Below are positions 1 through 64,000 of a DNA stretch of 64,000 nt, piece after piece; position 1 is the first letter of the stretch, and each line of letters begins with the position of its first letter. The notes under the pieces are model-generated. The model was not told the origin of the DNA and did not search any database. It saw only the letters and a list, made by a program, of their open reading frames with translations. A program made the position numbers and the translations under genes. This DNA is from Cinnamomum chago (lineage: Eukaryota > Streptophyta > Magnoliopsida > Laurales > Lauraceae): contig CP142458.1 in the NCBI GenBank assembly GCA_038049695.1, positions 44,175,501 through 44,239,500 of the forward strand, given 5' to 3'.

Positions 1-973
1 TTTGAAAAAATCATTCATCCACTTGCCTTAGGTCTTCTACAATGCAATCAAGCTCTAACAAGTCTCCCAAGCAAAGAATCCAAGCTATGACAAAAATCCC
101 CAAAACAAACAAACCCTAAAGAGTCAAAACAATGAAATAGCAAGGAAACCTTCCAATAATAAAGGTGGGGCTTCTCAAAGGCTAGGAGATAACATATCTA
201 GAAGATGAAGGGAAATACTTACTTGCAAGGTCCTCTAATGGCAATTGTAAGCTCAAAGGAACTCTAGAAATGGATGGTTTGCTCCACAAAAGCTATTGAA
301 GGAAAGCTCTCAAGGAGATGAAGAAGATGATGGCCTCTAATCTCCTCTTGGTGCAAGTTTGGGAGTGGATTGAGTGATGGAAAGCAAGAAGAGGAAGGAG
401 TTGCTCACAAAACCCTAGTTCTCTCTCTTGTGTTGGAAAATGAAAATGGAAGGGAAGGGTCTCCTCTTGTAGCAAGTGAGGAGTGGGCTCCACCACTAAC
501 AATCTAATTAGGCTGAAATCATCTCTCTCGGGACCTCGGATGAATTCGACGAAGAAGGAAGAAATGTTCGTCGCAATATCTAGTTTCCAAAAAGTATAGG
601 TTTCGCAGGTTTCGGGAATATCAAGTTTTGGGTACAGATTTTGTGTGAAATGACTGTTTTGCCCTCAAGGCCAAGAACTCGGGTTTCGGGATCTCAAATG
701 AGGACGGGATCAACATGAAAGTTGTAGGGATCATCGAAACAAGTAAAACGGGATTAAAATTATGAATGTAAAAACTTCCGATAAATCCTCAAACATATGC
801 AATGTCATGAAAAGGAATCCCCAAAGAGCCCTACTAACACAAAGCAAATCAAAATCTCCAAAACTATATCAAAAGTTATTCCAAGCCCAACTTAACCAAA
901 AACACTAATCAAGCTTAGCACTAACACGCACTTAATTAGCACTAATCGGGTTCACTCGGGTCGGGGTCTTACA
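1..973 (+). repeat. LTR-like sequence, probable 3' part of a Ty3/gypsy LTR
   Basis: No protein-like reading frame stands out. The stretch ends in GGGTCGGGGTCTTACA, which resembles the 3' ends of plant Ty3/gypsy LTRs (…ACA). Directly after it, from about 974, an integrase reading frame begins abruptly in mid-domain, so the junction is most simply a boundary between two elements. The 5' end lies outside the window and no partner LTR or target duplication is visible. The family is inferred from the terminal motif only. Confidence 0.35.
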
Positions 974-2479
974 GGTGTCTACCGCACTTGGGTAAGACTC
1001 AATAATAACTTTTCTTGGACAGGTATGAAGAGCGACGTCCAAAACTATGTAGCTGCCTGTGATACATGTCAACGGGTCAAGAGTGACTCGCGTCGTCCCG
1101 GTGGACTCCTCCAACCATTACCGATTCCAAATCAAGTCTGGGAGGATATTCCAATGGACTTCATTGAGGGGTTACCACAATCAAATGGGTATGATGGTAT
1201 TCTTGTGGCTGTTGACCGGTTAACCAAGTATGCACATTTTGTCCCAATGGTGCATCCTTATACTACCAAGTCCGTGGCTCACCTATTCATCGGCACCGTG
1301 GTTAAACTACATGGGGTACCTCATTCAATTGTTATTGACCGTGATCGCATCTTCACTAGAAATTTTTGGAAGGAGTTATTTCGGCTACAAGGATCCCAAC
1401 TATCGATGAGCTCGGCATACCACCCTCAAACTGACGGCCAAACTGAGGTAACAAATCGAACCCTTGAATAATATTTACGGGCTTTTGTTTTTCAGAACCC
1501 ACGCAAATGGGAGGATGTGCTTGCTTGGGCTGAATACTGGTATAACACAACTTACCATGCGTCAACCAAGAAGACACCATTTGAATATCTATATGGGCGG
1601 CCTCCACCAAATTTGATCCACTACAATGAAGGTCGATCGTTGAATGCTGAAGTGGACAAGGAGTTATCTAACCGCGATGTACTCCTAAGAGAGTTGAAAA
1701 GTAATCTAGAGAGGGCTAACAATCGGGCAAAAATATACTATGATCGTGGTCATAGAGAGGAGCAGTTCGAAGTAGATGATTGGGTGTTTCTCAAAATTCA
1801 ACTTCACAAGCAGAAATCAGTGACACAGAAGGCTCTTTTCAAATTAGACAGCCGGTTTTATGGGCCTTATAAGGTGCTTCAGCGTATTGGGACAGTGGCC
1901 TACAAACTCGAGTTACCCCCTACTGCTCACATTCATCCGGTATTTCATGTTTCGCAGCTTAAACGGAGGGTTGGAAATTCAAGTATTGTGGAGACGCAAC
2001 TGCCAGTCATGGATCAAGATGGAGATGTCATTCTTCAACCATCTCGAGCCCTTGAATATCCCCAAATGAAGAAAGGGAATCGGGTACGCTGGGAGGTCTT
2101 AATTGAATGGGATTCCTTGCCACCAAAGGAATCAACTTGGGAGGACTTGTCCTTAGTGAAACTACAGTTTCCTTCTTTTGCCCTTGAGGACAAGGACAAA
2201 CTGAAAGGGGGGAGGAATGATGAAGACAAGGGTCGTAATCTGAAGAATGCTTATAACCGAGCTAGGCGATTGCGTATCAAGGAGGCCAAGCTTAATTCAC
2301 GTAATGAAGATGTTGCAGACTGTGCATGTATCATGCAGGAATCCATTAATGGTCACCATATTGAGTTATTGAGCAATGATGGAGATAATGGAGTAATCAT
2401 TGGAGATAATGATGGGAGCAATAAAGATGCAGTTATTGGGAAGATTGATGATGGAGTTACTTACTGCAAAAGTGGCTAG
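974..2479 (+). pseudogene. Ty3/gypsy chromovirus pol fragment: integrase and C-terminal chromodomain
   Basis: The frame opens inside the integrase zinc-binding region: the CDTC half of the HHCC finger is at about 1073-1084. The catalytic core follows, with MDF..GLP, VAVDRLTKYAHF and HPQTDGQTE. Next come a GPY/F-type segment (YGPYKVLQRIG near 1859) and a chromodomain (VRWEVLIEWDSLPPKESTWE, about 2083-2145), which marks a chromovirus. An in-frame TAA at about 1469 interrupts the core just after NRTLE, and the same frame then continues to 2479. Gag, protease, reverse transcriptase and RNase H are missing upstream, so this is a truncated dead copy. No LTR could be matched to it. It is plus strand, opposite to the copia remnant at 4-6.6 kb. 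Confidence 0.85.
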
Positions 2480-3980
2480 AAGTCAACCATTGTGATATCA
2501 AGATAGGAAGGGTTTTATCCTATTGGAAACCCACCTTTTATGCTTTAATTCTAGGTGCAATAATGGTAGCTGATTAAGTTTACCAAAAGTAGTTTCAATT
2601 CCGTCAATTGTTGCCTTATCCTTCACTTACAGAAGGAGGTTAAATAGGGCTTTGTATTCACGTTTGAGGCATTGAATAATAACATACTGTAAGTGCCTAA
2701 AAACTACGGACTTAGTTAATGGAGGATTAGGCTCCTGATTTGAGGATTTGGGGAAGATGAAGGGAAAGGATTAAGCCTCGGATGACCTGAAAGGGAAGAA
2801 ACAACGGTCAGAGACCCTGGCTGTGGGTAGCCGAAGGCCCTCCGACGCTCAAGTTAGTGTAGGAACTGAGAGAATGGAGAAAGAGAGTTCTGGGAGAGGA
2901 GGGTTCTCGTACCTGCATGGTTCTTTCTCATGCCATATATATATACGTGAAAGCCATCATTCGGACTGTCTCCTTGAGGGGACGGGAGTCCAATCTGAAT
3001 GTACTCTCATCTCCTGAGTGGGGGTAGGTGAAAAGGGAATGTCCCATCGGACCAGCTCTCCTTGCCTATCGACATGACTTTAGATAAGGCATGCTCCTTG
3101 CGTAGATCCGGCGCCCACTTTGTTGTCAGTCTGCCGATCACTTCTTGGCAGTGCATTAATGGCGGCATTTATGATTGAGTGGTAAGAGGCCGAGCTCGGC
3201 TGAGGTCAAAGCCGAGCTCGGGACTCGTGATGTAATCACTGGGACCCGTCCAGGGCTGCCCGAGATGGCGCTACAGCCGACCCTGGATGATACCGAGATC
3301 ACGGATAGACCGAGACCGGGTGGTGGCCCCACCTAAATTCATGATAACGGAGTGTCCCCACACACATACTAAATGAGATTTCTATCTCAATCAATTGTTA
3401 GCCTTGCTTTCTAGAGTTTGAAGGTTAATTAGGTCCAAAGAGTTTGAGGGGATTCATCAAGCAGCCAGTCGCGTTTGCCAACCTTGCCGTATAACAGCAA
3501 AAGAAGTAATAAAAAAGAAGGAATCTACAGGCCTGAAAAGTAACAATTGTCCAACCACGGACACTGGACTGGAGCCGTTGGATCCATATAATCTACATGT
3601 GATACCGAGCAAAGAAAGTCCCGATGAAACCCATCCATTAACTGAGTCACCAACATGCACCATTAATGCCATTAATTTAAACAGCAGAGACGTTGCCTTT
3701 CAGGCTGTCCGGACCTGGCTGCTTTTAAAAGTAAATTGTTATTTATAATATTTTCCATTACCTTATTATCTTTTTCCTTTGAATATTTATATATCTGTTC
3801 GCTTTTGAGTTGGCTCCATGAGGGTGGACCCTGCAACCATCGACCTTTGGAATTGCCATTTTGAAGATATTACTTGGAGTGGGTTTTCATGAACAAGAAT
3901 GTTTTGTACGACTTGTTTTTGAAAGACCATGATCAGGAACAGCAATTAAAGAAACTCCAACTTTGGAAGTCATTCATTTC
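2480..3980. other. LTR-like or intergenic remnant, no gene seen
   Basis: The part between about 2700 and 3360 is GC-richer than its surroundings. It holds motifs such as CCCTCCGACGCTCAAGTTAGT and a short inverted GAGCTCGGC repeat near 3190-3220, of the kind seen in leader/LTR regions of large plant gypsy elements. No conserved protein is readable in six frames and no matching LTR copy occurs in the window. The rest, 3360-3980, is AT-rich and featureless. Confidence 0.3.
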
Positions 3981-3984
3981 ATTC

Positions 3985-6650
3985 ATTTTTTTTTACAAAC
4001 ACTCACTTGTAATTTACAGGATTAACATCTTTAGGGATTTATACTATAGGTCCGAACATACCATATTTATTGAGAGACTCTAACTCTGCTTTGATGGCAT
4101 TTTTTCATTTTGGTCAATCCTTTCTTTGTCGACATTCATTTATAGTACATGGTTCTGTGTCCCAATCATCATCATTTTCTTTTGATATTTGTGTAGCTAC
4201 CGCATATGCGAATGCGTCATCAATGACAATTTCATTTATATTCCATCTCTCTCTTGAATAATTGTAAAGTATAGAGATCTCTTCATTATCCGGTATCGGT
4301 TCCTCTTCAGGGGCTTCCAAAGTTTCATCAGGGATTTCCATTATTCTAGAGAAAATAAATTTTACCATAACCTCTTCAAGAGTGTTATGTGTGTAGGATC
4401 TTACACCCTTTTAAGCTACCACTTATCCCAAAACCAATTGGTGATAGGAAACGGCACAACAATAGTTTTATGGTGAGGGCGAGGGCTCGATCACAATTAT
4501 GACCGCTCAGGAGCGAGGGTGGACGTTGACCTCAACAATCCCTCCCTCAACGGCACACCCGCTGCAACTCCTGCTGTGAACTCGCAAAACGCGTGTCCCG
4601 TAACTCGAACACTCGACCTACCAGGCTCTGATACCACTTGTAGGATCTTACACCCTATTGAGCTACCACTTATCCCAAAACCAATTGTTGATAGGAAACG
4701 ACACAACAATAGTTTTATGGTGAGGGCGAGGGCTCGACCACAATTATGACCGCTCAGGAGCGAGGGTGGACGTTGACCTCAACAATGTGCCTCTTCTTGA
4801 AGAGCCTCTTCAAGAGCGTTACGTGCCTCTTCCGGAGGACATGATGATGAATGGTTGTTTCTCCTTTTCCTCAGAGCTGAGTCCTTTAAACCTATACGTC
4901 TGCCACACTTCTGGCGTATTGCAGATTCTTTTTCTACTGTATTTTGACTTTGTCCTACAGGGACATCAATCTTAGTAGGTGCATTCATAGCTGGCACATG
5001 TGACTTTGTTACCTTTGCTGCATCGTTAAATACATCAGGTAATCTGTTTGCAATTTCTTGTAAGTCCACAATTCTCCGTACTTTATTTTCACGTTGTGAA
5101 GTTCGTAGATCTAGATGAGACAGAGTGAAAGTATTCCATGTTAATTCTCGTCGTTCTTTAGGAACGGGTTGTTCTACAAGAACAATACGTTCTTCAGGAA
5201 CTATCTTGTCCCCCCTAACGGCAGGAATCTTGTCTCATTGAATTGACAATCAGAAAAACGAGCAACGGGTAAAGCCTACGTTCCTATTTGAAAGTATGTA
5301 AACATCCAACCAATCGGTGGAGGGATCAATCAATCATAAAATACCTAAACCATTAGGGGGATTTATGGGTCCACAAATGTCACCTTGTATCCTTTGTAGA
5401 AAGGATGAGGATTTGTATGCAACCTTAGCGAAAGAAGGTCGGGTAATCAATTTTCCTTGCGAACATGAGATACATAAGTACCCACTAGGTATGGTCAATT
5501 GATGGTTCTCTAAGGAGTGCACAAATGACTTATCAGTGATTCTCCTTAACATAGTAGCCCCACGTACGTGACCTAGCCTATCATGCCAAAGATTTAAAGT
5601 ATTAGGATCGCTAAGCTTTTGGCTTAGTTTAAGCTTCGGGCTTGACTTTGTCATTTTGCTCATAATTGAATGTGATTCGACATTGACGATTGTCGTGTAA
5701 TATAACCCTGAGGAGAGTGCACTTAGTTTTTCTAGTATTTGCTTCTGACTTCCAATAGTAGTAACGATACATAAGTATTCCTTGTTACCTTCACTTACAG
5801 TCTCAATGTAATATCCATTCATTCTGATGTCCTTAAAACTAATCAAGTTTCTTCGAGAATTCCTTGAGAACAATACATCTTTAATGAATAGATGGGTACC
5901 ATTACATAATATCATATGAGCTCTTTCGGAGCCTTCAATTATTTGCACAGGTCCAACTATGGTGGATACGTTTTGTGGATTGATCACCAATTCTGAGAAA
6001 AACTTCTGATTTTTTTTAGAATGGTGTGTGTTGTGGCACTGTCTACCAGACATAAATTATCCTAAGTTCCATGAACCATACCTTAAACAAAATAATAAAC
6101 TAATATAACTATGCAACCACGTGATAAAGATCAAAACATTCACCATAGAATAGAATATCAATTAAATAAAAACCCAACATAAACCATAAGTTTAAAAACA
6201 TGCATCTTAAAGGAATTAAAAAAAAAAAAAAGTTTGTGAAGTTCAAAGAGTTATTGGTTTTCTAGACCACGCCAGGGGGTGCTCCCAATTGAGCACTAAA
6301 TGCCACATTACGACTATCCTCATCTTCAAATAAGTCTATAGTCTCCAAGTTTGTAATGTCAATTTGAGGCCCCTTTGGTGTCATTGTATTCCAATCCCAG
6401 TCTTTTAAATCATTTGTCTCCGCTGAATGAACAAAAGGCCTTGTATGCTTTGTATTGCTCCTGGTGCGTGACCAATGCTCACTTCTTCCACATTCAAAGC
6501 TTCATAAATTAACCAAAGGGTCTAGCCATAATTTTGAAAGACCATCCGGGCCTCCTTGCAAATTTTAAGATACTTATAAAAAGCTGGAAATTCATACCCA
6601 AAACCAAATCTTAGTGTATTTCCAAGGAAATCAGTCATAAGAGGCTAATT
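3985..6650 (-). pseudogene. Decayed Ty1/copia gag-pol remnant
   Basis: Read on the minus strand from 6650 downward. A degenerate gag zinc knuckle (ECGRSEHWSRT) lies near 6500 and an acidic gag tail (DITNLETIDLFEDED) near 6340. A 239-codon stretch (6053-5334) carries the protease-integrase linker with HDRLGHVRG and CISCSQGK. A large internal deletion near 5290 removes most of the integrase core. The post-integrase region follows (ARFSDCQFNE, KVTKSHVPA, GRRIGLKDSALRKRR), then the start of reverse transcriptase (VIDDAFAYAVA, ECRQRKD), which reads to about 3985 with several stop codons. A TRIM element sits inside at 4392-4784. The LTR at 8177-8383 has the same orientation and belongs to the same general family as the 3' end at 24.3-25.2 kb, so it may be this element's 5' LTR. 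It is clearly inactive. Confidence 0.8.
4392..4784 (-). mobile_element. Complete TRIM (terminal-repeat retrotransposon in miniature), 393 bp
   Basis: Two direct repeats of 146 bp (4392-4537 and 4639-4784) begin TGTAGGATC and end CTCAACA, and differ at about five positions. They enclose a 101-bp internal region. On the minus strand this region begins with the primer-binding site TGGTATCAGAGC (complement at 4625-4636), matching initiator Met-tRNA, and ends with a polypurine tract GAGGGAGGGAT (complement at 4538-4548). The 5-bp target duplication ATGTG is perfect (4387-4391 and 4785-4789). No coding capacity, as expected; it would need proteins from an autonomous partner. It is inserted in the dead copia polyprotein gene, whose flanking frames match known copia order on both sides. 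Confidence 0.95.
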
Positions 6651-6689
6651 TAGATTCATTAGAAACTGGCATTGGCCTTTTCCCAAATA

Positions 6690-7448
6690 AATAAATAAAA
6701 AAAAAAGAGTAACTCAAGGGACTTGTTAGCATTCTAACAGAATTTATATCCTTGTCACAAGTGGTCAACAAACACACAGAACCCATCCACTTTTCTCCTT
6801 CACACACACAAAACCCATCTTCAAAAAACGATGGGCTTCATGCCAAAACGTCTGGGGTGTTTGGATAGCAGGCCCCACCGATCAAAACCCAAGATCAACC
6901 TCACTTCTTACTATCGCCCGGCCTTACACGGCCACAAGATCAGACTTGATCCTCGATCAGGCCATCCAGTAGGTCCCACGACCTAATTAAATAAGAGAAA
7001 AATAACCACAGTGACTAACGCCCCAGATTTGTAGAACCAGTAGATGGTGGGCCGGATGGGATCAACGTCTCCTGTGGGTCCCCTATCAGATGTGGGGACC
7101 CGATCTTCCATCAGTGGCCCATAGTGACCTGCCGCCCAAAACCGTTCACGTTTCCCTCATTAACGCCTACATCTCATCAAGCCACTGGATAGTGGGCCAA
7201 GGATGTCTACTGCCTATGGAAGCAACCCCACTAAGGTCGCCCGTGGGTCCTCCTCCAGATCCACGGGTCAGATCAATCACCGGGTGGCCCACCTAGGCCC
7301 CACAGGAAAAAAACACCAAAAATCCCCAAACGACTTGGCCCTTAAAAATGCAGTTTCAGGTCCGGTTCGTCGCTAATTTTTGGCAAATTAAGTTAAACAA
7401 AAGACGCTAAAAAATCCAAGGTTCTCAGTTTGAGGCTGAACTTCCGTG
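6690..7448. other. No gene seen
   Basis: A 750-bp stretch with many short GGCCCACC-type words and no protein-like frame. The ORF at 7090-7296 has no recognisable domain and lies in GC-rich non-coding-looking sequence. Confidence 0.5.
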
Positions 7449-7559
7449 TCAAATCTTCAGGTTTAATGTAGAACTTCTGATTCTGTCAAATCTTCAGGTT
7501 TGAAGTAGAACTTCTGGTTCGGTCAAATCTTCGGGTTTGAAGTAAAACTTCTGGTTCTA
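7449..7559. repeat. 37-bp tandem repeat, three units
   Basis: Three consecutive 37-bp units at 7449, 7486 and 7523 share the pattern TCAAATCTTC-GGTTT-AAGTA-AACTTCTGGTTC with a few substitutions. More diverged relatives of the AACTTC(T/A)GGTTC core continue to about 7780. No coding role is evident. Confidence 0.85.
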
Positions 7560-7970
7560 AGAATGTTTCAAGCATATATCAGAACTTCCGGTTCTGGAAA
7601 GTCTTCGTGCTTAATTTCACGGCCCTATTATAGGATATATTTTATTTGGATCTGAATCAAAACTTCAGGTTTGATTTATGGATTTGAATCTACAAGTTCA
7701 TATCAGTATTCAAACTTATAGAACTGCTGGTCCATATATCGGTGAACTTCAAGTTCAAATTCAGAACTTCTGGTTCTATATTGTAATCCATTCACATAAA
7801 TAGTATTTAATTAAAAAAATAAAGCAAACAAGATAATGAATAGTACGTGAACACCTTCATCACTGTAAACAAGCATATAAACTAGTTGCATGATTTCTAA
7901 TAAATTGATTTTAAGGATGGTTCAGATACTACTTACTGTATTTGAAGAAAAAAATATATCACCCTTTTCT

Positions 7971-8120
7971 AAAATCCGCGCAGGGAAAGAATCAGTGATG
8001 AAAATCCACGCAGGGAATGATTTCATAATGAAAATCTGTGCTGGGAAGGATTTTGCGATGGCAATCCACGCTGGGAAGCATTTCGCGATGAAAATCCGTG
8101 CTTGGAAGGACTTTCCTGTC
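7971..8120. repeat. 30-bp tandem repeat, five units, in a copia leader
   Basis: Five exact-period units start at 7971, 8001, 8031, 8061 and 8091, pattern AAAATCC-CGC-GGGAA-GATTT-ATG. On the plus strand they would read as a ten-residue repeat (MKI-AGKDF-A). The array lies just inside the minus-strand copia LTR at 8177-8383, next to its primer-binding region, so it is more likely part of the retroelement's untranslated leader than a protein repeat. Confidence 0.85.
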
Positions 8121-8176
8121 TTTGGGTAAAATGACTAGGGTTTTCTTCCTTCTCTTAGAGCTTCGTGCTGATAACA

Positions 8177-8383
8177 TATTAGAAAACGGAGAAAACTTAG
8201 AGGAAGAAGATTAGAGGGAGAAGAAAGTGAGTTTCTTTTATTATCTAAAGTATGTACAAATACAATGGAGGAGGCCTATTTATAAGCGAAGTAACCTCCT
8301 AATTGAGGAATCCTAATTACAATAGGATTCAAACCCTAACTCATCTTAAGCGGGCATCCACCCATGATACATATCTTATAACA
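8177..8383 (-). repeat. Ty1/copia LTR, 207 bp, minus orientation
   Basis: The complement begins TGTTATAAGATATG and ends GTTTTCTAATA, followed by TGTTATCAGCACGAAGC, a primer-site-like leader. It is the same length as, and clearly homologous to, the plus-strand LTR at 25013-25219. By orientation it would be the 5' LTR of the minus-strand copia remnant at 3985-6650, though the 6.7-7.8 kb stretch between them is not recognisably copia. Confidence 0.8.
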
Positions 8384-8399
8384 AATTCTGAATTTTCAG

Positions 8400-9060
8400 A
8401 TTTGTTGCGAACTTTTTTTTTATTTATCGGTAATGGTAAATTAAATTAAGGATAAAGTAAAGTGCAAGAAAGTCTCCAACAAAAAGAAGAAACATAAAAA
8501 AGAGTTGGTATAAAAGCCTAATACCAATACCAAAAACAACAAAACTAAGCAAAAGGGGCCACAAGCTGAACAACTCTATGCACCCCTTATTTGGCTAGAG
8601 AGTCCCCTTGTTGCAAACTTTGAAACCATATGGACCCTCTCCTTGGTCGTGTGAAACTTGGACTTGCCTCCCCTAGCACGTGCACATCCTTTTAGCATTG
8701 GATAATTCTTTGCTTTGCAAATTTTCAAACTATCGAAAGCCTTATACTTGGACTCTTTTGGAATTGTTTCTAATATGGAATTTCTTAGTGCGCACACTTC
8801 TAGCATTTGAGTTCTTCTATTGCTTGAAATTCACCCATGGGCCCTCTCTTAATAAAAATCTCAAATCTGAAATTCATATTTAATTCTCTAACTTGGAATA
8901 CTTGTGGGCCCCACTTGGCATGTGATGCTTGGAAAAAACTAGTATGGGACGTGCTTTGTATGAAAACATCTGGACGTCCATCCATTCTTTTGCAATCCCA
9001 TTTATTATTTTTTTTGGCCCCCAATTTATGAATTTTCCTACAAAACAATTAAATTGAATT
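8400..9060 (-). repeat. Dispersed LTR-like repeat, copy 1 (minus)
   Basis: Non-coding. Read in reverse complement it shares phrases with the plus-strand stretches at 25.2-26.0 kb and 28.7-31.1 kb: TGGACGTCCA, a GGGGCCCA segment, and TTGAATTTCAGATTTGAG. The three copies suggest a repeat family that has spread here, probably LTR-derived. Boundaries cannot be set by eye. Confidence 0.45.
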
Positions 9061-9904
9061 CAGAAATAATAACTTTTATGAGTAAATTAGCGAAAGATCC
9101 CTGAAATGGAACGTTTAAAGGCTCTAGTCCACACAAGTCTCGTCTAAGGGCTGTAGTCCACGGAGTTTGATATATTTTGGCGAGAGATCCCTAGATACGC
9201 TACATCAGACATTTTCATGACTGATTTTCCCTTTCAACTGTTTAGGCAGAAAATTTTGAATTTTAAATTTCAAATCTTCCATTCCCCTGCCTCATTCCTA
9301 GGGCAAGAGACCCCCTGCAGTCTTCTTCTCTCTATTTCGGAATGGATTGAGAACACCAGTCGCTGCGGAGCGGGTTTCGTTGTAGGAATCCGAAGAAAAG
9401 GTTCTTGCTTTTTTGTGGTTGAACGGTGGAGTATCTTGATTTCCTACGCCATCTCGTCTCGGTTTCCATTGGTTCATGCAAAGGCAGCCCATGGAGGAAA
9501 ACCAATAAGAATTTTGTTTTGGAACTCGTTTTGTTTAGACAAGTGGAGGATTTGAGGTTAAAATATATTTGTGTGAGCTAGCGATTCTTAGAGAAGAAAT
9601 CCGAAGTAAAGGTCCGAACTTATAAGTCAATCATCGCCGGACCAAAAGGCCAGAATCCACGCCACCGCTGCCACACTCATCGTCGCTGGAGACCAGCCAG
9701 CGCCAGCACTATGTCTGGCCGTTCACCTCCATCGAAGAGGAAGAAGGATCAGCAGAAATAGAGCAGCAAGGTTCTATACCAGAACCAATCGGAGCAAAAA
9801 ACCAAAATTTGGGTTAGCTCCAGGTTCAGGCCAGTTTGCGAGTCAGGTTCAACCCGACCCACTTTGCAGAATCCTCGTTCAGCAGAACTCAGGTTATCTG
9901 AGCT
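9061..9904. other. No gene seen
   Basis: Mixed sequence with short ORFs only, the longest 112 codons at 9217-9555. None shows a known domain, signal peptide or repeated structure. GC-richer at 9640-9740. Nothing supports a gene. Confidence 0.4.
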
Positions 9905-10530
9905 TTTGTGAACTTTATTTAAGTTTTTGTCAAATTTATCTCAGTTTTGGTGAAATTTATCTGAGTTTTTGTCAAATTTATCTATATTTTTGTCAAATTT
10001 AGCTGTGTTTTTGGAAAATTTATCTGAGTATTTTGGAAATTTTATTTTCATTTTTTAAAATTTATTTGTGTTTTTTAATTTTATTTGTGTCTTTTGAAAT
10101 TTATTTGTGTCTTTTCAAATTTATTTGCGTTTTTTAAAATAGATTTAACAGAGTTTTGGCAAAAATACTTGAGTTTTTGGAAAAATTTTCTAAAATTTGG
10201 AAATTTGGTTTATCTTAGTTTTGACAAATGTATTTTCATTTTGAAATTTTATTTATGTCGATCTTTTGAAATTTATTTATATTTTTTTTAATTTATTTAG
10301 ATCTTTTGAAATTTATTTGCGTCGATTGAAATTTGTTTACATTTTTTTTAATTTCTCTGCATTCTTTTGAAATTTATTTGCGTCGTTTTAAATTTCTCTG
10401 CATTCTTTTGAAATTTATTGCTTTTTTGAAATTATTGCATTTGTTGAAATTTATTTGCATTCTTTTGAAATTTATGTGCGTTTTTTTTAAATTAATTTTT
10501 CTTTTTTTAGAATTTATTTGAAAATTTCAT
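9905..10530. repeat. T-rich degenerate tandem array, period about 20-24 bp
   Basis: Dozens of imperfect copies of GTTTTTG-AAATTTAT-TG on the plus strand. Early units (9910-10030) are regular at about 22-24 bp and later ones vary. Strong strand asymmetry (T-rich on top). The short ORFs here, rich in Phe and Leu, are by-products of the repeat. Confidence 0.8.
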
Positions 10531-10842
10531 TAATGGGATTTCATTAATCGTTGTCAATTAAATGATAATGGACCATTATTAATGGCATATCCCACTAATC
10601 ATGGGTTATGATTTAAAGAAAAGGTAACTTGGACATTTTAAGTCTTCAAATTTGGAAGAAAAACCTACCACACTATGAAAATAGATTGTGGATATAAGGC
10701 TAGAAAGTAAAATGTTCAGAACCTATCGCCGAATACCCCTAATTTTTATAAAAAAACAAATTGATGCTATGCATGGGGCCCAATTCACATCATATGATTG
10801 CTCATGAATCTACCATGTTCATCAAATTTTCGTGCTCTACAC

Positions 10843-12657
10843 TAGGGATGTCAAATGGGCTGGGCTGGCCCGGTTCGGCACGGCCCGGCCCGCCAGTCAA
10901 CGGCTCGTGGCCCGATCAGCAGCACGGCCCGTGACATGGGCCGGGCTAGGCCGAGGACCTAGGCCCGTTGGCCCGTTTGGCACAGCTCGCCAGGCCCGCT
11001 AGGCCACGTGGGCTGGCCCCTTTGGCCCACCAAGATCAGCCCGCCAGGCACTATAGGGCTGGCCCGCTAGACACAACCCACCTGGCCCGCCCAAAAATGG
11101 CTATTTGTCTAAAAAATTCTTCATTTTAACCCCTCAATAGCCATAAAACGGTCATATAAGGGGTATTTTGTGTTCTTTTCAATTTTACAAAGTCTATAAA
11201 TACTCTAACCCTCTCATTCTTTTTCTTTTAATCAAAGTTTTATTCACCAAAAAAAAATAAAAATACAAAGGATGTCAATCATTATATAACAGGTGGGCCC
11301 ATTGTGACAAAATCATTGTGGAAATTGGACCCAAATAGAACACAAACTTCTTTTGTGCATTTTTTAGTTTGGCACCTACCAAACATCACTATTTGCCCAT
11401 CGTGTATTAATACAGCTCATTTCCACACAGAAATGTGGAAATGATAATAACAATGAGAAACTTTATGGAAAAAATTGTAAACAAGGTAATAATATGCAAA
11501 TAGTTGCTTTTAAAACCAATGCATTTTTGTTGATTAAATTAAAAGTATGAGAAGCAAGGCTGGACATCTGAATCAGCATTTAACTTGTGAACTTTCTTCA
11601 CCACCTCCTCCTCAGATACTTTCTTTTATGAACCCGTCATCAACATCATCATCATATAGGCTTCTGATTAACTGAGACCGGCTTTAAGAGTTCTATTATT
11701 AGACCATAAGATATATTATTAGACCTTAGCTAGGAGGTGTTGGTTTTGATTTTGACCATCGATTATAATTTTGACCCACGGTTATATAACAACTCATGCA
11801 ATTACCCACCTTTTTTTTTCATGATCAAACCACCCATGTTTTAGTTGTTCGTATGTGACTGTATCTTTTTGGTTGATTATAAAACTGACCGACGGTTGTG
11901 TAACTCCTCATGCAACTAACCGCTCATATTTCCATCAAACCACTTATGTTACAGTTGTTTCTAGTAATTATATCATTTTTAGCTCCTATTTCTCTATTTC
12001 TATTTTATCCAACTTAGTTCATGGAAAGAGGTAAATTTTTTTAATATGTGATTGTTTATTTTGCAATACAGTGCAGTGTAGGAAGATACCAAGCTGAACA
12101 CGGATTAATGGGCTAGTATGTATATTATGTAGGGTTTATCTTGGATCAATCAAATTAATCCCCATTCGCTTCATATTTCATCCTTGACTTAAAAATTATG
12201 ATAAATTATTCTAGCCCTAACCTAGCTTAATCTATTAATTTAGGGTCAGTTCGGCAGTGACTGACCATAATCTGTGTTTGATTTTAGAGGGAAATTGAGG
12301 ATCTTCGTATAGATTTTAAAGTACACACTTCCCAAGCACACACCTTCATCTTGTCCTCTACATAAGTACATTACTTGGGGTCCCCTGACATGTGGGTGAG
12401 AACTGAGAAATACTGCTTACTTTATTTTAAATTGTGAGGTAGAAATATGGCTGGGAATAGTTAGGTGGACAATACATTGTCTCACAATAGACCATAATAT
12501 ATATATATATATACATATAAAAAAAAAAAGAAAAAACTTGAACAGGCCCGCCTGGCCCATGACAGGCCTTGCCAGCGGGCTGTGCCGTGCCAGGGTTTTT
12601 CCCTGGTGGGCCGGGCCGGCACGGGCCGCTCCAGCCTCGGCCTGTTTGACATCCCTA
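10843..12657. mobile_element. Non-autonomous hAT-type DNA transposon, 1815 bp
   Basis: The ends are inverted repeats starting TAGGGATGTCAAA, and a perfect 8-bp target duplication CTCTACAC flanks them (10835-10842 and 12658-12665). Eight-base duplications and this TAGGG-type end are typical of hAT elements. Both ends are followed by GC-rich runs of GGCCCG words (about 10860-11090 and 12545-12645). A TATA-like TATAAATACT near 11196 lies inside the left part, where an autonomous relative would keep its promoter. No transposase frame remains, so it is an internally deleted derivative that depends on another copy. Confidence 0.9.
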
Positions 12658-12953
12658 CTCTACACCGTGGTGTAGAGAAAGCACATCATTTCACGTGTGA
12701 ATAAAAAGTTATGAATCATGATAGTTTGATCATGCAGAAAATGATAATTTCACCAAAACATGCATATTTTTGGAAATTTTTGATGATCTTGGCTTAAATT
12801 CAAACATGAGAGTCCAGTTGCATGAATTTGTAAAAATCAGTTAATTCAATGCATTTTATTTTAATTAAGTCTACAAATTCACATGAAATAATGAATTAAA
12901 AGTGTAATTTTGTGGACTTGTCAATGGTAAGGGAAGCTTGTACAAGAGCATTA

Positions 12954-12954
<1 letters not shown>

Positions 12955-12995
<41 letters not shown>
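12955..12995. repeat. (CT)n(TA)n microsatellite
   Basis: A CT dinucleotide run passes straight into a TA run, directly next to the foldback element at 12996. The start of the overlapping ORF at 12912-13142 is this microsatellite. Confidence 0.9.
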
Positions 12996-13168
12996 GGAAG
13001 GTGCTCCTATGAGAGACACTCTCACCAAGTAGGTGAGAGATGGGTGGGGGCCCTCACTTCCATATCCACTCTCATCAACTTAAATGCAAGGATCCCCAAC
13101 TTAAATATGAGGGCCCCCACCCATCTCTCACCAATTTGGTGAGAGTATCTCTCATAGGAGCACCTCCC
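12996..13168. mobile_element. Foldback MITE, about 173 bp
   Basis: Two arms of about 60 bp pair with each other. The left begins GGAAGGTGCTCCTATGAGAG; the complement of the right begins GGGAGGTGCTCCTATGAGAG. Both continue through CTCTCACCAA and GGTGAGAGATGGGTGGGGGC with few mismatches, and the loop is short. The element sits inside a TA-rich run, so the target duplication cannot be read. Superfamily unassigned. Confidence 0.85.
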
Positions 13169-13169
13169 T

Positions 13170-13960
13170 ATATATATAGTTAAAAATGAAGATCAAAGGT
13201 GAATACACAAAAATGAGATGGGCTCTCTTAAGTTGAAGCGGTGCTAGTCTCACAAATCAAAGTATAATATCTCAATTTTTGACATGATGGATACTCTAAA
13301 GTCAAGATAAATCCAATCAGAGCTGGATTTTCTAGTTCCACGTGGGTCATATCACACTTTGATTGCAAAATATATAGCACCTGCTAGCATGTGGGCCATA
13401 TCACATGTGATGAAATCAGACAATTATACACGCTCGGATATTTTGCAATCATCCTAGTGATGTTATTATGGCCTTGAAATTTCTGTGGAGAGGCATCTTC
13501 ATGAAAATAAACCCTCCTGCGGGCCCACATGGATGCAAGAAATTCATCACACACGTGCTCTTCGCACGCTTCAGCTTAGGATACCCTAAGATGCAAGCTT
13601 AGGGGAGCCCCCCTCCACAAAAATACCCTCAAATGACCTCCCCTATGATAGAATATGAATAAGGCAAAAGAGGAAATAAATGCATTGCCATCATCTTAGA
13701 TTCAAATACTAGGAAAGTCAATATCCCATCTATATCACTACTATATATCCTCCCCTTTTTCCTCATAATCCATATCATTTGCACCCTAGGCACCACCCTA
13801 CCGTTGCCTTCCATGGAGTCTTAGAATTCTATAGTGAAGTAATTCACCAAAGAAAAATAGAGATGAGGTGTGAGGGACATAAAGTGTGATGATATAAGTA
13901 GCCTTCAAGGCTTCTCCTTCATATTGCGCGGCTAAAATTACCACTACTGATGAAGCCAGG
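13170..13960. other. No gene seen
   Basis: AT-rich sequence without a convincing reading frame, RNA gene or repeat. The 61-codon minus ORF at 13629-13814 has no recognised features. Confidence 0.4.
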
Positions 13961-13964
13961 AGGA

Positions 13965-14335
13965 GTAGGGGTGCTCATGGGCTGAGCCAGCTCGAGCTTG
14001 ATTCGTGCATAGTCCACTTTGGGTCGGGCTTGGATATGTAATTAGGACCCGATTAATAATTGGGTTGGGCTTGGATTAAGTGATGGAAAGCCCATAGCCC
14101 AGCCCGACCCTTCTTATGTAAGAAATGCTTGTAATTTAATTTAATTAGTGCTCTAATGCCCACAAAAGTGATGAAAAGCCCAGTTTAGTCTGGCCCGATT
14201 GATTAAATGAGCGGGCTCGGTCCTAACTTTTATGGCCCGTGTCAGGCTTGGGCTGGGTCTGGGCCATTGTTTCGAAAGTCAGGCCGGGCCTGGATATACC
14301 TTACCCGGCCTAGCACGGCCCTGAATACCCCCTCT
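13965..14335. repeat. Possible small hAT-like element with GGGCTC/GGCCCG-rich ends
   Basis: The left end reads TAGGGGTGCTCATGGGC and the right, in complement, reads GGGGGTATTCAGGGCC; both are followed by GGGCT/GCCCG-rich stretches resembling the ends of the element at 10843-12657. No clean 8-bp duplication was found, so the boundaries and the class are tentative. Confidence 0.4.
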
Positions 14336-14339
14336 TAGG

Positions 14340-15029
14340 AAAGAATTTCCCAATTTTGGAGTAAATCCTTTTTTTTTTTTTTTCCTTTTTGTTATTGCAT
14401 ATATGCGTGATAAGTCCAAGGGTACTTAAGGCCACGGGGGGTTTACCCATTCAAGCGCCTCCCAAGGCCCATTTGTTTGCATAGGAATTGAATTGCCAAA
14501 ACAGTTAAAGAAAGTATTTCTAAAAGTAAACAAATTTGAAGAAACAAAGATGGAGCCCCATTTATGGGACTCCCTATCCACAGATTACAACCCGGGATCG
14601 ATTCTTGGGTCTATTGGATAGGGAGTTGAGCGTGATTGTGTGAGTGTATAGAGTGTGACAAAAAAATATTGTTGGGAAAATATTGTTAGAAAGTTTAGAA
14701 ATTAGAAAAGTAGAAATACAATTTAAAAGAAAAGCAAAAAAAAAAAAAAAAAATTAAAAATGTATGGCAGATAGGTGGGGTCATTTAGTAGGAAATTCTA
14801 AGGACTGGAATGCCAATAAATTTTCTTTTCGAAATCTTAAGAATTCCTGAATAATCCATAGTAGATAAAATTATGATAATTAAATGTTAAAAATCACGAT
14901 CTATATTCTGGATCTATGGCCATGCACTTTTGGCGATGAAGGAAGACAAAGAATTACAGTTCAGCCCACTTGGATCTCCCATGCTCGATCGATGGCTTGT
15001 GTTGGTGCTAGGAATGTATAGGCAGACAT
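14340..15029. other. No gene seen
   Basis: AT-rich with homopolymer runs (T near 14370, A near 14735). No supported feature. Confidence 0.4.
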
Positions 15030-15540
15030 AGATTTTTTTATTTTATTTTATTTTTTTTGTGGGTAAAAGAGATAAATTCAAACAAGAACAACCAACCACA
15101 CCAAGGAAAGCGAAGAAGACAAAAGGCTACAAAACTAATGATAGAACCATAAAAAGGATAGGCCCATTTGCCCAAGCCTAGCAAGGTGATGGGCAAGCAT
15201 GTTATTTTCCCTTGAAATATGCCGAACTCGGAGGCACCCAAAACTACTACAGCATTCCAAAATGTCGCAATCAATTGGATGAATATGGCAATCAACGTCT
15301 CCCTTCACCGCTCGAATTAACCACCTCCAGCCCATCCAAACACAAAATGACCCTGAGTGACTGCTTAGCGTGAAGAGGGATGCCCGCGCTTCAGCCTCTT
15401 TAGCTGAACTGGATTTGGGTCCTTTGTTGACAGCAGCTACAAAAGAATCCATAAAATATAGGGCAAAACTAGAGGCCGTATCACCCAATGACGTAGTAAG
15501 AAGCATCAACAAAGAGGACGGCGGAATGCTCTAAGTCTCA
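15030..15540 (-). pseudogene. LINE 3' end with RNase H-like domain
   Basis: Minus-strand frames (15512-15135) carry an RNase H-like domain of the RVT_3 type used by plant LINEs: KEAEARASLF, then a frameshifted middle, then HISRENNMLAHHLARLG. The homology breaks between two overlapping frames, so the copy is dead. On the minus strand it is followed by an A-rich tail (T-rich at about 15030-15058 on the plus strand), as expected for a LINE 3' end. The reverse transcriptase and endonuclease parts are absent; 5' truncation is usual for LINEs. A host RNase H-like gene fragment is the alternative. Confidence 0.65.
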
Positions 15541-16872
15541 ACTCCCATCCCACACAGAATGGGCCTCATTTATAGTAAAGGGCCTTGAGGAAATGATTTT
15601 GGAATTTGAACCATTTTATTAGATAGGGACAAGGCCCACTAAGGGTTTAAAACTTTTCCCTTAATACTACATTCATTTCTGACCTTCCAAACCACATGGC
15701 AATGGCAATACAATGAGCGTTAGAGTCGGAGCCTGAGAGCAACTGAATCTTTTATTATTATCATGATTCAAAATATAGATTATGATTCTAAATTTTTTTT
15801 TATCATGATTTTAGCTAACCTTGTCCCAACAGAGCCACGAGTTTAAGCTATACAATGAAAAGCATCAAAGACACTATTATTAAATTCATATTTAATATTT
15901 TAATACTACAATTTATGGCCTAAATCATAAACATTAATCCCAAGCCACAATTGGTAGGGTAATCATTCTAGCGAATGATTTTATATTATAACAATTAGTT
16001 CTGCCGCCCAATTTTCACCGTCAAATCAAATCTCGACCTTCTTTAATTTCTTTCCTATTTCTAGCTTTTAATTTGTTTCTTAAGAGAACGAAGGGATGCT
16101 GGTTTGGAAACCCTACTTCTCACTTTGGATTGTTTGGCAACTCTACTAATAGAGTCAAATGAAATAAAGCTCACATTTTTCAAAAAAAAAAAAAGTAAAA
16201 TCAAAAGTACTTTTTTCAAAAAAAGAAGTTAAAAATCAACCTCATTTTATTGCTAAAAGACAAAAAACTCCTCATTTCTATACAAAAAGTCAAAAAGATT
16301 TCATATCAAACAGTTAAAATCAAAATACTTTCATAATCCAGTTACATTTTATTTTTTCTTCAAAATAATATTTACTTCACTCTACTCTATTAGAAACTTT
16401 TCCAAATTAGGACAAGGGGAGCAAGTCTTATATATTCAACGATGGAGTTTGTTACTCAGAGCGAGTGGGTCTTATATACAGGGATGGAAATGAGTGGGTG
16501 TTATCTCCGTGGCTGTAGGCTCTAATGGGTCCCAACCTCCTTAGTTTGGGGTGCCAGAAAAATAAAAAGGTAAAAAAAATCTTCCTTTTTAATTCTTTAA
16601 GCAATATCGTATCATGACAAATTCCTTTCCTTTTCTGCACTAACTCACTCCGATATGCACATATTTATTTTATTTAGATTCCTACTCTATTGTTACTAGC
16701 AAACTTTTAGCCATTAGTAGCTTTAAATTTTTTGAACTAATTTTGCCCTTTTGATATAAATTAGCTTTATTTTCTTGAGGATTTTACCTAAAAAAGGACC
16801 CTAGATGGCTACTAACCAGAAGAGGTACCAATAGTATATATGGCACGGAAGTGGTCCTAGGGGACCACTTCC

Positions 16873-16912
<40 letters not shown>

Positions 16913-17044
16913 TTAATGATTGAATTCAACCCATAAAACGCCTCTGAAACCCCACTTCTCCATTTTTCCCTTCTGCGTCAGTCACTTTCTCCTTTCCCTT
17001 GGCGGTTTCGTCTCCCTTGGTGGTGATTCCCTTGGAGCATAGCA
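15541..17044. other. Gene-free AT-rich stretch with poly-T at 16874-16910
   Basis: No protein-like frame. A long uninterrupted T run at about 16874-16910 precedes the short TPR gene fragment. The sequence at 16920-17044 may be a leader of that fragment but no start site can be defined. Confidence 0.45.
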
Positions 17045-17211
17045 GAGGAAATGTTCAAGCGAGCAGTGGGAGTGGGACCCCTTGAAGCGCAGATTCACTG
17101 AGTCGGTACACGAGTTTCTTGTGGGTGCCTCGGAATGACCTAGCGGGCGTGGAAGAAAAGTTCTTGGAAGCCATTGAGGCCGATCCTACCAACACCATTC
17201 ATGCTGCCAAC
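17045..17211 (+). pseudogene. TPR protein gene fragment, upstream half (cut by a retrotransposon)
   Basis: A short frame (MFKRAV.GPLEA) is followed, after a one-base frame slip near 17093, by DSLSRYTSFLW and RNDLAGVEEKFLEAIEADPT, ending at HAAN at 17211. This resembles plant tetratricopeptide-repeat proteins with consecutive helix pairs ending in ANYAHFLW. The reading frame is interrupted exactly at the insertion site of the 6.07-kb LTR element and resumes at 23284, where the 5-bp duplication CCAAC repeats. Only about 60 residues can be read and the frame slip suggests it was already a fragment. No upstream exon was recognised. Confidence 0.65.
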
Positions 17212-17706
17212 TGATGGGCCAAGCCCAAATGGCCCGATCCATGTGGAAAGCCCAATCTTATAAAGACCCACCAAGCCCAAGGTGGTCCAAGTTCGCCACC
17301 TTGGAAGGAGTCAGCCCTCTCCTCATCTTTGACCGAGTCTCATGGAGAGCACCTCAACCACCTCGTCCGTTGAGAAGAAGTCGTGAGCTCCACCACAATA
17401 GCTATCTAGTTGCTAGTAAGTCGCCCCAATCTGTTAGGGGGCGACTATAAATTGTAAGCCCCACCAACACTTGGGGGGCATATCACATTTTTACCTGAGA
17501 ACGACTCTCTCCTCTCCTTCTCAAAGCTTGTACTCTTTGCTCCCTGCACCCTTGAGTTAATAAAGTACCCGGCAACCAAAGCCATTCAAGAGTGGACGTA
17601 GGTCACGATTGACCGAACCACTATAAATTCTCTCTCTCCTTCAATTTTCACATTAATCACTCATCACTTGACCGATGGTGCCCGAAAACACTTTTTGGCA
17701 TCATCA
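17212..17706 (+). repeat. 5' LTR of the gag-only element
   Basis: 495 bp. It contains a TATA-like CTATAAATT at about 17445 and an AATAAA at 17559-17564, plausible transcription start and polyadenylation signals in U3 and R. Confidence 0.93.
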
Positions 17707-17707
17707 G

Positions 17708-17728
17708 TTTGGCGCCGTCTGTGGGAAC
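17708..17728 (+). promoter_or_regulatory. Primer-binding site of the gag-only element
   Basis: TTTGGCGCCGTCTGTGGGAA starts two bases after the LTR. This primer sequence is characteristic of Tat-lineage gypsy elements rather than of the initiator-Met primed copia elements elsewhere in the window. Confidence 0.8.
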
Positions 17729-17754
17729 CGAAGAAAATCTCCTTTTTCGAAATT

Positions 17755-19098
17755 ATGGTGATCACCACAAGATTAACGAGACGACAAGATGACAATCCCT
17801 CGCGGGACGGCGAGGGTAATCCTATAACGACTAATCCTACACCGAATACTTCTGCTCCCTCTCCTCAACAAATGCTGGAAACCATGCAGCAGTTGGTGAC
17901 CCAAAACCAGATACTGCAACTCATGCTCACAGGGCAAGGAGGAGGGGCACAATTTGGTACAATACCGCATGAAGAACCGCACCCGGAGCATCCGACTGCC
18001 TCGCGCAGGGGAGCACCTCACCTGGGCGCCTATCCCCATGGTGCCCAGGGCCGAGAAGCAAACCACGGCGCCCGTCCTCATCCTCAACTGGGCGCCCATC
18101 CCCATGGCGCCCGGGGCCGAGGAGTACACCTGGGCGCCCATCCCCATGGCGCCCAGGGCGCCTCTACTGGAGCTCTCCATGTCGCCCCACACGGAGTACT
18201 CCTGGTCGACCCTCAAGGCCGTGCCCATCACGAGGTGCCTCCACCCCCGGGTGGAGCCCCCACCAAGAGGGTCGAATCACGGTGGACTTCCACCCCCTCC
18301 CTCTGCTTCTAACGATGAGGATCCTCATTTCTATGAGGGGGGGGGGGGGGAGTGAAAATCACAGCATGGAAGATGAGAGTTATTTCCTTGGTCCATCCAA
18401 GGAACCCAACAATCGCTGGGAGGAAAAGATCAAAGAAATGCATAATCAACTGGGCGATGTCTTCAACGCCATAAGGGCGCAGGCACCGGAGACGGTAGAT
18501 TATCTGGTCGGGCGAACGGATACACCGTTCAAGCCTGACGTGGTGAACTACCCACTCCCTCGGAAGCTCAAGATGCCATTCGTGGAGACCTTTGATGGAA
18601 TGAAGGATCCACTGGACCATCTGGAGACGTACAAAACAAAAATGCAGCTGCATAATAACCCTGACGAGATAATGTGCAGGGCATTCCCAACTACCTTGAA
18701 GGGTTCCGCTCGGCAGTGGTTTGCCAATCTCCCCCAAGCATCCATAGCCACCTTTAGAGAGTTGAGCAAATCTTTCGTCTCACACTTTATCGGTAAGTGT
18801 TGCCACCAGAAGCCTGCCACACACCTACTCAGCATAAAACAGGATCGAGATGAGAGTCTGAGGAGTTACCTCACTCGTTTTAACGAGGAGTCCTCCAAGT
18901 CGAGGAGCCCAATGACAAAGTCACCATAACCGCCTTTCTGGGAGGCCTCCGTTCATCCAGTTTCCTCTTTTCAGTAATGAAGCGACCACCAAAGAGCATG
19001 CCAGAACTATTGACAAAAGCTCAAAAATATATGAATGCTGAGGAAATCAACAGGTCCAGGCGAGGTGAATCATCTCATGGATCGCCAAAAGCTTGACC
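17755..19098 (+). pseudogene. Ty3/gypsy gag with frame breaks
   Basis: ATG at 17755 opens a frame with a short basic N-terminus and a glutamine-rich helix (QQMLETMQQLVTQNQ). A Pro/His/Gly-rich low-complexity stretch built on GAHPHGA follows. A retrotransposon gag (capsid) domain comes next: PFVETFDGMKDPLDHLE, RAFPTTLKGSARQWFANLP, FRELSKSFVSHF, RDESLRSYLTRFNEE. The first frame ends at 18312; the capsid homology continues in another frame across a run of 14 G (18337-18350) and shifts again near 18890 to finish at about 19098. The G run is a likely slippage site in replication or sequencing. No zinc knuckle is seen, and pol does not follow. Gag would form the particle that packages the RNA. Confidence 0.85.
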
Positions 19099-19480
19099 CG
19101 CCTCTACACTGTTCTTAAACAGGCAGTCTATCTCCAGCTTAGCGGCGCTCGCGGGTCGCCAAAAAAGCTTGGCCTCTGCACTGTTCTCAAATAGGCAGCC
19201 TATATATCCAGCTTAGCGGCTCTCTCGCGGGTCGCCAAAAAAGCTTGGCCTACCGCTGCACTGTTCTCAAACAGGCAGCCTATATAACCAGCTTAGCGGC
19301 TCTCTCGCGGGTCGCCAAAAAAGCTTGGCCTACCTCTGCACTGTTCTCAAACAGGCAGCCTATCTCCAGCTTAGCGGCTCTCTCGCGGGTCGCCAAAAAA
19401 GCTTGGCTTACCTCTGCATTGTTCTCAAACAGGCAGACTATCTCCAGTTTAACGACTCTCTCATGGGCGCCAAAAGCATG
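19081..19480. repeat. Tandem repeat of about 78 bp, five units
   Basis: Units share GGTCGCCAAAAAAGCTTGGC, CTGCACTGTTCTCAAACAGG, and CAGCTTAGCGGCTCTCTCG. Starts at about 19081, 19155, 19232, 19311 and 19389, so the period drifts from 74 to 80 bp, partly through TA insertions. The array begins at the last codons of gag and separates it from the non-coding part of the element. Confidence 0.9.
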
Positions 19481-19619
19481 GTCTCAAAAGGCAGGATCTT
19501 GAAGCTCAGGTCATCTGCAACCCGAAGGACTACATTAAATTAGCGCTGGCCGCCCAAATGATCCAACCCAGCATCCATAGGGGCACCAGACGCCCCTTGC
19601 TTGCCCAAATGAGCCAAAC

Positions 19620-20130
19620 CAGCACGTCCGTCGTCCGCTGTCACAGCAGTGCCCCGGGCGGCGCCTGCGCTCCCAGCTCCCGCGCCCGCTCTCCCAGCGC
19701 CCACAGTCGCTCTCCCACGATCCCGGCGCCCGCGCTCCCAGCGCCCGTGCTCCCAGTGCCCCCTTGTCCACTGCCTGTCGCAGCAGCGTCAGGGGTGCCC
19801 CCTTGTCCACTGCCTGTTGCAGCGCCTGCACCCTGGGCGGAGCCCTAGCCTGCAGCCACGCTAGGGCGGCGCCCCGTCCGTCGCCTACAACACGTGATGC
19901 CCGTCCTCCCTGCAGCTCCTCCTCTGCGCAGACCACGGGCAGCCCCTGGGCTCTCTTCGCGCAAACAACCAGCTCGCCCAACTAGATTGCGCCCCTAGCC
20001 TGGATTGCCACTCTTCCCGCCTGGGTCTCCTCTCCCGCGTCGCCCCCACAGGCGCCTGATGGAACGCACTCCGGCCCCGGCGCTACCGGGCGTCGGCGGA
20101 CGTGGGAGTCTGTTCGGTCCGACCCTTTCG
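19620..20130. repeat. GC-rich block with CGCCC(A/T)GCGCC-type repeats
   Basis: Short repeats of GCGCCCGCGCTCCCAGC type, plus a direct repeat of CCCCCTTGTCCACTGCCTGT at about 19759 and 19798. All six frames are open for long distances here simply because of composition. No known protein. Confidence 0.7.
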
Positions 20131-21779
20131 ACCCCGGAGGGCGGAACGCGCATCAACGCTTTTGTGTGTTTGTGGGTGTGCCAGATTTTCTATTTTACTT
20201 GGAATTGCAAGTGATGATTCGGAGATCAATCTTCGTAAGTAAAAAGGAAATCAACTTCTTTTCAAGTTTCCATTGCACATATATTCAAGAAAAGAGACAG
20301 TTTTTTATTTTGCCGTAAAAGGCGATTTTTTTGGCATTTATGGCCGATTTTTGGCGTTTATAGCCGATTTACAATTCTCATCAATAATGAAAGACAAGAG
20401 TTGTGGTTTTTTGTCTCTCTAAAAAAAATACAAAATACAATGAAAAGCGAGAAAGGAAGAATCTAACTTTTCAGGAGATTGTGGGAGGGACCCGTTTAGA
20501 TTGACGGTCGCGAGTCATGTATGGACTCCGCCATCATCCATGCAAATGAGAACGTCGGATGCTTTGGATTCGCTTGGCTTGGCTATATCCTCAGATTTTT
20601 AGAGAACAAAGACCGAGAGAAGGTCTTATGTTCAATAAAAAGCCGAGTAGACGGGCTGAAGAGCCATGTCTAAGCCACTTTTGTTGAAGTAGAAGGTAAA
20701 AGACCTTGGGGGGAGTGCCCCCCAAGGGACTTTTGTCACCTTGTAGTGGAGGCTGCTACGGAATTCCGACAGAGGTTTCTCTCTCTCTGAGCTTCTGGAT
20801 CTCTAGAGCAGGAATTGCTGATGATTTCGATCCCCCGGAATGCTTGGAGGGGACTCCTATTTATAGGCTTTTGGTGGCCTTTAGGAGTGGTTTATGGTCA
20901 TTTATGGCAATTATGGCAATAAAGCCAAATTATGGGAGGAGTTACAGGTTTAATTGCTTTTTGTTTTGTAACTCCTGACCCTTGGATTTCATTGGCCAAA
21001 GGAGAGTCATGGGCATTTAGTTGCCTTTAATCTCCATTATGTTAGGAGTTTCATGGCTTGAATGCCATGATTGCTTGGACTTGTAACTCCTAAACGGAGG
21101 CTTCTGATTGGGCCGTCCAAGATAATGGCTTAATGACCGCATTAACTTGCCATAAACGGGCCAATTGATAGCATTAAGTGGCCGCCTTTTTAGCTGAAGA
21201 GTCGCGGGCCATGTTGCGTCTTTTGGAATTCCCTTTGCGATGATCATCGATGGATCCTTATGTAAATCAACAGTAGATGATCATGTAGTTTCAGACATTG
21301 GTTGATACCAGCGGGCCGGCAGCATCTGTCCAGTCGATTTCGCGATCGGGCGGGCAGAAAGTGCACTTTTTTGTCGTTCGACTGGCGATCAATGAAGTTT
21401 TTGAAGTTCTGGAAAGGAGTCCTGTGATCTTGATGAATATCAGTGAATTTGGAGCCTCAAAAGCCTGAATCTGGAAAAATCACAGGGACAGAACAACTCG
21501 TCTCTCGAAAACGGACGAAACGGGGGCTCCCGGGGCGAAATCAGCGCCCCGGACCTCCCAGGGTCGCAGGCTCGGGGGGAAAAAACCTCCCCGGGGCCCC
21601 TTTTTGGTTGTTTCTCGTCGTTTTTCGCTTCCGTTTTTTTTGCTTATTTTCTCTGACATTTCTCCACATTATTTGGCTTGATTTCCTTCTGAAAAACCTG
21701 ATGAGAATCCTTGCAAATTGGTTTGCAAAGTTTCCGATTTTCCGGGAAAAGCCGAACGCAGAACTGCTGATTTTCCGCC

Positions 21780-22440
21780 AGAAGCTGAAACAGGATCAAA
21801 CGATGTCGGAATGACCTGAAATTTGAGGTGAAGCTTCTTGAGCATTGAATAAGACCAACCATGGGCTTTCGTTTGAGTTTTGAAGCCGTTTGGAGTCATG
21901 CAAATGCTTGCCTTTATTTCACCGCGAGGGAAATGCCGAGCTTTGACTTTTGGTCAAACGATGTCCGATTGACCTGAAATTCGACGGGGAGCCTACTGGA
22001 GTCATTTTGAGATGATCCACAAGCTCCGAATTGGGTGCCATGGTCCCGGGGTGCTCCGCCGCCGGTAGGCTTGATTTTGTTTCCGAGCATCGAAACTGGG
22101 TCAAACGTCATCGGAATGACCTGAAATTTGTTGTGCAACCCTTTGAAGGTATGTAGAAGCCGCCCATGTGCTCTGTTTGATGAGTGACGACCTCGGTAGT
22201 TCTCGCTACCTAAGGGCTTGATTTTGCTGCTCGAGAGTTGATGGAGGGTCAAACGGTGTCGGTTTGACTTGAAACTTGACATGTAGCCTTTCGGAGGTAT
22301 TTTGAGACCATCCGTAGGCTCTGATCGAAGATTTGGGGTCTTCGACACTGTCGCCGCCGGGAGCTGCTGCTTAGCTGTTGGAGAAGTGAAGCTAGGCCAA
22401 ATGATGTCGGAATGACCCGAAACTTCATGTGTACCTCTCT
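21780..22440. repeat. Degenerate tandem repeat of about 140-160 bp within the gag-only element
   Basis: The phrase GTCAAACGATGTCGGAATGACCTGAAA recurs in recognisable form (core TCAAACG.TGTCGG.ATGACCTGAAA split by substitutions) near 21797, 21954, 22112, 22249 and 22409. Each is followed by a variable part mentioning a TTGATTTTG or GAGACCATCC phrase. On the minus strand the repeat keeps a long open frame (22693-21914, 259 codons); see findings. No known domain. Confidence 0.75.
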
Positions 22441-22786
22441 TTTGGCTGTTTTGAATGACCTTGCAGTTTTTGTTTGATTCTGACAAGATCTGATGCTTGA
22501 AGTGGCGCCTGCCTATTTTTGGTAGGATGCGGCTCCATGTAGCTTTTGGTGTGAAGAGGCAAAGTGACATTTTTGGTGTCAACAGCGCCCGGGGCTCTAG
22601 CTGCATGCCCAACAACGGCCCATCATTCAAAAAATGGAAGAGACTTGAGGTGTTTAGCGAGGCAAAAAATATATCATGAAGGGAAATAGTCATCTAGCAG
22701 AAGGAGTCTCCCCCACTCAGAGCTCAAAAATTCAAGCTAATGCCCCTTCTCCAAGTTTTCTTAGACAAGGGGCATTGGGGGGCAAA

Positions 22787-23283
22787 TGATGGGCCAAGCC
22801 CAAATGGCCCGATCCATGTGGAAAGCCCAATTTTATAAAGACCCACCAAGCCCAAGGTGGTCCAAGTTCGCCACCTTGGAAGGAGTCAGCCCTCTCCTCA
22901 TCTTTGACCGAGTCTCATGGAGAGCACCTCAACCACCTCGTCCGTTGAGAAGAAGTCGTGAGCTCCACCACAATAGCTATCTAGTTGCTAGTAAGTCGCC
23001 CCAATCTGTTAGGGGGCGACTATAAATTGTAAGCCCCACCAACACTTGGGGGGCATATCACATTTTTACCTGAGAACGACTCTCTCCTCTCCTTCTCAAA
23101 GCTTGTACTCTTTGCTCCCTGCACCCTTGAGTTAATAAAGTACCCGGCAACCAAAGCCATTCAAGAGTGGACGTAGGTCACGATTGACCGAACCACTATA
23201 AATTCTCTCTCTCTCCTTCAATTTTCACATTAATCACTCATCACTTGACCGGTGGTGCCCGAAAACACTTTTTGGCATCATCA
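22787..23283 (+). repeat. 3' LTR of the gag-only element
   Basis: 497 bp, nearly identical to the 5' LTR. Substitutions visible at AATTTTATAAAG versus AATCTTATAAAG and CCGGTGG versus CCGATGG, plus one extra CT unit. Confidence 0.93.
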
Positions 23284-23346
23284 CCAACTACGCTCACTTC
23301 CTTTGGAACACTGGAGGCGAGGATACCTGCTACCCTCTCACATCAT
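23284..23346 (+). pseudogene. TPR protein gene fragment, downstream half
   Basis: After the 3' target duplication the frame continues as YAHFLWNTGGEDTCYPLTS and stops at a TGA at 23344-23346. The NYAHFLWNTGGEDTC phrase is a conserved C-terminal motif of a plant TPR-like family. It is the continuation of the fragment ending at 17211. The following 350 bp (23350-23700) look like AT-rich untranslated or intergenic sequence. Confidence 0.65.
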
Positions 23347-23708
23347 GATGATGATTGATGATGGTCCTGCAAGAAAAAAACCAATGGAACCAGAAAAAAG
23401 AACAATCCCTCCCCCACCTCTCTCTACACTGCTGCTGTGTTTTGTCTATTAGTAATAACTTAAAAGGAAAAAAAAAGGAGATAGATAATGAAGAGGACAA
23501 TGATGATGGTGATCGAATATATTACAAAGAAGATTTTTTTTTCTTCGTTCTTTCTCTCTGTTTTTTTTTTTTACTGCGAGGTGATCTCGTCAAATGTGGT
23601 CGAGCGATTCCAGAATCTCTCTCATTTTTTACTCTTTTCTTTTTGCCAATGAAATGGAAATGGGGTATATGTCTTTGGAGGTGGAGGCGGTGTAGTCTGG
23701 TAAAAAAA

Positions 23709-23880
23709 ATTGTGTGTGACTGTACAACGACGTCGTTACTTAACAGAAGCTAGTGGAAGAAAATGTGTGTGACTATACAACGACGTCATTGCTTCACAGA
23801 AGCTAGTGCAAAAAAAAATGTTTGTTATTATACTACGACGTCGTCGCTTAACAAAAGCTAGTGCAAGAAAATGTGTCACT
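23709..23880. repeat. Tandem repeat of about 54 bp, three units and a partial
   Basis: Units share GTGTGACTATACAACGACGTC, a variable base pair, GCTT-ACAGAAGCTAGTGCAAG and an A run. Starts at about 23711, 23764 and 23819, with a truncated fourth. Confidence 0.85.
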
Positions 23881-23881
23881 A

Positions 23882-24133
23882 TACAACCTTAGAACAGCCA
23901 AAGTTGTTATCTTGATGATTTAGCCACCCAACAATAATTTTAAAACAAGATAATGTCATGAAAAAACTGTATATCAAAAGCCCTAATGAACTTTTCTCAA
24001 AATGGCATACAACCTTAGAACAGCCAAAGTTGTTACCTTGATGATTTAGCCACCCAACAATAATTTTAAAACAAGATAATGTCATGAAAAGAACTGTATA
24101 TCAAAAGCCGTAATGAACTTTTCTCAAAATGGT
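23882..24133. repeat. Direct duplication of 126 bp
   Basis: Two copies (23882-24007, 24008-24133) begin TACAACCTTAGAACAGCC and differ at a handful of positions. It directly follows the 54-bp array. No coding role; the minus-strand ORF across it is the same peptide twice. Confidence 0.9.
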
Positions 24134-24282
24134 AAACACGAAGCTCAGAATCTATGGTAGCTAATGCATGAAAGAACCCTAAAACTGTGCTATGCCTACC
24201 TCTTAATGGAGATCAACAACCTCCACAAGGAATATACAAATTGGGGGAGAGTTTTGGTTCATTCAGTATTCAAAGGGTTGAT

Positions 24283-25012
24283 CGTAGAAATGTTATGTGT
24301 TTCTTAGTGGTAATGCCGCCATTTCTTGGCGTTCTACTAAATAGACTTTGATAGCTACTTCCTTCAACCATTCTGAGATTTTGGCTCTTTATGAAGCTAG
24401 TAGGGAATGTGTATGACTGAAATCCTTTGATTCAACATGTTCGCAGTTCTTGTCAATTACCTTCTATTGCAGGTATCCCAAATATATCTATAAAGACAAT
24501 GGAGCCTGCATAAAACAGAATCGAGAAGATTTAATTAAAGGAGACAAAACTAAGCATATAGCACCGAAGTTCGTCTTCACTCATGAACTTCAAAAGAACA
24601 ATGAGATTGAAGTCAAGCAAGTTTGTTATAGTAACAACCTGACTGATATATTTACCAAATCTTTGCCAAAATCTGTATTCGAGAAGCTTATATATGAGAT
24701 TGGCATGCGTAGAGTTCATCATCAAACTATGAAAACGGTTGTTATCATCAGAGAGAGTAGTTATCATAGGGGCATTCTGAAGTATGCTACCCATGACATC
24801 TATACGCTTCTCTTTTTTCTTTTCTAGGTTTTATCCCACTGAGTTTTCTTAGTTAAGGTTTTAATGAGACAGCATACGTCCAACACCAATTCAACGATCT
24901 TGAAAAATTTTGCACTCTTTTTCACTTCGCTTTCGTTTCTTCCCTTTGAATTTTTCTAAGCAAGGTTTTTAACAAGGCAACTATCATTGAGTGGTGGTCA
25001 TCCAAGGGGGAG
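24283..25012 (+). pseudogene. Ty1/copia RNase H 3' end
   Basis: Two frames carry the C-terminal RNase H region: YVFLSGNAAISWRSTK, then SNHSEILALYEASRECV with in-frame stops. Next come IYKDNGACI, GDKTKHIAPKF and NLTDIFTKSLP (to about 24730). A short untranslated stretch ends in the polypurine tract AAGGGGGAG immediately before the LTR at 25013. The upstream pol is missing, so this is a 5'-truncated dead element. The same family signature (KHI.PKFF.TH) goes with the copia type seen in minus orientation at 4-8.4 kb. Confidence 0.85.
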
Positions 25013-25219
25013 TGTTATGAGATATATATCAAAGGTGGATGCCCACTTAAGATGAATTAGGGTTAGAATCCTATTGTACTTAGCGTTCCTCAATTAGGCG
25101 GTTACTTTGCCTATAAATAAGTCTCCTCCCTTGTATTTGTACATACTTGAGATAATAGAAGAAACGCTCTTTCTTCTCCATCTAATCTTCTTCCTCTAAG
25201 TTTTCTCTTTTTTCTAACA
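25013..25219 (+). repeat. Ty1/copia 3' LTR, 207 bp
   Basis: Begins TGTTATGAGATATATATC right after the polypurine tract and ends TTTTTTCTAACA. Contains a TATA-like CTATAAATAAG near 25111. Homologous over its full length to the minus-strand LTR at 8177-8383. Confidence 0.88.
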
Positions 25220-25229
25220 GAATTGGGAT

Positions 25230-26100
25230 TTTTTCTTTTGCCAAAGTAGGGCTCAGTTTTGAAAAGAGTAGTTGTGCATAGATTCCAAAGAGGAGAAATT
25301 ATCCAATATAAGTAAAAATCCCTGTAAAAATTGTTGGATAAATCCAAACTTTCCAAGATTTGAAAAGTTTCAGACTGAGAAAATTATCCAATAGTGGACG
25401 TCCAACTCATGCCATCCCTTGTATCACACGTCCAAAACATCCTCTCCCAAGTTTTGCAACAATTTGATTCTTTTTCATATTTGAAAAGTTTCAAGCCAAA
25501 GTGGAGTCCACAAAATTTGCAACAAACTAATTCTCTCCAATTGAAGATTATTTCAAGATGTGGGGCCCAAGATAAATGTTTCCAAGCTCCAAATGAAGAT
25601 TAAATTAGAGGTCTTGCTTGCCAAGGAGAATCATGGAGGAGGACTCCAAGATTTTCAAAAGCCTATCCAATTGGGATTGTAAGCTAAGAAATAGAATTTT
25701 TTCCTCTTCCCAATTTCCCCCCGTTCTATTTCCCTTTCTTCTTCGGAAAAACATCAATTTTGTATTTATGTGGAGTTTAAGAATGAAGATGGAGGGGTAG
25801 AAACCACGTTGTAATATAGGATGATGGAGTATACAATGTAATTCTTTGACTGATTCTGCACATAAGACATTCAATAAAGGTATTTTTCAAATTGTTTGGC
25901 CTATTTTCTTTATTTAAGTTCCTTTGATGTTTAGTTTTCTCCAGATACTTAGCATGCTTAGGAATTACTGAATTCTGAAAATAATTGTTGGAGCCTACAT
26001 GAGGGTGGTATTTCTCAAATACTGAACAATTTTGGATTTATCTTGGCCCATCGTTATGGGAGGGTTGCAAAGTCCCTTAATTGTATATGGGTGACTGTAA
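25230..26100 (+). repeat. Dispersed LTR-like repeat, copy 2 (plus)
   Basis: Non-coding. Shares phrases with 30.5-31.1 kb: AAGATTTGAAAAGTTTCA, TGGACGTCCAA, GGAGGGGTAGA, CTATTTTCTTTATTTA, AGCATGCTTAGGAATTACTG. Probably an LTR fragment of a large element; boundaries unclear. Confidence 0.45.
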
Positions 26101-26616
26101 GAACAATAGTTCTAGAAAAAAAATATATTGATTTTCATTTTCAGGTTCTTAAACCACAGCCTTAGCATAATTAGATGGGGTGAAACGCCTCGTAATCCTC
26201 AAGCTCAAAGTGCTCCGCAAGCGCAAATTACATTTCTGTGTCCAAGGAGGAAAAACATCAGAATAGTGCATTCTCATATCTGCACAGATCATGTTTCATT
26301 TTCTTCAAAAGCAGTTCCGCACAATTAAACAGGTACTAAAAGGTGAATTGTACCAGCTCATGGGTGCATAGCACTATTATTTCTTTTCTTTTGGCCAAAA
26401 TGCCCAAGGTGGATACATTAATGCCTAATTAATCAGAACTACAAGAACAAAAAAAAACAAAAATCAAAACAAATTATCTGCTATAGTTTCTACGATGCCC
26501 TAATGCCGATTTACAAGATGAGTATACCAAAAGGTATCCCTCATGTATGCATGGCCTCAAAAAACTGCCAGTGGCATGGAGTAACTGGGAGAATAGAAAG
26601 AGACCTCGGAAAAAAT

Positions 26617-27822
26617 CTAGAAGTAAATGTTGACCTCCCTTTCAATCATCTCATATATGTGATCCTTCGCATCTGTCAAAGCAACCTACGATGATAAAAA
26701 TAAAAGACATGAATGGAAAGTAACTAAAATGGAAACTACAAAACCTATCATGCCAAGTTTACCTGCCCATATTTTGTTATGAAGTTGCTTGCAAGGTTCA
26801 AGGACGTCAATGCTGGTTCTTCATTAGCCTTTAGTGCTCGAGCAAGAGCAAATGCTCCATTATCCTGTTCAAAATAAACGGAAGAACAAATCACGACATT
26901 AGTAAACACTGGTATTTGATTTTCCGCAAATGTAGGAGCTGAGAGTTCAGGAAGTACTCTTATCTCATTAAACCCTAAATCAAGAGAGCACAAAGCTTCA
27001 TTAACTATTTTCAAGCTACCAGCCAAAGAAATCGTGCCCTGCAAATATAAAAGAATCCAAATTCCATGAATTATGATAAAGATACTGTTCCATTAACAGT
27101 CTACATGCCCACCCACATTGTCTCCAAGTCCATTGGCCCGTAAATCAAGTGTTGATATGGTTGTATTATACTTCAATAAGTCTGCAATGTACTCAGCGCC
27201 CTTTGCTCCAAGCTGCAAAGTTATAAATCTTCCTTGTGTAAGAAACTAGTTAAATTTGGGGTGCATGGACTGTCACATATTACCTGACACCAGCCAAGCT
27301 TGAGAGTTTCTATTTTCCCATGATACTTGAGTACTTCAGATAGTGACTTTGCCCCTTCAGGTCCGATTGGATTGTAGCCCAGCTCCAACTGCCCAATGAA
27401 ACATTCGATCCAAGTCATAAATTACATGTATAAACAAGAAATCCAGTCTGATACTCCACCTCAGTACAGTGGTACCTACTGTGTGTTGCATTGGGTGAAC
27501 TCCATAAAATTGATCTATGGTCCATTGTTTCTACTAACCACTAATTTGTTTCGTGATCTAGTGTCATACCATCAATTTCCTATATATAAATATCAAAATG
27601 TTATACTCACAGTTGTGATAACAGAGTTGTCTTTTAGCACTCGTGCTATTGCAGTGACCCCTTTTTCATGTATGTTATTACCACCCTGAAAGAACCACAT
27701 CATCCAGTCACTCAAATGGTATAAACAAATATCAGATGGATTAAGGTTTGTCCCATTCTCACCAAGTCCAATGTCGCTATTGTGCGGTTCTGCTTCAAAG
27801 CATCTGCAATTCTTTCAGCACC
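26617..27822 (-). CDS. EMB2004: EMB2004-like RNI/leucine-rich-repeat protein, last seven exons
   Basis: Seven minus-strand exons with GT-AG borders can be joined without a break: 27763-27822, 27611-27685, 27284-27388, 27117-27212, 26958-27038, 26763-26864 and 26617-26685 (TAG at 26617-26619). Every exon is a multiple of three and all introns are phase 0. The 195 codons read as ribonuclease-inhibitor-type leucine-rich repeats of about 28 residues: AERIADALKQNRTIATLDL, LELGYNPIGPEGAKSLSEVL, LKLGWCQ, STLDLRANGLGD, SLDLGFNEIR, SLNLASNFITKYGQ, ending EMIEREVNIYF. From memory this matches the C-terminus of the plant EMB2004 protein, needed for embryo development in Arabidopsis. One exon per repeat fits the family. 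Upstream exons are not visible between 27823 and 28700, beyond which transposons begin, so the gene is either truncated or has a very large intron. Confidence 0.8.
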
Positions 27823-27829
27823 CTGTTAC

Positions 27830-28185
27830 ATCTCTAGGGCTTACAAGTTGCATGGAAACAAGACCAGAAGTATGAAGCAGCTAACTTATGAAAGATACAA
27901 TCACAGAATATAAGATACTGTTGGAATGATGTCATTTCCACCTCAAGAAAGAATACGAGAAGACCATGTAAACAAGACTTCCAATCATCCACTTTTGATT
28001 AACATTCAGGTTTGTGATTCACTGGGGCTAGTTTTGATTTGGGCTATAAAAGGCACGGATTCAAGTCAACTCTGCAGCGTTAATGATGTCAGTGAAATGG
28101 GACATGGCAAAGTCAGTGGTTTGACATAATAAGCCAGGTTTGGAATATTTTGATCTACAACCTAGGGTCATTTGATGGAGGCTGA
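27830..28185. other. No further exon recognised upstream of the LRR exons
   Basis: I looked on the minus strand for the preceding leucine-rich repeats and found none. Plain AT-rich sequence; could be an intron. Confidence 0.4.
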
Positions 28186-28189
28186 CTAG

Positions 28190-28460
28190 GTGGAGCCATG
28201 GTTTAAAAACGACCATTATGAATCGGTAACGGCTTATGCCGTTACGTTATTTTCAATATAACGGACATTGTCTCGAAAAAAGTCAAAACAGCCATTATGA
28301 AACGGTAATGGCTTATGTTGTTACATTATTTTCAATATAACAGTCATAATGGTCACGGTCTCAAAAAATTTTTTGAAAATAACCGTCCATAATGGTCCAT
28401 AAAGGCTGTTATTTTGGATATAATGGCCAAAAAGGTCATAGCGGTCATTCAATGGTCAAA
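28190..28460. repeat. MITE-like element with internal duplication of about 80 bp
   Basis: The phrase GAA.CGGTAA.GGCTTATG, then GTTAC.TTATTTTCAATATAAC, occurs twice (about 28219 and 28299), followed by inverted and direct variants of CCATTATGG/ATAATGGCC to 28450. Similar AACGG/CCGTTA words mark other MITE-like sequences in the window. Ends not resolved. Confidence 0.5.
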
Positions 28461-28735
28461 ATATTAGCCGATAATGATTTCTTTTTAATTTTCTTTCCCA
28501 TTCTTTCTTTCCTAAACCAAGAGTGCAACTTCCTGAAATTGTGCTAGAGCTTCTCACGTCTCTTTTTTCACCAAAATTCAAGCGATTTGTAAGATTTTGG
28601 TGGATTCTCATATGAAGGCTTCTTCCCTCTTCAACCACAATGCCGCTATGTCCATACTCCAATATTTTAACTAATTCATTCATTCTGATGTAGTAGTAAA
28701 TGTTACTTAAAAGTTAAAAACTTACTTGGTGATTG

Positions 28736-31129
28736 TCACATCCCTAATAAGTGCTTAATTGTTTATAATTTGAGCCCTAATATTTGGTTTATCTTGTGCT
28801 AGTTCATGGTTATTATATTTGTTCTTACATTGTCTTTGTTTTTTTTTATGACAAGGTCAAAAGGAGCCAAAGGGAAGAATTTCATAAATTGATTAATTGA
28901 GAGATTCAAGTGTGAATCCCAAGGGATGTACGGCCAAGTGGGCCCTCCCTATTCTTTTTGGGAATTTGAAATTTGAAATTAAAGTGGAGCCCTAGGAGGA
29001 AAGTGTTGGAGACTCACAACATAAACCAAAAAGGAAAGTGAAACAAAGAAAGAAAGAAGAAAAAGCCCTACTATGTGTTACACGCCCAAAAGGGGGTCCC
29101 ACATCTATTGCAATAGTTAGAATTTCAGAATTTGGAAACTCTTTCTCAAGTCCAAGTGGCGCCCAAGAATAGAGAAGAAAAAGGAGAAAAAGAAGGAAAT
29201 TTCAAAGCAAGAGTCCAAGCTAAGTTAGAAGTCTAAGAAGGGGGTCCCACACTCCACTTTGCACACCCCATATAGGTGCACTCTCATGTCAAAGATTCAT
29301 ATTTAGCCCCTTTAAAATAAATCTCAGATTTGTGGGTCCAAGTGAAGAACTTTCAAGAAGCTATAAAGTGGGACCGGAATTAGAAAGTCTTGCACATCAA
29401 GAAAAGAGACTTATATTCACATCTAATTAGGAAACCTACTTGTAAAGAAAGCAAGAGACCTAATCATAAAAGGAAACAAAGCCTAAAAAGGAGGAAACTC
29501 CTTGCTAAAGAGAGCTTTGCAAAACGCATAAAAGGGGACACAAGGGCATGGACGACCAGCACCCATAACCCATCCCTAGCAGCCGTACACCATCAGATTT
29601 GGGAGCTTTTTGAAGCAAGGAAAAGTTAGAGCAAGCTACTAACTTCTAGTTTTTCTTCTTATGACCATCTTTTCTATGTTATTTTCCATTACAAACATGA
29701 GTAGCTAAACTTTTTAGGGCTAGGGTGTAATTGAAACCCTAGCCTATTTTTATGTAGTCCCTTTTGGCATTCTTTAATTCAGATTTCAGTTTTGTTGGTT
29801 GAGTTTCTAAACCATGATTTTAATTTGATGAGTTGTGTATATGCCTTGCCAACTGATAAGTCCACAATATCACATATTTAATTAATTAATTCATATAAAT
29901 TTGTGGGCTTAATTGAAACAAAATACATTGAATTCATAGATTTTCACAAAATCATGCCAATTAGACTCTTTTGGTTGGATTTAAGTAAAAATCTCGTAAA
30001 ACTGCATGTCTTGGTGAAATTATCAAATTCTGCATTTTTAGGCCCCATGCATACCATTCCTCTTAATAAAAATTATTATTTCTGAATTAGTTTTAATTGT
30101 TTTGCAGAAATTCAGAAATTGGGGCCCGCAAGAAGAGAAAAAAATTGTAGAAGACCCATCATGGAACCCACCCACATTGGGTGAAAATCCTAAGGCAGGG
30201 GCGGCCATGGTGGGACCCAATTGAGAAGAGAAAAATTCATAATTTCATTCCAGATATTGAGAAGATCCCTTGCAAAATTCAAATTCAAATTCAAATTCAA
30301 AGAGAAGGAGGAAAGAGATAAAGAACGAAGAGGAAATAAAGAAAAAAAAATCTCATGCCAATATGGACGTCCAAGCCATCTCAAATTCAAGTGCACCTCA
30401 TTGTGGGGCCCATTTTCATTCAATTTATGCAACAACTTTGAATTTCAGATTTGAGGATTTTCTCAAACCAATATGAGCCATGTGTGGAGAGTTGCAAAGA
30501 TAAAAAGAATCCAAGTTTAATTAGAAGATCTTGGCTAAGCAAGTTAGTGCAAATTTAAATTTCAAAGAGACCAAGACTCTTGGAAAGATTATCTACAAGT
30601 GGGATTATAACCAAAGAATTTGGAAGATTTGAAAAGTTTCAAATCTTGAATTCACCTAAGGATTGAGTTGGACGTCCAAAAAGGGGAGGCCCCAAAAATC
30701 CCTCACGTGAATCTCTCTCTCCCCCCTATTCTCTCTCATTATTCTCTCCCATCTCTCTTACCACCCATCTGAATCTCTCTCACTCCCTCTCCCTCACGTC
30801 CATTCCTTCTCCATTCTCTTTCCATTCTTTCCCTCCATCTCCTACATCTCTCACTCACCTATTATACAAGGCCAAAGAAAAAATTGATGTGTGAAGGAAG
30901 AAGAAGAAGGGTGGAGGGGTAGATTTGCTACTTGTAATCTAAGGAGAAAGGGTGTAAGTTGATTTATTTTTATTGATAGATTTTATGGGTGAGCAATTTC
31001 AATTCAAAATCTGATTTTTGATTTATTAATCTATTTTCTTTATTTATGTCTTATTTTTTAATGATATCTTGCATGCTTAAAGGCTGCTAAATACTGAAAA
31101 TATTCGAAGGAGACTAGAGTCTTTTTGAA
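28736..31129 (+). repeat. Large LTR-like sequence, left part (split by the Mutator-like element)
   Basis: Non-coding, opening TGTCACATCCCTAATAAG. It contains phrases shared with the repeats at 8.4-9.1 and 25.2-26.0 kb, C/T-rich stretches at 30710-30860 and a purine-rich GAAGAAGAAGGGTGGAGGGG near 30900. The sequence resumes after the transposon at 38068. The total of about 2.8 kb would suit a long gypsy LTR, but no polyprotein is adjacent, so the call is tentative. Short ORFs in it lack domains. Confidence 0.45.
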
Positions 31130-31138
31130 ATTTCTTAA

Positions 31139-31166
31139 GAGTCCTGCTACCTGCACACTCCATTTT
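31139..31166 (+). repeat. MULE left terminal inverted repeat
   Basis: About 28 bp, pairs with 38031-38058 with one mismatch. Inside it, the phrase CCATTTTGATCTCCACACT recurs as a direct repeat at about 31160 and 31211. Confidence 0.92.
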
Positions 31167-31618
31167 GATCTCCACACTGTGCAACTCTATACACAGTGAG
31201 AAGCTTCTCCCATTTTGATCTCCACACTCTGCACGTTCCCAAAAATGCCCATGCTTTCTCATAGAGGTTTTCTCCCCGCACGCTGTCGTCTTCCCTCCCA
31301 TTTCACTGTCTGAACTGCCGTTTCACTGCAGCCTCCACGTCCAAGGCGAGATCAAAAAGCTCCCCAACCTTCTCCTCCACGTGAACATAGGATTTCCAAC
31401 CGCCTGGGCCATCGCCTTCTTCTTACAAGTGCACACATTACTGTGAATCGTCACTTTCCAACCTATGTGAGTGATTTTGCTGCCTTTTGCTTGTTTAGAA
31501 ATGATTGTATTCGTATTTTAAGATCAAAGACTTGGAATTTTCATATTTCCCCCCCCCCCCCCCTCTTGCGCCATTGTCTCCTTCGTCCAGCCACTGGGAT
31601 AGTTGCAGACGATGAGTC

Positions 31619-31815
31619 CGTTCGGCTCTGTGCATCCGAACGAACACGGAACGTTCGGACTTCACGAGCCGTGGAAACATAATATGCTCGGCAATGTAGG
31701 TCCGAGCAAAATATATGTGCTCGGCAGTGTGGGTCCGAGCAAAATACATTTGCTCGGCATTGTAACGCCGACAACTCAATAACCACACGGATACTCAGGG
31801 CCGAACGGACTGTGA
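31619..31815. repeat. Left array of 33-bp palindromic units (six)
   Basis: Unit starts at 31619, 31652, 31685, 31718, 31751 and 31784, exactly 33 bp apart. The core is a short hairpin such as TGCTCGG…CCGAGCA (31685-31708 and 31718-31741) or GTTCGG…CCGAAC. The last unit ends CAGGGCCGAACGGA, closely matching the end of the right array in the same direction. It ends about 45 bp before the start codon of the mobile domain gene. Confidence 0.93.
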
Positions 31816-31860
31816 CTCAGTGGTAATCTATGTACTGATGTTTATTTTTTTTTAAGATAT

Positions 31861-33878
31861 ATGGATAGGCCGAGTACCTCTAGGATTCGACCGACAGCGT
31901 CGAACCGGAGACTACGTCAGAGGGTGGTGGCTTCTTCCTCCGAGAGTGACGAAGAAGCGGTTGAAGAACAGCCCGAACCCCAAGTTGAGCCCGAACCCCA
32001 AGTTGAGCCCGAACAGCCAGAAGTACGTGCACAACGCCCCCCTGTTGCTCATAGGACTGGAGAGATTCCCGGGGGCCCTACAAGTTTGAGCCTACTGCCT
32101 AGTTTTCGGACTCATATTGCTGCAAGTATTTGGCAGCAGCAGGTTTGTGAATATTCTTGTTGAATAGGTTTTAAATATTTATTACCTTTGCTAATTTATG
32201 TTTTATTTCGTTTTGCAGGAGAGACCGCCACTCAAATGCATAAGCCATGGCCAAAAAATCTGTGATTGGGCATGGAATTCAGAAGGAAGGCAAAATACCA
32301 TTTTTGCACGTCTCATTGGCCGTTCAGGGCTGGCTCCATTGGTGGCGACGTCTTATCGTTCCATCAACAAGAACATGGTGTCAGCCTTTGTGGAAAGATG
32401 GCAGCCTGAGACTAACACATTTCACATGCCTTTCGGTGAAATGACGATTACACTTGATGACGTCGGCACCATTCTAGGGATCCCGGTCACTGGGAGATCC
32501 GTATCAGTTGAGCAGCTGTCTTTTGAGCGATCAAAGACACTTGTAGAGCATGGTCTCGGGGTCACATCCCAGCAGGCACACGAAGAGTTAGTAGGTGTGC
32601 GGGGCTCTTCGGTTAGATTGGAGTGGCTGAGGGACCTATATGGAGACGTGACTGATGCGGATCCAGAAGATCGCATTAGGTGTGCAGCTAGAGCATATCT
32701 ACTATATATATTGGGCTGTACACTCTTCACAGACAAGACTGGCACGAGGGTCCCAGTGCCTTATTTGAGGCTGCTGGTGAACTTTGATGAGGCACGCACG
32801 TATGCTTGGGGAGCTGCTGCACTTGCGCATTTATACCGACAGTTAGGGTTTGCTACTCGTAATGGAGTCAGGCAGATTGCAGGATATTTGACTCTACTAG
32901 AGGCATGGATTTACGAGCATTTCCACATATGTAGGCCTCACCAAAACCGCGCATACACAGAAGATTTACCGCGGGTGCATCGTTGGGTGCCAAGAAGAGA
33001 GTCTGGGGACCAAATGTCCAACCTGCAGTCATTACGAGAGGCACTTGATGACCTTGGTGCCCATGAGGTAATGTCTTTTATATGTTATAAATGCATTACG
33101 TTTTCCGAAAATAGTATCGTATACTTTAACTAATGGTTTTGTTGACTAATGTTGCAGGTGGTGTGGGACCCCTATCGAGAGCATAGGGCAGATCACCCCT
33201 TTAACGAGGTTGCGTTTTATACTGGCTGTCTTAAGTGCATGGACATCGTTGAACCATATCATCCTGATCGGGTGCTTAGGCAATTTGGTAGGGTTCAACG
33301 CATTCCCCCCACTCCACTAGCTCCACAGCGCGCCACTAGGGGTCCCACCGCAAATCAATATCGGATCGCCTACAATTACTTGGATCAAATATGGGAGAGA
33401 TGGCATAACCACATCCTGTCTCCGATGGAGCGCGGTGCACCTGTGGGGCACCCATGGGACTGTGCACCCAATTATATGGAATGGTTCCGCCGAGTGTCCC
33501 ACCCTATTATTCAAAACCCTGAACATCGCTCCACGTTTAATCCGCGTAATCAGGATTCTCAGGGTAGCTCTTCTATTGACCCACGATTGGTAGGATGCCT
33601 GGTAACTTAACTATTTTATTAAGTATAACCAACTGAACAAACTTACTAATTTGTGCTTTATGTGATCAATGTGGCAGCGCATCGTGAATGCCCAAAGTAT
33701 TATTCAGCCGATTCTAAGGAGAGGGCATAGTCTGAGTATCCGAGATCCTGATGCCTTGTACGTGGCCCTTGAGGACGTAAACAAGGTACTGGATGGAGCC
33801 GATCCAGCAGATCTTGTTCATCGACCGCCACGGAGCGAGACACGCACTTACAGCCGCAGGGGGAGACGTGGGGGATAG
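31861..33878 (+). CDS. Plant mobile domain (PMD/MAIN-like) protein gene inside the MULE
   Basis: Four exons join in frame: 31861-32142, 32219-33067, 33158-33589 and 33678-33878, all with GT-AG introns, giving 587 codons. The N-terminus is basic then acidic and low in complexity (SSSESDEEAVEEQPEPQVEP). From about residue 95 a plant mobile domain is evident: VSAFVERWQPETNTFHMPFG, EMTITLDDVGTILGIPVTGR, a central YLLYILGCTLFTDKTG, then WIYEHFHICRP and, in exon 3, VWDPYREHRADHPFNEV. The C-terminus is Arg-rich (RSETRTYSRRGRRGG). Host relatives MAIN and MAIL1 work in gene expression and transposon silencing with a PP7-type phosphatase; the role of transposon-borne copies is unknown. No stops or frame breaks. 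It converges on the transposase gene. Start chosen as the first ATG of the long exon. Confidence 0.88.
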
Positions 33879-34186
33879 GATGTGGACTAAGCATTTGAAC
33901 TTCTTTTTTGTTTCCATATAATTGTTCTTGTTGGAAAACATTGAAAGATTGTAATTTTTTTGTGTAACAAAGAGGTTACAAACAGTTTTGTAAGTAATAT
34001 GATGTGTAACAAAGGTCTGTACATATTTTTTCCATGGCCTATTTATGGATATGATTTTTTAACGTTGCATATTGATTTGAAGTATGTTTGATAGTCTCTT
34101 TTTTATACAGGACCGAATTTAAAAAACAAAGAGGTTACAAACAGTTTTGTAAGAAAACATTGAAAGTTTGGACGCACTTACAGTTA

Positions 34187-34310
34187 TGTTCGGCCCTGTG
34201 ATGCCGAACAAATTGTGTTTGCTCGGCCGCGTGAGACCGAACAACTCAAGTTGGTTCGGCTACATAGGGCCGAACAATATAAATTTGTTCGGCCCTGTGT
34301 GGCCGAACGG
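34187..34310. repeat. Central array of 33-bp palindromic units (four)
   Basis: Unit starts at 34187, 34220, 34253 and 34286, again exactly 33 bp apart. Cores read TGTTCGGC…GCCGAACA (34187-34210), TGCTCGG…CCGAACA, GGTTCGGC…GCCGAACA and TGTTCGGCC…GGCCGAAC. It lies between the 3' ends of the two convergent genes, where it could also act in transcript ends, though no terminator function is shown. Confidence 0.93.
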
Positions 34311-34505
34311 ACATGGGAGAAGCTGAGTATTAATATTTTCCTAAAAAATGGTTTGTGGAGATACTTTCCCAATGCACCATGAAGATATATAGAATATTCT
34401 TATATTTAAAATAAAAAGAAACAGATGCAAAATTACAACAAGGTTCATGTCACCGAGTTTTTCAAAAAAATTGGAACATTGATACATCCTTATAAAACAT
34501 AACAT

Positions 34506-37500
34506 TCATTCTATATCAATTGTTTCGCATGTCGCAACTGATGGACTGATAATATCTCTGAAATGTTGGATCCGAGATTGATAAGCCGTATCCCATCCAT
34601 CTACAGAAGGGTGATGGTGACGATTCCAGTTAGTAGCAATGGGTGGAATCGGATGACCTTGTAAGAGGAAAACCTACATATGATAATGAGTTCAAGTTAG
34701 TCACGTTATTTCAGAGCAAAATAAGATCGGAGAAACTATGCAATGAACTTGGTATCACCTGAACAAAGTGGTTTTGATTGACAAAACCGATTGCGATCTC
34801 CCACCTAGCAGCTAGAGGAATAGGCACAGATCGAAGAGGAAGAAAAGTCAGACATTGCTCCATTGACAAATGGTATAGAACCACGTTATAGTGTGAGGCA
34901 ATTAGATGTCCCATGTCCGGCATCGTCATCCACCGATCATGTGGAGGGCAATCCTCTTCGTAGGATATGATATGGAGAAGTTCATCAACCCTTTGATGTG
35001 AACCATATAATTGTCTGTAGTGTTCGGCATGAGTCACCAACTCTCTAGAAAGATCTTTTCGTACCTGTTGCCACGAGTCCTCACCAAGTCCCATCAACCC
35101 TGCAATTGCTGTAAAGCCACAATTGCCATCCGCCTTGACATCTTTTACATGATGGATATAAGGCCTTAAACCAGCTGGGAGTGTGTTAATATAAGAAACA
35201 GGCTTTAGCGATCGGGTGCGAATGACCTTTTGCTTAGGTATATGCTTCTTCACGGGCACCAAAGAGGCCCCACTACTGACAATGGTCTCTTCCATCTTCA
35301 AGACAGGAGAGTAACTGTCTTGAGCTGATTCAAAATATTCAAAGGAAGACGGCTCACGTTTAGTGGAGTTATGTAATTTCAATTTTGGGCGCCCCTTACA
35401 CTGTGACTTCGAAGCTGGCTCGGCAAGCGAGGTCGTCTCAGGCTTTGCAAGCTCCCTAAGCTTATCCAAGATTTGTAACTTCTTTCTCGAGTCGTAGCCC
35501 CTGAACTGTTCAACAATTAAATCTATCTCTGGCATGCAATCCAAATTCAAACACGAGTCCTTGACAGAAGCGGTAGATAACAAGTCAAGCTTGCGCCAAT
35601 GCATATGCGTGCAATCTAGAGGAATAGGGCGACCAGCACTTATGTATTCTGCAATTTCATGAGCACAAGGTAGACCATGTGTGCATCGAAGTACACAGCC
35701 ACAAGCATCTCTATCGATACCAAATGACGAGGCTCGTTTCGTCTCGGCTAAGATTTTCTCTAATGCACTTATAGAAATATTCCCACGAAGTTCTTTGAAT
35801 TCGGAAGGCCTAAAGTTGTGTTGCACAACCGTCTTACTTTTTTCAAATGATGATTTTATATCTGTATGTTGCAGCAGCAATAAGTTGTCAATCTTTGTCC
35901 AAGAGTCTTCGAAAGTCCCCTGGCTTGATCCAAGCTGCCGCTTCAGCTGTGCATGTGAACTCTCCACCCTGTTTGTAGTAGTGTTCCCAAGATGCATGAC
36001 CTTATCCGTCCATGCAGCCACAAATCTGTCCTTGTATGCATCTAACCAAGACGACCTCACATACTGAAGTGCCGTCGGATAGGTAATGAACTCCTTGACA
36101 AACAAGCTGAATTGCAGATTGTAATGCTCCTCTGTGGATGAGGAGACCAACATGTTCCAGCTCATTATAAACCGGTCCCACTTTTCTTTCGTCTCAAACA
36201 ACTTCTTGCATTTAGCCAAAATATTTCTGTTGATATGCCATCTGCATAAAAGATGTTTGGCGTCTGGAAAAACAATAGATATGGCGTTCATTAAAGCCAT
36301 CTCTCTGTCAGTGACGATAACGCTAGGAAGAACACCATCGCCAATAACTTTGCGCAAAATACCCAATGCCCATGAGTAACAGTCTTCACGTTCATTCTGG
36401 AGATATACAATGCATACCGAAAAAGTCTTCTCTGTGGATGTAACCCCAACAATCTCCAATAAGGGCATTCGGTACCGATTGGTCTTGTAGGTGCAGTCCA
36501 TTATCAACACATGAGGAAATGCACGCAAGAGGTCTAAGCTGGTAGGGTGTGTGAAAAACAAGTCAAGGACAGTATCTGATGCAGGACAATTCCTATGCCA
36601 CTCAATGTAACCATGATCCGCCAATAATTTCAACAGATGCTGCATTTGACTTCGTCCAGCCCTCTCCGCAACTTTATGCCTTTGACGTGCATTGTAAATG
36701 GTCTTCATTGTACTAACATTTAACTCATTTTTCCGTTTTAGTGTCACCAAGATCTCTTTTGGCCGAACCATATTCTTGGACATGTCTACTAGCAATGATG
36801 TTTCCTCCTTTGTTAATCTCCCTGCAAATGAGTGCCCTTCTAGAAAGTCTGCAGCAGGATGATTATGCACACCACACACTACATGCAACATCCATTCCTC
36901 ATTTGAGCCAACCACTTTGCCTTGTAACGTGAATGGGCATCCACATTTTTTTGAACCAGTCTGTTTCAATCTCTTCCCAACGGTCCCATCTTTAGTTATC
37001 CTCGTGTCTCTATAAGACCCATTTCTCTCACACCCAAGGGTCAGCCTTGGTTTTTTATTCCTCCTGTTGGGCGCTGCTGATGTCTTAATCACAATAATGA
37101 AACCATTTCTCCTCCCAACCTCACGAGCCCAATTAATTAAGGCTTCTCGGCTTGTGAATATCTGCACATTTTACAAAATAAAATTATATTGAAACAAGTG
37201 ACTACATCAATTTTTCCATCAAATGATTCATCTCAATTAATTACCTCTTCAGTGATAAACTCATTACTATAGTCGACCACACATTCCGACCCAACCTTGC
37301 TGCACTCAGTAGGCGCATGAAACTGCGATGGAACCAATTTTGTTAGAATAATCTACATGACAAAATTACACGGCTGTGGTAAGATGGCAGCTTGTTCGGC
37401 CATGTATTGCCGCGAAAATTGCCTCTGTTCGGCCATACATGGCCGCGAAAATGGGACATGTTCGGCCCTACAGTACCAAACTTAGGGCATATTCTCGGCC

Positions 37501-37681
37501 ATTCAGGTCCGACCGAAGGGCATGTACTCGGCCCTGCATGGCCGACAATAGGCCCTTCGGTCGGATATTCAGGGCCGAACGGTTCGTCTCCACCATTAAT
37601 CCAACTCTCGATGAATATGCTTACCTCGACGCTGCTAGAATGATCGGGAGTGAGTGGATGCTTGTCCTTTCGCTCGTCCAT
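34506..37681 (-). CDS. MULE transposase with FAR1-type N-terminus, SWIM finger and C-terminal OTU domain
   Basis: Four minus-strand exons join in frame: 37625-37681 (ATG at 37679-37681), 37245-37352, 34759-37161 and 34506-34673 (TGA at 34506-34508), about 911 codons. Domains in order: a FAR1-like DNA-binding region (SREALINWAREVGRRNGF, then KKCGCPF and CGVHNHPA); a MULE DDE transposase core (LIMDCTYKTNRY, VIVTDREMALMNA, CRWHINRNI, TNRVESSHAQLK); a SWIM finger (CVLRCTHGLPCAHEI); and an OTU cysteine-protease-like domain (KADGNCGFTAIA with the Asp-Gly-Asn-Cys motif, and NHFVQV as the likely His). The third exon would stop at 34711 if unspliced; a good intron (34674-34758) instead adds 55 residues. 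Intron 1 holds the right 33-bp array. No breaks. It would cut and insert the element in the nucleus; what the OTU domain does is unknown. Confidence 0.9.
37393..37590. repeat. Right array of 33-bp palindromic units (six), in transposase intron 1
   Basis: Unit starts at 37393, 37426, 37459, 37492, 37525 and 37558, exactly 33 bp apart. The first units read TGTTCGGCCAT…GCCGCGAAAA, later ones CTCGGCC…GGCCGAC. The last ends CAGGGCCGAACGGTT, like the last unit of the left array. The whole array falls within the intron at 37353-37624. Confidence 0.93.
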
Positions 37682-38030
37682 TGATCAAGAATGCTCGCAA
37701 ACCGAGTTTCAACTTTGAATGCAATCGATAATGAGTTGCAGCCAATGCTGCGAGGCTTTAAACCGAGAGAGAAGAGAGAAGATGAACGTTGGGTGCCAAG
37801 TACAGAGCGTTAAATGTAGGAAGATGATAGAAACCTTCACTTCATTACTCGTGCAAACTGAAGAGGATGGAATACAGTGACGACAGCCCGGATGACAACA
37901 TTTCCAACATTTTCGTTTGGAGGGAAAACGCAGTGTGTATTCAGTAGTGTGGGAGGAGTGCAGTTCATACGTTTTGGTCATTTTGCAAGTGGGTATTTTA
38001 GTCACAATCTCTTTGCAGTGTATGTTGAGT

Positions 38031-38058
38031 AAAATGGAGTGTGCAGGTAGCAGCACTC
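38031..38058 (-). repeat. MULE right terminal inverted repeat
   Basis: Complement begins GAGTGCTGCTACCTGCACAC. Followed directly by the target duplication ATTTCTTAA at 38059-38067. Confidence 0.92.
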
Positions 38059-38067
38059 ATTTCTTAA

Positions 38068-38505
38068 TTATTAATAAATCAAATTTTTCAGATTTTGAAT
38101 CTTTAATGAAATCGCCCATATTTTCAGTATTTAGAAAACAACTAAACCCTGACCCTTAGATTGCAAGGCTCTCATTCAATTTTGAATTTCAATTTAATTA
38201 TTTCTGAATTTTTAACATCTCCAATTGGTTTTCTGATCATTTTTATGGTGGATGCAGTTTTTAGTATAGTTTTATTAGACTAGGTTTTTAGTTTAGGATT
38301 TTTCTTTAATTCGGGTTGTAATTAATTTTATTCAGATCTGTAAGTAATTTTTAATTAAAGTAGGATTAGTGATTTTTATAGATTTTTGATAGGTTAGCAC
38401 TAGTTTTCTAATAGGACAAGTACATTGCGATCATTAGTTCCCTGTGGATCGACCCGGTTTCACCGGTTATTACTACATTGTGACGACCCTGACGACCCTA
38501 CACTT
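38068..38505 (+). repeat. LTR-like sequence, right part, with a gypsy-type U5 phrase
   Basis: Continuation of the sequence interrupted by the MULE. It ends near CCTGTGGATCGACCCGGTTTCACCGG, TTACTACATTGTGACGACCC and CCCTACA. The 'tgtggatcgacc…ttactac' phrase is common near the R/U5 end of large plant gypsy LTRs of Athila or Tat type. No primer-binding site was recognised after it. Confidence 0.45.
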
Positions 38506-39172
38506 GGGGCACGATCACCAACCATGCCATGTTCAATTAAATTTAAGATTAGCAAACTTATCTTTGATCGATCTTGATGTTAAGCACCTAGGACTTAGAA
38601 CCACGAATAATCTAAGTATATGCCATGCTTAGACTCATGCATTTATCATTCCCACTGTTTTTATGCATCATGCATGTATTGACTAGGACATATGCCATGC
38701 TTAGTTATTGCAACTGGATGAACAATTCATGTAGTATGCCACTCATGAATTAGGTTTAGGGGAATCATAATCTAAATACATATGCCATGATCTAGGTTGA
38801 TGAATGTCACCAATAATTCAGATTTTTTATTAAGGGATAATAAGGGACATGCATAGGATAGTAGATGAAACCCTAGTTCATTCATTCTTATTGTTTTTCA
38901 ATCCTAGTAGTAGTTTTGTGTGTTAGGTTACTTTCCATTAAGCTTTTGATTTATTTTAATAGTTTAATTTACTGTTTTTAGTAATTTCATTCATTCAATC
39001 ATCTTTTTCATCCATTTAATATTCTGAATTTTTAGTTAATTTTGACATTGTTTTATCATAAGTCTTCGTGGGATCGACCTCGTACTTACAATTCATTATA
39101 CTACATAGTGATCTTGTGTGCTTGCGAGCTTAAATTGTGTGCATATTAAGTAGCTTATTTCTAAGTTACTTG
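38506..39172 (+). repeat. Second LTR-like end with related U5 phrase
   Basis: Non-coding AT-rich sequence with three loose copies of ATATGCCATG.TTAG (near 38620, 38690 and 38775). Near 39070 it has TTCGTGGGATCGACCTCGTACT followed by ACTACATAGTGATC, similar to the phrase at 38445. It may be a diverged copy of the same LTR type. Confidence 0.4.
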
Positions 39173-40039
39173 GTGCATACCAATCCCCGCCCAACTCGGC
39201 ATGATATTGTCTGCTTTGGCCCACGTGCACGCGCGACGACTTCGCAGGCGGTCACCCATCTCAGTACTGCTCTCGTGTGAGCACGCTTAACTCCAGAGTT
39301 CTTATGGGATCGGGGACTGCACAGCTTTAAAAAGCGACATGTTGAGTTAATACGGGTTTTGACTTATAAGCCCAGGGTCAGGACTTGGATATTTCCAACG
39401 TGGGACTTGGACAAAGCCTCACGGTGCTACCGAAGCACTCCACCCGTACCCATGCGGATTTCCCATTCTTGGCTCATAGGATCACTTGACCTGGTCTTGC
39501 CTTAAAGGATTAACCAGGTGGGTTGGGACCTCACTCTCTCCAACCAGAAATAGAGCCGTCCTCGATTCTGATACCAATTGTCACATCCCCGCCCAACTCA
39601 GCATTATATTTGTCCGCTTTGGCCCACGTGCACACGTGAGGACTTCCCAGGCGGTCACCCATCACGGTACTACTCTCGCGTGAGCACACTTAACTCCGGT
39701 GTTCTTATGGGATCTGGGCCATTCGGGACTGCACGACTTTAAAACGCATCATGTTGAGTTAATACGGGGTTTGACTTATAAGCCCAAGGTCAGGACTTGG
39801 ACAAATCAGATGTGGGACTTCGACAAAGCCTCACGGTGCTATCAAAATACTCCACCAGTACCTCTAGCCCACAGGCAATTGTCACATCCCCGCCCAACTC
39901 AGCATGATATTGTATGCTTTGGCCCACGTGCACGAGCGAGGACTTCCCAGGCGGTCACCCATCCCAGTACTACTCTTGCATGAGCACGCTTAACTCCAGA
40001 GTTCTTATGGGATTTACCTAGGCGGATTGGGGCCTCACA
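39173..40039 (-). mobile_element. Cassandra-type TRIM with three tandem LTR copies carrying 5S rRNA-derived sequence
   Basis: Three direct copies of an LTR start at about 39173 (edge blurred), 39579 and 39880; the last ends GGGGCCTCACA at 40039. Each contains, in reverse orientation, a clear 5S rRNA-like segment: GATCCCATAAGAACTC, AGTTAAGCGTGCT (box A-like), AGTACTGAGATGGGTGACC (box C-like). This is the defining feature of Cassandra elements. Between copies 1 and 2 lies a short internal region with the complement of an initiator-Met primer site (CTGATACCA at 39568-39576). Copy 2 is truncated after GTACC, and only GCAAT of the second internal part precedes copy 3. Copy 3 lacks the middle of the LTR. 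LTR-internal-LTR-internal-LTR forms arise by unequal recombination. No clean target duplication was seen. Confidence 0.88.
39226..39312 (-). repeat. 5S rRNA-derived segment in Cassandra LTR copy 1
   Basis: Complement reads GATCCCATAAGAACTCTGG, AGTTAAGCGTGCT and GATGGGTGACC, the internal Pol III promoter part of 5S rRNA with substitutions. Similar segments occur at about 39632-39716 and 39932-40015. Part of a retroelement, not a working rRNA gene. Confidence 0.85.
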
Positions 40040-40500
40040 GTGATTGAGTAATTGAGAACTCTACTACAACTACCAGTTTCTTGACTTAATTGTTTAACAC
40101 TAATGGTTAGTTTAAAATTAAGGTTGCAATGGATACTATAAAATTTGTAATATTTCAATTTTCAACTTATTTAAATAAATACATGTCAATCTATTTAATT
40201 CAATATAAACTTTATAATTTTTAGATAAGACAACATTACATGATATTATTACTTAGGGGGACTGATATTTTGCTTTAAAGTGTTTACTAATGGAAAAAGA
40301 AATAAACATTGCTTCTAAGCATTTTATAATATTTTGGGTTTTTAGGATTTTTTTTGGATTTTTTTGGGGTAAGTAAAAGGTCGCACTAAGATGACTGCGA
40401 ACTGTAATGCGATGCTGCGTCATAACGGTTTTCATGGTAGACCGCAACCACGATTATAAACCAGGACCATAGATGGTTCCTTATCAAGAGCGATTCAATA
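40040..40500. repeat. AT-rich dispersed repeat / MITE end
   Basis: The phrase TTA-TTAGGGGGACTGATATTTTG near 40252 recurs as GACTTAGGGGGGACCGATATTTTGG at about 50098, with similar AT-rich sequence before and poly-A/T and ATATTTT runs after. Both copies are in the same orientation. The stretch 40380-40480 has GCGAACTG…CGCAACCAC words typical of MITE ends. Family unknown. Confidence 0.4.
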
Positions 40501-40739
40501 AAATGACATCCCTAGCATCAGGCCAACTATGATCAATTAGAACTTGATGAAATAACTACTACAACAATCATCGAAGGTCTCATTTAAATTAGACTAATAT
40601 CATCTTTGGATTGAAGCTATAAAATTTGAAAAGAAAGGCACTTAGAAAACTATTCCAATGTATCTATTTCAAGTAAGCCCCTTCCCACTACTCTACAGGT
40701 GTGAACATCATAGTTAACTTCATTTCAGACCCTATTTCG

Positions 40740-41770
40740 TGATGTGCCAACAAACATCAGCTAGTGGTAGAACTTCTAGTGTCAAGGCCTTGCCAAGTCG
40801 CAGTCATGGATCAAAATAGCAGCCGCTAAATAGGGTGTAGCGGTCTTCAGCACTATGCTAAATTCCACTCACATCCATAGAGTCCGCTATGCCCGCTACG
40901 GAGTAAGACAAACTTTTACTTTCTAAAAAAAAATTTAAAATGTAAAATAAGACTCATTTCTTTTCTTCTTCTCTCCAAATAACATTTCTACGCAACTCTT
41001 CTACACTTATATGCTTAAAAGAACAAAAAAAAAAACACATGATCTCGGCGAATTAGAGTCAATACATAGAGTTCTTCTCAAAGGCTATTCTCTAGGTACA
41101 TCTTGTTAGACACCTCCTTTGGAAGAGGTATTCTTTTCTCTACGCTAATGAAAAACACATTATTTGTTTTGATGAAAGGTAATTCGTTATTTGGTTTGAA
41201 ATTAAATTTGAACTTTTAACTTTATTTAAGCATTATTTTAAATGCAAAATAGAATCTAACTTAGTATGGCTAACTGACATGAATACATGGAAAAAATTAG
41301 ATTAATATTGGTTTTTTAATAATCATTCAGCGACACAGAATTTCTAGGCATTGAAGGGCCCGCTACACCCCTCTATCTTAGTTACTATAGAAAAAAAAAT
41401 CAAATTCTAACATATTCCAATATTTTGGATTTTTTGGATTTTTTTAAAAATCTTTTACAACCTTTTAGAGTCACACTGTTACGCCGCTATGTATCACCAC
41501 TACCGCTATGTAGTGTTTTGGCCACCGACCACTATGCTCACCGCAACCACTATTTTGATCCTTGTCTGTAGTTCCATAACATCAGAGATGTAAAGAGGAA
41601 GCGGAGGAGTAGAAGAGTCCACGATCAAGAGCACCACAAATATAACGGAGAATTTGGTGCACAGCTATGAGATGGAGTTGTTAAGGGTTACTCACAAATT
41701 GACTGACAATAAGAACTGCATGGAATATATTAGGATCAGTCATGGTAAGATATAATAGACTAGTACAAAG
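40740..41770 (-). pseudogene. Ancient copia element, RT/RNase H end (split by a MITE)
   Basis: On the minus strand 41766-41573 reads LLYLTMTDPNIFHAV, VSQFVSNP and LHLIAVHQILRYICGALDRG, the reverse-transcriptase/RNase H junction of a Ty1/copia element. After the MITE at 40805-41564 the homology resumes at 40804-40740 as ATWQGLDTRSSTTS. It contains stops. It is the leftmost recognised piece of the minus-strand element whose other parts lie at 46.8-48.8, 56.0-56.9 and 62.3-63.7 kb. Confidence 0.65.
40805..41564. mobile_element. hAT-type MITE family A, copy 1 (760 bp)
   Basis: The ends are inverted: CATGGATCAAAATAGCAGCC at the left, and in complement CAAGGATCAAAATAGTGGTT at the right. The inner ends are rich in GTAGCGG/CCGCTA words. 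Eight-base flanks (GTCGCAGT and TCTGTAGT) match at only four positions, three of the four differences being transitions, so a decayed duplication is possible. It splits the ancient copia RNase H. A second copy in opposite orientation is at 62900-63182. Confidence 0.75.
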
Positions 41771-44700
41771 TGTTAGCACCATCTGACCCAAGGCCCATGT
41801 ACAATAGGCCCATACTCATATCACGTGAGATTAGTTGACTCATCACCAATCTGTTTGTATCCCATTCCATGTATAGAAGATTGTAATTTATATTCTTTAT
41901 ATTCTTTCCTCATACATAGATTGTAATTGCCTTGTTTAAGACTAGTAAACATTATAAGTAAAGAGAGGACTGATAGACCAGATCATCCAATTTTCCAAAG
42001 CTTCTTCTCTTTTTCTCAAAGTTCTGAATCTAACATGGTATCAGAGCTTTCTGTCTTCTAGCTATCAATCTTCGATTTCTATTCGAATCTTGGTGCTAAC
42101 AGTCATTGCTCGTGGCTGTTTGGCATGTTTATCATAGATCTTCATCAACATCTTGAAGTCTGATCACTGTGGCCCACCTGCGATCAGCACGGCTACTCTT
42201 GGGAAACACAATCTTGTGTCTCAGAAGTAAACAGATCAAAGATCTGTAACCTTGGCAACAACCAGATCAGGGATTTGTGTTCATTGAAAGCAGAACAGTC
42301 TTTCTTTAGTGATATGATCAATAGTGGCCCACCTGTGATCATCATGGCATCTTCAGCAATCTCTACAGTAGTGGTCGACCACCTCCACTGGTAATTTTGG
42401 AGATTTTTTCAGCATTTTTCCAAGATCAGAGGTAGGCCATTTGAACCAACTTGTGATTTTCCAGTTTTCTAAGATAATTATGATCACTACTGTACAAAAT
42501 CTTAGATTATGGATGGATTTCAATAAATCTTGTACCACTGGAAAGATAAATTGATCCTACTTGCACCTTGTGGATATGATTCTCACTCAGATCCAGCATT
42601 GGGCCCCACGCAAGGAACCAGCAGTACAAATCAAGGTCGCCTGGGCCTTTTTATTTTGTGAAAAAGCTCACAGACGGCTTGTTTGTTATTTCTGCACTAT
42701 TTGCAAGCATTCTGCGTTGATCTGATCCCTCTTGGCTGCGTGGAGATTTACATAGACTGGATAATTTGGTTTAAATTGGCTTGCTGCTCGTCATCTTTGC
42801 TACATTGGCTTGGGCCAACTCCTAGAGTGAAAATGGACAAAAGTGAACTCTCAATAGTTAAGTTTAATGGAACCAATTACATATCATAGGGATTCCAGTT
42901 TCAGATATATCTAAAAGGAAAAGAATTATGGGGTCATATAGATGCGACTGATCCAAAACCTGTAGAGGATGTCGAGGCTGTCTCCAAATGGGACACCAAT
43001 GATGCAAAAATAATGACTTGGCTTTTGGGATCAGTTGATCCACAGTACATCCTGAATCTCAGGCCTTACAAAACAGTGAAAGGGATGTGGGACTACCTAA
43101 AACAGGTATATAAACAGGATAACTCAGCACGGAGGTTCCATTTGGAACATGAGCTCTCTCAGTTTACTCAAGGGACATTGTCCATTCAAGAATATTACTC
43201 TTAGTTTATTCGCTTATGGACAGACTATACTGAGATTATCTATTCTAGTCTATCTGATGCCTCGATTGCGGTGGTTCAAACCATTCATTCCATTAGTCAG
43301 AAGGCCAATCTGGCAACCCTGGATGCGTCTTCTTCTGCATTGAGTCCTGCTGCTAATACATCGTTGCCTGCTCCGCCTGCTTCTTCATCTTCTCTTACCC
43401 CTGAAATGGCTCAACAGATGATCGTGAATGCCTTTTCTGCTCTTGGCCTCTCAGGTAAAACCAAACGGTCAACCTCCACCTGGTATATGGATTTCGGGGC
43501 CTCTAATCATATGACCCACTCTTCTGATAATTTATCTCAATTAAAGTCTTATGATGGAAATCTCCGAATCAATACAGCAAATGGTGGCAGTATACCCATT
43601 AATGCCATCGGCGAGATCTCACATCCCTTACGTTTGAGTCATGTTTTTCTTTCTCCTTAGTTATTTACAAATTTATCATCTGTTGGGCAACCAGTTGATA
43701 ATCATTATTCTGTCTTTTTTTCTCGTTCTGGTTGTGTTATACAGGATCAAGCATCGGGGAAGGTGATAGCGAAGGGACCTAAGTGTGGCCGTCTTTCCCC
43801 ACTACAACTATCTACACAGGATAGGAATTTGATTGCCTCTGCTTTGTTTTCTGCTTCTAGTTCAAATAAAAGCCAATTATGGCACAATAGATTAGGCCAT
43901 CCTCATTCTCGCACTTTGTTGTCTTTGTTTAAATCTGGTTTGCTACATGATAATAAAATTTCCCTTAAGGATGTTTCCTTCAGTTGTTCTAGTTGTAAAA
44001 TGAGCAAGAGCAAGACTCTTCCTTTTCCAATAAGTACTTCTTCATCATTGAAATGCTTTGATCTTGTGCATAGTGATGTATGGGGTATAACACCTTTCAT
44101 ATCACATTCTCATATTAAATATTTTGTTACATTCATTGATGACTATAGTCGCTTTACATGGATTTACTTCTTGCATTCAAAATCTGAGGTGTTTGCTACG
44201 TTTAAAATTTTCTTAGCCTATGTGGAAAATCACTTCTCTACATTAAAAAAAAAACACTGCGCACGGATTCAAGTGGTGAATATGTTTCTAATGAGTTTCA
44301 GGCTTTTTTTGCAAAACAAAGGGATACTCTCTCAGAAATTATGTCCTAATACACCCCAACAAAATGGTGTCTGAGAGGAAAAACAGGCATCTTTTGGACA
44401 TTATTCGGTCACTCTTAGAATCCTCTGATCCACTAAGATTTTGGCCTGAGGCTCTGTCCACAGCAGTTCATGTAATAAATAGAATACCCTCACCGCGCAT
44501 AAATCATGAAACATCTTATTTTCGTTTATTTCTTAAGCATCCCATTTATTCTCATCTCCATGTTTTTGGGTGTGTATGTTTTGTTCTTCCCCCGGTTGAA
44601 CGAACAAAACTATCTGCTCAATCGTCGAAGTGTGCCTTTTTAGGTTATGCGAATGACCAAAAAGGATTTTTCTGTTATGATCCCAAGGTCAAACGTATCC

Positions 44701-46839
44701 GGATTTCTCGTAATGTTGTGTTTTTTGAAAATCAATATTTTTTCCCTCATCATCTAGATCATGATACATCTCATGTGTTTTCACTTGTTCCTAACTTTGT
44801 TGATCCTCCTGTTCCACCTACGGAAAATATCAGACCTATTCTTGTGTACGAAAGGCGTAGACGGAAAACTACTATTGCACCTGAGCCCCCCGATCTATCA
44901 TCTTCCTCGGCACTTGACCCAGCACCTGCTCCAGACATCTCCCAGTCAGTTCCCCGTCGCTCATCCAGGATTTCCCAACCCGTTGATCGGTTTGGCTTCA
45001 CCATACATCCTTACTTGCTACTTTGTCTTCTGTTCATATACCTAACCATTTTTCCCAAGCAGTGCAACATGAGTGTTGGCGTCAGGCATGCAGGAAGAAC
45101 TTGACGCACTGAAAGTTAATCACACATGGGATGTTGTTCAATGCTCTTCGTCCATCAAACCCATTGGATGTAAGTGGGTTTTCTCTATCAAGCTTCATCT
45201 TGACGGTACTTTGGCGCGTTATAAAGCTCAGTTGGTAGCACTTGGCAACCGTCAGGAGTATGGCATTGACTATGATGAGACATTTGCTCCGGTCGCCAAG
45301 ATGACCATTGTACGCACAATTCTTGCTATTTCAGCATCACGCTCATGGCCTCTTTATCAGATGGATGTCAAGAATGCCTTCCTCCACGGAGATCTAAAAG
45401 AGGACGTGTACATGAGTCTTCCTCAAGGATACAACTCTACTTCTAAAAATGAGGTGGCAAAGCTCCGTCGCTCTTTGTATGGACTTAAACAAGCACCCAG
45501 AGCTTGGTTTGAGAAATTCCGTGCTACTCTACTTCACCTTGGATTTGCTCAAAGTCCTTATGATCCGTCACTATTCATGAGTAAAACTGCTCAAGCTACG
45601 ACAATACTTCTCGTATATGTGGATGATATCATCATTACGGGTACTCACAATAATATGACACAAAATCTTCAATCCTCCCTTTAAGCTGCATTCCATATGA
45701 AAAATCTGGGTCCGTTAACATATTTCTTGGGCCTGGAGGTTCAACAGTCTAGAAAGAGACTGTTTTTGCATCAGCATAAGTATGCTACTGACCTAGTTGA
45801 CCTTGCTAGCCTCCATCAGGCCACACCTGTGGATACTCCATTGTAAGTAAATGTGAAGCTCAGGAAAGATGACGGGGATCTCCTATCTGACCCCACATTC
45901 TACAAACGTTTAGTCGGCAGTTTGGTCTATTTGACTATCACTAGACCGGACATCTCATATGCTGTGAATGTTGTTAGTCAATTCATGACAACACCGCGGC
46001 ATCACCATCTGGTTGCTGTCAAACGGATCATTCGGTACATTCTTGATTCCCCGACACGTGGATTGTTCTTTCCGGTTGGCACACCATTGACACTTACTGC
46101 GTATTCTGATGCCAACTGGGCCGGCTGCCCGGATACTCGCAAATCCACCACGGGCTGGTGTATGTATTTGGGTGAATCACTCATCTCATGGAAATGCAAA
46201 AGGTAAGAACATGTCTCAAGATCCTCCACTGAATCTGAATATCGTGCTATGTCCGCTGCTTGTTCCAAAATCTTGGCTTCATGGCTTCCTTACAAATCTT
46301 GGTTTTCCTCTGACCTTGGCTACACCACTTCATGTGGACAATACTAGTTCCATCCGTATCACTAAGAATCCAGTTTTTCATGAACGTACAAAGCATATTG
46401 AGGTGGATTGTCATTTTATTCGAGATGAATATGATCGCAAGGTCATTAGTCTTCCACATGTCTTGAGTGAACTCCAACTTGCAGACATCTTCACCAAAGG
46501 ACTGCCTCGACCACGTCATGAGTTTCTGATTCGCAAATTGTTACTAGTTGACCAGCATCAATTTGAGGGGGGATGTTAGCACCATCTAACCCAAGGCCCA
46601 TGTACAATAGGCCCATACTCATATCACGTGAGATTAGTTGACTCATCACCAATTTGTTTGTATTCCCATTCCATGTATAGAATATTGTAATTTATATTCT
46701 TTATATTCTTTCCTCATACATAGATTGTAATTGCCATGACTGACGTTAGTAAACATTATAAGTAAAGAGAGGACTGATCGACCAAATCATCCAATTTTCC
46801 AAAGCTTCTTCTCTTTATCTCAAAGTTCTGAATCTGACA
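41771..46839 (+). mobile_element. Ty1/copia retrotransposon, 5069 bp, both LTRs
   Basis: LTRs at 41771-42035 and 46574-46839 begin TGTTAGCACCATCT and end in CTGAATCT(A/G)ACA. A perfect 5-bp target duplication CAAAG flanks them (41766-41770, 46840-46844). The initiator-Met primer site TGGTATCAGAGC is at 42036-42047 and the polypurine tract GAGGGGGGA at 46565-46573. It inserted into the ancient minus-strand copia element between its RNase H (left) and RT (right) pieces. The LTRs differ at roughly ten sites, so it is older than the gag-only element at 17.2 kb. Confidence 0.95.
42832..46572 (+). pseudogene. copia gag-pol polyprotein, multiply broken
   Basis: ATG at 42832 (MDKSELSIVKFNGTNY) is followed by stops at 42887 and 43202 within gag (WGHIDATDPKP, GSVDPQYILNLRPYKT, HLEHELSQFTQG). 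Gag is shortened and its zinc knuckle is missing. Protease region: TWYMDFGASNHMTH, where the catalytic triad Asp-Ser-Gly has become Asp-Phe-Gly. Integrase: WHNRLGHP, CSSCKMSKS, FDLVHSDVWG, TFIDDYSRFTW, then a frameshift at an A run near 44250. Reverse transcriptase: GCKWVFSIK, YETFAPVAK-like [34 protein letters not shown]; stop at 45684. RNase H: YSDANWAGCPDTRKSTTGW, then frameshifted to HVDNTSS, HFIRDEY and ADIFTKGLP. No functional product is possible. Confidence 0.92.
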
Positions 46840-46844
46840 CAAAG

Positions 46845-47835
46845 TGGATTAGGTAGAGGACTACCTTCCTTCGAATTTAACATTTAGATTTACTGAAATA
46901 TCAGTGGCCTTTGAATCTGGCAAGATGTGCCAGTGAGAGTAAATTCTCAAGCATGCGAATACCATGAATACCATCTTTTGTACAAGAAACCGCAAGTCCA
47001 AGAAAGTAAGTTAGTGACCCTAAATCTTTCTTCTGCATAAGACAGGTCTCTTTAGTGATGTAATCATAGTTATTAATTTCATACCGTCTCGGTTGAACTA
47101 GCCGAAATTTTTCGTTCCGGTCAAGTGGCCAAAATGAAATTTCACTTAAAACTTTTCATTTTGAATTTCAGTCGATTTCGGCCGAAATGGTAATTTAGAC
47201 AATTAAATTCTTTCCTTTTATACACATATATATTAAGTATTTCTTATATTTACCCAAATTGTGATTCCAAATTTTTTTTACTAGAATGGATTAAATCCAT
47301 ATTTATTATTTTTTTATTTTTCTATATATATACATATTATTTTATATTCCTCGAAATGTAATTCCGAAAAGTATCGCTGAAATTCCAAATCCGCCAAAAC
47401 TTCACTTTGGAGGCCAAACCGAAATGGGGTCCGAAATGATATTAACAACTATGGATGTAATGCCAGAAGCATCATTCCCTCTAATAATTGTCATCGACAT
47501 ATAAAAACAAGATATTGCCACCATGCGTAGTTTGCTGAATAAACATTGAACTACCATTTTGACTCTGAGAAAAGTGTGCTTAAAGAATAGCACCACAAAA
47601 TTTATCAAACCACACACATGGAGCTTGTTTGAGTCCACAAGTGATTACGAAAGTGAAGAAACGTGATTTGGCAAACACACATGCTCAAGAGGTGGGCACA
47701 TAAAAACTATCTATTGGAGGTCACCATGGAAGAAAGCATTTTTTACATCCATTTGCCAAAGAGGCCAGCCACATGTAGCAGCAACTGCTAGCAAGGCGTG
47801 GACTGTGGTCATTTTGGATAACCTTTGCAAGTGTA
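46845..47835 (-). pseudogene. Ancient copia element, reverse transcriptase piece (with MITE inside)
   Basis: Minus strand, in order: 47835-47711 KMTTVHALLAVAATCGWPLW and [13 protein letters not shown]; a decayed stretch 47638-47454; then after the MITE at 47065-47453, KDLGSLTYFLGLAV at 47040-46990. Multiple stops and slips. Continues leftward, past the copia element at 41771-46839, into the RNase H piece. Confidence 0.75.
47065..47453. mobile_element. hAT-type MITE, 389 bp
   Basis: Terminal inverted repeats CATAGTT(A/G)TTAAT(T/A)TCAT and a perfect 8-bp target duplication GATGTAAT (47057-47064 and 47454-47461). Interior rich in CGAAATTT/AAATTTCG words including GATTTCGGCCGAAATGG. Non-coding. 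It interrupts the ancient copia reverse transcriptase. Confidence 0.92.
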
Positions 47836-48484
47836 ACATAACCATCATCAACGCCTGCCCTCTTTGTCTCGCTGCAGAAGAATCGGTGGACCACCTAATA
47901 ATTAATTGCAAGGTGGCTTATGGGTCTTAGTTCCCAGTAGCTTCGATTGCAGTTGGGTGCTTCGCCACTCTCTCGCAGACTTGGGTTTGCCCTGTTAACA
48001 CAAGTGATACAAAGCCCACCAGGCCCAGGCCCATTCATTGTAACAAATTAACCCATCATATGGGATACGTTTAGGATATACTCAAATCACTGTAACAGTT
48101 TTCATTCCATAACAAATAGATTGTATCAAGATTTGAATTGCCTTGATTAAGGCTAAATGAGAGTATAAAAGGGGGGGGAGGATCGTCCATTGGAGGGATC
48201 CAAGTTTTCCACAAATATTACTCTCTTCCATCATCGTGACATGCCCCATAGCTTCCCCAAAAGCAAGATAATGTGGCACTTAGCTTTCTTGGAAAGCACT
48301 AGGGCTGTCTGGAAAGAGAGGAACCGTAGATGCTTTGAAGGGATTGCTTCTCCATCACATGCGATCACAACATGAGATTTTGCATTACTTCCTGGATCCT
48401 TCCTGGATCCCTTTGCTACTTCTCAGATATTTCTTTTATACTATAAAGCTTTTGATTTAATACAAGTTACCATTTCAATAATAA
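47836..48484 (+). pseudogene. LINE 3' fragment (zf-RVT region), itself interrupted
   Basis: Plus strand 47850-47935 reads ACPLCLAAEESVDHLIINC, the reverse-transcriptase zinc-binding (zf-RVT) motif of plant LINEs. After an interruption at about 47990-48200 the C-terminal part resumes as MWHLAFLESTRAVWKERNRR and CFEGIASPSHAITT (48271-48375). The piece ends in an AATAATAATAATAATA tail (48477-48491), typical for a LINE 3' end. It lies inside the ancient minus-strand copia reverse transcriptase. Confidence 0.75.
47993..48200 (+). repeat. Possible solo LTR within the LINE fragment
   Basis: Starts TGTTAACACAAGTGATAC, contains GGCCCAGGCCCATT and a TATA-like GAGTATAAAAGG near 48170, followed by a G run. 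It separates two parts of one LINE reading region. End and target duplication not resolved. Confidence 0.45.
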
Positions 48485-48790
48485 TAATAATATAATTTCT
48501 TACTTTCAATAAGTGTGCAACAACACGACCTTTATATCTATCCAAACTTCCATCTGATTTCACTTTAATCGAAGAGACCCATTTGCTTCCAATCACCAGA
48601 GCTCCAACAGAACGTGGAACTTGATCCCATGTTTGATTAGTATCGAGCGCAAGTAATTCTATTATTATAGACTCATAACATCTGGCTGACATGGGTATTT
48701 CTTCGGCCTTTAAAAATGAAAAAGGAACAGAGAAAACATAAGGTGGTAAAAAGCACAAAAAAACTAAAACGGTCAAGTGGTTTATAAACA
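48485..48790 (-). pseudogene. Ancient copia element, start of reverse transcriptase
   Basis: Minus strand reads IIIELLALDTNQTWDQVPR, GALVIGSKWVSSIKVKSDGS and LDRYKGRVVA, the N-terminal reverse-transcriptase region that should directly precede the piece at 47835. The LINE fragment separates the two. Confidence 0.8.
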
Positions 48791-48799
48791 AGTTTTAAA

Positions 48800-50240
48800 A
48801 TATAGGCCAATATTGGTACAGATCAGATGATGCGTAACATTATCTGCCCTTACCAAACCCATATTTTGATGCATATTGGTCTCAGTAGTGGCAGCAAAAT
48901 ATCAGTATGACTCGGTTGATATTTTCAAAATGTTTACAGACGAACACTAAAACCTTCCTTTCCTTTTCTTCCTTTCTCTTTCATTCTACTTTACTCCAAG
49001 CTCAATCCAAGCAGCAAGAGACCCTGTTTCATTTTCTCCAACCTTCTTTTTTACCATTTCTCATCAAAATCTTAAATGTTTGAGTGGATTGAATCATGAA
49101 AAAACCGCACAACTCAACCAAGTGACTTCAAATAAGCATTTTAAGTTTATTTTTCACATTTTTTTTTCTAAGCTTCTTTCTCAAAATGGTTTAGAAATGA
49201 TGGGAACTGATGCAATCATTGATACAATCGCAAGTGCCGGGGCTCAATTAGGGTTCTCAGGAAACAATCACACGATGAAGAGAGCTCTCCAACGATAAAC
49301 CCACAAAAAGGGAATTTCTATTAACTCAAATCTCTGAGATTACCAATCTCTACAATATCATATTTATAAGAAAAGAAACTAAAGGGCTAAGAAAGCAATC
49401 TTAACCAAACTAGGAAACCTAATAATAATCCTATCCAAATTAGAAACTAATCCTAAATACAACTACTTAAATCCAAATTAGAAACTACTAACAATTAATA
49501 AAGAATTCCTAAACTTCCTTGGGTCCCACATGTGGACCATGCCTCTTGCTCCAACGACGGTATAATGCTGCTGCATCACGAACATGTTGGATCTAGAGTT
49601 TGGAGGAAATCTTAAAAGTCTTGAGCATTTTTTATCTTTTTAATTTTTCATGATTTTTACCCAATTTATGAATTTTTTATTTAAAAAAAGGTGAAATAAA
49701 TGTAATAAAGGCCTCACATTGAGTTAGATATGGTTGTAGTCTATTAGTTTCACTTAAATTTAGTGATTTTGAACCTACGTCTAGAAATTTTGGTTTTAAA
49801 AAATCAGGGCCTTTTTAGATCTAGTGAAGTTGAGCCTAAATCCCAAGTTTCTATTAAATTAAATTTCTCTCATTGCTCTCTCTTGATGTAAATTTTATTT
49901 AATTTTCCCTGAAGTTCATCGTTTGAACTTGTAAGTCATAACTCACTTGATACTTCCGTGCTTAACTACTTACTACTTAATTTTTAATATTACTGGTTTA
50001 TAATATTTTTTGCACCTTTAACACATTCATGTAAACCCATCATATTTGAACAAACTTTTAAGAGTTTCTAACAAGATACCAGTACAAGATGTTATGACTT
50101 AGGGGGGACCGATATTTTGGTTTATAGTGTGTCAATGAAAAAAAAAATATTTTCTATCCTTTTCAATATTATGAGTTTTTGGGATATTTTTAAATATTTT
50201 CTTAAGTAATATTCAAGCCAGTGGACCGTGACACATTGCT
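48800..50240. other. No gene; possible LTR remnant at about 49200-49600
   Basis: AT-rich. The part at 49280-49590 (GAGAGCTCTCCAACGATAAACC, then runs of AATCCTAA/AACTAATCC) resembles LTRs read in reverse but has no partner here. The end near 50098 shares a phrase with 40252. Otherwise nothing supported. Confidence 0.35.
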
Positions 50241-50242
50241 GT

Positions 50243-50453
50243 TGTAAGAAACCATATACCAACCCAAAAGCTTAAGCTGATAGGTGGAAGGCCCATACAG
50301 GTATATTAAGATATGTCAAGCATATTACTTAGGCGATGTGGGATGTGGGACTTCCCAACACTCCCCCTCACGTGCAGGCCCAACAGATTTCATAGACGGG
50401 CCTGTCACGTGGGCTACACAAGAACACCGGGATTGAAACCCGCTCTGATACCA
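50243..50453 (-). mobile_element. Partial TRIM-like element: one LTR, internal region and primer site
   Basis: On the minus strand: primer site TGGTATCAGAGC (complement at 50442-50453), an internal region of about 80 bp, a polypurine tract (complement of CTCCCCCTCACGTG at 50361-50374), then an LTR of 118 bp (50360-50243) beginning TGTTGGGAAGTCCC and ending GGTTTCTTACA. The expected second LTR upstream of the primer site is missing. In its place stands an inverted LTR of the neighbouring copia element (50454-50749), joined exactly at the primer site. Confidence 0.7.
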
Positions 50454-50749
50454 TGATAGAGATCATGCAGAGAGATAGAAGAGAAGAGCTTGGAGGAAAA
50501 GTTGATACCTCAACAGAGGATCGACCAACCATTTTATAATATAATTTACCCCAATTACAAGCTATTAATCAGCAGCAATCACAATCTAATTACAATCAGA
50601 AATCAAGGAATAAAAGAATCCTAATCTCTATACAGAGAAGTATATCCATAATACAAGCTGTAGTCCCACACGTGGGATATTCTACATGGGCCTAGATGGG
50701 CCAAGATTAGTGTACATGGGCCTATTCAGTTCATGAGTTATCTTCTACA
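50454..50749 (-). repeat. Copia LTR in inverted orientation, 296 bp
   Basis: Complement begins TGTAGAAGATAACTC and ends GATCTCTATCA. It has the same length as the plus-oriented LTR at 55566-55861 and differs from it at about three positions. It stands where the 5' LTR of the plus-strand copia body should be but faces the other way, with its primer site on the outer side. Confidence 0.92.
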
Positions 50750-53700
50750 TTCAGTCTGAGAGATTCTCCCAAACATCATCGAGTGCTTCTCCCTGTGTAT
50801 CATCTCTTCCTTCTCTCTGCTGAATCTGCCTGGAGTTCTCTGATCAAGGTGGCCCACATCTGATCAATCACTGGTCACCAGCAACACCCATTATTCTGAT
50901 CGACTAGTCTTCAGGGATTTTGGAGATTTTTTTGGATTTTTTCCTCATCGATTAAAGTACTTTTCAACCCTTCTTCATCTGACGGTTTTTGGGTCCTTTT
51001 TCTCAAAAGGATTTCATCACCACCATCCAGATTTGTGGATCTTCATCCAAATCTCCTCAAACTTGGACTGGAGGATATACTTTTGATCTTCTCTAGGATT
51101 ATATACTCTGATCAGAGATTGGACACCATTGTGGGCCCCACGCACCACTTCTGCCCTGAAAATCCAGTTCGTCTGGCTCCTCTATTGATGTTTTCTGTGG
51201 TGGTTTCTCTTGCTTTTTCATATTATTAAATCTGATCGCATCTTTCATCCTTGGTTAGTGAAAATCATAGCATATTACTTCATTGTGCTTTACTGTTCAC
51301 TGTGGTCTGCTACTATACTGCTGTTGTTCTTCTCTGCTACTGTTCACTGTTACTTTCTGTGTGGTCTCTGCTGCATTCAGTAACAATGGACAAATATGAT
51401 GTTATTCCAATTAAATTTAATGGGAATAATTATATGGCCTGGTCTTTTCATCTCAAGAACTTTGTGGAAGGCCAAGGACTGTTTGGTTATCTGGATGGAT
51501 CGATAACTAAACCTACTAGTATAAGTGCTACTGACACAAAAGCATTATCCACCTGGTCCAAAGAAAATGCTAAGGTGATCACATGGATTCTTAACTCCAT
51601 TGATCCTCCTCTTGCCATTGCTCTTCAAGCATATACTGCTGTCGCTGATATGTGGGCACATCTCAAGAAAATTTATCATCAAACAAATAAAGCACACAAA
51701 TTTCACTTGGATAGTGAAATTGCTAAATTCAATCAAGGAGATAAATCTGTGCAAGAGTATTTTAATGGGTTCCTCACCTTATGGACTGAGCGGGATGCCA
51801 TGATAATTCAATCTATTTCTTCTGGATTTCTGTCTGAGGCTCTCAAATTACAAGAGGAAACTCACATCAATCAGATCCTTATGAACCTCAGACCCGAATT
51901 TGAATCGGTTCGGTCTGCTCTCATGAATAGAGAAGTATCTGCGAACCTGGATACCTGCTTCCAAGAGGTCCTTCGAGAAGAACTTCGCCTAAACTCACAG
52001 CGCGCCATTGTCGAAGACCCAAAGGCTTTTCTAGCTCCTCTTTCGGCTAATTCTGTTCTCTTGGCAGCCCCCACTCAGAAGCCTACTCAATGCTATGAAT
52101 GCAAAGGCTTCGGTCATATTGCCAAGAACTGTCGTAAGAGACTGGTGTGCAGGTATTGCAAACGATCTGGTCATCTTATTGATGACTGTCGAAGCTTACA
52201 GCGAAAGAATGGGCCCCAGCAGAAGCAAAATCCTTCCAACTTGCCCAGACAGCATACTCCAGCTGCATTCCAAGTTCAAGCATCTTTTCCTGATATAGGA
52301 AGCACCTCTTCTGGGTCCGTCTCCATGACTCCTGCCCAGATTCAAGATTTGATTCAGAACACGGTTACTTCAGCATACGCATCTATGGGCTTTACTGGTG
52401 GTCGGTATCATTCTCATTCTCCTTTAGCATTTCCTGCATTTCATTCTTCACTCTCTGAGTCTTCATCTATCACCACATCCACATGGTTTCTAGATTCAGG
52501 AGCATCAAACCACATGACTTCTGTCAACAGTAGCTTTACATACTCTCAACCTTACCTTGGAAAAGACAAAATCACCACTGCTAATGGTGACCAATTACCC
52601 ATTTCTGGTATTGGTACCATTACTTTATCCAATATTTCTGGCCAGTCTATCAGCCTTTCCAATGTCTACTTTGTTCCCAAATTATCAGCCAATTTACTTT
52701 CTGTAGGACAACTTATTGATGATGGGTACAGTGTTAACTTTTCTTCTACTGGTTGTGTAATACAGGAGCGGCAAACTGGGAAGGTGATCGCAACGGGGAG
52801 TAAACAGGGTCGACTGGTTCTGCTAGACATTGGACTTCATTCTCTATTTTCTTCTTCTCCTCCTAATTTTAATAAAATGTGGACTGTGTGGCATAGTCGT
52901 CTTGGTCATGTGAACAATGCTTCTTTACTTTCTTTATTTAAAATTGGTTGTTTAGAACCTACTATTGATAATAAAATGGTTACCTCTTTCCTTCAATCAA
53001 AGTGTGAAACGTGTTGCTTGAGTAAGAGTCATATTTTGCCTTTTCCTATTCATCATTCTCGTGCATTATCATCTTTTGACATTATTCACACTGATGTTTG
53101 GGGAATTGCACCTACATTGAGTAGGACTGGGTTTAAGTATTATGTGACATTCATTGATGATCATTCTCGTTTCACTTGGATTTATTTCATGCGTTTCAAA
53201 TCTGAAGTTTTTTCTCTTTTCCAAAAATTTTACAAAATGGTTCAAACACAATTTCAGAAAGAAATAAAAATCCTTAGGTCTAACTCTGGGGGAGAATACA
53301 TGTCCCATGATTTTTCTACCTTCCTTTCTAATAAAGGAATTCTTCACCAAAAATCCTGCCCGTATACTCCACAGCAAAATGGTGTTACGGAGAGGAAGAA
53401 CAGACATATTCTTGAAATTGTTCGTTCTCTCCTTCTTGCATCCTTAGTTCCTCCCACCTTTTGGTGTGATGCTGCACAGACTGCTGTTTATCTCCTCAAT
53501 CGTCATCCTAGCTCAGTTCTAGGAAAGACTACTCCTTATGAAACTCTCTTTGGTCATGCCCCTTCATACTCTCACTTACGAGTTTTTGGCTGCTTGTGCT
53601 TTGTTCATCTTCCACCTACAGAGCGCACTAAGTTGTCTCCTCAGGCTGCAAAATGTATCTTTTTAGGTTACAGTACTGAACACAAGGGATTTCTGTGTTA

Positions 53701-55565
53701 TGATCAATCCAAAAAACGCATGCGCATATCTCGTAATGTGATCTTCTTGGAACACATTCCTTTCTTTTCTTTGCGTTTGGATAATCACCCTGTTGCTGTG
53801 TCTTATATGCCGCACTTCCCTGCAACTTCTCCACCTCCTATCACCAATGTCTATGTCCGGCGTAACACGGTTCCTCCTGTGGGGACTCCTTCTCCTGATC
53901 CTCATCCCGTGCCACTTACTGCACCCTCAGGTATTAATGCTTCTTCTGATAGTACCATACCCCTGCGACGCTCTAGTCGTCCTTTAGTTATCCCTGACCG
54001 TTATGGCTTTCCTACTCTTTTCACTTCTTTGGATAGTGCTCCTATACCCACCTCATATTCACAGGCCTCGAAGATTGCTTACTGGCAGGATGCTATGACT
54101 GAGGAGTTGCTTGCTCTAGAAGCAAACAAAACATGGGAGTTGGTACCGGCCCCTCCCGGCGCATCTGTAATCGGCAGTAAATGGATCTATTCCATAAAAG
54201 TTCACTCTGATGGGAGTCTTGACCGCTACAAAGCCAGATTAGTTGCACAGGATTATAAGTAGGAATATGGGATTGACTATGAGTAGACCTTTGCACCCGT
54301 GGCCAAAATGACAACTGTTCGCACTCTCCTTTGTGTAGCTGCAGCCCGCAACTGGCCCTTATGGCAAATGGATGTCAAAAATGCCTTTCTTCATGGCGAC
54401 TTGCGTGAGACTGTGTATTTAAAACCACCTCCGGGATATGCTTGTCCTCCACAACATGTTTGTAAATTGAAGAAAGCTCTTTATGGGCTTAAGCAGGCTC
54501 CCAGGGCTTGGTTTGATAAATTTCGGACAGCAATCCTTTAAGCTGGCTTTCGCCAGAGCCACTCTGATAGTTCCCTCTTCATCAGATGGACTCCGAAAGG
54601 CTACACATTTCTCTTAGTCTATGTTGATGATATGCTTCTTAGTGGCAATGATGTTGATGGCATTATGGATCTCAAACTTCATCTTACTCGCCACTTCAGA
54701 ATGAAGGATCTTGGTCCTCTCACTTACTTTCTGGGGCTTGAGTTTGTGCGTAACAAATCTGGCATTCGGGTCCATCAACGAAAATATGCTACAGATTTGA
54801 TTAACTCGGCCAGGCTTAATGATGATCACACTGTTGATACGCCCATGGAACTAAACAGCAAACTCAGTTCGAATGATGGCCCTCCTCTAGATGATCCCTC
54901 TATTTTCCAGCGGATAGTTGGTAGTTTGCTCTACTTAACTATGACTCGGTCGGATATATCTCATGTTGTTCATACGGTTAGCCAGTTTGTTAGCAATCCC
55001 CACAAACCTCACCTTGCAGCGGCTTTACGCATACTCCGCTATGTTAAAGGCACTCTTCACCATGGTCTATTCTACTCTTCGGGTACGTCTTTGTGCTTAT
55101 CTGCTTATGCTGATGCCGACTGGGCTGGTTGTCCCGATTCTCAACGTTCTTCTACTGGTTGGTGTATGTTTCTTGGGGATTCTCTCATTTCGTGGAAGTG
55201 CAAGAAGCAAACCACCGTTTCGAAGTCTTCTGCTGAGGCAAAATATCGGGCAATGTCCTCTGCTAGTGCCGAAATCATCTGGCTACGCCGTCTTTTGTGT
55301 GAATTCGGTGTTCCCCTTGGTCGTTCTACACCTCTTCATGGTGACAACACTAGTGCTACCAGTCTTTCACGAAAGGACAAAACACATTGAGATTGATTGC
55401 CACTTCATCCGTCAGCATGTCGTTACTGAGAAGATATCCCTTCCTCATGTCTCTACTCTTAACCAGTTAGCGGATATATTCACCAAGGCTCTTCCCAAAA
55501 CGCGTCATCATGATCTTACTTCCAAATTGATGTTTTCTACCTTACCGCATCAATTTGAGGGGGAG
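50750..55565 (+). pseudogene. copia gag-pol polyprotein, nearly full length, three stops and one frame slip
   Basis: ATG at 51386 (MDKYDVIPIKFNGNNY) opens a long frame to 54262. Gag: WSFHLKNFVEGQGLFGYLDG; two zinc knuckles CYECKGFGHIAKNC and CRYCKRSGHLIDDC (52090-52190). Protease: STWFLDSGASNHMTS (52477). Integrase: VWHSRLGHVNN, CETCCLSKSH, FDIIHTDVWG, TFIDDHSRFTW; the second catalytic Asp is Asn (LRSNSGGEY, codon 53282-53284); QQNGVTERKNRH. Reverse transcriptase: GSKWIYSIKVHSDGS, then in-frame stops at 54260 (TAG), 54284 (TAG) and 54539 (TAA), [24 protein letters not shown]. RNase H: ADADWAGCPDSQRSSTGW, AEAKYRAMSS; a frame slip near 55360 moves FHERTKHIEIDCHF and ADIFTKALP to another frame. 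Polypurine tract GAGGGGGAG precedes 55566. It sits in the ancient copia element. Confidence 0.95.
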
Positions 55566-55861
55566 TGTAGAAGATAACTCATGAACTGAATAGGCCCATG
55601 TACACTAATCTTGGCCCATCTAGGCCCATGTAGAATATCCCACGTGTGGGACTACAGCTTGTATTATGGATATACTTCTATGTATAGAGATTAGGATTCT
55701 TTTATTCCTTGATTTCTGATTGTAATTAGATTGTGATTGCTGCTGATTAATAGCTTGTAATTGGGGTAAATTATATTATAAAATGGTTGGTTGATCCTCT
55801 GTTGAGGTATCAACTTTTCCTCCAAGCTCTTCTCTTCTATCTCTCTGCATGATCTCTATGA
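55566..55861 (+). repeat. Copia 3' LTR, 296 bp
   Basis: Begins TGTAGAAGATAACTC after the polypurine tract; ends GATCTCTATGA. It has an AAATTATATTATAAAATGG TATA-like area near 55765. Inverted near-identical copy at 50454-50749. Confidence 0.92.
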
Positions 55862-55999
55862 GCCGTGTCATAACTTTTTTCAAAGTCAACCACAACTGCG
55901 ACTTTGAACCACCATTAGAAATAAGAGAGGAATGCCACACAGGAGGTGGTTTGGGGAAATATTACCTTGAGGAAGAAGAGGATTTGGCAATGGTGAGTG

Positions 56000-56905
56000 A
56001 TCAGGAGTATGTGGGAAGCAGGCAAAGGCTTTGGCCTCGACTATAAACCTTCATGACAAGCGGATATGTGGATCCAGAAAATTGAGGAAGATAAGAAACA
56101 TCCAAGGGACAAGAATCCCATTTAAGAAAATACAAGGGACATGTTCAACAAATATGACATTATTAGAAATACAAGTTTCACAAGCCTCTACATCATAGCA
56201 GAAAACTCCTTTTATGTTTATCACTGTACCCCAAGAAGACACATCTAGTTGTTGCTTGTGATAATTTTGTTCTTTCAAAGGAAGGAAGATGAACAAAGCA
56301 AATACAGCCACAAGTGCATATGTGAAAATAAGGTGGATAATGGAAGAGGGATTCAAATGGAGAGATGTTATTCAGAATGCGGGTTCAAAGTTGACTTATA
56401 AATGAAAGGCAGCATGGATAGCTACACATCAAAAAATAGAAGGAATACTTGATTCAATGAGTAAGGTCCTAACAGTTTAAAGAATGTGCCTAGTTTTCCT
56501 TTCTGCTATCATGTTTTATCGTCGCGAATAAGGGCATATTTTTTTATATACAATGCCCTTTTCTAATAAAAAGGAACAGAACTCTCCCCAAAGAGATACC
56601 TCCCCCTGAGCCAGACCAAAGAACCTTGATATTTTTTTATCAAAAGGTTTATACTAAATTGTAAATTTTCTTATAAGCAAAATCTCATATTTAAGATGAG
56701 GAACATAAATCCATGTAAAACGAGAGTGATCCTCAATGAATGTCACATGAATTAGATGCAATTCCCCAAACATCAATGTGTATCATATCAAAAGAAGCAT
56801 TGGCTCATTAATAATGAGTAGGAAATGGTAGAACATGATTTTTACGCAAGCAACGTGAAACACACTAACATTTTGAAATAGTGACGCAGCGCGGGTAGGG
56901 AATAA
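56000..56905 (-). pseudogene. Ancient copia element, integrase piece
   Basis: Minus strand. Near 56740-56680 the frame reads HVTFIEDHSRFTWIYVPH (integrase core). Around 56280-56110 it reads FIFLPLKEQNYHKQ, WGTVINIKGVFCYDVEAC, ISNNVIFVEHVPC, the region after the core. Full of stops and slips. Its neighbours in the same old element are the gag/protease pieces at 62.3-63.7 kb (upstream) and the reverse transcriptase at 48.8 kb (downstream). Confidence 0.72.
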
Positions 56906-56910
56906 TAACC

Positions 56911-59900
56911 TGTCAGATTGTATGCAAGAAGAAGAAGAAGAATAAGTGGAGAGAATGTTGTGCCTCAAAGGAGGATCGACTACTTGTATTTATAATCAGA
57001 TTGTTCCTTAATCAAGGCTCTAAACATGCTAAGTATACAATTAGAATAATGAAAGAATATCTCCTAATCTATACAAGGAAATAAGAGGAGAGAAATTAGC
57101 TATACAGTGGAGAGAAATTAGCTTATACAATCAACACAATATCCCACGTGAGGGACTATACATGGGCCTGGATGGGCTGGGCCTATCTTTAAGGCCTGTT
57201 ATCTTCTACACTCCCCTCAAATTGATGTGGTAAGGTAGAGAACATCAATTTGTTAGTTAGATCATAATGACGCGTTTTGGTAAGTGCTTTTGTGAATATA
57301 TCCGCCAACTGGTTAAAAGAAGAGACATAAGGCAAAGTTATCTTCTCAGTAACAACATGCTAACGGATGAAGTGACAGTCAATCTCAATGTACTTCGTTC
57401 TTTCATGAAAGACCGGATTGTTGGCAATCCTGGTAGCACTGGTATTGTCCCCATGTAGAGGTGTAGAACTACCATCACGAACACCTAATTCACAAAGAAG
57501 ACGGCATAGCCAGATGATTTTAGCACTAGCGGATGACATCGCCTGATATTCGGCCTTAGCAGAAGACTTTTAAACGGTGGTTTGCTTCTTGCACTTCCAC
57601 GAAATAAGAGATTCTCCAAGAAACATACACCAACCAGTGGTAGATCGCCGAGAGTTTGGGCAGCCAGCCTAGTCAGCATCCGCATAAGCTGATAAGTGCA
57701 GAGAAGTACCAGAAGGGTATAAGAGACCATGATGAAGGGTGCCTTTAACATAGCGAAGTATGTGCAAAGCAGCAGCAAGGTGAGGTTTGTGAGGTTCGCT
57801 AACAAACTGGCTAATCGTATGAACGGCATGAGAAATATCCGACCGAGTCATAGTTAAGTAGAGCAAACTACCAACTATCTGCTGGAAAACAAAGGGATCA
57901 TCTAGGGAAGGGCCATCATCCGTATTGATTTTGCTGTTCAATTCCATAGGAGTGTCAAAAGTGTGAACATCATCAAGCCTCGCCGAAATGATCAAATCTG
58001 TAGAATATTTGCACTGATGGACCCTAATGCCTGATTTGTTACGCACAAACTCAAGCCCTAGAAAGTATGTGAGAGGACCAAGATCCTTCATTCTAAAGTG
58101 GCGAGTAAGATGGTGTTTGAGATCCATAATGCCGGTAATATCATTGCCGCTGATAATCATATCATCCACATAGACTAAGAGGGATGTGTAGCCCTTCGGT
58201 GTCCATCGCAGAAATAGGGGACTATCAGAGTGACTCTGACGAAATCCAGCTTGAAGAATTGCTGCCCGGAATTCATCGAACCAAGCCCTGAGAGCTTGTT
58301 TAAGTCCATAAAGAGCTTTCCGCAACTTACAAACATGCTTTGGAGGGCAAGCATATCCTGGAAGAGGTTTTAAGTAAATAGTCTCTCGCAAGTCCCCAAG
58401 AAGAAAGCATTTTTGACATCCATTTGCCATAGAGGCCAGTTGCGGACTGCCGCGACACAAAGAAGAGTACAAACGGTGGTCATTTTAGCCACTGGGGAAA
58501 ATGTTTCCTCATAGTCAATTCCATATTCCTGTTTATAACCCTGCGCAACCAATCTGCCTTTGTAGTGATCAAGACTCCTATCAGAGTGAACTTTGACAGA
58601 GTATATCCATTTACTGCCAATCACAGATGCGCCTTCAGGGGCCGGTACCAATTCCCATGTGTGGTTTGCTTCAAGAGCAAGCAATTCCTCATTCATAGCA
58701 TCCTACCAGTAAGCAATCTTTGAGGCCTGTGAATATGAGGTGGGTATAGGAGCACTATCCAAGGAAGTAAAAAGAGCAGGAAATCCATAGCGGCTAGGGG
58801 CAACAGAAGAAAGACTAGAGCGTCGCAGAGAGATGGTGCTATCAAAAGAAGTATGATTACATGAAGGTTCAGTAGGCAAAACTATGAGAGGATCAGGACA
58901 GAGAGTCACCAGAGGAGGGATCATATTACGCCGGACATAGACTTTGGGAAGAGTTGATGGAGAAGCAGATTTCGGGAATTGTGGCAGATAGGACATACCA
59001 ATAGGATGACTATCCAAACGTAAAGAAAAGAAGGGAATCTGTTCCAAGAAAATCACATTACGAGATATTCGCATGCGTTTTTCAAATTGATCACAACACA
59101 AAACCCTTCGTGTTCATCACTGTAGCCTAGAAAGATGCATTTGGCAGCCTGTGGTGATAACTTAGTGCGCTCAATAGGTGGAAGGTGAACAAAGCATAGG
59201 CAACCAAAAACACGTAAGTGAGAGTATGAAGGGGTATGACCAAAGAGAACTCCATAAGGAGTAGTCTTTCCGAGAACAATATTAGGAAGACGATTAATAA
59301 GATACACTGGAGTCTGTGCAGCATCACACCAAAAATTGGGAGGAACTAATGATGTAATTAAAAGAGTACGAACAGTTTCAAGAATGTGTCTGTTCTTTCT
59401 TTCCGCAATTCCATTTTGCTGAGTATGCGGATAGGATTTTTGGTGAAGAATGCCTTTATCAGAAAGGAAGACAGAGAAATCGTGAGAAGTGATTTCTCCA
59501 CCAGAATCTGATATAAGAATCTTGATAGCTTTCTTAAATTGGGTTTGGACCATGTTTTAAATCTTTGAAAAATAGAAAACACTTAAAATTTCAAGTGCAT
59601 GAAATAAATCAAAGTATAACGGGAATGATCATCAATAAAGGTCACATAGTACTTAAATCATGTCCTACTCAATGTAGGAGAAATTCCCCAAACATCAGAA
59701 TGAATAATGTCAAATGATGCCAATGCACGAGAATTATGAATAGAAAAAGACAAAATATGACTCCTACTTAAGCAACAAGTTTCACACTTGGATTGAGATA
59801 AAGAAGACATCATTTTATTATCAATAGTAGATTCCAAACAACCAATCTTAAACAAGGAAATCAAATGGGCATTGTTCACATTACCAAGACGTTTATGCCA

Positions 59901-62304
59901 AACAGTTCACAATTTATTGAAATTATTTGAAGAAAAAACAAAGGAATGATGTCCAATGTCAAGCAAAAACAGACGCCCATGTTTACTCCCCGTTGCGATC
60001 ACCTTCCCAATTTGTCACCCCTGTATAACACAACCAGAGGAAGAGAAGTGAACAAGATAGCCATCGTCAATAAGTTGTCCTACAGAAAGTAAATTGGCTG
60101 ATAATTTTGGAACAAAGTAGACATTGGGAAGGGTGATGGACTAGACAGAGATACTGGATAAAGTAATGGTACCAACTCCAGAAATGAGTAGTTGATCACC
60201 ATTAGCAGTGGTTATTTTCTCTTTTCCAAGGGTGGGAATCTATAAAGCTATATTCTATAGATGTCATGTGATTTGAGGCTCCTGAATCTAAAAACCATGT
60301 GGATGAGGTGATAGGAGAAGAAAGAGATACTGAAGAATTACAGGCAGGAAACGCTATAGGAGAATGAGTTTGATACCGACCACCAGTAAAGCCCATAGAT
60401 GCATATGCTGAGGTAACTATGTTTTGGATCGGTCCTTGAATCTGAGCAGGAGTCATGGATTCAGCCTCGGATGAAGTGCTTCATGTATCAAATAAGGGTG
60501 CTTAAGCCTGGAATGCAGTTAGAATATTCTGTCTTGGCATATTGGAGGGAGGCTTCTTAAGCTGTGTCTCATTCCTTCGTTGTAGGCTGCGACGGTCATC
60601 AATAAGATGACCAGACCGTTTGCAATATCTACAAACCAATTTCTTGCGACAATTTTTGGCAATATGACTGAAGCCTTTGCATTCATAACATTGAGTCAGC
60701 TTCAGATTTGGGGTTGCCGGAAGAGCCTAGTCAGCAGGAAGAGGTGCAAAGAAGGCTTTTGGTTCTTCCATAATAGTACGCTATGAGGTAAGACGAAGTT
60801 CTTCACGAAGGACTTCTTGAAAGCAGGTATCACGATTAGCAGAATTTTCTCTATTCATGAGGGTAGACCGAACAGATTCAAATTATTGTCGTAGATTTAT
60901 AAGAAACTGGCTAATGTGAGTTTCTTCTTGTAACTTGAGAGCCTCAAATAGAAATCCAGAAGTGATTGTTTGGATCAACATGGAATCCCTTTCAGTCCAT
61001 AAGGTGAGAAAACCTTTAAAGTATTCCTACACAGATTTATCCCCTTGATCATATTTAACAATTTCACTATCCAAGTGAAACTTCCGAGCCTCATTGGTTT
61101 GATGGTAGACTTTCTTGAGATGTGCTCACATATCAGCTGCTGTAGTGTAGGCTTGAAGAGCAACGACAAGAGAGGGATCAATAGAGTTAAGGATCCAAGT
61201 GACAACTTTAGCATTTTCCTTAGACCAGGTGGCTAAGATTTTTGAATCAGTGGTACTTGGTGTCGGAGGCTTAGTAATTGATCCATCAAGATATCCAAAA
61301 GAGCCCTTGTCCTTCTACAAAGTTCTTTAAACATGAAGACCATGACATATAATTATGCCCATTAAATTTAATTGGGATAACATCATACTTTTCCATGGTA
61401 GAATGTAGTAGAAAGAAGGACAACAAAAAAATCAGCAGTAGTTGAAAAAGAAAAACAGCCCCCAGATCCAAAAACAGCAGTCAACAGTAGTTGATGAGGC
61501 TTCCAATAGAAAACAGCACACACAGGTGCAGTTTTGGAAAAAAAAGCAGTCCAGACGAACTGGATTTTAAAGGCAGGATCCCTGTGTGGAGCCCACAGAG
61601 TGATCTGATTGAGAATAAGATGAGAGGCTAGAGACCAGTATCAAATTTCCTTTCCAGCAGTACAGGTCTCATCAAGATCCATTTAGAATCCAGGATTTTG
61701 TGCGGCTGTGATGAAAACTATTTCAAAAAGTTGGATAATCACAAGACATATCAAAAGGCCTATCTCTGAAAAATGCTGAAAAAATCTCCAGAAAGACTAG
61801 CAGAGATGGGCGACCAAGGCTGGAGTGAAGCATGTAGATTTTGTGATGATCGCAGGTGGGCCACTATTGATCACAGTGAGGAAACAGTATGTTTTCACCC
61901 ACGATTTGCTTCCCAAAGTGCAGATCCTTGATCTGTGTTTCTTCCAAGTTGCTTTGATGAAGTAGATGTCAGAAGAATGAGACCTCCAAGATTTTATGGC
62001 TCTGATACCATGTCAGATTGTATGGAAGAAGAAGAATAATAATTGGAGAGAACGTCGTGCCTCAAAGGAGGATCGACTACTTGTATTTATAGTCAGATTG
62101 TGCCTTCAAGGCTCTAAACATGCTAAGTATACAATTAAAATAATGAAAGAATATCTCCTAATCTATACAAGGAAATAAGAGTAAAGAAATTAGCTATACA
62201 GTGGAGAGAAATTAGCTTATACAATCTACACAATATCCCACGTGAGGGACTATACATGGGCCTGGATAGGCTGGGCCTATCTTAAAGGCCTGTTATCTTC
62301 TACA
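56911..62304 (-). mobile_element. Ty1/copia retrotransposon, 5394 bp, minus strand, both LTRs
   Basis: LTRs at 62011-62304 (5') and 56911-57210 (3') read on the minus strand begin TGTAGAAGATAACAGG and end CAATCTGACA. The perfect 5-bp target duplication TAACC lies at 56906-56910 and 62305-62309. Primer site complement GCTCTGATACCA at 61999-62010 (initiator Met), polypurine tract complement CTCCCCTC at 57211-57218. Closely related to the plus-strand copia body at 50.7-55.6 kb by protein, with distinct LTRs. Inserted in the ancient copia element. Confidence 0.95.
57219..61396 (-). pseudogene. copia gag-pol polyprotein, multiply broken, minus strand
   Basis: Start at 61396 (MEKYDVIPIKFNGHNY). 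Gag is interrupted by slips near 61300 and 60900; two zinc knuckles, CYECKGFSHIAKNC and CRYCKRSGH, lie near 60690-60600. Protease: STWFLDSGASNHMTS near 60290. Integrase: CETCCLSRSH, FDIIHSDVWG, a slip near 59560, ISDSGGE (catalytic Asp kept), a deletion in the PQQNG region (HTQQNGIAERKNRH), LRVFGCLCFVHLP. Reverse transcriptase: [38 protein letters not shown], then a slip, [48 protein letters not shown]. RNase H: AYADAD at about 57670, then a stop, then shifted frames. Not functional. Confidence 0.92.
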
Positions 62305-62470
62305 TAACCAACGGTCTATTCTCCAAGCTTGGGATCCATAGGGATCAAATCTCTCTTGGTCTCACACCCAGTTCATTGGTCCTATATAACACAACTAGAA
62401 GAGGTAAACTACTAAGTATCCATTATCACTTAACTGACTGACAAAAAGAAAGTTTGCAGAAAAACGTATA
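62305..62470 (-). pseudogene. Ancient copia element, protease/integrase linker piece
   Basis: Minus strand 62460-62370 reads FSAKLLSVSQLSDNGYLVVY, matching the NLLSVGQLIDNGY region between protease and integrase of related elements. Joins across the 56911-62304 element to the integrase piece at 56.9 kb. Confidence 0.65.
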
Positions 62471-62899
62471 TTGGAAAGAAAAGGGATTGGTCTTAGGAAG
62501 ATGCGAGTGTTATCAATCCAATACTAGAAATGTACAAATGTTGATTGTTTACGACAATGATTTGCTTAATTCTGGCACAATGTTGGGTTTCACTGAGACT
62601 GTTCCACAGAAGTCATATGGACTCAAAGATCAGGAGTCTACCAACCAATTACACCCATAGAAGTGAAGGCAGATGCTACAAAAGCATTTATCATGTATCA
62701 AACCTATTTTGAAGCCATCATCATGGTATTGGAATGAGAAGAACTTGTTTCACTATCGGCAATCTGATTGTATATGGGAGTTGCGGCACGTCAGTCTTCC
62801 GTCAAGGATATCTGGTGCATTCAAAGATGATGTGCTCTATCCTTTCATAATGATTACAAAAAAAAAAAAAAAAAAAAAAATTCTTCATGCAATTCCTTG
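62471..62899. other. No gene seen; A run at 62860-62880
   Basis: Plus-strand ORFs here (for example 62454-62660) have no known domain. A run of about 21 A lies at 62860. Confidence 0.4.
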
Positions 62900-63182
62900 C
62901 GAGGATCAAAATAGTGGTTGCGGCGGGTGTAGTGGTCAGTGGCCAAAACGCTACGTAGCGGTTGCGACTATACGTAGCGGTGTGAATTTTTTCTACGGTC
63001 AAAACTTTTTGAATCTTATATAGCAACCAATATTGTGTTTTATTATGATTTGAAACCATGCAAGGGTAGAAACAACTTTAGGAAAGGCTATTGAGGAGAA
63101 GAAATAGGAAAAACATTGTTCAAAACTAAAATTGCTCGGCTCTACTAGGTTTTAGACCGTAGCACGGCTATTTTGAACCATG
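62900..63182. mobile_element. hAT-type MITE family A, copy 2 (283 bp, opposite orientation)
   Basis: The left end CGAGGATCAAAATAGTGGTTG matches the complement of the right end of the copy at 40805-41564. The right end in complement is CATGGTTCAAAATAGCCG. Eight-base flanks ATTCCTTG (62892-62899) and ATTCCTTC (63183-63190) agree at seven positions, supporting a hAT-type target duplication. Confidence 0.82.
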
Positions 63183-63229
63183 ATTCCTTCCAGACTTGCT
63201 TGATGCTTCCCTTTTTGGGACATACTGTC

Positions 63230-63735
63230 AGATGAGGAAGTAACAAAATACTTAAGTTCCTCATTTAGAGAAGTCTAAGATTGAAGTCGGATTTCTTCTC
63301 TTACCACCTCCTGTACACATGAATCTAAATCAAGACATGCCTCCCTATTCATCGAGGCTACTCGAACTGACTCAAATTTGGGTCGTATGATCATAAGAAA
63401 ATGAGGGAAAGGGTAATGTTAAGACTCCATTCAGTTAAAGATCCAGGTAACCACTTCGGAATTGTTTTCGGTCCAAGTAGCTACAAATTTTCCATCTTTA
63501 TCTGCTGTGGGTTTCAAAGTTGTTCCACGAGATACCCTGCAAGTCCTTGTCCTTCGACCAAATGTTTAAGGAAAAAGGACCGTTCCATGTAGTTTTTCCC
63601 ATTGAGTTTGATTGTAATAATATCACTTTTCTCCAAGATCAAATTGATATAAAAAAACTGAAAATAAAAATAAAAATAAAAGAAAATAAAGGCATGATGA
63701 CCCACAAATTTGGTAATAGAATGACTATTTTTCAC
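63230..63735 (-). pseudogene. Ancient copia element, gag piece
   Basis: Minus strand: MIIRPKFESVRVASMNREAC and VVREEIRLQS (63400-63280) are the gag C-terminal half. LEKSDIITIKLNGKNYMER, then FFLKHLVEGQGLAGYLVEQL, at 63640-63517 is the gag start. A deletion joins them. The region 63740-64000 looks like its untranslated leader; the 5' LTR lies beyond the window. Confidence 0.75.
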
Positions 63736-64000
63736 ATCAAGTAGCTTGAAATCTCAGATCCAACTTCCAGGTTAGTGAGTACTAGTTTTTATCACCTTTC
63801 TGTGAAGTATGAAGGTGGTAAGACCATTGGTTGGAGAAATCAATAGTCATGATTAAAACTAATTGATGAAACTTCTGAAGGAAAAACTCAGATTTACTAA
63901 ACTTTCTTCGCAGAAAAAATACCAGAAAAATCAGAGTAATTTTCAGAAAAACCAGATGACCCTTGCTGCACCTTCTTGCTTTGATCAGATCAAGAGTGGT

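What the first reader, a model, noticed from the sequence alone, without database searches (positions are those of the whole stretch)
31619..37590. Three exactly phased arrays of 33-bp palindromic units inside one Mutator-like transposon
Sixteen units (6 + 4 + 6) start at positions that are exactly 33 bp apart within each array. Each carries a TGTTCGGCC…GGCCGAACA-type palindrome of about 24 bp plus a 9-bp spacer. The arrays lie 45 bp before the mobile domain start codon, between the two gene 3' ends, and inside transposase intron 1. The last units of the left and right arrays match in direct orientation, so they are not extended terminal inverted repeats. Thirty-three bases is about three helix turns, so all sites would face one side of the DNA. 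Inference: binding sites for an element-encoded protein (transposase FAR1-like domain or the mobile domain protein), a self-regulatory operator, a looping device, or a source of hairpin RNA. I know of no described MULE with this layout.
Basis: partly seen in the sequence, partly recalled or inferred. Interest (0 to 1): 0.88.

Follow-up and report, generated by a model that had tools for sequence, protein, structure and literature searches.

The report
Transposon protein-binding arrays for anti-silencing
A jumping gene in a plant genome carries three evenly spaced arrays of a mirror-image DNA site that related copies also keep, and it makes a protein whose predicted shape matches VANC21, a known transposon protein that binds such arrays and undoes silencing, so it is probably an unrecognised anti-silencing system.

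The parts
31130..31138 (.). left 9-bp target-site duplication ATTTCTTAA
   Evidence: identical to 38059-38067
31139..31184 (+). left terminal inverted repeat (46 bp, 83%)
31467..31856 (+). probable 5'UTR (leader) intron of the PMD gene holding array 1
   Evidence: donor GTGAGTGATTT and acceptor before the ATG conserved in 8 of 8 copies; splicing inferred
31619..31816 (.). array 1: six 33-bp units, CGG-N10-CCG dyads
   Evidence: same array in 8 of 8 copies read
31861..32142 (+). PMD gene exon 1
   Evidence: intact 591-aa reading; Pfam PMD 2.2e-76
32219..33067 (+). PMD gene exon 2
33158..33601 (+). PMD gene exon 3
   Evidence: a donor after 33589 also gives an open reading
33678..33878 (+). PMD gene exon 4 with stop
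34187..34318 (.). array 2: four 33-bp units between the two gene 3' ends
   Evidence: subfamily B has 7 units (9 in L028) of different sequence here
34711..37161 (-). transposase exon 3 (FAR1 domain, MULE DDE domain, C-terminal OTU-like fold)
   Evidence: Pfam; Foldseek ISCth4 transposase and OTU matches
37245..37322 (-). transposase exon 2
   Evidence: similar residues in P0001 and P0019
37323..37624 (-). transposase intron 1
37393..37590 (.). array 3: six 33-bp units inside transposase intron 1
   Evidence: 29 of 30 copies examined have 3 or more sites in register
37625..37681 (-). transposase exon 1 with ATG
38013..38058 (-). right terminal inverted repeat
38059..38067 (.). right target-site duplication ATTTCTTAA

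Best explanation
The arrays are cis targets of the element's own PMD protein, in a VANC-like, sequence-specific anti-silencing system. SHOWN: dyad sites at 33-bp pitch are kept at fixed non-coding places in several families of this element, and the PMD protein has the predicted fold of VANC21. INFERRED: the PMD protein, probably a dimer (one subunit per CGG half-site), fills each array nearly continuously (28-bp dyad, about 5 bp free between neighbours). From the leader intron, the transposase intron and the 3'-3' intergenic region it counteracts DNA methylation and other silencing marks over the element. This lets both genes be expressed and restricts the effect to elements that carry the arrays.
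Against: No binding, methylation or expression data. VANC21 motifs are 9 bp, same orientation and not dyadic, so the binding mode would differ. VANC motifs change between related families, whereas here the TCGG...CCGA core is kept across about 50% PMD divergence. In L049 and L050 no intergenic array was seen, also with up to 4 mismatches. Sequence search does not link PMD to VANC21 itself, the window protein alone matches DUF1985 only at 0.049, and a shared fold does not prove shared function. Host PMD proteins MAIN/MAIL1 promote silencing (PMC5418596, PMC7156037, passages). The transposase also has a FAR1-type domain and could be the binder.
Confidence: 0.67

Rival explanations
1. The arrays are binding sites for the transposase (FAR1 zinc-finger domain), used to assemble the transposition complex or to autoregulate, as TnpA does at Spm ends.
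For: The transposase has a FAR1 match (5e-6, 27.6 bits, just under the 28.1 cut-off; 15 of 18 relatives). Arrays 1 and 3 lie 480 and 477 bp from the two ends. MURA and TnpA lower methylation of their elements (PMC10398659 passage).
Against: Array 2 lies mid-element between gene 3' ends. No CGG-N10-CCG site occurs in the inverted repeats or elsewhere in the window outside the arrays. The element has no CACGCGC, the FHY3/FAR1 motif recalled from memory. The VANC21-DNA fold match is in the PMD protein.
Confidence: 0.17
2. The arrays bind a host factor (transcription or chromatin protein) that the element exploits as promoter, enhancer or insulator.
For: Arrays 1 and 3 lie in first introns near both gene starts (array 1's intron is inferred); core is under strong constraint.
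Against: Strict sites are grouped: 44 of the first 50 listed (of 1463) lie within 8 kb of another, and 3 of 3 clusters read are PMD-MULEs; a host factor would be expected to have targets spread outside one kind of element. Only a small sample was read, so this is weak.
Confidence: 0.1
3. The arrays act as RNA: hairpins that end transcription or feed small RNAs.
For: Array 2 folds far better than shuffles (z -10.3), a 99-nt part of array 1 z -3.8, a 148-nt part of array 3 z about -2.5.
Against: Hairpin potential follows from any palindrome. Centres and outer arms do not keep pairing (3-9 of 12 pairs per unit). RNA hairpins do not explain a conserved 33-bp pitch; a source of small RNAs would be expected to hurt the element.
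Confidence: 0.04
4. A neutral minisatellite captured by the element, or repeat-encoded peptides (33 bp = 11 codons).
For: Frames through arrays are partly open; tandem duplication occurs (L028). In two of the six frames the third codon position is the most variable, as in coding DNA (worked out).
Against: Cores identical while spacers are near random. Array 2 turned over in B with the same pitch. Introns hold arrays 3 and probably 1. The two frames with a variable third position carry 8 and 5 stops in 16 units; in the frame starting at position 3, wobble positions 5 and 20 are 16/16 and 15/16 fixed. An array-3 frame query found no protein relative.
Confidence: 0.02

Closest known systems
VANDAL21/VANDAL6 VANC anti-silencing system (Arabidopsis MULEs; Hosaka 2017 PMC5735166, Results read; Sasaki 2023 PMC10398659, passages; Fu 2013 not held, known through these)
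   Same: MULE with a second gene; tandem arrays of a short motif in introns and intergenic DNA; arrays gain and lose units; element-encoded protein of the same predicted fold (9LNJ).
   Different: Here the protein is a PMD, not a DUF1985/DUF287 VANC; site is a dyad at strict 33-bp pitch instead of 9-bp direct motifs; core is stable across about 50% PMD divergence; element has clear inverted ends and a FAR1-MULE-OTU transposase; no VANC21 or VANC6 motif is present.
PMD-carrying MULEs of the MUDR/MUDRAVI2/MDR groups (Dupeyron 2019 PMC6446971, Table 1 passage; Ikeda 2017 PMC5418596, passages)
   Same: PMD gene antisense to a MULE transposase, 9-bp TSD, inverted ends of the listed order of length.
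   Different: No arrays or binding function are mentioned in the passages read ('tandem repeat' and 'subterminal' occur 0 times in PMC6446971); transposase here also has FAR1 and OTU parts. I did not place the element in one of these groups.
Spm/En TnpA with subterminal motifs (motif details recalled; demethylation from a PMC10398659 passage)
   Same: Element-encoded DNA-binding protein, many repeated sites, activation with loss of methylation.
   Different: CACTA element, subterminal motifs, unrelated protein (recalled).
MAIN/MAIL1 host PMD proteins (PMC7156037, PMC5418596, passages)
   Same: Same domain.
   Different: Host proteins that support TE silencing; whether they bind DNA is left open there, a 'DOWN' promoter motif is reported.

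Membership tests
Mutator-like element (MULE) | MULE DDE transposase | tested here: met
   PF10551 1.5e-27; ISCth4 fold match from a low-confidence model
Mutator-like element (MULE) | about 9-bp target duplication and inverted ends | tested here: met
   9/9 TSD, 46-bp TIR
PMD-carrying MULE | PMD gene antisense to transposase | tested here: met
   PF10536 2.2e-76 on + strand, transposase on - strand
VANDAL/VANC anti-silencing family | DUF1985-class VANC protein | tested here: not met
   window protein hits DUF1985 only at 0.049, 14 bits against a cut-off of 35.1; it is a PMD
VANDAL/VANC anti-silencing family | VANC21 DNA-binding fold | tested here: met
VANDAL/VANC anti-silencing family | tandem arrays of one motif in non-coding parts of the element, gaining and losing units | tested here: met
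VANDAL/VANC anti-silencing family | YAGTATTAY or AGTTGTCC/AC motifs | tested here: not met
   0 matches on either strand of the element
VANDAL/VANC anti-silencing family | protein binds the motif and removes DNA methylation | not testable with these tools
   needs EMSA/ChIP and bisulfite data

The most novel reading that the evidence does not exclude
PMD and VANC are one superfamily of sequence-specific DNA-binding proteins. PMD-MULEs carry a widespread, older anti-silencing system with its own dyad-array code, and the host silencing proteins MAIN/MAIL1 use the same fold, so silencing and anti-silencing sides of the plant arms race share one DNA-reading domain.
Probability: 0.5. Interest if true: 0.94.

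Novelty: new variant of a known kind. Interest (0 to 1): 0.86.

Why it matters
PMD is described as a domain of unknown function found only in angiosperms (PMC8616336 passage), and whether MAIN/MAIL1 complexes touch chromatin or a motif is stated as open (PMC7156037 passage). A concrete candidate DNA site, repeated over a thousand times in one genome and attached to its own PMD gene, makes that directly testable. If right, sequence-specific anti-silencing is not a peculiarity of VANDALs but may be a general strategy of PMD-MULEs, and it offers a new sequence-addressable epigenome tool.

Tried and rejected
Relatives in viral contigs and genome contigs: none, as expected for a plant element. Array-3 reading frame as a protein query: nothing. 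Sequence profile of PMD against PDB: no VANC21. A first genome pattern had the wrong spacing and its 7 hits mean nothing here. CpG retention as evidence of low methylation: arrays have CpG o/e 1.1-1.5 against 0.5-0.8 elsewhere, but the conserved core itself contains the CpGs, so it cannot separate selection from hypomethylation. Coding repeat, helical one-face and RNA-hairpin ideas: see rivals. Off-pitch controls (10-bp spacer), a 9-base-centre control, a search with P0125 and with the left end did not complete, so the pitch rests (gaps up to 120 bp: 56 of 66 are 33 bp in 8 sequences, one mismatch allowed; 130 of 132 are 33 or 66 in 30 loci) and on the reversed patterns. Counter-examples: L025 and L031 show no array 2; their match to the element stops before it. 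L021 has 2 array-2 sites in register, its match ending beside them; L009 has a 1-bp shift in array 3. L049 and L050 show no intergenic array, L047 single sites near the leader and between the genes. Of 4 isolated strict sites fetched, 1 lies by a transposase fragment and 3 have no PMD or transposase within 3 kb, though remnants of 33-bp arrays are visible.

Full report
OBSERVATION. The three arrays are as described: 16 units, exact 33-bp steps, no indels. Narrower: CGG-N10-CCG is nearly invariant, the rest of the 24-bp palindrome is not. Wider: weaker conserved letters at T32 of the preceding unit, T1, Y3, T4 and A21, A24, A26 fall symmetrically about the same axis. Among 33 possible axes, axis 12.5 scores 9.4 against 1.6 for the next in the window (16 units) and 8.0 against 2.7 in subfamily B (20 units taken from two copies). 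All 15 CGG-N10-CCG matches of the window lie in the arrays, where about 2 are expected by shuffling the whole window.

THE ELEMENT. It runs from 31139 to 38058 with a perfect 9-bp duplication ATTTCTTAA and 46-bp inverted ends at 83%. Both genes read without an internal stop: a 591-aa PMD protein on + and an 861-aa transposase on -. Pfam: PMD 2.2e-76; MULE 1.5e-27; FAR1 5e-6 (27.6 bits, just under its cut-off of 28.1). The low-confidence transposase model (pLDDT 56.8) has a DDE part like the ISCth4 transposase and a better modelled C-terminus with an OTU protease fold. Array 1 is probably inside a leader intron. Array 3 is inside transposase intron 1; exons 2 and 3 run on in P0001, a transcript-derived protein, and in P0019. 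Array 2 is between the two 3' ends.

COPIES. The genome (1.06 Gb, 14 contigs, unnamed) holds at least 55 scored copies of transposase exon 3, mainly in two subfamilies, A (97-100%) and B (88-92%), with one at 94%. I examined the 30 for which flanks were given (16 A including the window copy, 14 B). With a criterion of 3 or more CGG-N10-CCG sites in one 33-bp register, array 2 is present in 27 of 30 and array 3 in 29 of 30; the exceptions are listed under Tried and rejected. Array 1 was fetched for 8 copies (4 A, 4 B) and is present in 8 of 8 with 5 to 7 intact sites: 6 units in A, 7 in B.

SELECTION ON CORE AND PITCH. In array 3, A and B consensus units differ at 0 of 36 core positions, 18 of 60 inner, 26 of 48 arm and 25 of 54 spacer positions (core vs spacer Fisher 1.5e-7). 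L009 is partly out of register in this comparison and was left in; it raises the within-A difference counts of that call. Synonymous divergence of the transposase between A and B is 0.27-0.28 in the two pairs computed. Array 2 of B shows no evident shared spacer or centre with that of A (7 units, 5 with intact core, of the type CTCGGCGTCTCAGGGCCGA; 9 units, 6 intact, in L028, by an in-register duplication of two units) but has the same pitch and core. So unit sequence turns over by tandem duplication while site and pitch stay.

DEEPER FAMILIES. A search with P0001 gave a third family. In L046 (transposase 65%, PMD 49-55% identical) five units (four intact) precede the PMD start, five lie between the genes, and about six lie 5' of transposase exon 3, with one gap of 31 bp. 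L047, a second copy, is decayed: two intact units 5' of the transposase and single sites at the other two places. L048, L049 and L050, fetched only because strict dyads cluster there, all encode PMD and transposase relatives (3 of 3). L048 has all three arrays. L049 and L050 have leader and intron-side arrays but no intergenic one that I could see. L050 (transposase about 50% in its main match) keeps seven leader and seven intron-side units, most 33 bp apart, several decayed in the CGG/CCG core. Gaps in these and the A/B sequences: 56 of 66 are 33 bp.

GENOME-WIDE. TGTTCGG-N10-CCGAACA: 1463 places, reversed pattern 2. CCGAACA-N9-TGTTCGG, which means neighbours at exactly 33 bp: 1040, reversed 7. 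Of the first 50 places listed, 44 lie within 8 kb of another, 37 within 400 bp, 28 at an exact multiple of 33; they form 16 clusters, of which 5 span 5.1-5.6 kb with inner gaps near 3.0 and 2.3 kb or about 5 kb, as the array layout predicts; one spans 10.6 kb and the rest are smaller or single. The listing covers part of one contig, so this is a sample, not a census.

MECHANISM. VANC21 binds clustered motifs in introns, intergenic and terminal non-coding DNA of VANDAL21 and VANC expression causes loss of methylation (PMC5735166, Results read in full). The present element has a protein of that predicted fold and arrays in the same kinds of places, so I conclude that the PMD protein most likely binds the dyads and protects its family from silencing. 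The dimer and the near-continuous filling of arrays are inferences from the dyad and the 28-of-33-bp footprint. The transposase FAR1 domain is the main rival binder.

HOST AND SPREAD. Among the closest proteins outside the genome are those of Cinnamomum (P0121, 81% over 62% of the PMD query; P0019, 72% over 66% of the transposase query), so a magnoliid host is likely (inference). PMD and transposase relatives share 13 contig lengths between the best 120 rows and (read by eye), for instance Camellia contigs 479423 and 883744. For chromosome-size contigs this says little, but for such short ones it suggests that the gene pair occurs beyond this genome; their DNA could not be read here.

Noticed in passing
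34711-35200 (transposase C-terminus): The transposase ends in an OTU deubiquitinase-like fold (DUBA match E 2.3e-4) with an ADGNCGF motif; 4 of the 120 listed plant relatives are named OTU domain-containing protein. Its role in transposition is unknown.
   Followed up: partly
34253-34309: Array-2 units 3 and 4 are close to reverse complements of each other and would form a 24-bp RNA hairpin between two converging genes.
   Followed up: partly
31619 and 37581: Arrays 1 and 3 are 480 and 477 bp from the two element ends; not checked in other families.
   Followed up: no
L016, L019, L020, L037, array 3: Several core losses in individual copies are CG to TG or CA changes, as expected if methylated copies decay; not counted.
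   Followed up: no
G000:C1:4104868, C1:7553992, C1:25985421: An identical CCGAACAAACCGAGTTTGTTCGG recurs at these three listed places away from other listed sites and may belong to another repeat.
   Followed up: no
1-30000 and 43000-64000: Several of the longest reading frames in the rest of the window look like copia- and gypsy-type retrotransposon proteins (read by eye; no family search).
   Followed up: no
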